The notes under the pieces: model-generated
What the model saw: the letters and a program-made list of their open reading frames with translations, nothing else
The model's database searches: none
Told to the model about the DNA's origin: nothing
In this document: positions 1 through 38,001 of the stretch, piece by piece
Layout: the number at the start of each line of letters is the position of its first letter
How positions within the stretch are numbered: position 1 is the stretch's first letter
Position numbers and translations under genes: made by a program
Source: Acidobacteriota bacterium
Lineage (GTDB): Bacteria; Acidobacteriota; UBA6911
NCBI GenBank assembly: GCA_016934555.1
Contig: JAFGSS010000080.1
Span: 1 to 38,001 of the forward strand
Direction: 5' to 3'
DNA length: 38,001 bases

Positions 1-2
1 AC

Positions 3-71
3 CACGGCGACAAGGATTACCGCAAAATCGTCGATGACATTCTGGAACAGCAGGCCAAGGAGTCGGACTGA
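3..71 (+). CDS. 3' end of an unidentified gene (partial)
   Basis: An open frame enters from the left edge and ends at TGA 69-71. Only 22 residues are visible, charged and probably helical, ending in KESD. The stop overlaps the start of the PIN gene (TGATG), so the two are almost certainly co-transcribed and translationally coupled. Too little remains to name a family. In a PIN/Fic neighbourhood it could be an antitoxin-like or restriction-associated protein, but the sequence does not show this. Confidence 0.6.
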   Translation, partial: HGDKDYRKIVDDILEQQAKESD

Positions 72-694
72 TGGCGATCAACTACACTGTGCAGGCCGAG
101 GTGGTCGACATCTCTGCGGACGCTCCGAGGGCCGAGGATGTGTTTCTGGTGGACACCAATGTCTGGTATTGGCTGACCTATTCCAGGGCCAGTCAGAGCG
201 CACGCCCACCAGCTTATTACCAGACTTCCAATTACCCCAATTACACTAACACCGCTCTCGGCGCTGGTGCGCGAATTTTCCAATCGGGGCTGAGTCTTGC
301 TGAACTGACTCATCTGATTGAGAAAGCCGAACGAGAAATCTACGAAGCCACCAACGGCCAGATCGGCACCAAGGAATATCGCCATAATCTTCCTGCCGAA
401 AGGGCGCAAGTATTTGCAGAGGTTCAGGCTGCCTGCGGGCTCGTTACAACACTGGCTGAGCCCCTAACCGTCACAATCGATTCACCCACAGCCACGTCCG
501 CTCTGAACCGGTTGCAATCTGAAAGGGTCGACGGCTACGATCTATTCATTCTCGAATCCATGCGAAGCCATGGCGTGGTCCAGGTCATTACCGATGACGG
601 CGACTTCGCCACCGTACCCGGTATTCAGGTTTTCACCGCCAACCGCAATGTTATCCAGGCAGCCCGCGCCCAAGGGAGGTTGATCACCCGATGA
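71..694 (+). CDS. PIN-domain protein (putative ribonuclease)
   Basis: A 207-residue protein with the acidic residues expected of a PIN nuclease. D28 lies in VDTNVW after the first strand, E78 in [10 protein letters not shown]157 in VDGYDLFIL and D175 in [11 protein letters not shown] domains are metal-dependent RNases, often the toxin of type II toxin-antitoxin pairs, though this one is longer than VapC toxins (about 130 residues). Residues 36-70 and 90-140 look like insertions. The start overlaps the stop of the preceding gene (TGATG) and the end overlaps the fic start by 4 nt (ATGA), so it sits in a compact operon. Codon use is more AT-tolerant than in the core genes to the right, which suggests acquisition. 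The fold call is good; the substrate and any antitoxin are unknown. Confidence 0.72.
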
Positions 695-1740
695 CCTCCT
701 CATTCCAGCCCCAGTTCACCATCACCAACCGCATGACCCAGGCCATCACCCGCATCGAGCGGGCGCGTGGCTTTCTCGAGGCGGCGCAGCTTTCCGCCGA
801 TTGGGTGCGCGAGCTGGGCGAGCAGGCGCTGATCCGGGAGGCGCACCACACCACTCACATCGAGGGCACCCGGCTGACCCTGGACCAGGCCGAGCGGCTG
901 TGGAAGGGTGAAACGGTTCCGGAGGCCGATCCGGACGATGCGCGGGAGCTGCTCAACTACCGCACCGCCTTCGAGTTTGTTTCCGAATGCCTGGACAGCG
1001 GCGACCCGATCACCGAAGGGATGATCCGCGAGATGCACCGCAAGCTGGTCGAAGGCGTGCGTGGTGGCAGCGCCGCGCCGGGGGAGTATCGGCGTATCCA
1101 GAACTATGTGGTCAACTCCGGCACCGGCCAAGTCATCTACACCCCGCCCACGGCGGTGGAGGTGCCGGTGATGATGTCGGAGTTGGTCAAGTGGCTGAAC
1201 GCTGACCTTGATATCCATCCAGTGATGGTGAGCGGCATCGCCCAGTTCCAGCTGGTGCTTATTCATCCGTTTCTGGACGGCAACGGCCGCGCTTCACGTC
1301 TGCTCTCAACCCTCTGCCTTTACAAGGCCGGGTACGATTTTAAGCGGCTGTTCACCATCAGCGAATACTACGACCGCGACCGGCCGACGTTTTACAAGTC
1401 GATCCAGAGCGTGCGCGACAACGGCATGGACATGACCGACTGGCTCGACTATTTCGTCACCGGCCTGGAAACCCAGATGGTCGAGGTGCGCGAGCGCAGC
1501 GAGCAGGTCATCCGCCGCGATGTGCTGATGAAACAGCACGCACTGAACGAGCGCCAGAGCAAGGCGTTGGGCTATCTCCTCCAGCACGGCAAACTGACCA
1601 TCCAGAATTTTGAAGCGCTCTGCCCGACCGTCAACCGCCGCAGCCTGCAGAGGGACCTGAAGGGGATGCTGGACAAGAATCTGATCGTTGAAGTTGGTGC
1701 GGGAGCGACCGACCCGACGCGCCATTACACATTGGCTTAG
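691..1740 (+). CDS. Fic family protein (AMPylase-type, self-inhibited class)
   Basis: A 349-residue Fic protein. The catalytic signature [12 protein letters not shown] starts at H192 and is complete, so nucleotidyl (typically AMP) transfer to a target hydroxyl is expected. An N-terminal inhibitory motif of the form (S/T)xxxE(G/N) is present at T54 to G59 (TTHIEG). This places it in the class where the inhibitory helix precedes the Fic core. Residues about 285-349 look like a winged-helix DNA-binding tail, common in chromosomal Fic regulators that may control their own expression. The start overlaps the PIN gene by 4 nt. A repeat tract follows its stop. The target is unknown. It is distinct from the decayed Fic gene at 4414. 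Confidence 0.93.
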
Positions 1741-1795
1741 CTATGACAAGCTGTGACACCGAGCTGTGACAAAACTATGACAAAAGCTGCGACAT
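1741..1795 (+). repeat. Five degenerate CTRYGACA repeats after fic
   Basis: The octamer CTRYGACA occurs at 1741, 1751, 1764, 1775 and 1788, at spacings of 10-13 nt, immediately after the fic stop. It could be a regulator-binding array or the relic of a coding linker, because repeated Val-Thr type linkers are common in Fic and related regulators. Neither reading is proven. Confidence 0.6.
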
Positions 1796-1836
1796 CTTGG
1801 GGGCTGACTTGGGGGGTGACTTGGGGGGTGACTTGG
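1796..1836 (+). repeat. 12-bp tandem repeat, about 3.4 copies
   Basis: The unit CTTGGGGGGTGA is repeated at 1796 (one mismatch, GGC for GGG), 1808 and 1820, with a partial copy at 1832. The period of 12 keeps reading frame, and one frame reads as repeated Thr-Trp-Gly-Val. It lies 38 nt before the helicase start, where changes in copy number could alter the leader length. Confidence 0.8.
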
Positions 1837-1850
1837 AAACCATGGTTTCC
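1835..1850. repeat. 16-bp perfect palindrome upstream of the helicase gene
   Basis: GGAAACCATGGTTTCC is a perfect palindrome, extendable to TTGG/CCAA with a one-base bulge. It sits 23 nt before the start codon of the primase-helicase gene. This suits a dimeric repressor site, possibly for the winged-helix tail of the upstream Fic protein (inference). Confidence 0.6.
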
Positions 1851-1873
1851 CAACGACATGCTGATGGCGGAGT

Positions 1874-4258
1874 ATGGATTTACCGAAGAGTGACAAGAGC
1901 CTGAATAAAAGGGACGAACTCCGGCGGCTACGCGAGGAGATCACCCGCCTCAGGGCATTGCTGACCCAGCGCGGCATAGATTGGGAAGAACCGACCGCTC
2001 CTTCCCCCGTTCCCGCCATGGCGGAACCGGCTTCAGGCCCAATCCATCTCAGCATCGACGATAAAATCGCCCTGTTCCGCCGGCTGTTCCGGGGACGGGA
2101 GGACGTCTACCCCCAGCGCTGGGAGTCGGCCAAAGGCACCTCAGGCTATTCCCCGGCCTGCGGTAACGAGTGGAAACCTGGCGTTTGTCATAAACCCCGG
2201 GTGAAATGCGGCGACTGCCACCAGCGGCAGCTGCTGCCGGTAACCGATCAGGTAATCTATGACCACCTGGCAGGGAAACAAACCATCGGCGTCTACCCGC
2301 TCCTCCGCGATAACAACTGCCATTTTCTCGCGGTGGACTTCGATGGAGCCGACTGGCGGGAGGACGCCGGGGCCTACATGCAATCCTGCCGGGAACTCGG
2401 CATTCCGGCGGCGCTGGAAATTTCCCGCTCCGGCAATGGAGCACATACCTGGATCTTTTTTATCGATCCGGTCCCGGCCCGTGAAGCCCGGCAGCTCGGG
2501 ACCGCACTGATCAGTCATACCTGCGACCGGACCCGGCAATTGTCCCTGGCCAGCTACGACCGCCTGTTTCCCAACCAGGACACCATGGCCAAGGGGGGCT
2601 TCGGCAACCTGATCGCGCTCCCCTTGCAGAAACAGCCGAGGGAATCGGGGCGCAGCGTGTTCGTCGATGAGGGGTTGCAACCTTATCCAGACCAGTGGGC
2701 CTTTCTGGCATCCATCCGCGCGCTGTCCCGGCGGGATCTGGAAGACACCATCCTGCGGGCCAGCAGAGGTCACCACCCCCTGGATGTAGCCTTTGCAGCC
2801 GATGAGGACGACAGCAAGCCATGGCAGCGGCCATCACCTGTACCCGTCCGGATTGCCGGTCCGCTGCCGCGGTCGCTAGCCCTGGTGCTGGCCAACCAGA
2901 TTTTCATAGCCAAGGCCGATCTGCCGCAACCGTTGGGCAACCGCCTGATCCGGCTCGCCGCCTTCCAGAATCCGGAGTTTTACAGGGCCCAGGCCATGCG
3001 CCTGCCGGTGTGGAACAAGCCGCGCATCATCGGCTGCGCCGACAACTACGCCCGGCATATCGGTCTGCCCCGTGGCTGCCTCGATGCCGTACTCGACCTG
3101 TTGGAGGAGAACGACATCCGTCCAGATCTGCTGGACGAGCGCTTGCCCGGACGAAAAGTGGCGGTCAGATTCACCGGCTCCTTGCGCCAGGACCAGAAAG
3201 CGGCGGTTCGCGAGATGCTCAAGCATGACATTGGTGTCCTCAGCGCCCCGACGGCCTTTGGCAAGACGATCGCAGCCGCAGCCCTGATTGCCCGGCGTAA
3301 AGTGAGCACCCTGGTGCTGGTGCATCGTACCGAACTGCTGCGCCAGTGGCGGGAACGATTGACCGGGTTCCTGGAAATCCCCAAGGGCGGACTGGGCGTG
3401 ATCGGCGGCGGCAGGAAAAAGCCGTCCGGCAGGATCGACATCGCTGTCATGCAGTCGCTCTCCCGGCGGGAGGATCTGGGCGAATTGCTGGATCAGTACG
3501 GACAGGTCATCGTCGACGAATGCCACCACCTGTCGGCGTTTTCGTTCGAGCGGATACTCAAGCAGGCCAGGGGAAAGTTTGTGGTGGGTTTGACCGCCAC
3601 CCCGATACGGCGCGACGGTCATCAGCCGATCATCTTCATGCAGTGCGGACCGATCCGCCACATCGCGGATCGATCCGAAACCGCCCCCTCCAGGCTGGAG
3701 GTCTGGCCAAAAGCGCTGCCCGCGCCGGAAATCCCCCCGGATTCGCCGATCCAGAGTGTGTTCCGCATCCTCGCGGGCGATGCGATCCGAAACCGGCGCA
3801 TCGCCGCGGATGTGCTGGCCGCCTACCGCGAAGGGCGGAAGGTACTGGTGCTCACCGAGCGAACAGATCATCTGGCACTGTTGCGGGATGCGATGGGAAT
3901 GGGGGCAGAACACTGCTTCATCCTGCATGGCCGTCTGTCGAGGAAGCAGCGGACAGCCATATTCGCCGAACTGGAGGCATTGGACAAGGCGGCACCCAGG
4001 GTCTTGCTGGCCACTGGCCGCCTGATCGGTGAAGGTTTCGACCATCCGCCCCTCGATACTTTGGTGCTGGCCATGCCGATTTCATGGAAAGGAACCTTGC
4101 AGCAATACGCCGGACGCCTGCACCGTGAGCATACCGATAAGCGGGATGTGCGGGTATACGACTATGCCGAGGTCGATCACCCCCAGCTTGCCCGCATGTG
4201 GGATAAGCGCCAGCGCGGCTACCGGGCTATGGGGTATGACATCCGACCGATGCCGTGA
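1874..4258 (+). CDS. AEP primase (TOTE-type)-SF2 helicase fusion
   Basis: A 794-residue two-part protein. Residues 8-35 form a short coiled coil. Residues about 58-290 resemble the archaeo-eukaryotic primase domain described in TOTE conflict systems, with a cysteine cluster (C96, C105, C112, C115), the metal-binding pair D155/D157 in VDFDG, and H191 in NGAHTWIF. Residues about 430-790 are an SF2 helicase: Walker A APTAFGKT (458-465), DECH (548-551), TAT (574-576) and motif VI QYAGRLHR (744-751). All key residues seem intact, so it should be active as an ATP-dependent nucleic-acid motor with primase/polymerase-like chemistry. Defence or mobile-element conflict is the role proposed for the family; the exact activity here is unknown. 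No good ribosome-binding site precedes the ATG. Confidence 0.85.
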   Translation: MDLPKSDKSLNKRDELRRLREEITRLRALLTQRGIDWEEPTAPSPVPAMAEPASGPIHLSIDDKIALFRRLFRGREDVYPQRWESAKGTSGYSPACGNEWKPGVCHKPRVKCGDCHQRQLLPVTDQVIYDHLAGKQTIGVYPLLRDNNCHFLAVDFDGADWREDAGAYMQSCRELGIPAALEISRSGNGAHTWIFFIDPVPAREARQLGTALISHTCDRTRQLSLASYDRLFPNQDTMAKGGFGNLIALPLQKQPRESGRSVFVDEGLQPYPDQWAFLASIRALSRRDLEDTILRASRGHHPLDVAFAADEDDSKPWQRPSPVPVRIAGPLPRSLALVLANQIFIAKADLPQPLGNRLIRLAAFQNPEFYRAQAMRLPVWNKPRIIGCADNYARHIGLPRGCLDAVLDLLEENDIRPDLLDERLPGRKVAVRFTGSLRQDQKAAVREMLKHDIGVLSAPTAFGKTIAAAALIARRKVSTLVLVHRTELLRQWRERLTGFLEIPKGGLGVIGGGRKKPSGRIDIAVMQSLSRREDLGELLDQYGQVIVDECHHLSAFSFERILKQARGKFVVGLTATPIRRDGHQPIIFMQCGPIRHIADRSETAPSRLEVWPKALPAPEIPPDSPIQSVFRILAGDAIRNRRIAADVLAAYREGRKVLVLTERTDHLALLRDAMGMGAEHCFILHGRLSRKQRTAIFAELEALDKAAPRVLLATGRLIGEGFDHPPLDTLVLAMPISWKGTLQQYAGRLHREHTDKRDVRVYDYAEVDHPQLARMWDKRQRGYRAMGYDIRPMP

Positions 4259-4263
4259 TTTTA

Positions 4264-4304
4264 CGAAAAGGTACCAACATGAAACAGGACAGCCGGCCTT
4301 TTCG
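4264..4304. repeat. Inverted repeat after the helicase stop
   Basis: CGAAAAGG (4264-4271) is repeated inverted as CCTTTTCG (4297-4304) with a 25-nt spacer, starting 5 nt after the helicase stop codon. It may be a weak terminator, since no U-run follows. A 41-codon open frame (4279-4404) spans it, but that has no recognisable product and I do not call it a gene. Confidence 0.35.
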
Positions 4305-4413
4305 GGTTCGCCGCTCCATTTCCGATCGGGGCCGCCGGACCGGCACGAGTCGGATGGTGACGAAGCCGGGATTGTGCGGTTCGATTGGGTGTAAATGGGC
4401 GTAATATTGGTTC

Positions 4414-4650
4414 ATGCTGCAAACCGAGACTATCCGGATCACCCCAGTGATCCCCAGCCTCACCGCCATGATTGATGAGTATAGGAGCTCCTGGCTCACA
4501 TTGCGCCACCCGGATCAAAGGCGGCAGGCTGTCCGACCAGGAAGTGGAGCGGTCGCTCTCGAATCCTGAGATCAAGTCGTTTGGCTCCCGCGACAAGCAG
4601 GAGGTGGCCAGCTACGCCAAACGATGGGCCCGGTATTCACCTCCTGGTCG
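4414..4650 (+). pseudogene. Decayed second Fic-family gene (5' fragment)
   Basis: The ATG at 4414 opens with MLQTETIRITP, the usual N-terminus of a common Fic subfamily, but the frame stops at 4569. A shifted frame carries RIKGGRLSDQEVERSLSN and then FGSRDKQEVASYA (about 4511-4610). These match the inhibitory-helix region (normally RIEGSxLSDxEVE) and the following helix of that subfamily. A third frame at 4624-4647 gives GPVFTSW, where family members read VxxSW-like sequence. At least two frameshifts, an internal deletion and an E-to-K change in the inhibitory motif are therefore visible. The catalytic HPFxxGNGR half is absent. About 100 bases up to the kinase stop show nothing recognisable and probably contain the island/core junction. 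Confidence 0.75.
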
Positions 4651-4752
4651 GTCTACTCGTTCGGCAATGTCAACGCAGGGGGAACCCCGCGCGATATCGC
4701 AAAGTGGCCCCGGGCGGCGAACCGGAAGCCGAAAGAATCAGTGGGCATCCGG

Positions 4753-7233
4753 TCAGACTGTCCAGGCGCCTTCGGGACCGGCCAGCGCCTGATGCACCCC
4801 GGCGGCCAGGTCCTTCATCGAAAAGGGCTTTTGCAGAAACGGGGAGGGCGGGGCCGCGGGGGCGCCCGGAACGGCATCGGCGGAGTGGCCGGACATGAAG
4901 AGGACCTTCAGCCCCGGGTGCCGGGCCCTGAGCGCCCGGGCCAGGTCGCGGCCGTTCATCCCGGGCATCACCATGTCGGTGATCGCGAGGTCGATGGCGC
5001 CAACGTGGGCGTCGGCCGTCGCCGTCGCCTCGGCGGGGGAAGCCGCCTCGAGCACCCGGTAACCGAGCTTCTCGAGCATGCGGCGCGTCATCCTGCGGAC
5101 CGAGGCATCATCCTCGACCAGGAGCAGGGTTTCGCCCCGCCCCGCGGGGGTCTCCACCGGCTCCCCGGCCGGTTGCGTATCGGGCGCCGCAGCGTGCCGG
5201 GGGAGATAGACCCGCAGAGTCGTCCCCTTCCCCTTTTCGCTCTGGACATGGACATACCCGCCGTTCTGCTTGACGATGCCGTAGACGGTGGCCAGGCCCA
5301 GCCCCGTGCCCCTGCCCACCTCCTTGGTGGAGAAGAAGGGCTCGAAAAGATGTTCGAGCGTTTCGGCGTCCATGCCGCAGCCGTCGTCGCTGACCGACAT
5401 GAGGACATACTCGCCCGCCGTCATGCCTTCGTGCCCGGCGGCGAAGGTTTGGTCGACAACGGCGTTTTCGGTTTCGATGACGATCCGCCCGACGTCGGCG
5501 ATGGCGTCGCGCGCGTTGACGCAGAGGTTGACCAGGACCTGGTTCAACTGCCCCGGGTCGATCCTGACCGGCCAGAGCCCCCCGGCCGGGACCCACTCCA
5601 GCCGGATCTGCTCCCCGATCAGGCGCCGCAGCATGTTGAGGCTTGCTTCCACCGCGCCGTCCAGGTCCAGGCTTTTGGGGCTCATCGGCTGGACGCGGGC
5701 GAAGGCCAGCAACTGCCGGGTGATCTCAGCGGAATGACCCGCCGCCTTCAGGATTTCGCCGAAGCATTCCTCGAGCGGACCACCCGGCTCCACCTGCTCC
5801 ATGCCCATCTCCGCGTACCCCACGATCACGCCGAGCATGTTGTTGTAATCGTGCGCTACTCCCCCCGCCAGCCTTCCGACCGCCTCCATCTTCTGGGCCT
5901 GGCGGAGGTGGCTTTCGAGCCGGCGGCGCTCGGTGATATCGTGGACGATGGCATGGAGCAGCATCCGCCCCTGGATCTCGATGCCGCTGCCGAAGACGGC
6001 GACGTCCCGCACTGAGCCGTCGGCCAGCCGGTGGCGGGATTCGAAGTGCATCCGCTCCCGATCCCGGGCCTTGTCCATTTCCTCCCGGATCCGGTCGGGG
6101 GACAGGGTGCTGATCTCCCCGATCCTCATCCCGCAGAGACGGGCCCCGGTCCACCCGTAAAACCGCTCGGCCGCCCGGTTGGCTTCGACGATGGCGCCGT
6201 CGGCGGGATCGATGAGGAGCTTCACCGCCGAATGGTTATGGAAGAGATCCCGGAATTTGGCCTCGCTGTCGCGCAGTTTTTCGTTGCTCTCGGCCAGGTG
6301 CCGCGTCCGGGTGCGCAGCTGCCGGCGGAAGAGCAACAGCAGCGAGAGCGCCGCCGCCAGGAGGGCGGCGATGCCCCCCAGGACCCAGGGGATGTACCGG
6401 GGGACGACGACCCGGGGAGGCCGCTCCATCCACCGCTCGAGCGCCCGGTAGTAGGCCGACCGGGGCTCCGCCTTCATCCTCCGCAGGTTCCGGTCGATCG
6501 CCTCGAGCAGGTCGCCGCCCGCCCCGGCGCGGGCGGCGTAGTAGAGCGACACCGGGTGGAAAACGATCGGAGTCTTTTCCAGCTGGTACCGCCCGTGGTA
6601 ATAGTCGCCGAAGTACTGGTTCGACGCGACCGCGTCGGCGTCCCCCCTGCTGGCCAGGCCATACGCTTCGCCGAAGGAATCCGCCTCGATGAACGCGGCC
6701 TGGAAACCGAAACCTTTCAGCAGCCGCTCGAGCGCTGTCTTCTGGACGGAGCCGGAGAGCACGGCGATGCGCCGGCCGTCCAGGTCGGGAATGCTTCGGA
6801 TGCGGGCGCCCTTACGGGCGTAGAGGGTCGACCAGCTGCTGAGGACCTCCTCGCGGTGGAAGTCGAACTCCCTCTCCCGCTCGTCCGAGATGGCGACGTC
6901 GGGCATGAGGTCGATGCGTCCCTCCCGCAGCTGCTCGAGGCACCGGTCCCAGTCGCAGCCGACCGCGACGAGGTTCCACCCCTCCCGTTCCGCTATCGCC
7001 TCGAGGACCTCGCCGAAGATACCCGCGCCCCTTCCCGCGTCATCGGTGTAGATCTTCGGCCGGTTCTCGTAGACGCCGAAACGCACCCGTCGCTTCCCGG
7101 CTTCTCCCCGCTCCGCGCTCGCCGGCTTCGGCCCGCGCTCCATCGCGCGGCCCGCCTGGCCCCGGCAGATGCCGGCGCCACCGGCAGCCAGCACAAGCAG
7201 CGCGATCAGCAGGAGGATTCTCTTCATTTCCAT
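4753..7233 (-). CDS. Hybrid sensor histidine kinase with periplasmic substrate-binding sensor
   Basis: An 826-residue membrane kinase. A signal sequence (residues 3-25) leads to a periplasmic family-3 solute-binding-like domain (about 47-270) and one membrane span (281-302). Then come a PAS domain (about 322-436), a HisKA domain with phospho-acceptor H461 (VAHDYNNML), an ATPase domain with N-box NLCVNARDA (569-577) and GTGLGL (642-647), and a receiver domain (702-815) with D753 and K802. The binding domain probably senses a small molecule such as an amino acid, and phosphate passes to the attached receiver. No HPt or separate output regulator is adjacent. Translation may start at the second Met (codon 3). 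It is convergent with the accessory island and divergent from the antiporter. Confidence 0.92.
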   Translation of the reverse strand: MEMKRILLLIALLVLAAGGAGICRGQAGRAMERGPKPASAERGEAGKRRVRFGVYENRPKIYTDDAGRGAGIFGEVLEAIAEREGWNLVAVGCDWDRCLEQLREGRIDLMPDVAISDEREREFDFHREEVLSSWSTLYARKGARIRSIPDLDGRRIAVLSGSVQKTALERLLKGFGFQAAFIEADSFGEAYGLASRGDADAVASNQYFGDYYHGRYQLEKTPIVFHPVSLYYAARAGAGGDLLEAIDRNLRRMKAEPRSAYYRALERWMERPPRVVVPRYIPWVLGGIAALLAAALSLLLLFRRQLRTRTRHLAESNEKLRDSEAKFRDLFHNHSAVKLLIDPADGAIVEANRAAERFYGWTGARLCGMRIGEISTLSPDRIREEMDKARDRERMHFESRHRLADGSVRDVAVFGSGIEIQGRMLLHAIVHDITERRRLESHLRQAQKMEAVGRLAGGVAHDYNNMLGVIVGYAEMGMEQVEPGGPLEECFGEILKAAGHSAEITRQLLAFARVQPMSPKSLDLDGAVEASLNMLRRLIGEQIRLEWVPAGGLWPVRIDPGQLNQVLVNLCVNARDAIADVGRIVIETENAVVDQTFAAGHEGMTAGEYVLMSVSDDGCGMDAETLEHLFEPFFSTKEVGRGTGLGLATVYGIVKQNGGYVHVQSEKGKGTTLRVYLPRHAAAPDTQPAGEPVETPAGRGETLLLVEDDASVRRMTRRMLEKLGYRVLEAASPAEATATADAHVGAIDLAITDMVMPGMNGRDLARALRARHPGLKVLFMSGHSADAVPGAPAAPPSPFLQKPFSMKDLAAGVHQALAGPEGAWTV

Positions 7234-7303
7234 GAGTCACCCGTTCCGGCCGGCGGCCGGATGTCGCACCATCGAGTCCGGCGACTGCGGCGCATTGCGA
7301 CAG

Positions 7304-7318
7304 CTTTTATCATAAAAG
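7304..7318 (-). promoter_or_regulatory. Palindromic -10 region of the sensor kinase promoter
   Basis: CTTTTAT-C-ATAAAAG is a perfect 15-nt palindrome. On the minus strand it contains TATGAT (7314 to 7309), a good -10 hexamer 76 nt before the kinase start. No clear -35 is seen. The symmetry could also be an operator overlapping the promoter. Confidence 0.45.
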
Positions 7319-7397
7319 GAGCCCGGACGGAAATGCCGAATAGTCGCTGCTGGGGTTGGCGACCCGATCCGCGCATGAAAGGCGGGGTGGATTGGGG

Positions 7398-7403
7398 TAT
7401 GAT
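7398..7403 (+). promoter_or_regulatory. -10 element of the antiporter gene
   Basis: TATGAT, 27 nt before the antiporter ATG. A GGGGAG ribosome-binding site lies at 7422-7427, very close to the start. No convincing -35 is present at the right spacing. Confidence 0.4.
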
Positions 7404-7429
7404 GTAATTTTTTAGGCCCTTGGGGAGCT

Positions 7430-8401
7430 ATGCTGATCGCGATTGTGGCCATTGTCGTGGGGCTGGGGCTGCTGGTCTGGAGCGCGGACTGGTTCGTGGA
7501 AGGGGCGGCGGCGCTGGCTCGCCACTTCGGGCTGCCGGCGCTTTTGATCGGGATGGTGATCGTGGGGTTCGGCACCTCGGCGCCGGAGATGGTGGTGTCG
7601 GCCATCGCCTCGATGGAGGGGAACCCCGGGATCGCACTCGGGAACGCCTACGGCTCCAACATCGCCAACATCGCCCTCATCCTGGGGCTGACGGCGCTGG
7701 TCAGCCCGATCGCGGTCCATTCGAGCGTCCTGCGGCGCGAACTCCCGGTTCTGGCCGCCGTCACCGGGCTTGCGGCCTGGCAGGTCTGGGACGGGAACAT
7801 CACCCGGCTGGACGCGGCCGTGCTGCTTCTGGTCTTCGGCGCCCTGATGGCCTGGTCGATCCGGGAGGGGCTGCAGCAGAAGACCGACGACTTCGGGAAC
7901 GAAATGGAGCGGGAGCTCGGAATCCACCCCATGCCCCCCCGCCGGGCGGCCTTTCGCCTCCTCGCGGGCCTCGTGGTGCTGATCGCGAGTTCCCGGGCGC
8001 TGGTCTGGGGGGCCGTGGAGGTCGCTCGCGGCTTCGGGATCAGCGACCTCGTCATCGGGCTCACCGTCGTCGCCGTGGGCACCTCCCTGCCGGAACTGGC
8101 GTCGTCGCTCGCCGCCGCGCGCCGCAACGAACACGACATCGCGCTCGGCAACGTCATCGGCTCGAACCTGTTCAACACCCTGGCCGTGGTCGGCATCGCC
8201 GGGGCGATCCACCCCGTCGCGGCCGCGCCCGAGGTCTTCTCCCGCGACATCCTGGCGATGTCGGTCCTGACCGTGTCGCTCTTCGTCATGGGGTACGGGT
8301 TCTGGAGCCCGCGCCGCATCAACCGCTGGGAGGGGAGCCTGCTGCTCATCGCCTACATCGCCTACAATACCTGGCTGCTCCGCGGCGCTTTCGCCGGCTG
8401 A
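7430..8401 (+). CDS. Calcium/sodium antiporter (CaCA family, YrbG-like)
   Basis: A 323-residue inner-membrane exchanger of about ten hydrophobic segments, the normal size for the bacterial YrbG/CaxA type. The two inverted alpha-repeats that form the ion sites are intact: GFGTSAPEMVVS near residue 48 and AVGTSLPELASS near residue 222, each followed by a GNxxGSNxxN motif (GNAYGSNIAN, GNVIGSNLFN). It exchanges Ca2+ (or a related cation) for Na+ or H+. The gene stands alone on this strand. Its last 40 bases overlap the 3' end of the oppositely oriented glycosyltransferase gene, so the two mRNAs are antisense to each other at their ends. Confidence 0.93.
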   Translation: MLIAIVAIVVGLGLLVWSADWFVEGAAALARHFGLPALLIGMVIVGFGTSAPEMVVSAIASMEGNPGIALGNAYGSNIANIALILGLTALVSPIAVHSSVLRRELPVLAAVTGLAAWQVWDGNITRLDAAVLLLVFGALMAWSIREGLQQKTDDFGNEMERELGIHPMPPRRAAFRLLAGLVVLIASSRALVWGAVEVARGFGISDLVIGLTVVAVGTSLPELASSLAAARRNEHDIALGNVIGSNLFNTLAVVGIAGAIHPVAAAPEVFSRDILAMSVLTVSLFVMGYGFWSPRRINRWEGSLLLIAYIAYNTWLLRGAFAG

Positions 8402-9327
8402 TTCCCTATCGCCTCGAGGACGGCGTCGACGGTGATGTCTTCCAGGCGGCCGGACCCCTCCCGGAGGACCGTCACGCTCTCTCCGAGCGGGGCCCACTGT
8501 TCGGGCGCCGTAGGCCCGAAAAGGGCAACGGTCGGAACCCCCAGCGCGGCGGCGAGATGGGTCACCCCCGAATCGTTCCCGACAAAAAACCGGCAGCGCC
8601 CGAGGACTCCCGCCAGCGGCCCGAGCGGGAGTCCCACGCACGGCAGGCACGCGGCGGCCGGCAGCGACGCGGCGACTCCCAGCGCCAGCCCCTCCTCCGC
8701 CGGGCCCTCCATGAGGATGAGCCCGAGGTCGTTCCGACATGCCAGGCGGCGGGCCAACCCGATGAAATTTCCGGGGGGCCAGCGCTTCCCGGGCGATCCG
8801 GCACCGGGGTGCAGCATCCCGAGCGCCCCCTGCCCCTCCCACCCCTGCTCCCGGAGCCACCGTCCCCCTTCTTCCAGGGAGGCGCCGTCGGGGTGGATGC
8901 GCACGGCCGGCGGGGCCTCCGTCGGCTCCGGCCCGAGGCTCAGGGAATCGATGAAGAGGCGCGAGACGTGGCGCGCCTCCCCCGGCGCCGGGCGCCAGGG
9001 GGCGATGCGCGCATCGGGGTGAATGGAGCGCAGGTTGCGGACGAAATCGTCGTTGGCGGCGCCGGTCCAGGAGACGACCCGGTCATAGCTCTCCCAGAAA
9101 CGGATGTCCGGCTCCGTCGGCGGGTCGGGACCGTGGAGGCGGTGGAGCGGGAACGCGGAAAGGGGGAGGACCCTGTCCGCGTACGCCGTCAGCATCGGGC
9201 CCGGCAAAGCGGGGGCGCACGCCAGGGTGATCCCGGCCCCCGGCTCCGCCCGGCGGAGGGCCCCCAGCGCCGGGAGCGCCAAAAGGACGTCCCCCAGGGC
9301 GCCGGGGTGAAGGACCAGGGTGCGCAC
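8362..9327 (-). CDS. Glycosyltransferase family 9 (heptosyltransferase-like)
   Basis: A 321-residue GT-B enzyme. HPGALGDVLLALPAL at the N-terminus and FVGNDSGVTHLAAALGVP near residue 245 are the hallmark motifs of ADP-heptose:LPS heptosyltransferases (GT9). It probably adds a sugar to lipopolysaccharide core or another surface glycan at the cytoplasmic face of the inner membrane; the exact donor cannot be read. It starts at GTG 9327, which shares one base with the mrp stop (TAGTG), so it is translationally coupled and is the last gene of the sucC-sucD-mrp operon. Its 3' end overlaps the antiporter gene by 40 nt. Confidence 0.9.
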   Translation of the reverse strand: MRTLVLHPGALGDVLLALPALGALRRAEPGAGITLACAPALPGPMLTAYADRVLPLSAFPLHRLHGPDPPTEPDIRFWESYDRVVSWTGAANDDFVRNLRSIHPDARIAPWRPAPGEARHVSRLFIDSLSLGPEPTEAPPAVRIHPDGASLEEGGRWLREQGWEGQGALGMLHPGAGSPGKRWPPGNFIGLARRLACRNDLGLILMEGPAEEGLALGVAASLPAAACLPCVGLPLGPLAGVLGRCRFFVGNDSGVTHLAAALGVPTVALFGPTAPEQWAPLGESVTVLREGSGRLEDITVDAVLEAIGNQPAKAPRSSQVL

Positions 9328-10409
9328 TACTCGATGACGACCCCGACGCTATGGGAGTTGGCGATGCTCACCTGTGCAGCCACCTGCTGGGCGATCTGCC
9401 GGAAAGCCTCGCCGACGGCCGAATCGGGGGCCAGGGCCGTCACCGGCTTGCCCGCGTCCCCCCCTTCGCGCAGGGAGACATCGAGCGGCACCTCCCCGAG
9501 AAAGGGGACCCCGTAACGGGAGGCCGTGGCCGCCCCCCCTCCGTGGCTGAAGATGGGGGTCCGCTCGCCGCATTTGGGGCACTGGAAATAGGACATGTTC
9601 TCCACGATCCCCAGGATTTCCACGTGCACCTGGCGGAACATCGCGATCGCCTTGCGCGCGTCCTGCAGCGCCACGTCCTGCGGCGTGCTGACGATCACGG
9701 CCCCCATCAGGGGAACCGTCTGGGTGAGGCTGAGCTGGACGTCGCCCGTTCCCGGGGGAAGGTCGACGAGAAGGTAGTCCAGCTCCCCCCAGTCCACCTG
9801 GCGGATGAACTGCTGGATCACGCTGTGAAGCATCGGCCCGCGCCAGATCAGGGGCTGGTCGTCACGGTCGGTCAAAAAGCCCATCGACATCACCCGCACG
9901 CCGTAGTTCGACAAAGTCTGGATGCGGTCCCCTGCCGCCCGGGGCCGCCCGTCGATCCCCATCATCAGGGGAACGTTCGGCCCGTAGATGTCGGCGTCGA
10001 GGATCCCGACCGCGGCCCCCGTCTGCGCCAGCGCCACGGCGATATTCACGGTCACGGTGGACTTGCCGACCCCCCCCTTGCCGCTCCCCACGGCGACGAT
10101 GTTTTTGACGCCGGGGACGGACTGTTTCCCCTCCCCCGCGGTCCCCCGGGTCACGGCCGCCGACATCGTGATCCGGACGTCGCTCACGCCGGGAACCGCG
10201 AGCACCGCCTCGCGCGCCCACCGCTCCATCTCGTTCTTGACCGGGCAGGCGGGGGTGGTCAGTTCGATCGTAAAGGACACGACGCCGGCGTCGATCTCGA
10301 GGTTCTTGATGAAATTCAGGGCGACGATGTCCTTGTGGAGATCGGGGTCCTCGACCTTTTTGAGGGCATCCAGAATATCCTGCTCACGGGGCGCTGCATC
10401 ATTCGACAT
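9327..10409 (-). CDS. mrp: Mrp/NBP35-family Fe-S cluster carrier ATPase
   Basis: A 360-residue scaffold/carrier that holds a 4Fe-4S cluster at a dimer interface and delivers it to apoproteins in the cytoplasm. Residues about 8-85 are a MIP18/DUF59 domain. A deviant Walker A GSGKGGVGKST follows, then DADIYGPNVP, and a CPKC pair that binds the cluster. The frame stays open far upstream, but the ATG at 10409 (MSNDAAPREQ) matches the family's N-terminus. It lies 62 nt after sucD in the same direction. The sucCD-mrp-GT9 grouping has no obvious shared pathway. Confidence 0.93.
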   Translation of the reverse strand: MSNDAAPREQDILDALKKVEDPDLHKDIVALNFIKNLEIDAGVVSFTIELTTPACPVKNEMERWAREAVLAVPGVSDVRITMSAAVTRGTAGEGKQSVPGVKNIVAVGSGKGGVGKSTVTVNIAVALAQTGAAVGILDADIYGPNVPLMMGIDGRPRAAGDRIQTLSNYGVRVMSMGFLTDRDDQPLIWRGPMLHSVIQQFIRQVDWGELDYLLVDLPPGTGDVQLSLTQTVPLMGAVIVSTPQDVALQDARKAIAMFRQVHVEILGIVENMSYFQCPKCGERTPIFSHGGGAATASRYGVPFLGEVPLDVSLREGGDAGKPVTALAPDSAVGEAFRQIAQQVAAQVSIANSHSVGVVIE

Positions 10410-10471
10410 GTCAAAATCCTTTTGAAAAAATGTGTAGGGTTGGATCGACCGGCGGACCCCGGCCGAAAGGG

Positions 10472-11347
10472 TCAAATCGGGTTGAGGAGCTTCTCCATCG
10501 CTTCGCCGATATCGGCGGGGCTCGACACCACGCGCACGCCCGACCGCTCGAGCGCTTCCATCTTTTCGGCAGCGGTCCCCTTCCCCCCCGAAATGATCGC
10601 GCCCGCATGCCCCATGCGTCTTCCCGGAGGGGCCGTCCGGCCCGCGATGAAACCGACGACGGGCTTTGTCATGTTCTCCTTGATATACCGTGCAGCCTCC
10701 TCCTCCGCCGTCCCCCCGATTTCGCCCACCATCACGACGGCGTGCGTGTCGGGATCCCGTTCGAACAGCTCGAGCGCATCCACGAAGCGGGTGCCGATGA
10801 CGGGGTCCCCTCCGATGCCGATGCAGGTGGACTGCCCGATGCCCCGCATCGACAGCTGATGCACCGCCTCGTAGGTCAGCGTCCCGCTGCGCGAAATGAC
10901 ACCCACGTGCCCTTCCCGGAAAATCCGGCCCGGCATGATCCCCGCCTTGCATTTCCCGGGCGAGATCACGCCGGGGCAGTTGGGCCCGATCAGGCGTGTG
11001 GCCGAGCCCTCCACCAGCCCCATGACCCGGGCCATGTCCTGGGTCGGGATCCCCTCGGTAATGCAGATGATCAGGCCGACGCCCGCCGCGGCCGCCTCCA
11101 GGATGGCGTCGGCCCCGTGCGCGGCGGGGACGAAAATCAGCGTCGCCGTCGCCCCTTCCTGCTTCACCGCCTCCTCGACGGTGTGGAAAACGGGGATGCC
11201 GTCGAGCAGGGTGCCCCCCTTGCCGGGCGTGACCCCCGCGACGACGTTCGTGCCGTACTCGACGCACTGCCGCGCGTGAAAGGAGCCTTCCCGGCCGGTG
11301 ATCCCCTGAATGGCCAGACGTGTGCCGCCGTCGATCAGAATCGTCAC
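10472..11347 (-). CDS. sucD: Succinyl-CoA synthetase alpha subunit
   Basis: A 291-residue subunit of the TCA-cycle enzyme that converts succinyl-CoA, ADP/GDP and phosphate to succinate, CoA and ATP/GTP. The CoA-binding Rossmann segment [12 protein letters not shown] opens the protein, and the phosphorylated active-site histidine is in [10 protein letters not shown]. The length is standard. The GTG start overlaps the sucC stop by 4 nt (GTGA), consistent with coupled 1:1 synthesis of the two subunits. Confidence 0.97.
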
Positions 11348-12516
11348 TGGACCCCCTCCCGTCGCGCCAGGGCGACCGCCTTTTCCGCCGCGTCCCTCAT
11401 CCCGTCGGCGACCGTAAACTCGAAATCGGACTCGAGGAGCAGGCGCCGCCCCTCATCCACGTTGGTCCCCTCGAGCCGGACGACGACCGGAACCTTCACC
11501 CCGGCATCCCGGACGGCACCGATGACCCCGTGCGCCACGATGTCGCAACGCACGATCCCGCCGAAGATGTTGAGCAGAACAACCCTGACCTTGTCGTCGG
11601 AAAGCAGGATCCCGAAGGCGTTCCGGATCTGGTCCGCCGTCGCCCCGCCGCCGACATCGAGAAAATTGGCGGGGCTCCCCCCGGCGATCTTGATGATGTC
11701 CATCGTCGCCATGGCCAGGCCGGCCCCGTTGACCATGCACCCGATATTGCCGTCGAGGCGGATATAGTTGATTCCCAGGCGGGAGGCCCGGATTTCAAGA
11801 GGGTCCTCCTCGCTGAAATCGCGCAGGGCCCGGAGCTCCGGGTGGCGGTAGAGCGCGTTGTCGTCGAGGACGATCTTGGCGTCCAGGGCGTACACTTCGT
11901 CCGACCCGGTCACCAGCAGCGGGTTGATTTCCACCAGCGAGGCGTCGATCTGCTCGAACACGCGGTAGAGCGCCGCGATGACGCGGGTGGCCGCCGGCAG
12001 CAGACCGTCCTCCAGCCCCAGGCGGAAGGCGAGTTTTCTCAAAGCGTAGGGCTGCAGCCCGACGCGGGGGTCGACAGGCTCCCGGAAGATCAGCTCGGGC
12101 GTTTCCGCGGCGACCTTCTCGATATCCATCCCGCCCGACGGGGAGGCCACGATGACGGGGCACCGGGTCTCGCGGTCGACCAGGATTCCGAGATAGAATT
12201 CCTTCCGGATCGAGAGCGCCTCTTCGACGAGCACCCGCCGCACGATGCGCCCGCCGCTCCCGGTCTGCCGGGTCACCAGCGCGGTGCCCAGCATCCCGCC
12301 GGCGATCTCCTCGGCCTCCGACGGGGTGTCCGCCAGCCGGATTCCTCCCCCCTTGCCCCTGCCGCCCGCATGGATCTGAGCCTTGACCGCCACCCTGCCG
12401 CCCAGGCGCGCCGCGATCTCGTAGGCTTCGTACGGATTCGAGGCGGCTTCCCCCCGCGGGACCGGCACCCCGAACCGTGCCAGTATCTGCTTGGCCTGAT
12501 ATTCGTGAACGTTCAC
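11344..12516 (-). CDS. sucC: Succinyl-CoA synthetase beta subunit
   Basis: A 390-residue ATP-grasp subunit that binds nucleotide and succinate. The N-terminus [11 protein letters not shown] and the segment LEINPLL-like VEINPLLV are family-typical, as is [13 protein letters not shown] near the end. I choose the GTG at 12516 because a GGGAGGT ribosome-binding site lies 5 nt upstream and the next residues match the family start. An upstream ATG (12537) would add only seven atypical residues. It is first in the operon sucC-sucD-mrp-GT9, with a promoter about 100 nt upstream. Confidence 0.96.
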
Positions 12517-12615
12517 CGGACCTCCCGTCCCCCGCAAACCCCGTTGGGGCCTGGCGGGATCCTTTGTTTATGCAGAGAATTGCCGGAATCCTCGGGCCCA
12601 TCCGCCAATCGGCTC

Positions 12616-12644
12616 ATTGTATGGCGAAGGTCGTAAGGGTTCAA
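12616..12644 (-). promoter_or_regulatory. Promoter of the sucC-sucD-mrp-GT9 operon
   Basis: Read on the minus strand, TTGAAC (12644-12639), a 17-nt spacer and TACAAT (12621-12616) form a good sigma-70-type promoter. It gives a leader of about 90 nt before sucC. Confidence 0.6.
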
Positions 12645-12683
12645 TGAAAACCTTCCCGCCGCCCGGGGAGCGCAAACAGGCCT

Positions 12684-12711
12684 TTGATCGGGGACGCGGA
12701 TCGGCTAGAAT
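12684..12711 (+). promoter_or_regulatory. Promoter of the FHA/SpoIIE phosphatase gene
   Basis: TTGATC (12684-12689), a 16-nt spacer and TAGAAT (12706-12711) are followed about 105 nt later by the gene's start. It is divergent from the sucC promoter, about 40 nt apart. The rest of the 12538-12816 gap shows nothing further. Confidence 0.5.
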
Positions 12712-12816
12712 TTTCTTAACTGACCCCTGCCTCTCCTGAAGCCGGAGGGCCTCGACCGTTCCCGTTGATCTTCCGCACGACCCGCGCCGGGGGTGACCTC
12801 CGTGGAGGAACGGATC

Positions 12817-14895
12817 ATGGGAAAGACCTACTCTCTTATGCTGGTGGGGCTCGATCCCGTCGAATGGGGCCTCTGTTCCGACCACTTCTCCTGCTCGGGC
12901 CACGGCGTGACCGCCGCGGAAAACCTGGACGAAGCCATCAGGAAGCTGAACGCGCGGGATATCGACCTTGCCTACATTCGCCCGCCCCGAGGGGGCGGCG
13001 CGAGGATCATGACGCGGATCGTGGACTCGGCACCCTTCCTGCCCGTCGTGCTGGTGTGCGATCGCGAGGACGAAGCGTTGATCCTGGACATCTGGCGCGC
13101 GGGGGCGGCCGACATCCTCTTCCCCCCCCTGACCCCGGAGGCTCTCGATGCCAGCCTCCACCGGTGCGTCCGGCGGCTCTCTCCCCGCGCCGGGCCGCCC
13201 TTTTCCCCCCCCAAGGGGCGTCTCTTCTACCTGGACGAGACCGGTGAGGAGCGGTGGGTGTCCATCATCCCCCCGCGGTTCACCATCGGGCGCAGCTCCC
13301 GCAACCACCTGGCGCTCGACCACGCAAGCATTTCCCGGTCCCACGCCGAGGTGGTGGTCGACAGGGACGGCTACCGGCTCCGGGACCTTGGCAGCAAGCT
13401 GGGAACCAGCGTCAACGGCGTGCGGATACAGGAGGCGGTGCTGCAAGGCGGGGACGAGATTCAGTTCGGCGGGCCGCAGGGCGTCAGTTTCACCTTCCAC
13501 ACCGCCGACATCCCGGGATCCCTCCTCGGCAGCTCCGACCCGGGAAGGATGGCGGGCCTGTCCATGGGCAGTTTCAGGGACATCGGCAAACTCTTCGCCG
13601 CTTTCCGGACCCTGAGCTCGATCGAGGTCCTGGACGACCTGCTGGCGCTGGTCGTGGACACGGGCATCGAACTCACCGGGGCCGACCGCGGCTTCATCAT
13701 GCTCCGGGAGCCCGACGGCTCGCTCCGGTTCCGCTCGGCACGGAGCCGCCGCAAGCGTTCGCTGGACGGATCGTGCTTCCAGACCAGCCGGAGGATCCCC
13801 GAGGAGGTCCACCGAACCGGCCGCCCCATCTTCATCAAGGACCTGGATCACGGCTCGGGCGCCGAATGGCACGAAAGCACCCGCCGGATCGGACTGCACA
13901 GCATCTCGTGCGTCCCGCTCCGCTACGTCCCCCTGCACGACGAGGGGAACCCCTCAGGGTCCCGGCACGCCGAAACCATCGGCGTCCTCTACATGGACAG
14001 CACCGGCATCGGCCCGCGCCTGACGGGCACCCGGGTGGAAGCGCTCGAAGCGCTGGCGATGGAAGCGGCCATGGCGATCTACAACGCGAAACTCTACAGG
14101 GACCTCGAGGACAAGCGCAGGATCGAACAGCAGCTGGCGCTCGCCCGGGAGATCCAGCAGACCCTGCTGCCGCCCCCCGTCCGGGACCGGGGTTTCGTCC
14201 TGGCCTGCGGCCGGAGCCTCCCCTGCTACGAAATCGGGGGGGATTACTTCGACTACTTCGACCTGGACGGGGACAGGGACGGCTTCGGCTTCGCCCTCGG
14301 GGATGTGGCCGGCAAGGGGATTTCGGCCGCCCTCCTCGCTTCGCTGGTGCAGGGGCTTTTTTCGGCGCAGGGGCATTTCGACTCCCCCCTGGAAGCCATC
14401 GTCGCCTCCATCAACCGCAACCTTGCCCTCAGGGGGAACGGCAGCCGTTTCGTGACCTCCTTTTTCGGGGTCCTGCGTCCCGACGGCAGCTGCCGCTACG
14501 TCAACGCCGGGCACAATCCCCCGATTCTCCTGCACCGTGACGGTTCCCTCGAGCAGCTGACCGCCGGGGGGATGGTCCTCGGCCTCTTCGCAGGCGTGCA
14601 CTACCGGTCCGCCTGCGCGCAGTTCGGGCCGGGGGACCGTCTCTTCCTTTTCACCGACGGCGCCGTCGAAGCCCTGAACGCCTCGGGGACTGAATTCGGG
14701 CTCGACCGCCTGATTTCGGTCCTGCGCTCCCACGCGCGGTTCCCGGCCCCCGAAATGCTGGCGCTGACTCAGGCGGCGGTGATGGACTTCTCCGAGGGCG
14801 TCCCGCAGGCCGACGACATTACCATGATGATTCTTGAATTCCGGGGCCAAAGCCCCCCGGCCGTGAATTTCCCGCTTCGGGAAGGGGATGGTTAA
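12817..14895 (+). CDS. Pseudo-receiver-FHA-GAF-SpoIIE (PP2C) signalling phosphatase
   Basis: A 692-residue cytoplasmic signalling protein. Residues 1-120 fold like a response-regulator receiver but lack the phospho-acceptor Asp (IDLAYIRP) and the conserved Lys (ILFPPL). An FHA domain at about 138-228 (GRSSRN...SRSHAEV) should bind phosphothreonine. A GAF domain spans about 268-425. The SpoIIE/PP2C Ser/Thr phosphatase domain spans about 440-675, with GGDYFDYF, GDVAGKG, NAGHNPP, TDGAVEA and ADDITMM, and metal-binding Asp residues present. Its likely job is to dephosphorylate a regulator such as an anti-sigma antagonist, but no partner is adjacent. Start 12817 has GGAGGA 8 nt upstream, better than the in-frame GTG/ATG options further 5'. 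Confidence 0.9.
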   Translation: MGKTYSLMLVGLDPVEWGLCSDHFSCSGHGVTAAENLDEAIRKLNARDIDLAYIRPPRGGGARIMTRIVDSAPFLPVVLVCDREDEALILDIWRAGAADILFPPLTPEALDASLHRCVRRLSPRAGPPFSPPKGRLFYLDETGEERWVSIIPPRFTIGRSSRNHLALDHASISRSHAEVVVDRDGYRLRDLGSKLGTSVNGVRIQEAVLQGGDEIQFGGPQGVSFTFHTADIPGSLLGSSDPGRMAGLSMGSFRDIGKLFAAFRTLSSIEVLDDLLALVVDTGIELTGADRGFIMLREPDGSLRFRSARSRRKRSLDGSCFQTSRRIPEEVHRTGRPIFIKDLDHGSGAEWHESTRRIGLHSISCVPLRYVPLHDEGNPSGSRHAETIGVLYMDSTGIGPRLTGTRVEALEALAMEAAMAIYNAKLYRDLEDKRRIEQQLALAREIQQTLLPPPVRDRGFVLACGRSLPCYEIGGDYFDYFDLDGDRDGFGFALGDVAGKGISAALLASLVQGLFSAQGHFDSPLEAIVASINRNLALRGNGSRFVTSFFGVLRPDGSCRYVNAGHNPPILLHRDGSLEQLTAGGMVLGLFAGVHYRSACAQFGPGDRLFLFTDGAVEALNASGTEFGLDRLISVLRSHARFPAPEMLALTQAAVMDFSEGVPQADDITMMILEFRGQSPPAVNFPLREGDG

Positions 14896-14897
14896 GG

Positions 14898-14919
14898 ATC
14901 ACCTGAGGGGAGAGGTGAT
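14898..14919. terminator. Stem-loop between the phosphatase gene and tRNA-Glu
   Basis: ATCACCT (14898-14904) and AGGTGAT (14913-14919) form a perfect 7-bp stem with an 8-nt loop. It starts 2 nt after the phosphatase stop and abuts the tRNA CCA end. It probably serves both convergent transcripts as a terminator or 3' processing element. There is no U-tract. Confidence 0.5.
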
Positions 14920-14994
14920 TGGTAGCGCTACGGGGAATCGAACCCCGGTTTGATGGCTGAGAACCATCCGTCCTAACCCCTAGACGATAGCGCC
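14920..14994 (-). tRNA. tRNA-Glu (anticodon CTC)
   Basis: The reverse strand folds as a full cloverleaf. The acceptor GGCGCTA pairs with TAGCGCT (one G-U). The D arm is followed by anticodon stem GATGG/CCATC with loop TTCTCAG, and the T arm is CGGGG/CCCCG with TTCGATT. The anticodon is CTC, which reads GAG, the favoured Glu codon in a GC-rich genome. The 3' CCA is encoded (14922-14920). Confidence 0.95.
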
Positions 14995-15007
14995 GTAACC
15001 GGCAGGC

Positions 15008-15037
15008 ATACTACCAAAAAAAAGCGGCGCACGTCAA
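15008..15037 (-). promoter_or_regulatory. Promoter of tRNA-Glu
   Basis: On the minus strand, TTGACG (15037-15032), an 18-nt spacer containing a T8 run, and TAGTAT (15013-15008) place the start site about 6-8 nt before the mature tRNA 5' end. Confidence 0.6.
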
Positions 15038-15074
15038 CTCGCCAAATGAGGGCCCGCATCACCGGGCGCTGGGG

Positions 15075-15080
15075 TATAAT
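15075..15080 (+). promoter_or_regulatory. -10 element of ispH (leaderless)
   Basis: A perfect TATAAT ends 6 nt before the ispH ATG, so transcription should begin at or next to the start codon. There is no room for a ribosome-binding site, and none is seen. No good -35 is present. Confidence 0.55.
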
Positions 15081-15086
15081 CGGTAA

Positions 15087-16064
15087 ATGAAGGAAACAGG
15101 CGACAGGAAGGTGGTCCTGGCCTTTCCGCGCGGATTCTGCGCGGGGGTGGTCCGCGCCATCGATATCGTGAAACTCGCGCTGGAAGCCTACGGGCAGCCG
15201 CTGTACGTCCGCCGTGAGATCGTACATAACAAGTTCGTGGTCAACGAGCTCCACGAAAAAGGCGTCCTCTTCGTCAATGAACTGGGTGAAGTGCCCGCCG
15301 GGAGCCGCGTCATCTTCAGCGCCCACGGCGTCCCCCCCGAGGTCTGGGCCGAAGCGGAAGCCCGCCGGCTGAAGGTTATCGACGCCACCTGCCCGCTCGT
15401 GACCAAGGTGCACAAGGAAGCCGTGAAATACGCACGGGACGGCTACGCGATCGTTCTCATCGGTCATTCCGACCACGACGAAGTCATCGGCACCCTGGGC
15501 GAAGCCCCCGGCAACATCATCGTGCTGGACCCGGAGGGGGACATAGAGCGGCTGAAGGTCGCGGATCCCGCCAAAATCGTTTACCTCACCCAGACCACCC
15601 TGAGCATCAACGACACCCGGAGAATCGTGGAGAAACTGCGGCGGCGGTTCCCCCGCATCAAGGCCCCGAATTCCGAGGATATCTGTTATGCGACCCAGAA
15701 CCGCCAGGCGGCGGTTCTGGAGCTGACGAACAGGGCGGAATTGATCCTGGTCGTGGGGTCGGCCAACAGCTCCAACTCGCGCCGCCTGGTGGAAGTGGCC
15801 CAGAGCGCCGGGGTGCCCGCCCACCTTATCGATGACATCGAGGACATCCAGCTTTCCTGGATCCGGGACGTGGAGACCATAGGGTTGACCGCCGGCGCCT
15901 CCGCCCCGGAGGACCTGGTCGAAAGGGTGGTGGCCTATCTCGGCGGCCTGGGATACCCCCACATCGAACCCGGTAGCGGCGTCATGGAACATGTCCAGTT
16001 TTCGCTCCCCCCGGAACTGGCCGAGGCTGCCGCGGCCCATCATCCCCGCCGCCCGGGGGAATGA
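15087..16064 (+). CDS. ispH: 4-hydroxy-3-methylbut-2-enyl diphosphate reductase
   Basis: A 325-residue 4Fe-4S enzyme that performs the last step of the MEP pathway, making IPP and DMAPP. The three cluster cysteines are C18 (GFCAG), C102 (DATCPL) and C200 (EDICYATQNRQ). The substrate-binding SAHG, GHSDHDE and SANSSNSRRL motifs are intact. It supplies the isoprenoid precursors for the hpnA/hpnD group and the heme O synthase downstream on the same strand. The mRNA appears leaderless (TATAAT 6 nt before ATG). Confidence 0.97.
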   Translation: MKETGDRKVVLAFPRGFCAGVVRAIDIVKLALEAYGQPLYVRREIVHNKFVVNELHEKGVLFVNELGEVPAGSRVIFSAHGVPPEVWAEAEARRLKVIDATCPLVTKVHKEAVKYARDGYAIVLIGHSDHDEVIGTLGEAPGNIIVLDPEGDIERLKVADPAKIVYLTQTTLSINDTRRIVEKLRRRFPRIKAPNSEDICYATQNRQAAVLELTNRAELILVVGSANSSNSRRLVEVAQSAGVPAHLIDDIEDIQLSWIRDVETIGLTAGASAPEDLVERVVAYLGGLGYPHIEPGSGVMEHVQFSLPPELAEAAAAHHPRRPGE

Positions 16065-16219
16065 GGAAAAATCGGCCCGGGGGATGTCCAAGGTTGGAAA
16101 AATGATGCACTTGGGCTATAGTTTCCTGTTTATCGTTTCGTTTGAGGGGAAGATATCCACCAAGCTGCGGCGGCAACGGCAAAAAGGAAGGGGATAGCCT
16201 TCTTCGGGTAAGCGGCTCC

Positions 16220-17260
16220 ATGAATGAGGAAATCACCTTTGTGACGGGCGCAACCGGCTTCATCGGAAGCCATGTCGTGCGCATGCTTCTGCTCCGGGGG
16301 GACCGGGTGAGGGTCCTGGCGCGCAACTCCAGCCCCAAGTCGAACATCGAGGCGTTCGGATGCGAAATCGTCATCGGCGACCTGAAGGATTCCATGTCGC
16401 TGCTGCGGTGCGTCCGGGGCTGCAGCCGCGTCTACCATGTCGCCGCCGATTACCGCCTGTGGGCCCGCAACCCCCAGGAAATCTACGACAACAACGTGGG
16501 GGGCACGCGCAATCTCCTGTCGGCCTGCTGTGAAGCCGGGGTGGAGAAGGTGGTTTACACCAGTTCGGTGGGAACGATCGGCATGCGCAAGGACGACATC
16601 CCCGCCGACGAGAACACCCCGGTCAAGCTCGACGACATGATCGGCCACTACAAGCGTTCCAAGTTCATGGCCGAGCAGGTGGCCCAGGAATTCGCCACCT
16701 CCGGGCTCCCGGTCGTGATCGTCAATCCGACCACCCCCATCGGCGCGGGGGACATCAAGCCGACGCCGACCGGGAAAATCATCCTGGATTTTCTCAGGGG
16801 AAGGCTCCCCGCCTACGTGGAAACGGGGCTGAACCTGGTGGCTGTCGAAGATGTGGCCGAGGGACATCTCCTGGCCGAGACCCGCGGCCAGGTCGGGGAG
16901 CGCTACATCCTGGGAGGCGAAAACTGGAGCCTGGAGGAAATCCTCGACGCCCTGGCCGCGATCTGCGGGAGGCGGGCCCCCCGATTCCGGATCCCGTGGA
17001 CCGTCGCCCTCATGGCCGGAACCCTGGACAATTTCGTCTCCGGGACCCTTCTGCGTCGGGAACCTTCGATCCCGCTCGAGGGGGTGCGGATGGCCCGTTA
17101 CAAAATGTACATCAGCTGCGAAAAGGCGCGCAAGGAGCTGGGCTACAGCCCGCGGCCGGCAGAGAGCGCCCTCCGCGAAGCCGTCGACTATTTCCGCTAC
17201 GACTGGCAGCCGGACTCCGGCCAGGGTGGCGCGTCGAAACTGGGGTCCGATACCATTTGA
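16220..17260 (+). CDS. hpnA: Hopanoid-associated sugar epimerase-like dehydratase HpnA
   Basis: A 346-residue extended short-chain dehydrogenase. The NAD-binding motif TGATGFIGSH is at residues 9-18, and the catalytic YKRSK (YxxxK) follows TSSVGT. This family (NAD-dependent epimerase/dehydratase) sits in hopanoid gene clusters and is thought to act on a sugar or side-chain moiety; its reaction is not firmly established. ATG 16220 is chosen over an upstream TTG because it matches the family N-terminus. It is followed at once by two medium-chain dehydrogenases and an HpnD-like synthase. Confidence 0.88.
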   Translation: MNEEITFVTGATGFIGSHVVRMLLLRGDRVRVLARNSSPKSNIEAFGCEIVIGDLKDSMSLLRCVRGCSRVYHVAADYRLWARNPQEIYDNNVGGTRNLLSACCEAGVEKVVYTSSVGTIGMRKDDIPADENTPVKLDDMIGHYKRSKFMAEQVAQEFATSGLPVVIVNPTTPIGAGDIKPTPTGKIILDFLRGRLPAYVETGLNLVAVEDVAEGHLLAETRGQVGERYILGGENWSLEEILDALAAICGRRAPRFRIPWTVALMAGTLDNFVSGTLLRREPSIPLEGVRMARYKMYISCEKARKELGYSPRPAESALREAVDYFRYDWQPDSGQGGASKLGSDTI

Positions 17261-17262
17261 CG

Positions 17263-17287
17263 CCCGGGTCCGCCATGGCGGGCCGGG
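17263..17287. terminator. Stem-loop after hpnA
   Basis: A palindrome CCGCCATGGCGG (17270-17281) is flanked by pairing CCCGG/CCGGG. It lies just after the hpnA stop, without a U-tract. It may attenuate transcription into the dehydrogenases or stabilise the upstream mRNA. Confidence 0.4.
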
Positions 17288-17313
17288 ACAGCAGAGGCAT
17301 ACGACAGAAGGCG

Positions 17314-18399
17314 ATGAAGTCCCAAAACCGGCAGTTTCCAAGCAACGGCCAGGAGATGCGGGCCGCCGTTTACCGCGGTCCCGGGGAAATCTCCGTGGAA
17401 AAGGTTCCGGTCCCCGACATCCTGGACGGAGAGATCCTGGTGCAGGTGCGGGCCTGCGGCGTCTGCGGCACGGATCTGAAAAAGATTGCCTACGGGCTGG
17501 TGCCCCCGCCGCGCATATTCGGACATGAAGTCGCCGGCGTCGTGGCCCGGGTCGGTTCGGCCGTGACCGGGTTTGAAGTCGGGGACCGGGTGGCCACCCA
17601 CCACCATATTCCCTGCGGGAACTGTTTTTTCTGCGAGAAGAAGCTCTTTTCCCAATGCGAGTTTTACCGGCGCACCGGCACCACCGCCGGCTTCGAACCC
17701 GCGGGGGGAGGATTCGCCGAGTATGTCCGGGTCATGGACTGGATCGTGGCCGGGGGCACCGTGCGGATCCCCGATTCCGTCAGTTTCGACGAGGCCAGCT
17801 TCCTCGAGCCCCTCAACACCTGCCTGAAGGCGCTGGAAACGGCGTGCGTCGAGCCGGGTGAGGTGGTGGTGGTCTACGGACAGGGGCCGGTAGGCCTCCT
17901 CCTGATGCAGGCCGCCCGCGCGCAAGGGGCCCGCGTGGTGGGGCTGGATTTTCTGGAGCCCCGGCTGGAGATTGCGCGGGAACTGGGGGCGGAGGCCGCC
18001 CTCGATCCCGCCGGAGACGACGTCGACCGGACGATCGCCCTCATGACGGACGGCAGGGGGGCCGACCTGGCCATCGTAGCCGCAGCCAGCCCGGAAGCCG
18101 TCGCGGATGCCCAGCGCATCGTCCGCAGGGGGGGGCGCGTCCTTCTTTTCGCGCAGACCGTGCCCGGCGAAAAGATACCGGTCGACGCCTCGAGCATCTG
18201 TATGGAGGAGAAGAGACTCATCGGCAGCTATAGCGCTTCGGTGGAGCTCCAGGGGAAAGCGGCACAGATGATTTTTGAACGAACCATCGACGTGGCCCGA
18301 CTGATCAGCCACCGATTCCCCCTGGAGCTTCTCCAGGAGGGAATACGGCTTGCATCACACCCCTCTGCCCATTCGCTAAAGGTCGTGATACAACCATGA
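17314..18399 (+). CDS. Zinc-dependent medium-chain dehydrogenase (first of a pair)
   Basis: A protein of about 361 residues from the alcohol/sorbitol dehydrogenase superfamily. Catalytic zinc ligands are in CGVCGTD and FGHEVAG. The structural-zinc set is complete (CGNCFFCEKKLFSQC), and the nucleotide site is GQGPVGLLLMQ. It should oxidise or reduce an alcohol/polyol carbon with NAD(P). Its substrate is unknown, but its place between hpnA and an hpnD-type gene suggests a hopanoid side chain or a sugar derived from it. Start choice is uncertain: ATG 17314 has AGAAGG nearby, while ATG 17356 fits the family N-terminus (MRAAVYRG) but its purine-rich site is too close. It overlaps the next gene by 4 nt. 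Confidence 0.85.
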   Translation: MKSQNRQFPSNGQEMRAAVYRGPGEISVEKVPVPDILDGEILVQVRACGVCGTDLKKIAYGLVPPPRIFGHEVAGVVARVGSAVTGFEVGDRVATHHHIPCGNCFFCEKKLFSQCEFYRRTGTTAGFEPAGGGFAEYVRVMDWIVAGGTVRIPDSVSFDEASFLEPLNTCLKALETACVEPGEVVVVYGQGPVGLLLMQAARAQGARVVGLDFLEPRLEIARELGAEAALDPAGDDVDRTIALMTDGRGADLAIVAAASPEAVADAQRIVRRGGRVLLFAQTVPGEKIPVDASSICMEEKRLIGSYSASVELQGKAAQMIFERTIDVARLISHRFPLELLQEGIRLASHPSAHSLKVVIQP

Positions 18400-19457
18400 G
18401 AGAATTGATGAAGGTAAGCAGGGAGAAAATGACCGCCGCCGTGCTCTACGGGAAGCGGGATGTGCGCATCGAGCAGATCCCCATCCCCCGCATCGGGAAG
18501 GGCGAAGTCCTGGTCCGGATCAAGGCCGCGCTGACCTGCGGAACGGACCTGAAGGTCTACCGCCAGGGGTTCCACGCGCGCATGATCGTCCCCCCCGCCG
18601 TTTTCGGCCACGAGCTCGCGGGTGTCGTCGAGGAAGTGGGAGAGGGGGTCGAGAGCTTCTCCGCCGGGATGCGCGTGGTCAGCGCCAATTCCGGCCCGTG
18701 CAACGAATGCTTCTTCTGCCAGAAGCACCTGGCGAACCTCTGCGAGAACCTCCAGTTCATCAACGGCGCCTACGCCGAATTCATCAAGATCCCCGAATCG
18801 ATCGTGCGCCAGAACCTCCTGATCCTCCCCGACAGCGTCAGTTTCCAGGAAGCGGCGCTGGTGGAACCACTGGCCTGCGTCATCAGGGCGGCCGAGGAGA
18901 CCGGCATCGAGGAAGGGGACACCGTCGTCGTCATCGGCGTGGGCCCGATCGGGCTGATGTTCGTCCAGGTCCTGAAATCGATGGGCGCGCGCGTCGTCGC
19001 CCTGGGAAACCGCAAGACCCAGCTGGCCATGGCCAGAGCCATGGGGGCCGACCACATCGTGGACTCCACCCACTCGAACGTGGTGGAACAGGTGCGCAGG
19101 ATCACCTCCGGCCAGCGCGGGGCCGATGTCGTCATCGAGGCGGTGGGAATCAAGGAAACCTGGCAGCAGGCGATGGGCATGGTCCGCCGCGGGGGCACCA
19201 TCAACCTGTTCGGCGGCTGCCCCTCGGGCACGCACATCCCGCTCGACAGCACCCTGATCCACTATTCCGAGATCACCATCAAGGCCAACTTTCACCACAC
19301 GCCGCGGCACATCCGCGAAGCCCTGGAAGCCATCCACCGGGGGAAGGTGAACGCCCGCAGCCTGATCACGGGCGAGGAGCAGCTGGCCGCCCTCGGCAGC
19401 GTCCTGGAACGGCTCCTGAACCGGAACGGGGATCTCAAAATAGCCATCATCCCCTGA
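18396..19457 (+). CDS. Zinc-dependent medium-chain dehydrogenase (second of a pair)
   Basis: A 353-residue paralogue of the preceding enzyme. Catalytic zinc ligands are in LTCGTDLK and FGHELAG, the structural-zinc cysteines in CNECFFCQKHLANLC, and the nucleotide motif is GVGPIGLMFVQ. The ATGA overlap with the first dehydrogenase implies translational coupling, perhaps to form a two-step or heteromeric unit. The first eleven residues may not be translated, because an ATG at 18429 (MTAAVLYG) fits the family start and has AGGGAG just upstream. The substrate is unknown. Confidence 0.85.
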   Translation: MRELMKVSREKMTAAVLYGKRDVRIEQIPIPRIGKGEVLVRIKAALTCGTDLKVYRQGFHARMIVPPAVFGHELAGVVEEVGEGVESFSAGMRVVSANSGPCNECFFCQKHLANLCENLQFINGAYAEFIKIPESIVRQNLLILPDSVSFQEAALVEPLACVIRAAEETGIEEGDTVVVIGVGPIGLMFVQVLKSMGARVVALGNRKTQLAMARAMGADHIVDSTHSNVVEQVRRITSGQRGADVVIEAVGIKETWQQAMGMVRRGGTINLFGGCPSGTHIPLDSTLIHYSEITIKANFHHTPRHIREALEAIHRGKVNARSLITGEEQLAALGSVLERLLNRNGDLKIAIIP

Positions 19458-19472
19458 GCGGTCCCCGACCGC
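19458..19472. terminator. Short stem-loop after the second dehydrogenase
   Basis: GCGGTC-CCC-GACCGC begins right after the stop codon (TGA 19455-19457). No U-tract follows, and the next gene starts 26 nt later. Confidence 0.35.
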
Positions 19473-19497
19473 GGGCCCGGGATCCCCGGAGAAGCGC

Positions 19498-20382
19498 ATG
19501 ACACCGGAATTGAGGGAATCGTACCGGGCCGCGGAAGCCATCGCCCGCAGCCGAAGCAATTTCTACTACTCCTTCATCGTCCTCCCCGCGGAGAAAAGGC
19601 TCGCCTTCTGCGCGGTCTACGCCTTCATGCGCCACTGCGACGACATCTCCGACGAGGAGGGCGCGAACGGGGACAAGCGGGAGCGGCTGCGCCGGTGGCG
19701 GCGGCAGCTGGAGGCCGCCTGCCCGGGGGGCGACTCGGCCGGCCCCATCCTCCCCGCCTTTCACGACACGCTCCGGAAGTTTTCCATCCCGGTGCAGTAT
19801 TTCCACTGGATCATCGACGGCGAGGAGATGGACCTGGAGATCAGCCGGTACGACACCTTCGAGGAGCTCTACCGGTACTGTTTCCGGGTGGCCTCCGCCG
19901 TCGGCCTGGTCTGCCTCCGCATCTTCGGGTCGAGCGGGGAACGGGCCGAGAAACTCGCCGAACATTGCGGCATCGCATTCCAGCTGACCAATATCCTGAG
20001 GGACGTCAGGGAGGACGCCGAACGGGGACGCATCTACCTGCCGATCGAGGATCTCCGGCGTTTCGGATACGCCCCCGAGGAGCTTGCGGCCGGGGTCCTG
20101 GACGACCGGTTCCGCGCGCTGATGCGGCACGAAACCGAGCGGGCCCGGGAATTTTACCGGCATGCGCGGGAACTGATCCCGCTGGTCGATGTCTCCAGCC
20201 GGCCCGCCCTGTGGGCGATGATCGAAATCTACGAGCGGATCCTCGACCGGATAGCCGGGCGGCGGTTCGACGTCTTCGGGGAGCGCGTACGCCTCTCCCC
20301 GCGGGAAAAGACCGCCGTCGCCCTGAAGGCGATCGCCATGCGCGCGGCGAACCGGGTGGGGCTCGCCCTGCCGCGCGCTTGA
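19498..20382 (+). CDS. hpnD: Squalene/phytoene synthase family, presqualene diphosphate synthase type
   Basis: A 294-residue all-helical prenyl synthase that condenses two farnesyl (or geranylgeranyl) diphosphates head to head. The first aspartate motif is DDISDEE near residue 48, and the second is NILRDVREDAERGRIYLP near residue 165. The N-terminus with FYYSFIVLP and YAFMRHCDD resembles HpnD (presqualene diphosphate synthase). HpnC or a phytoene synthase cannot be excluded without a tree. GGAG lies 7 nt before the ATG. No hpnC, hpnE or squalene-hopene cyclase is in the window. Confidence 0.82.
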   Translation: MTPELRESYRAAEAIARSRSNFYYSFIVLPAEKRLAFCAVYAFMRHCDDISDEEGANGDKRERLRRWRRQLEAACPGGDSAGPILPAFHDTLRKFSIPVQYFHWIIDGEEMDLEISRYDTFEELYRYCFRVASAVGLVCLRIFGSSGERAEKLAEHCGIAFQLTNILRDVREDAERGRIYLPIEDLRRFGYAPEELAAGVLDDRFRALMRHETERAREFYRHARELIPLVDVSSRPALWAMIEIYERILDRIAGRRFDVFGERVRLSPREKTAVALKAIAMRAANRVGLALPRA

Positions 20383-20548
20383 TTTCCGCGGCGCCCAAGA
20401 AGGTCTTGTCCCGTCCGGTGCGTTATGCGAAAATGCGGGTCTTTTGAATAGCTTGGGGTTTCAACAATCACGCGGGCCCCGACGGCGCCCGGCGGGCCCT
20501 CCTCCGGATTCAGGTTAGCGCGGGGCCCAAGGATTCCTGGGATACACC

Positions 20549-21922
20549 ATGATAGTCTGCAAATTCGGCGGCACTTCAGTTCAGGACGCGGAGGCGCTTC
20601 TGCGCCTGGCCGGCATCATCCGGGCCCGGCGGGACCGGCAGCCCATCGTGGTTTCCTCGGCAATGGGAAAGACCACCAACCAGCTGCTCGAAGTCGCCCA
20701 AACAGCCGCGCGGGGCAGGAAAACGGACGCGCTGGACCTGTTGGCGAAAATCCGGGACCGCCACCTCAGGGAGGCCCAGAAGCTCGGCATCGCCGTCGCG
20801 GAGGACCGGGTTTGGGAAACGATCCAGGCCTACTTCAAGGAGATGAGAGACCTGGTCCGGGGCCTGGCGGCGCTGGGGGAGCTGACCCCGCGGGTCACCG
20901 ACACCATGGCCAGCTACGGGGAACGGCTGTCCACCCTCATCATCGCCCGGCTGCTCGAAGACCAGGGGCTGCCGGCCGAACTGATGGACGCCCGGGAATG
21001 CATCATCACCGACGACCATTTCACCCGGGCGGCCCCCCTGTTCGACCTGACCGACGCCGCCATCGTGGAGCGCTTCCACCCGGTGCTCCGGAGCGGCAGG
21101 ATCCCCGTCTTCCAGGGATTCATCGGGCGCACGCGCGAGGGGCTCACCACCACCATAGGGCGCGGCGGATCCGACTTCACGGCCGCCATCGTGGGAGCGG
21201 CGCTCGACGCCGAGGACATCCAGATCTGGACCGACGTGGACGGCATCATGACCACCGACCCGCGCATGGTCGAACACGCCCGCCGGATCAGGGTCATCTC
21301 GTTCGACGAGGCGGCGGAACTCGCCTATTTCGGCGCCAAGGTGCTGCACCCGGCCACCATCATTCCCGCCGTCCGCAAGAAAATACCGGTTCACGTGCTC
21401 AACAGCTCCAAGCCGGACCATGAAGGCACCCTGATCACCGACGAGGCGCCCTGCTGCGACAACCCGGTCAAGGCCATCGCCTACAAGAGCGGGATCACCG
21501 TCGTCAACGTCACCTCGACCCGCATGCTGATGGCGTACGGTTTCCTGAAGAAGATCTTTGAAATCTTCGAACAGCACAGGGTGCCGGTGGACGTGGTGGC
21601 GACCAGCGAGGTGTCCGTGTCGCTGACCGTCGACGAGACCTCGAACCTGTGGGACATCGTGACGGACCTCAAACGGATCGGCGAAGTCAACATCGAGGGC
21701 TCCAAGTCGATCGTCTGCTGCGTCGGGGACAACGTGAGAAACATCCCCGGCCTCCCCCACATCGCCTTCAGCGCGCTGCGCGACATCCGGATCCAGATGA
21801 TTTCCCAGGGGGCCTCGGCCATCAACATCACCTTCGTCATCGACGACGACCGGCTCCCGGAGGCGGTGCGCGGACTGCACGACGCCTTCTTCCAGAAGGT
21901 CGACCCACGGATATTCGAGTGA
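20549..21922 (+). CDS. lysC: Aspartate kinase (monofunctional, ACT-regulated)
   Basis: A 457-residue enzyme that phosphorylates aspartate, the first step to lysine, threonine and methionine. The N-terminus KFGGTSV and the segments TTIGRGGSDFTAA and WTDVDGIMTTDPR are the kinase signatures. Two ACT domains follow (about 305-450) for feedback control, with VPVDVVATSEVSVS resembling the lysine-sensitive E. coli LysC type (449 residues). The 166-nt leader shows no lysine riboswitch that I recognise. It is followed by dapB and dapA in the same direction. Confidence 0.96.
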   Translation: MIVCKFGGTSVQDAEALLRLAGIIRARRDRQPIVVSSAMGKTTNQLLEVAQTAARGRKTDALDLLAKIRDRHLREAQKLGIAVAEDRVWETIQAYFKEMRDLVRGLAALGELTPRVTDTMASYGERLSTLIIARLLEDQGLPAELMDARECIITDDHFTRAAPLFDLTDAAIVERFHPVLRSGRIPVFQGFIGRTREGLTTTIGRGGSDFTAAIVGAALDAEDIQIWTDVDGIMTTDPRMVEHARRIRVISFDEAAELAYFGAKVLHPATIIPAVRKKIPVHVLNSSKPDHEGTLITDEAPCCDNPVKAIAYKSGITVVNVTSTRMLMAYGFLKKIFEIFEQHRVPVDVVATSEVSVSLTVDETSNLWDIVTDLKRIGEVNIEGSKSIVCCVGDNVRNIPGLPHIAFSALRDIRIQMISQGASAINITFVIDDDRLPEAVRGLHDAFFQKVDPRIFE

Positions 21923-21941
21923 CGGGCCGGCCCGCCGGCGG
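21923..21941. other. Overlapping GC palindromes between lysC and dapB
   Basis: CGGGCCGGCCCG (21923-21934) and CCGCCGGCGG (21932-21941) directly follow the lysC stop and precede the dapB ribosome-binding site GAGGAGG. They may form alternative stems affecting dapB expression. Confidence 0.3.
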
Positions 21942-21959
21942 CCCGAGGAGGGCCTCGAG

Positions 21960-22664
21960 ATGAGAATCGCATTGCTCGGCTACGGCAAAATGGGGAAGAT
22001 GGTGGAAGCGATCGCCGTCCGGGAGGGATGCACGGTGGGCCCGCGGCTGGACATCGGGGACAACCCCGGGGGTCGAGGCATCACCCGCGATTCCATGAAA
22101 GGGGTGGACGTCGCCGTCGAATTCAGCCAGCCCGAAGCCGTGATGGCCAACATCGAGGCAGCCGCCCGCGCGGGAGTTGCCATCGTGGTGGGCACCACCG
22201 GGTGGACGGCCGGTCGCGAGCGGGTGGAGCGCATCGTCGCGGATTCGGGAATCGGGCTGGTATACGGCGCCAACTTCTCGGTCGGCATGAACCTGTTCTT
22301 TGAAATCGTCGCCCACGCGTCGCGCCTGGTCGGGGCGATCCCCCGGTACGACCCCTTCATGCGGGAGGAGCACCACCGGGAGAAGAAGGACGCGCCCTCG
22401 GGAACCGCCCTGGACCTTCTGGAGCTGATGCGGCCCCACCTGGGAGACCCGGATCTCGCCATCGCCAGCATCCGCGCGGGCTCCATCCCGGGCACGCACG
22501 TGGTCGGGTTCGACAGCGAAGCGGACACCCTCCTGCTGGAGCATCGCGCGCGCAGCCGCCAGGGTTTTGCCGAAGGGGCTTTTCTGGCCGCGCGCTGGAT
22601 CGCGGGGAAAAAGGGAATGTACGATTTTCGCCGGGTCTTTCGTGAAATCGTGGGACTGCCCTAG
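21960..22664 (+). CDS. dapB: 4-hydroxy-tetrahydrodipicolinate reductase
   Basis: A 234-residue NAD(P)H-dependent reductase of lysine/diaminopimelate synthesis, shorter than the E. coli enzyme (273) because the N-terminal Rossmann domain is compact. The dinucleotide motif GYGKMGKM, then GTTGW, ANFSVGMN and the catalytic segment EEHHREKKDAPSGTA are all present. A GAGGAGG site lies 8 nt before the ATG. It lies 38 nt after lysC and 42 nt before dapA. Confidence 0.96.
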   Translation: MRIALLGYGKMGKMVEAIAVREGCTVGPRLDIGDNPGGRGITRDSMKGVDVAVEFSQPEAVMANIEAAARAGVAIVVGTTGWTAGRERVERIVADSGIGLVYGANFSVGMNLFFEIVAHASRLVGAIPRYDPFMREEHHREKKDAPSGTALDLLELMRPHLGDPDLAIASIRAGSIPGTHVVGFDSEADTLLLEHRARSRQGFAEGAFLAARWIAGKKGMYDFRRVFREIVGLP

Positions 22665-22705
22665 GCGCTCGACCACCGCGGTCCCCAATCGGAGAGGAAC
22701 CTATC

Positions 22706-23602
22706 ATGGCCGATCTTACAGCACTCGAGGGCTGCGGCACCGCCCTGGTCACGCCGTTTTCGTCCGACGGCCGCGTGGACGAACACGCCCTGGCGGCGCT
22801 GGTCGACTGGCAGATCCGGGAGGGCGTTCACTTTCTCGTGCCCTGCGGCACGACGGGCGAAAGCCCGACTCTCGGGCATGACGAACACCTCGCGGTCGTG
22901 GAGACGACGGTGCGTGCGGCGGGCGGGCGCGTGCCCGTCGTGGCCGGGGCCGGCGGCAACGACACCGCGAAAGTGATCGCGATGGCGGTGGAACTGGAAC
23001 GGATAGGGGCCGACGCCCTCCTGTCGGTCTCCCCCTACTACAACAAGCCGACCCAGGAGGGCATCTATCGGCACTACCGGGCGCTGGCCGAATCGACCGG
23101 TCTTCCCGTGATCGTCTATAACGTGCCCGGTCGCACCGGGTCGAACATCCTGCCCGACACCCTGATGAGGCTGGCGGAGATTCCCAATATCGCCGGGGTC
23201 AAGGAAGCGAGCGGGGACATGTCCCAGATCGGCGAAATCTGCACGAGGGCGCCCGAGGGTTTCCGCATCCTTTCGGGCGACGATTCCATGACCCTCCCCC
23301 TCATCGCCTCCGGAGGGCACGGCATCATCTCCGTGGCGTCCAACGAGGTGCCCGCCATGATGTCGCGGCTGGCCAGGGCGTGCCTCGATGGGGACTGGGA
23401 ACAGGCACGGCGGCACAACCGCACCCTCTACCCGCTGATGAAGATCAATTTCGTCGAATCGAACCCGATCCCGGTCAAGGCCGCCCTCGCCATGATGGGA
23501 AAAATAGAAGAGGTCTACCGGCTCCCCCTGTGCCCGATTTCGGAGGGCGCCCGCGCGCGGCTCTCCGCGGTTCTCGAGTCTCTGGGGCTGCTCCGGGGGT
23601 GA
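22706..23602 (+). CDS. dapA: 4-hydroxy-tetrahydrodipicolinate synthase
   Basis: A 298-residue TIM-barrel Schiff-base aldolase condensing pyruvate with aspartate semialdehyde. The motifs CGTTGESPTL, SPYYNKPTQEG, YNVPGRTG and the Schiff-base lysine in GVKEASGD are intact. GGAGAGGA precedes the ATG by 7 nt. With lysC, dapB and asd (33 kb) the window holds the complete route from aspartate to tetrahydrodipicolinate. A strong stem-loop follows the stop. Confidence 0.97.
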   Translation: MADLTALEGCGTALVTPFSSDGRVDEHALAALVDWQIREGVHFLVPCGTTGESPTLGHDEHLAVVETTVRAAGGRVPVVAGAGGNDTAKVIAMAVELERIGADALLSVSPYYNKPTQEGIYRHYRALAESTGLPVIVYNVPGRTGSNILPDTLMRLAEIPNIAGVKEASGDMSQIGEICTRAPEGFRILSGDDSMTLPLIASGGHGIISVASNEVPAMMSRLARACLDGDWEQARRHNRTLYPLMKINFVESNPIPVKAALAMMGKIEEVYRLPLCPISEGARARLSAVLESLGLLRG

Positions 23603-23632
23603 CGGGTCACGCCCCGCGGGCCGTGACCCGTC
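23601..23632. terminator. Strong stem-loop after dapA
   Basis: GACGGGTCACG (23601-23611) and CGTGACCCGTC (23622-23632) are perfectly complementary over 11 bp, with further CCC/GGG pairing inside. It overlaps the dapA stop codon and lacks a U-tract. It is likely the end of the lysC-dapB-dapA transcript or an mRNA-stabilising element. Confidence 0.6.
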
Positions 23633-23670
23633 GGGCACGGCCGCATGAACACCTACACTTGAGAGGATTT

Positions 23671-24972
23671 ATGGCTCTGGTTTACCCGTTCCGCGCATAC
23701 CGTTACAACAGGAGGGTGGTGGGAGATCTCGACCGGGTGGTCGCCCAGCCCTACGACAAAACCACGCCCGTGATGCAGGACCGGTACTACCAGGACTCCC
23801 CCTACAATGTCGTCCGCATCACGCTGAACCTCGAGAAAAAGAGCGACCCCGAAACCCGCTACCCGGACGCCGGCGCCACCTTTCGCCGGTGGATCGAGGA
23901 GGGGGTGCTCGTCGAGGACGAACGGCCGGCATTCTACCCCTATTACCAGGAGTACACCGTCGACGGCCAGCCGCGGCTGCAGCGCGGATTCATCGCGCTG
24001 CTGGACCTCGGACGGTCGCAATCGGCCATCATCCCCCACGAGCACACCCTGGCGGCGCCGAAACAGGACCGCCTCAACCTGATGCGCAGCCTGGAGGGGA
24101 ACGAGGACCTCATCTACATGCTCTATGCCGACGAGGCCCGCACGGTGGACCGGATCCTGGACGCCGCCGTCTCCGGCCGGAGGCCCGAGATCGAAGTCAC
24201 CGACGAATACGGCGCCGTCCATCGCCTGTGGGCCATCACCGAGCCGCAGGCGCTCGATGAGATCCGGGAGTCGATGAGGGCCCGGGATCTTTTCATCGCC
24301 GACGGCCACCACCGCTTCGAGACCTCGATCAATTACATGGAGGAGTGCGCGCGGAAACTCTGGCGGCCCGAGGGGACGGAATCCTTCGACAAGCGCATGG
24401 TCACCTGCTTCAACAGCGCCTCGGGGGTGACGATCCTGGCCACCCACCGGCTGCTGCGCGACCTTCCCGGGTTCGACGCCCCTTCCCTCCTGGAAAACCT
24501 CGGGGAGCATTTCGAGCCGGAACGGGCGGCCTCGGCCGCGGAGTTGTGGGAGAAGATGAAGGCGGGGCAAAGCGGCCATGTCTTCGGCTTTTACGCCGGA
24601 AGCGCGCTGGGGTTCCACCTGCTGCGGATGAAACCCTCCGCCATGGAGGCCGAGGCGGTGCGTCGGCAGCCGGAGGCCTTCCGGGAACTGGACGTCAGCA
24701 TCCTCCACTCCCTGATCCTCGAACAGCACCTGGGAATCGACCAGCAGAAGCTGGCGGCGCAGTCGCACATCGATTACGAGCGCGGCCGCGAGGAGAGCGT
24801 CCGCAAGATCGACGGGGGAGAGTACCAGGCGGCCTTTTTCCTGAACCCGACCCCGGCCGCCGCCCTGCACCGCATCGCCTCCCTGGGCGGGCGCATGCCG
24901 CAGAAATCGACCGATTTCTATCCCAAGCTCCTGACGGGGCTGCTCTTCATGAAGATGAAGATCGGCAAATGA
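23671..24972 (+). CDS. DUF1015 family protein
   Basis: A 433-residue protein of the DUF1015 family, recognised by the N-terminal VAQPYDKTTP and the highly conserved IADGHHRFETS near residue 208. The family is cytoplasmic and widespread in bacteria, often near amino-acid (serine) genes. Its biochemical function is not established, although the His-rich motif suggests a phosphate- or metal-dependent enzyme. The open frame extends upstream into dapA, but ATG 23671, with GAGAGG upstream and the family's MxxVxPFRAxR start, is clearly right. Confidence 0.85.
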   Translation: MALVYPFRAYRYNRRVVGDLDRVVAQPYDKTTPVMQDRYYQDSPYNVVRITLNLEKKSDPETRYPDAGATFRRWIEEGVLVEDERPAFYPYYQEYTVDGQPRLQRGFIALLDLGRSQSAIIPHEHTLAAPKQDRLNLMRSLEGNEDLIYMLYADEARTVDRILDAAVSGRRPEIEVTDEYGAVHRLWAITEPQALDEIRESMRARDLFIADGHHRFETSINYMEECARKLWRPEGTESFDKRMVTCFNSASGVTILATHRLLRDLPGFDAPSLLENLGEHFEPERAASAAELWEKMKAGQSGHVFGFYAGSALGFHLLRMKPSAMEAEAVRRQPEAFRELDVSILHSLILEQHLGIDQQKLAAQSHIDYERGREESVRKIDGGEYQAAFFLNPTPAAALHRIASLGGRMPQKSTDFYPKLLTGLLFMKMKIGK

Positions 24973-25040
24973 CCGGGCGGCCGACCCCGCCCGATGACGC
25001 GCGGGATCGGCCGCCGACAGAGTAAGGGGGCGCACGCGGG

Positions 25041-25943
25041 ATGCCATCTCCTGAGAGCACGATTCCGGCGGGGGCGCGCGCCCGGGTCCGGGCATTCGAA
25101 CTTGTCGAACTCGCCAAGCCCCGGCTCACGGCCCTGGTCCTGTTCACCACCCTCACCGGCTTCTGCCTCGGGCGGGCCGGACCGGTCCCGCCCGCCCCCC
25201 TGCTCCATACGCTCGTCGGAGCCGGGCTGCTGGCGGCGGGCGCCGGCACGTTCAACATGATCGCGGAACGAGGGCGGGATGCCCTGATGCGGCGCACCCG
25301 GAACCGCCTCCTGGCCTCGGGCCGGCTTTCACCGCGCAGGGCGCTCGGGCTCGCCTCCGCCCTTTCGACGGCGGGACTCGCCCAGCTTTTCCTGATGGTG
25401 AATGCCGTCACGGGCCTCGTCGCGCTCGTCGTGATCGCCTGTTACCTCCTGGTCTATACCCCCCTGAAAACCCGGACCTGGTGGTCGGTCCCCGCCGGCG
25501 CCGTATCGGGGGCGCTCCCCGTCCTGATCGGGTGGGCGGGAGCCGCCGGCAGCATCCCGGCACGCGCCTGGATTCTGTTCATGATCGTATTTCTCTGGCA
25601 ATTCCCCCATTTTCACGCCATAGGCTGGCTGCACCGGGACGACTACGCCCGGGCGGGAATCCCCATCCTTTCGGTCATCGACCGGGACGGCAGAAGGACG
25701 GGACGCCAGGTGCGGATGGCCGCCGCCGCCCTCCTCCTCTGCTCGCTCCTCCCCACCCCGGCCGGGCTGACGGGGGCGGCGTACCTTGGGGGCGCCCTCG
25801 TGCTGGGGGCCGGATTCCTGGCGTGCGCCTTCCTCTTCGCCCGCTCGCCCGGCCCGGATTCGGCCCGAAGGCTCCTCGTGGCCTCCGCGCTCTACCTGCC
25901 CCTGCTCCTCGGCCTCGCGGCCCTCGACAAAACGGCGGGCTGA
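25041..25943 (+). CDS. ctaB: Protoheme IX farnesyltransferase (heme O synthase)
   Basis: A 300-residue UbiA-family prenyltransferase with about eight to nine membrane spans. It transfers farnesyl from FPP to heme B, giving heme O for heme-copper oxidases. The N-terminal ELAKPRLTALVLFTT, the metal/diphosphate motif NMIAERGRDALMRRT and the second motif WQFPHFHAIGWLHRDDY match CtaB/CyoE. The prenyl donor shares precursors with ispH and hpnD. No oxidase subunit genes are in the window. The ribosome-binding site is poor (AAGGGGG about 12 nt upstream). Confidence 0.93.
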   Translation: MPSPESTIPAGARARVRAFELVELAKPRLTALVLFTTLTGFCLGRAGPVPPAPLLHTLVGAGLLAAGAGTFNMIAERGRDALMRRTRNRLLASGRLSPRRALGLASALSTAGLAQLFLMVNAVTGLVALVVIACYLLVYTPLKTRTWWSVPAGAVSGALPVLIGWAGAAGSIPARAWILFMIVFLWQFPHFHAIGWLHRDDYARAGIPILSVIDRDGRRTGRQVRMAAAALLLCSLLPTPAGLTGAAYLGGALVLGAGFLACAFLFARSPGPDSARRLLVASALYLPLLLGLAALDKTAG

Positions 25944-26000
25944 ACCCGGCGGGGAGCGCCCCGTCACAGAATACACGGGCGCGAAAACCTCTTTTGGCAT

Positions 26001-26006
26001 TATAAT
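26001..26006 (+). promoter_or_regulatory. -10 element of gcvH
   Basis: A perfect TATAAT, giving a leader of about 65 nt before gcvH. No recognisable glycine riboswitch lies in that leader. No strong -35 is seen. Confidence 0.5.
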
Positions 26007-26079
26007 CATGCTCGAGGAGGCGCCCTCGCGGGCCCGGGAGGGAGCGGGCGGCGGCAAACCAGCAACAGGAGGTGGATCA

Positions 26080-26466
26080 ATGTACCCTGCAGATTACGTC
26101 TACAGCAAAGACCACGAATGGATCCTCGTCCAGGGAGACCTTGGGACCATCGGGATAACGGAATACGCCCAGCACGAGCTCGGGGACGTGGTATTCGCAG
26201 ACCTTCCCGAGGTGGGAGACACCTTCGAAGCGGGCGACCCCTTCGGTTCGGTGGAATCGGTCAAGGCGGTGTCGGAGATATTCTGTCCCGTTGCCGGAGA
26301 GGTGGTGGAGGTGAACACCGCGCTGGCGGAAAAGCCCGAACTCCTCAACGAGTCCCCGCACCAGGACGCGTGGATGATCAAAATCCGCATCACCCGACCG
26401 GAGGAACTGCACGGGTTGCTCAGCGCCGAGGAATACGCTGAATACCTGCAGGAACAGTCCGCCTGA
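26080..26466 (+). CDS. gcvH: Glycine cleavage system H protein
   Basis: A 128-residue lipoyl carrier protein that shuttles the aminomethyl group between the P, T and L proteins. The lipoylated lysine is in ESVKAVSE (K62). The N-terminal YSKDHEWI and ITEYAQHELGDVVF are family signatures. AGGAGGT lies 6 nt before the ATG, so the longer upstream frame is not used. No gcvT, gcvP or lipoyl synthase is nearby. A divergent SHMT-like gene lies 700 nt downstream. H protein can also serve in lipoate relay. Confidence 0.97.
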   Translation: MYPADYVYSKDHEWILVQGDLGTIGITEYAQHELGDVVFADLPEVGDTFEAGDPFGSVESVKAVSEIFCPVAGEVVEVNTALAEKPELLNESPHQDAWMIKIRITRPEELHGLLSAEEYAEYLQEQSA

Positions 26467-26547
26467 AAGCGGCCGCGGCCCGGACAGGGCAAGGGCGGCC
26501 CCCGGCCCGACCCCGGGATTGACTCCGGGGAAGTCCCGATCCAAAAT

Positions 26548-27096
26548 ATGGCTGCAACGTCAAAAGGAGCATACCGGGGTATGGTCGATTCATCGGAAGA
26601 GGATGCGCAGAAGAAAACCGGTTGGGGGAAGGCGGCCAAGGTTTCCCTGGGCGTGCTGGGGGGGCTGTCGCTGCTGATGGGTTATATCAGCGCCGCCGGG
26701 ATGAAGGAATCCGAAATCGAAGCGGAGGCGCGCAGGCCGGTCGACGACTTCTTTTCGGCGCTCAATGCGCGGGACCTGGAGCGGGGACGCCGCACGCTCC
26801 ATTATCCCCACATCCAGATCGCGGGGAGCGACATCAGCATCCTCCAGGACCCCGAATCGTTCCAGATCGATTTCCAGGCTCTGGCCGGCGAGGGATGGAC
26901 CTACAGCACCCTGGATTCCTGCACGATGCGCCAGTTCTGCGAAGACAAGGTCCATTTCGAGTTGCAGTTCAGCATGCACCAGGCCAACGACTCGCGCTAC
27001 GCCACCTACCAGGCCCTCTGGGTCGTGACCTGCCAGGATGGAATCTGGGGCGTCCAGTGCCGCTCGATCTTTCCCAGCGGCCTCCGGTTTTCCTGA
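26548..27096 (+). CDS. Membrane-anchored protein, possible NTF2-like domain
   Basis: A 182-residue protein of unknown function. A short charged cytoplasmic segment precedes one hydrophobic span (about residues 30-51, SLGVLGGLSLLMGYISAAG). The rest faces outward and begins RPVDDFFSALNARDLERGRRTLHYPHI, split here as RPVDDFFSALNA and RDLERGRRTLHYPH, which resembles the start of SnoaL/NTF2-like folds. The second half is rich in strands and aromatic residues, ending GIWGVQCRSIF. It may start at the second ATG (26581). It is alone between gcvH and a convergent gene. Confidence 0.6.
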   Translation: MAATSKGAYRGMVDSSEEDAQKKTGWGKAAKVSLGVLGGLSLLMGYISAAGMKESEIEAEARRPVDDFFSALNARDLERGRRTLHYPHIQIAGSDISILQDPESFQIDFQALAGEGWTYSTLDSCTMRQFCEDKVHFELQFSMHQANDSRYATYQALWVVTCQDGIWGVQCRSIFPSGLRFS

Positions 27097-27102
27097 GGCT
27101 TT

Positions 27103-27128
27103 CCGCCGGGGGGGCGCCCCCCCGGCGG
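27103..27128. terminator. 26-nt perfect GC palindrome between convergent genes
   Basis: Thirteen bases from 27103 (CCGCCGGGGGGGC) are exactly mirrored to 27128. It fills most of the 38-nt gap between two convergent stop codons. It probably acts as a bidirectional terminator or transcription barrier, though neither side has a U-tract. Confidence 0.6.
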
Positions 27129-27134
27129 GCGGCC

Positions 27135-28607
27135 CTAACCCAGCTTGTTCAAGGCTCCGGCGAATCCGCGAAACGCCCCCTGCCCGGGGAAAACGCTCTC
27201 GAGAATTCTGGGCGCGATACGCAGGGTCTGTTCCGTCGTCAGGCAGTACTCCATGGCGCTGAACCGGCTCCGGAATTCCCGGACCTCGGCCGCCATCGGC
27301 CTGTTCCTCACGATGATGTCGGCCATGAGCCGTGCGAGGTCTCCGAAATCGGGCTCCTTCATCCCGAACCGCGTCATTTCCTGGACCCCCGTGCGGATGC
27401 CGCTGGGGTGGTAGAAGGTGGCGTCGCCGGGAAGAGCCTGGTAGTTGGTGATGACGTTGTTCGCCTCGAGCCGGGAGGCGATCTCCTTGGCGTCCCCGAA
27501 ACGATCGACGCGCAGAAGCACCTGGTGCGTGCGGGTGTACCCTTCCGATTCCGCCCCTTCGACCGGAATACCCTCGGCGGCACAGGCCGAGGCGAACGCC
27601 CGCGCGTTGGACAGGACCTGGGCCTGGTATTCGGTCTTGAACGCGTTCATCTCCATGGTCGCGGCCAGCATCGCGAGCTGGGTCCCCAGGTGGTGGTTGC
27701 TCGTGGATCCCGGAAAGGTGCGGGCGACGATGTCCGACCAGAGCTTCCGCCAGGGGGACCCTTCAGGAATCTTCGCCGCGATGATGCCCCGCTGGGGCCC
27801 GAAGAAGGTCTTGTGCGTCGATCCGGTCACCACCAGGGCGCCTTCGACCAGCGGGTCCTGGAACTCCGCCCCGAGGATCCCCAAAACGTGGGCCGCGTCG
27901 TACATCACCAGCGGCCGGTATTCAGGAACGGTCTGGAGGAAGGTCCTCAGCTGCCCGATGGGCTCGGGGTGGAGAAACATGCTCTTGCCGAACACGATGA
28001 GGGACGGCCGGTTCCGGTCCACCAGTTCCAGCATCTTTTCGACGTCGATCCGGTAGGGGTTGCGGGCATCGGCGGGAAAGTTGACGATGTGGTCCTCGGC
28101 GAAATTGTACAGGGCGCCGTAGGGCTGCGCCGACAGGTGTCCGCCGTAGTTCAGGTCGTTGTTCATGACGCACTGCAGGCGGCCGGTCGGGCCGAGGGCG
28201 GGGAACCCGGCCGGCTTTGCCGAGAGGAATTTGACCAGCCCCTTGAAGACGATTTCGTTGGCCATCTGGCCGCTCACCGGGCGCGTTTCGACGTCGGTCG
28301 CACCGATGAACTCGGCGAATTCGGCCTTCAGGCGTTCTTCCATCCGGTAGATGAAATCGGCCCCCTGGTAGTAGTACACCTGGTCCCCCTTGAGGGCGCC
28401 GGTCCCGGCCAGCGACTCCAGTTCCCTTTTGAGCGCCGTCTTGTGTTCGGCGTACCGTCCGGAGGGGTCGCCGATCTCGCAAAGCTTGACAAAGAGGGAC
28501 GGGGTGTTTTCGGAGGGGATGAGGTTGCAGCATTCCCGCTGGCGCCAGAGGTTGTTTTCCACAATTCTGTCCGCGAGTTCACTGAGCTTGTGTTCTAACG
28601 CATTCAT
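27135..28607 (-). CDS. Serine hydroxymethyltransferase-like PLP enzyme (divergent)
   Basis: A 490-residue fold-type I PLP protein related to GlyA. NLIPSENTPS, the DAAH segment (237-240) and the PLP lysine K266 in VTGSTHKTFFGPQRG can be aligned with SHMT. However, it is about 70 residues longer than E. coli GlyA and the usual TTTTHKTLxGPRGG is altered. It may be a true SHMT, interconverting serine and glycine with tetrahydrofolate, or a relative with another aldol substrate. The ATG at 28607 has GGAG 8 nt upstream. It follows a nucleotidyltransferase gene by 80 nt in the same direction, an unusual partner for GlyA. Confidence 0.82.
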   Translation of the reverse strand: MNALEHKLSELADRIVENNLWRQRECCNLIPSENTPSLFVKLCEIGDPSGRYAEHKTALKRELESLAGTGALKGDQVYYYQGADFIYRMEERLKAEFAEFIGATDVETRPVSGQMANEIVFKGLVKFLSAKPAGFPALGPTGRLQCVMNNDLNYGGHLSAQPYGALYNFAEDHIVNFPADARNPYRIDVEKMLELVDRNRPSLIVFGKSMFLHPEPIGQLRTFLQTVPEYRPLVMYDAAHVLGILGAEFQDPLVEGALVVTGSTHKTFFGPQRGIIAAKIPEGSPWRKLWSDIVARTFPGSTSNHHLGTQLAMLAATMEMNAFKTEYQAQVLSNARAFASACAAEGIPVEGAESEGYTRTHQVLLRVDRFGDAKEIASRLEANNVITNYQALPGDATFYHPSGIRTGVQEMTRFGMKEPDFGDLARLMADIIVRNRPMAAEVREFRSRFSAMEYCLTTEQTLRIAPRILESVFPGQGAFRGFAGALNKLG

Positions 28608-28687
28608 GGTCTTTCTCCAGTTCCCGGGCCGCGGGCCTGCAACCGCTGCAGGAGCCGCTACCCGGGATCGTTTGCCGCGATCGCGGG

Positions 28688-29506
28688 TCAGGGATTGGGA
28701 TGGATGTTCTTCAATTTCTCCGCCACCGGGGCGATGTCCGAACGGCTGGACAGGTCCAGCACCGATCCCCGGAAGGTGAGCGCGCGGATCGGCTCCCCGA
28801 GTACTTTCAGAGCGAACTGGACCGCATCGGTCAGTTCCAGTTCGCCCCGCGCCGAGGGCCTTACGCTGCGGCAGGCTTCGAAAATGGCCGGGGAAAAGAC
28901 CCAGCAATTCATGCTGACGAGGACCGGCAGTCCCAGCTCCCGTACGGCGTCCGCACTCGGCTTCTCGATGATGCGCTCGAGAAAACCGTCGGGGCCGGTC
29001 TGCGCAACCGCGAATTTGAGCACGCGCTCTTCGGGAATGTTTCCGGAGGCCACCAGGGCGTCCCGCTCGAAAAGCGCGATCCCGGAGCGGTCCAGGCGCC
29101 CCATGGCCGCGAGGGTTTCCGGCGGGTAGTAGTTGTCCGAGTTGAGGAGCAGAAACAGGTCCCCGCCGACGAAGCTTTCGGCCGCCAGCACGGCATCGGC
29201 CGTTCCCAGGGGCTTTTCCTGGATGGCGAAATCGACCCCGATCCTCCCGGGGGGCGACTCGACCTCGTAATAATCCCGGATCAACCCGTGCTCGGGGCCG
29301 ATGACGAGGCACGCGCGGCTGTAGCCGGCGTCCGCGAGCGCGCTCAGGACGTAATCCAGGAAGGGGCGCCCGATCGGGATCATGGCCTTGACGCCGGCAT
29401 CGGCCACCGAGCTCTGGCCCTGGTCGAGCCGGGCGGAGCCGTCCTCGGACCGCATCCGCGTCCCCAGCCCGCGCGCCATGATCACCGCCTTTTCCACTCG
29501 ATGCAT
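28688..29506 (-). CDS. Sugar-phosphate nucleotidyltransferase
   Basis: A 272-residue NTP-transferase (glucose-1-phosphate thymidylyl/uridylyltransferase-like). MARGLGTRMR is the nucleotide-binding loop, followed by KAMIPIGRPFLDY, EKPLGTADAV, LLLNSDNYYP and IIEKPSAD. An unusual stretch of about 22 residues (SEDGSARLDQGQSSVADAGV) separates GTRM from KAMIP, where typical enzymes have about seven residues. The nucleotide and sugar cannot be read from sequence. It lies 68 nt after the flavoprotein gene and 80 nt before the SHMT-like gene, all on the minus strand. Confidence 0.85.
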   Translation of the reverse strand: MHRVEKAVIMARGLGTRMRSEDGSARLDQGQSSVADAGVKAMIPIGRPFLDYVLSALADAGYSRACLVIGPEHGLIRDYYEVESPPGRIGVDFAIQEKPLGTADAVLAAESFVGGDLFLLLNSDNYYPPETLAAMGRLDRSGIALFERDALVASGNIPEERVLKFAVAQTGPDGFLERIIEKPSADAVRELGLPVLVSMNCWVFSPAIFEACRSVRPSARGELELTDAVQFALKVLGEPIRALTFRGSVLDLSSRSDIAPVAEKLKNIHPNP

Positions 29507-29574
29507 GCCCCTGTCCCCTCAGCAAGACCCCTAATCATAGCACCCCGGGGCGGCGGGGTTGAGTCCAAAGAAGA

Positions 29575-31671
29575 TCACACCTCGCGGGCGGTGCGCACCC
29601 CCGCACCGATGGCGTCGGCGATCAGGAGGGGTTCCCTGCAGTCCCCGATTGCATACACCTCCGGCACCCTCTCCTCGAGCTCCTCGAGGAGCCCGTCGAC
29701 CCGCCCGAGCGGCAGCGCGGATACGATGGTATCGGCCTCGAGCGTGAGCCGTTCCCCCTCGCGGGTGACCAGGGTCAGGCCCCGGTCGCTGATCCCGACG
29801 TACTCCCGGACGCCGCTGTGGAGCTTCACCCCCTTTTTCGCAAACCAGATCATCAGGTGCCCGAGCAGCGCGTCGACCATCCCCTCGCCTATGGAGTCCT
29901 TCGTCTCCACGATCGTCACCTCCCTGCCGCGCTTGGCCAGAAACTCGGCCAGCTCGCACCCCTGGATGGCTCCTCCGACGACGATCACCCGCTTCCCCAT
30001 CGGCATGTAGAACCGGGAAAGGCTCCGAAGAGTTTCGGGCTTGAAGAACTTCAGGAAGAATTTCAGCCTCCGGTGGAGCACCGCCCCGCTGAGCACGATG
30101 GAGCCGTCCGCCCCCGGTATCTCGGGGGCGACGGATTCCCCGCCCGTCGCCAGGAACACGACGTCCGGCTTGATCGCCTCCACCGTGCCGAGGTTCACCT
30201 CGCGCCCCAGGACCACCTTCACCCCCAGCTGCTTCAGCTGCCGCCCGAAATAGCGGATGAGGAGCGACAGGTCCTCCGGATGCGGCCCCTTGACCATGGA
30301 AGCGAGCGGCAGCAGTCCCCCGAGGGCCGAGGCCTTCTCGTAGAGGGTGACCGTGTGTCCGCGCAGCGCCGCAACCCTGGCGGCCGACATCCCGGCGGGG
30401 CCGCCCCCGATCACCAGGACCTTCTTCTTCCTGGCCGCAGGCTCGATGGTGTTGTAGGGGGTCCCCAGCAGGCCGTTGATCCTGCAGCGGCGGCTCCCCA
30501 GGCAGTTGTCGCAGGCGGTGCAGGGGGCGATGTCGTCCATCTTCCCCGCCGCCACCTTGTTGGGGTATTCCGGGTCGGCCAGCAGACGCCGCGTCATGGC
30601 GATGAAATCGACCTTGCCTTCCCGCAGCAGCTGTTCGCCGAGGTCGGCGTCGAGCCGGCCGACCACCGTGACCGGGATACGGACGACCTCCTTGATCCCC
30701 GCCGCGAGCCGGATGTTGGCGCCGATCCCCCTGCGACCGGTCTCGTATTCCGGGGGAAACGACTCGACCGGGACGGGGGGCTCCGGGTAGAAGAGGGCCT
30801 CGGGGAGATAGGCCCCCACGTGGTAGCCGAGCCAGTGGCTACGGACCTGGATGGCGTCGGCCCCCGCCTCTTCGAGCAGCCGGGCGATGGCGCGGCTGTC
30901 CTCGTGGGTGAGGCAGCGGCGGTTGTCCACGCCGGCGGCCTGGCCGATTTCGATCCCGTTCAGGATCATGGAGACCGGGAAATCCCCCCCGAGGCGCTTC
31001 TTGATTTCGCGGATCACCTCCATGGCGAAGCGGGCCCGGTTTTCCACGCTCCCGCCGTAGGCGTCCTCCCGGCGGTTCCAGTACGGGGAGAAGAAATTGT
31101 GCAGCAGGTGGCTGCTGGCCGCGTTGATGTCCACGCCGTCAAACCCCGCCTTGCGGGCTCGGACCGCGGCGCTGGCGAACTTGTCGACGACCTGCTCGAT
31201 CTCCTCGACGGTGAGCGCATGGGGCGCCTGGTTGTGGAAGTCGCTTTCCGCGTCCAGGGTCACGGGGGAGGCGCCGATCGGCTCCCCCTCGAAAAAGGGC
31301 TCGGGGGCGAACGGGAGCTTCGCCTGCCAGGGACCGTCGTGGTTCATCTGCATGAAGGTGGGGCACCCGTGCCGGTGGATCACCTCCACCAGTTCGCCGA
31401 GTCCCCGGATATACTTGTCGTCATCGATGCGGTACCGTTCCTTCCACCGCACCCCCAGGGGGTAGTCGATGGTGGGGGACTCCACGATCAGAAGCCCGAC
31501 GCCCCCCCGGGCGATCCCCTCGTAAAAGGCGAGGACCTCCTGCCGCATATGCACGTCGTCCTCGTGCCACATCAGCATCCCGGCACCCGATTTGATGATC
31601 CGGTTTCTCGTTTTCACGGACCCAATGCGGCCGGGCTCCATGAGCTTTTCGTACCTGGAACTGTGGCTCAT
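29575..31671 (-). CDS. NADH:flavin oxidoreductase / 2,4-dienoyl-CoA reductase family
   Basis: A flavoprotein of about 698 residues with FMN, 4Fe-4S and FAD modules. The N-terminal old-yellow-enzyme TIM barrel includes SSHLLHNFFSPYWNRR and DAYGGSVENRARF. The cluster cysteines lie in CTACDNCLGSRRC. The FAD motif is VLVIGGGPAGMSAARVAAL, and a second dinucleotide fold begins VIVVGGAIQGCELAEFL. Such enzymes reduce enoyl-CoAs, enones or related conjugated substrates with NAD(P)H, typically in anaerobic or fatty-acid metabolism. I prefer ATG 31671 (MSHSSRYEKL), which has AAGGTG 7 nt upstream, over ATG 31692. The promoter is divergent from the phosphoesterase. Confidence 0.9.
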   Translation of the reverse strand: MSHSSRYEKLMEPGRIGSVKTRNRIIKSGAGMLMWHEDDVHMRQEVLAFYEGIARGGVGLLIVESPTIDYPLGVRWKERYRIDDDKYIRGLGELVEVIHRHGCPTFMQMNHDGPWQAKLPFAPEPFFEGEPIGASPVTLDAESDFHNQAPHALTVEEIEQVVDKFASAAVRARKAGFDGVDINAASSHLLHNFFSPYWNRREDAYGGSVENRARFAMEVIREIKKRLGGDFPVSMILNGIEIGQAAGVDNRRCLTHEDSRAIARLLEEAGADAIQVRSHWLGYHVGAYLPEALFYPEPPVPVESFPPEYETGRRGIGANIRLAAGIKEVVRIPVTVVGRLDADLGEQLLREGKVDFIAMTRRLLADPEYPNKVAAGKMDDIAPCTACDNCLGSRRCRINGLLGTPYNTIEPAARKKKVLVIGGGPAGMSAARVAALRGHTVTLYEKASALGGLLPLASMVKGPHPEDLSLLIRYFGRQLKQLGVKVVLGREVNLGTVEAIKPDVVFLATGGESVAPEIPGADGSIVLSGAVLHRRLKFFLKFFKPETLRSLSRFYMPMGKRVIVVGGAIQGCELAEFLAKRGREVTIVETKDSIGEGMVDALLGHLMIWFAKKGVKLHSGVREYVGISDRGLTLVTREGERLTLEADTIVSALPLGRVDGLLEELEERVPEVYAIGDCREPLLIADAIGAGVRTAREV

Positions 31672-31754
31672 GCGTGTCACCTTTCGATCCATTGATTACG
31701 GGTCCGGGGCCCCCGGCGTCCGCGCGGGCGATCCTCCCCGGGCAAAGAGTCCAC

Positions 31755-31782
31755 ATTATATATCCAGAATCACCCTCCCCAA
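31755..31782 (-). promoter_or_regulatory. Promoter of the flavoprotein gene
   Basis: On the minus strand TTGGGG (31782-31777), a 16-nt spacer and a perfect TATAAT (31760-31755) precede the gene by about 84 nt. Confidence 0.45.
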
Positions 31783-31847
31783 CCTGAAATCGAGCATGTT
31801 GAGTTCTTCTTCCCCGGCAGGCAGAATGAGGGGGGAGGAAGCGGAAA

Positions 31848-32312
31848 ATGAAGCACCGCCTCAGGATCGGGGTCATTTCGGACACGCACGGGCTGCTCCG
31901 CCCGGAAGCGCTGGAGGCGCTCGCGGGCGTCGCCCACATCCTCCACGCCGGAGACATCGGCGGTCCGGAAGTGCTGGAGGGGCTGGGGAAGATCGCCCCC
32001 GTAACGGCCGTCCGCGGCAACGTGGACCGGGGGGCGTGGGCGCGTCCCCTGCCCGAAACCGTCCTCGTGGAGGTCGCCGGGAATTTCCTCTACGTCCTCC
32101 ACGACCTTTCCCGCCTCGACGTGCACCCCCGTGCCGCCGACCTGGCGGCCGTGATCTACGGGCACTCCCACGTGGCGGGCGCCGAAAAACGCGACGGCGT
32201 GCTCTATTTCAATCCCGGGAGCGCGGGCCCGCTGAGGTTCCACACCCCGGCCACGCTCGGGATCCTGGAGTTCGAAGGGCCCGGGATCAGGGAAAGCTTC
32301 CTGTCGCTTTAG
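31848..32312 (+). CDS. YfcE/MJ0936-type metallophosphoesterase
   Basis: A 154-residue calcineurin-like phosphoesterase with all metal-binding blocks: GVISDTHG (residues 8-15), HAGDIGG, RGNVDRG, YGHSHVAG and FNPGSAG. Members hydrolyse phosphodiesters in vitro; the physiological substrate is usually unknown. GGGAGGAAG precedes the ATG. Its stop overlaps the 3' end of the convergent PilZ gene by 4 nt. Confidence 0.92.
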   Translation: MKHRLRIGVISDTHGLLRPEALEALAGVAHILHAGDIGGPEVLEGLGKIAPVTAVRGNVDRGAWARPLPETVLVEVAGNFLYVLHDLSRLDVHPRAADLAAVIYGHSHVAGAEKRDGVLYFNPGSAGPLRFHTPATLGILEFEGPGIRESFLSL

Positions 32313-32926
32313 TTCCCTTTCGTCCGCGGGGCGTATCGCCTCTCGATCTCCTCGAGGACCTCCAGCACCCGGAGATCGTTCCCCCCCTTGCCGGCTGCAA
32401 AAGGAAGAAACCGGATGCCGACGCGATAGCGGTACCCGGCGATCCCGGTCGCCACGGCGTAGACGACGCGCCCCTCGAGCGGGGCCTCGCGCTCCACGCC
32501 CGGGAATTTCAGCAGCAGCGCCACCCGCCGGCGGGGGCTTTCCGCGCTGTCCGCCAGCAGCGCCATCCCGTCGCGGCTCAGATCGACCATCGGGCAGGGG
32601 TGCGAATATTCGATGCAGCGCCGGTAGAAAGCGGGGAACCCGTAACGGACCGTGGCCCGGGGAATGGCCAGGCGGCGGCGCGCACGGACGATGTCATAGG
32701 GGCCGTTAGCCGCGGGACTGAGCGCGCCGAGCTGCTCGAACGCCCGCTCGAGGCGTTTCGCTTCCCGGAACTGCTCGAAGGAGAGCCCCTCGACCGCGGC
32801 GAGCGCCTCCTCGATCCGCCCGGGGGCGTGGCCCAGTTTCCCGGCGAGCAGCCGCAGGGAGACATTGGGATGCAGGCCGAGGTGCACGTCGATTTCGTCT
32901 ACGATCTCTCTGAAACGCTGATCCAT
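32309..32926 (-). CDS. PilZ-domain protein with AraC-like helix-turn-helix N-terminus
   Basis: A 205-residue protein. Residues about 20-66 ([19 protein letters not shown], then [16 protein letters not shown]) look like the second helix-turn-helix half of AraC regulators. Residues 80-200 form a PilZ domain with both c-di-GMP-binding motifs, R81xxxR85 and D115xSxxG120. The combination suggests a small c-di-GMP-responsive regulator or adaptor, although a single HTH half may not bind DNA alone. ATG 32926 is chosen; the upstream frame runs across the promoter. It is divergent from asd across a region with shared inverted repeats. Confidence 0.75.
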
Positions 32927-32956
32927 GGCAGATCCGATCCGTCCGATGTTTCGGGG

Positions 32957-33053
32957 GCGCCCCTCATTATATCGGCACGGGACGCGAGCGGATATATTTT
33001 TATCCCTGCGATGAGGGGCGCACATACGCTAATATAAGGCGGTGGCCCCTCAT
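32957..33053. promoter_or_regulatory. Divergent pilZ/asd promoter region with inverted repeats
   Basis: GCGCCCCTCAT (32957-32967) is exactly inverted at 33011-33021, and GCCCCTCAT recurs at 33045-33053. The first copy overlaps a minus-strand TATAAT (32971-32966) for the PilZ gene. The second lies 8 nt before a plus-strand TAATAT (33030-33035) for asd. This arrangement suits a regulator acting on both promoters. Confidence 0.5.
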
Positions 33054-33084
33054 GAAGAACGACGGGCCCGGGGAGGACGGAAGC

Positions 33085-34200
33085 GTGAGAGTCGGATTCA
33101 TCGGATGGCGGGGCATGGTCGGGTCGGTTCTCATGGAGCGCATGCGGGCCACGGACGGGTTTTCCGGCCTCGAGTCCCGTTTCTTCTCCACCTCCGACAT
33201 CGGCGGCCGCGGCCCCGATGTCGGGCAGGGGCAAACGGTCCTGGAAGACGCCTACGACATGGGCGCCCTCGGGCGGCTCGATGCCGTCGTCTCCTGCCAG
33301 GGGGGGGATTACACCTCCGCCGTCTACAAAGGGCTGCGCGCCTCCGGGTGGCGCGGTTACTGGATCGACGCGGCGTCGACATTGCGCATGGCCGACGATG
33401 CGCGCATCGTCCTCGACCCGGTCAACCGCCCGGTGATCGACGAAGCCCTGGCCGCGGGAATCCGGACCTACGTCGGGGGCAACTGCACCGTCAGCCTCAT
33501 GTTGATGGCGCTCGACGGCCTCTTCAGGGCCGACCTGGTGGAGTGGGTCTCCACGATGACGTACCAGGCCGCCTCGGGGGCTGGAGCCGCGAACATGGTG
33601 GAACTGGTCGCGCAGATGGCGGCGATCGCAACCGGGGTCCGGCCGGTGCTTGAGAACCCCTCGGCCACGGCGCTCGACCTCGACCGCGCCGTGACCGGCA
33701 TCCTCCGGTCCGGCGACCTGCCCGTAAAACATTTCGGCGCGCCGCTCGCCGCCAGTCTCATCCCCTGGATCGACCGCGCCGTGGAGCGGGGCCAGACGCG
33801 CGAGGAGTGGAAGGGGATGGCCGAAACCAACCGGATCCTCGGCACCCGGAAGGCGATCCCCGTCGACGGCGCCTGCGTCCGCGTCGGTGCCATGCGCTGC
33901 CATTCCCAGGGGTTCACCATCAAGTTGAAACAGGACGTCCCGCTCGACGAGATCGAGGACAGGATCGCCCGCGCCAACGACTGGGTCACCGTGGTCCCCA
34001 ACACGAAGGAAGACACCCTCCGGCGCCTCAGCCCGGCGGCGGTCTCGGGCACGCTCGAGGTGCCGGTGGGACGCCTCCGCAAGATGACAATGGGGGATCG
34101 ATTTCTCACCGCGTTCTCCGTGGGGGACCAGCTCCTGTGGGGAGCGGCGGAACCCCTGCACAGGATGCTGGCCATCCTGCGCGGACACCTCGGGCACTGA
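33085..34200 (+). CDS. asd: Aspartate-semialdehyde dehydrogenase (Gram-negative type)
   Basis: A 371-residue enzyme reducing aspartyl phosphate to the semialdehyde for lysine, threonine and methionine. [15 protein letters not shown], the active-site cysteine in [11 protein letters not shown] and the catalytic histidine in [11 protein letters not shown] are nearly identical to E. coli Asd (367 residues). I prefer the GTG at 33085, because GGAGG lies 8 nt upstream and it gives the family's N-terminus. The ATG at 33052 would add 11 atypical residues. It is separate from lysC-dapBA and precedes leuCD by 79 nt. Confidence 0.96.
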
Positions 34201-34279
34201 CAGACCCGGTTCACAGAACGGATGGCACCTGATGCGGCCGCGGCGCAAAGCGGCCCGCCCATTGAAAGGAGTAGGAAGC

Positions 34280-35574
<1,295 letters not shown>

Positions 35575-35578
<4 letters not shown>

Positions 35579-36066
35579 TCATCAAGGGCAAGGTCCACAA
35601 ATTCGGAGACGATGTCAACACGGACGAAATCATTCCCGCCCGTTACCTGAATACGAGCGATCCCAAGGAGCTGGCGGCCCATGTCATGGAGGACGCGGAC
35701 CCCGCGTTTCCCGCCCTGGTCAGGCCGGGCGACATCATCGTGGCTGGCAAGAACTTCGGGTGCGGGTCCTCCCGCGAACACGCTCCGATCGCCATCAAGG
35801 CCGCCGGAGTGGCGTGCGTGGTGGCCGAAAGCTTCGCCCGCATCTTCTACCGCAACGCCTTCAACATCGGGCTGACCATCATGGAATGCGCCGTCGCGGC
35901 CGAGGCCGAAAACGGCCACCTCCTCAGGGTGGACGCCGCGACGGGGAAGATCGCCAACCTCGACCTCGGGCGCGAATACGCCGCCAAACCGATCCCCGCC
36001 TTCATGCAGGAACTGATCGCGGCGGGAGGCCTCATGGAATACGTGCGCAAGGGATTGATGAAATAG
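35575..36066 (+). CDS. leuD: 3-isopropylmalate dehydratase small subunit
   Basis: A 163-residue swivelling-domain partner of Leu[27 protein letters not shown] and [10 protein letters not shown] are diagnostic. The specificity loop after RY reads LNTSD, a form common in bacterial isopropylmalate isomerases, rather than the LRT of characterised homoaconitases. The GTG start overlaps the leuC stop (GTGA). No leuA or leuB lies in the window. Confidence 0.94.
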
Positions 36067-36123
36067 CGCCGTTTCGCCCGCAGGCGGAAATGTCCTGTGG
36101 AAACCATCCCGGGAGGGAGTGAG

Positions 36124-36885
36124 ATGAAGCCACTGCAGACGGATCTGTCCATTTACGGGAATTTCCATTTTGAACATCCCCCGGTGGCCGTCAAGTTCCA
36201 GCATTTCAAGCCGGAAAACATTCAGCCGCTGGCGCCCGAAAAATCCTTCTCCCTGTGCGAGATGCTCCGGGAGGCCGGGCGGGCGCCAGAGCCCTTCTAT
36301 TTCGGTCCCGGGCACGAGGAAACGTGCGTGGGCAGGATCCTGCTGGGGATGCAGGCGATGGAACCGTTCGCCGAAAGCGGGCAGATCGGGGAGCACCTCG
36401 GCGTGTTCGATGAGGCGCGGGCCAATTACGCCCTGTACCGGCACGTGCCCCGGTTCGACCGGGGCGTCGTCCGCTACGTGGTCTTCTCCCGCCTGGACCG
36501 GGCCGGTTTCGAACCCGACGTCACGGTCTTCGCCGCCAACGCGTCCCAGGCCGAAATCCTCCTGCGCGCCATGACCTACTCCACCGGGGAGCCCTACGCT
36601 TCCCGCGTCACCCCGGTCATGGGGTGCGCGTGGGCCCTCATCTATCCGTTCCAGCGCGGCAGGGTGAATCATTTTCTCCCCGAATTCGTGCACGGGATGA
36701 AGGGGCGCGGACTGTTCCCCGCGGACACGGTCCTGGTGACCGTCCCCCACCAGTGGCTCCCGACGGTCACCGCCAATCTCGGCAGGATGACGTGGCACCT
36801 CCCCTCGCACCGGAGCAGGGATGCCTACCTGGAGGAATTCGGGGGCATCCTGTCCGATTTGTCGCGCCGGGCCGGCGAGGCCTGA
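36124..36885 (+). CDS. DUF169 family protein
   Basis: A 253-residue member of the DUF169 family, seen from the N-terminal pattern HPPVAVKF, SLCEML and ETCVGRILLGM. Conserved cysteines (SLCEM, ETCVG, VMGCAW) are a family trait and might bind a metal or cluster, but the function is unknown. GGGAGGGA lies 5-10 nt before the ATG. It follows leuD by 57 nt and precedes a short-chain dehydrogenase by 53 nt, so it may belong to the same transcript. Confidence 0.82.
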   Translation: MKPLQTDLSIYGNFHFEHPPVAVKFQHFKPENIQPLAPEKSFSLCEMLREAGRAPEPFYFGPGHEETCVGRILLGMQAMEPFAESGQIGEHLGVFDEARANYALYRHVPRFDRGVVRYVVFSRLDRAGFEPDVTVFAANASQAEILLRAMTYSTGEPYASRVTPVMGCAWALIYPFQRGRVNHFLPEFVHGMKGRGLFPADTVLVTVPHQWLPTVTANLGRMTWHLPSHRSRDAYLEEFGGILSDLSRRAGEA

Positions 36886-36938
36886 AGCTCCAACCCGGCG
36901 GTTTCCCGAAACCCCGAATATCCAGGAAAGGAAAGACC

Positions 36939-37745
36939 ATGGTGATCAAAACGACCCCCATCGCGAGCATGAAGGACGCCTTTTCGGTAAGGGGGCTCAA
37001 CGTCATCGTCACCGGGGGCAACCGGGGCGTCGGGCTGGGGATCAGCCGGGCCTACGCCGAAAGCGGCGCCAACGTGGCCCTGCTCTGCCGCGGCCGCGAA
37101 AGCGGGGACCGGGCCGCCGCGGGACTCCGCCGCTTCGGGACCGACTGCTTCTGCGTCCCCTGCGACGTGGGCGACCTTTCGAGCGTGAAGGCGGCCGTGG
37201 CCGAGGTCTTCCGGCGCTTTCCCGCCGTCGACGTGCTGGTCAACAACGCCGGGGTCTCCACCGTCGGTGATTTTCTGAAGGACAAGGACCTCGAGGAGTG
37301 GCGCCGCGTCATCAACACCAACCTCAACGGCCCCGCCCACCTGATCTACGAAGTGGCGCCGCACATGATCCGCGCGGGGCGGGGGGGCAGCATCCTCAAC
37401 ATCTCCTCCGTGGGGGGACAGGCCCTGGGCGGGGCCAAGACCCACCCGATGCCCCCCTACCACGCCTCCAAGGCGGCCCTGGACATGTTCACGCGCAACA
37501 TGGCCCTCGACTTCGGGGACTACGGCATCCGGGTCAACGGCATCGCCCCCGGACCCACCCACTCCGACCTGGACAAGGACCTCCCCCCGGACGCGCTGGA
37601 GAAGTTCGAAAACCACATGCCGATGCACCGCTTCGCCGAACCGATCGAGATCGGCGCCCTCTGCGTCTTCCTCTCCTCCCCGGCGGGGAACCAGATCACC
37701 GGCACCGTCATCGTGCACGACGGCGGCATCCTGCTCGTAGGCTAG
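36939..37745 (+). CDS. Short-chain dehydrogenase/reductase
   Basis: A 268-residue classical SDR. The cofactor motif is TGGNRGVGLG (residues about 25-34), NNAG follows, and the catalytic Ser-Tyr-Lys set is in NISSVGG and PYHASKAAL. The C-terminus GTVIVHDGGILLVG is typical. It oxidises or reduces a hydroxyl/keto group with NAD(P); the substrate is unknown. GGAAAGG precedes the ATG. It ends the plus-strand run from asd, before an intrinsic terminator at 37803. Confidence 0.9.
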   Translation: MVIKTTPIASMKDAFSVRGLNVIVTGGNRGVGLGISRAYAESGANVALLCRGRESGDRAAAGLRRFGTDCFCVPCDVGDLSSVKAAVAEVFRRFPAVDVLVNNAGVSTVGDFLKDKDLEEWRRVINTNLNGPAHLIYEVAPHMIRAGRGGSILNISSVGGQALGGAKTHPMPPYHASKAALDMFTRNMALDFGDYGIRVNGIAPGPTHSDLDKDLPPDALEKFENHMPMHRFAEPIEIGALCVFLSSPAGNQITGTVIVHDGGILLVG

Positions 37746-37767
37746 GGCGAAAAAAATCACACCCCCC

Positions 37768-37796
37768 TTGCCGCCCGCCTGCGGCACCTGTATATT
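37768..37796 (+). promoter_or_regulatory. Promoter-like pair before the terminal hairpin
   Basis: TTGCCG (37768-37773), an exact 17-nt spacer and TATATT (37791-37796) would start transcription at about 37803, the first base of the terminator stem. It may drive a short structured RNA, or be coincidental. Confidence 0.35.
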
Positions 37797-37802
37797 CTCT
37801 CA

Positions 37803-37840
37803 GGCCTGAACGGGAACCCCCGTTCGGGCCCTGTTTTTTT
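37803..37840 (+). terminator. Intrinsic terminator
   Basis: GGCCTGAACGGG (37803-37814) pairs with CCCGTTCGGGCC (37819-37830) across an AACC loop, with one G-U pair, followed by CTG and seven T. It is a textbook rho-independent terminator 57 nt after the dehydrogenase gene, and the only one in the window with a full U-tract. Confidence 0.9.
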
Positions 37841-38001
37841 CGTCCGCGGAGGATTTTTCTGTTGTTCCGCGGACGTCTGCCGAAAAGTAAACCTTGAGGG
37901 TCGCCCGGCGGGAGCAAGGGCGTCCCCGGCGGAAAGCGGACTGGCGGAGACGCCATTTGAAGCGACTCAAGGATTCAACCTCCTGACACAACTCAACCTG
38001 G
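37841..38001. other. Structured intergenic element, possible RNA or dispersed repeat (cut by window end)
   Basis: No convincing gene is seen. CGTCCGCGGA (37841-37850) is perfectly inverted at 37866-37875. CCTTGAG (37892-37898) is inverted at 37966-37972 and would close an 80-nt domain. Inside that domain CGCCC/GGGCG (37902-37906, 37918-37922) and GGCGTC/GACGCC (37919-37924, 37949-37954) offer competing stems, and CCCGGCGG occurs twice. This many nested pairings suggest a folded RNA or a palindromic repeat element. I cannot match it to a known RNA class. Confidence 0.35.

Follow-up and report, generated by a model that had tools for sequence, protein, structure and literature searches.

What does an archaeo-eukaryotic primase (AEP) joined to a helicase do in a bacterial genome, and does it work for the cell or for the mobile DNA that may carry it? 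This question is raised by a primase-helicase gene (PH) near the left end of the window, by which we mean the whole contig of 38,001 bases that was analysed; the left context ends 1.9 kb before PH. The gene and the parts of its product are:

1874..4258, plus strand: PH, 794 aa, with ATG start, stop codon included and no internal stop
1895..1969, plus strand: N-terminal helix, aa 8-32, probably a coiled coil (AlphaFold2 secondary structure)
2060..2746, plus strand: AEP-TOTE primase domain, aa 63-291 (Pfam PF22548, E 2.5e-103)
2159..2218, plus strand: four-cysteine cluster C96, C105, C112, C115, putatively zinc-binding (kept in 75/75 relatives with the domain)
2336..2344, plus strand: motif A DxD, D155 and D157 (75/75; phmmer aligns it with YDID in MpCAPP)
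2444..2446, plus strand: motif B histidine H191 (75/75 relatives)
2666..2668, plus strand: motif-C-like D265 in FVDE (68/75 relatives)
2870..3163, plus strand: middle domain, about aa 333-430, likened to the XPB N-terminal domain (VIA-align against XPBII 6p4f_C)
3164..4234, plus strand: SF2 helicase core, aa 431-787, with Walker A at 3245-3268 and DECH at 3515-3526 (Pfam ResIII and Helicase_C; fold)

PH is an intact fusion, in a single chain, of an AEP-TOTE primase domain followed by an SF2 helicase. The initial annotation had proposed such a fusion with the AEP at residues 58-290, and the profile search on which this call depended gave the match: PF22548 scores 345.1 bits against a curated cut-off of 27, DNA_primase_S is found at aa 160-265 (E 2.5e-8), and the same 794-aa chain contains ResIII (aa 436-579, E 2.8e-24) and Helicase_C (aa 650-751, E 1.3e-7). 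The PADLOC PrimPol model PDLC01465 covers aa 21-364 (E 1.1e-109), and the AEP-TOTE match is the single one in the assembly. The start at 1874 was retained over the start at 2018, which was given by the home-made gene caller used on the loci (it also overlooked the PIN gene of the window), because the start and the overlap with the upstream reading frame match those of relatives.

Conservation of the motifs was counted in 76 aligned rows, 75 of which have the AEP domain; the exception is one of two rows from locus L033, a helicase without AEP. The primase-type metal site that had been proposed (DFDG and H191) was borne out by the invariance of D155, D157 and H191, while the glycine of DFDG (aa 155-158) is not conserved among relatives. 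H191 lies within SGNGAH, and S184 is kept in all 75 rows with the AEP domain. The four-cysteine cluster, also predicted beforehand, is equally invariant. At position 265, where the window protein has D, we counted 68 D, 5 N and 2 G among the 75 relatives, a variation that argues against the third acidic residue being strictly conserved. The window protein itself has all three marks of the AEP superfamily, i.e. the motif A DxD, the motif B histidine and the motif C acidic residue. In the helicase part, the motifs are APTAFGKT (Walker A, 458-465), DECH (548-551), TATP (574-577) and GRLHR (747-751), and seven residues, namely the Walker A lysine K464, D548, E549, H551, Q744, R748 and R751, are identical in 76/76 rows, in agreement with the earlier statement that the helicase motifs are conserved. 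Judged by its sequence, the enzyme looks functional; it would be expected to bind metal at the AEP site and zinc at the cysteine cluster.

An AlphaFold2 model built from 55 sequences (mean pLDDT 83.6, pTM 0.73) was compared with known structures, and this comparison bears on the helicase side. T4 UvsW is the top PDB match (Foldseek, E 1.6e-20), together with XPB/TFIIH chains, in a list filled by the helicase part. With VIA-align, residues 333-781 of the model were placed on residues 0-435 of XPBII 6p4f_C (Z 30.1, rmsd 4.0, 385 aligned), and Z reached up to 34.5 for other XPB chains. According to the model, the helicase is thus of the XPB/UvsW type including an XPB-like N-terminal domain, and aa 333-794 are like XPB, T4 UvsW and RadD in fold and motifs. 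Unlike PH, these SF2 helicases have no primase domain. ATP-dependent unwinding or translocation is a putative activity of PH. XPB, UvsW and RadD act in repair or recombination, and PH could accordingly be thought of as a host enzyme of DNA-damage tolerance or repair that is mobile only incidentally and mends, for example, forks or breaks, also those arising from restriction neighbours. We consider this unlikely: a core repair role predicts steadier retention, but the presence of PH is patchy: of nine genus-mates, G005 has a copy at 97% that is full-length, and the remainder have a weaker, partial or no match.

On the primase side, MpCAPP (7nqf/7nqd) is the sole significant PDB match of the AEP stretch (phmmer, E 2.5e-13); the cysteine module of PH did not align with it. 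According to the accessible text of PMC8211822, the double mutation D177A + D179A abolished DNA synthesis by MpCAPP. From the phmmer alignment we read D177/D179 as the DxD that would correspond to D155/D157 of PH, and PH presumably has priming activity, i.e. it would synthesize primers. The initial view that the chemistry of the family is hardly characterised has to be softened in so far as this relative was characterised in vitro (PMC8211822, accessible text) and the chemistry is not wholly unknown; for PH itself and for the function of its family, we found no assay in the open-licence literature, of which PMC12458937, in its accessible part, mentions TOTE. The accessible text of PMC8211822 further says that non-CRISPR CAPPs, which occur in mobile elements, most often consist of an AEP followed by a helicase. 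PH shares with CAPP the AEP homology, the conserved DxD and histidine and the AEP-helicase layout (CAPP_A; same source), while MpCAPP bears TPRs where PH bears the helicase. Of the two features of a CAPP, PH has the AEP relatedness to MpCAPP, and the CRISPR-Cas neighbourhood was not found: there is no Cas1 match in the assembly, and the same search was positive in 9/14 control genomes. The replicase GP55 of phage 1706 also has AEP and helicase in one chain; as far as PMC12205980 is accessible, it consists of AEP, an SF3 helicase and an added family B polymerase (PolB), in contrast to the SF2 helicase of PH. Other AEP families are treated in the accessible part of PMC5862659. The architecture and the family of PH are already named and widespread.

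The initial annotation assigned the family to conflict systems. As a name this stands: the whole length of the Pfam domain AEP-TOTE (PF22548) is common to PH and the proteins of this family, and the RefSeq name of the E. coli homologue, which is 60% identical to PH over 779 aligned positions, is 'TOTE conflict system archaeo-eukaryotic primase domain-containing protein'. These labels would suit a strict reading, in which PH acts as effector in a TOTE conflict system, TOTE standing for TPR, OB, TBP and Effector (accessible text of PMC12458937, citing Aravind, Iyer et al. 2022). However, the core partner genes were not seen at PH. TPR-OB and TBP genes are not adjacent to it in the contig, which begins 1.9 kb to the left; the neighbours are PIN, Fic and histidine kinase genes. 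TBP (PF00352) has no Pfam match in the assembly, although a diverged TBP could escape this search, which was positive in 4 archaeal controls; and TPR, CSD and TBP families are absent from the 25 commonest neighbour families of relatives, both upstream (of 107 families) and downstream (of 133). We therefore give hardly any credence to a strict-sense TOTE system here, and for PH the conflict-system label is one of family name.

The word 'intact' in the initial annotation holds for the enzyme, not for a partner gene, c2, which overlaps the PH start in other genomes and is a stub in the window:

1855..1893, plus strand: c2 stub, consisting of the final 12 codons (DMLMAEYGFTEE) plus stop and running into the PH start (intact c2 overlaps alike in other loci)

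A scan of genome contigs yielded 338 relatives of PH, of which 80 were kept as loci. In 18/80 of them c2 (about 183 aa) lies directly upstream of PH, mostly with an overlap of about 19 nt with the PH start, and in 62/80 no c2 is detectable. Homologues of c2 overlap PH on three plasmids, from Azotobacter, Cupriavidus and Massilia. The window, G005 and locus L006 retain no more of c2 than its last codons, which read DMLMAEYGFTEE or DMLMAEYGFAEE and are followed by a stop; owing to the overlap of the two genes, the start codon of PH was spared. The c2 protein is predicted to be all-helical, and a fold search of the PDB gave no hit with E at or below 0.001. DUF6155 matches it at E 0.02, below the family cut-off, and tblastn reaches genes labelled DUF6155, which makes for a weak link between c2 and this family.

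The loss of all but 12 codons of c2 in both the window and G005 could mean that PH is a relic whose partner was deleted and which no longer works as a system. This is very unlikely in our opinion, since PH is still constrained (window versus G005: dN 0.012, dS 0.048, ratio 0.245), most loci have no detectable c2 at all, and the E. coli loci examined have other genes upstream. The whole-gene dN/dS is even lower, 0.11-0.15, against the more distant relatives at L003, L006, L010 and L027; in the sixth comparison, with E. coli, dS is saturated. PH is under purifying selection.

The distribution of PH is wide. Some match to it was found in 36/60 related genomes, many of them helicase-only, and the AEP-TOTE family proper occurs in 25/99 genomes of the phylum (24 above cut-off). 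In a tree of 72 of the 76 aligned rows, the nearest rows to the window PH are from Pseudomonadota and Thermodesulfobacteriota, and the phylum labels need 32 changes against a minimum of 13, a figure that, as the tool warns, is not proof of transfer. PH matches were found in 347 plasmid records, 91 of them with one place covering at least 80% of the query. The 60%-identical, full-length homologue has at least a partial match in 868 of 5,426 complete E. coli genomes, 681 of them at a coverage of at least 80%, and 892 of the 898 match places are chromosomal. Phage records matching PH number 1,617, none of which covers at least 80% of the query, and the matches listed (30 of the 1,617 records) all lie from residue 333 on, on the helicase side only. 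Patchy and cross-phylum as it is, this spread indicates that the PH gene is horizontally mobile.

In the window, PH is surrounded by the following features:

71..694, plus strand: PIN-domain gene, 207 aa, with a 4-nt overlap with Fic (Pfam PIN, E 1.3e-6)
691..1740, plus strand: Fic/DOC family gene, 349 aa (Pfam Fic, E 1.9e-16, and Fic_N; PADLOC SoFic, E 4.9e-65)
1741..1794, plus strand: repeat array in the Fic-PH spacer, made up of five degenerate copies with GACA at the end (arrays counted against shuffled sequence)
4753-7233, minus strand: hybrid histidine kinase gene with solute-binding, PAS and receiver domains (Pfam), convergent to PH and to its right

The TTHIEG stretch of the Fic protein resembles the inhibitory motif found in Fic proteins of class II. 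Within the genus, the histidine kinase gene has numerous partial matches at the DNA level. The base composition marks off the left end: GC3 is 0.752 in PH, while 29 other genes called in the window average 0.867 (sd 0.037), and GC is 0.61 in positions 1-4258 and 0.664 elsewhere in the window, the shift stopping near the 3' end of PH. This difference in GC3, together with the defence-type neighbours of relatives, supports the accessory island that had been proposed from the sequence. Likewise, the remark that PH is not next to replication genes proved correct for the window neighbours scanned (PIN, Fic, histidine kinase and exchanger), none of which is a replication gene.

The neighbours of relatives were counted in 59 of the 80 loci, 21 loci of 9 kb or less being left out. 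Type I restriction, Fic, RhuM or AbiEii was found in 31/59 PH loci versus 0/40 control stretches; this control is narrow, as only two complete genomes, both from the phylum of the window, supplied its 40 stretches of 18 kb, and many genomes supplied the PH loci. By family, there were HsdM in 9, HsdR in 8, HsdS in 9 and any type I restriction in 14 loci, Fic in 15, RhuM in 6, AbiEii in 8 and AAA_14/DUF4143 in 7. When Pfam families were tallied for at most two genes per side of at least 70 aa (128 and 124 genes), AbiEii and Fic headed the upstream side with 8 each of 128 genes, and RhuM had 6. In E. coli, the PH gene of the chromosomal elements viewed lies directly after a Gp2/YfjJ-like gene, and in CP4-57 of K-12 abpB and abpA, the latter annotated as anti-bacteriophage protein, come right after yfjJ. 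Both the company of these families and the shared E. coli slot speak for a role in defence. This reading is weakened by the variability of the neighbours, since 28/59 long loci are without any tested defence family and the downstream tally contains many housekeeping genes, as well as by the narrow control and the variable acidic residue of motif C. It is also weakened by the many relatives on plasmids and satellites, where roles in replication or transfer are equally natural. AbpB of K-12 was considered as a PH homologue and rejected (best E 0.006 over 29 residues); the likeness is one of slot only.

The relatives on plasmids and satellites lead to the main alternative, namely that PH serves its own carrier as an enzyme of re-priming, fork restart or complementary-strand synthesis in the replication, transfer or repair of a plasmid, an ICE or a P4-like satellite. 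PH is indeed present on plasmids and satellite-like elements. Three of the four E. coli elements viewed have the order helix-turn-helix (AlpA-type) regulator, YfjI (DUF3987), Gp2, PH, and the fourth (O104:H4) has a Gp2-like gene before PH and the DUF3987 gene elsewhere. Furthermore, one rhizobial copy is near conjugation genes, and the non-CRISPR helicase-type CAPPs are described from mobile elements (PMC8211822, accessible text). On the other hand, PH often lies alongside restriction and toxin-like genes in the chromosomal loci examined, and the neighbours scanned in the window include no replication gene. We regard this alternative as a realistic possibility of lesser weight; conflict with mobile DNA, placed ahead of it, is our best bet for PH, at about an even chance.

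With this same balanced confidence, we propose that PH, an enzyme of the AEP-TOTE or helicase-type CAPP kind that moves horizontally and resides in islands, processes DNA in the conflict between the cell and mobile DNA. In this conflict, PH would load on branched, forked or damaged DNA; its helicase would translocate or remodel the junction with ATP, and the AEP domain would start or extend DNA strands on the exposed single strand. As an accessory of a defence island, it would target DNA that invades or has been cut by restriction, and would do so by itself, as in the window, or together with the all-helical, DUF6155-like c2. It is tempting to go further and to place PH at the centre of a module against mobile elements that has not been described before. 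This module, in many cases a two-gene operon of PH and c2, would travel as exchangeable cargo of P4-like satellites and type I restriction loci, and would block invaders by XPB-type remodelling of forks or restriction-cut ends coupled to unscheduled de novo DNA synthesis. This extended proposal is tentative and rather doubtful, but if true, it would be a polymerase-based instead of a nuclease-based mode of defence. A primase working in defence would be unusual. The family is common, as the E. coli counts illustrate, and strongly conserved, and the E. coli homologue makes the functional question directly accessible in a laboratory strain.

Two arrangements were noted among the neighbours of relatives. 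In L045 (2832-3818), a RhuM-type part and a Fic domain are present in one protein. In L058, L059 and L060, AbiEii, PH and an SNF2-type helicase (about 816 aa) form a tightly spaced run, with AbiEi ahead in L059 and L060; this run is possibly an extended variant of the system.

Finally, the site directly before PH deserves attention. In G005 (locus L090), the counterpart of window positions 1756-12685 is 94% identical, and the upstream order is PIN, the first part of Fic only, AAA ATPase, a 176-aa protein, RNA ligase and PH, with HsdM further out. Positions 13687-14122 of L090 correspond to window positions 467-907, so that the 3' part of PIN and the first part of Fic alone remain there. Given this difference in upstream gene order between G005 and the window, the site directly before PH has been exchanged between close relatives. 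An empty site was not available for comparison, and within the genus the full flanking stretch of kinase and exchanger was found in G005 only. The GACA-ending arrays number 13 in the loci examined, compared to a mean of 0.2 in shuffled sequence. Each is made of degenerate repeats, three to five in number and some 10-12 bases long, and most lie in the spacer that separates a Fic or RhuM gene from the PH module behind it; apart from the window, they are present at L006, L007, L008, L009, L010 (two), L012, L022, L029, L067, L076 and L090, and in L022 the array follows Fic without PH behind it. A reading of the arrays as recombination sites found no support: a 21-base consensus is absent from 297 genomes of the phylum, and the two matches in viral contigs fall in coding sequence. 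The AAA_15/DUF3696 ATPase with the 176-aa protein (no clear Pfam match) is found upstream of PH in L090 (11000-13638), L014, L047 and L051, is joined by the RNA ligase in 3/4 of these loci, and may form a separate defence unit.
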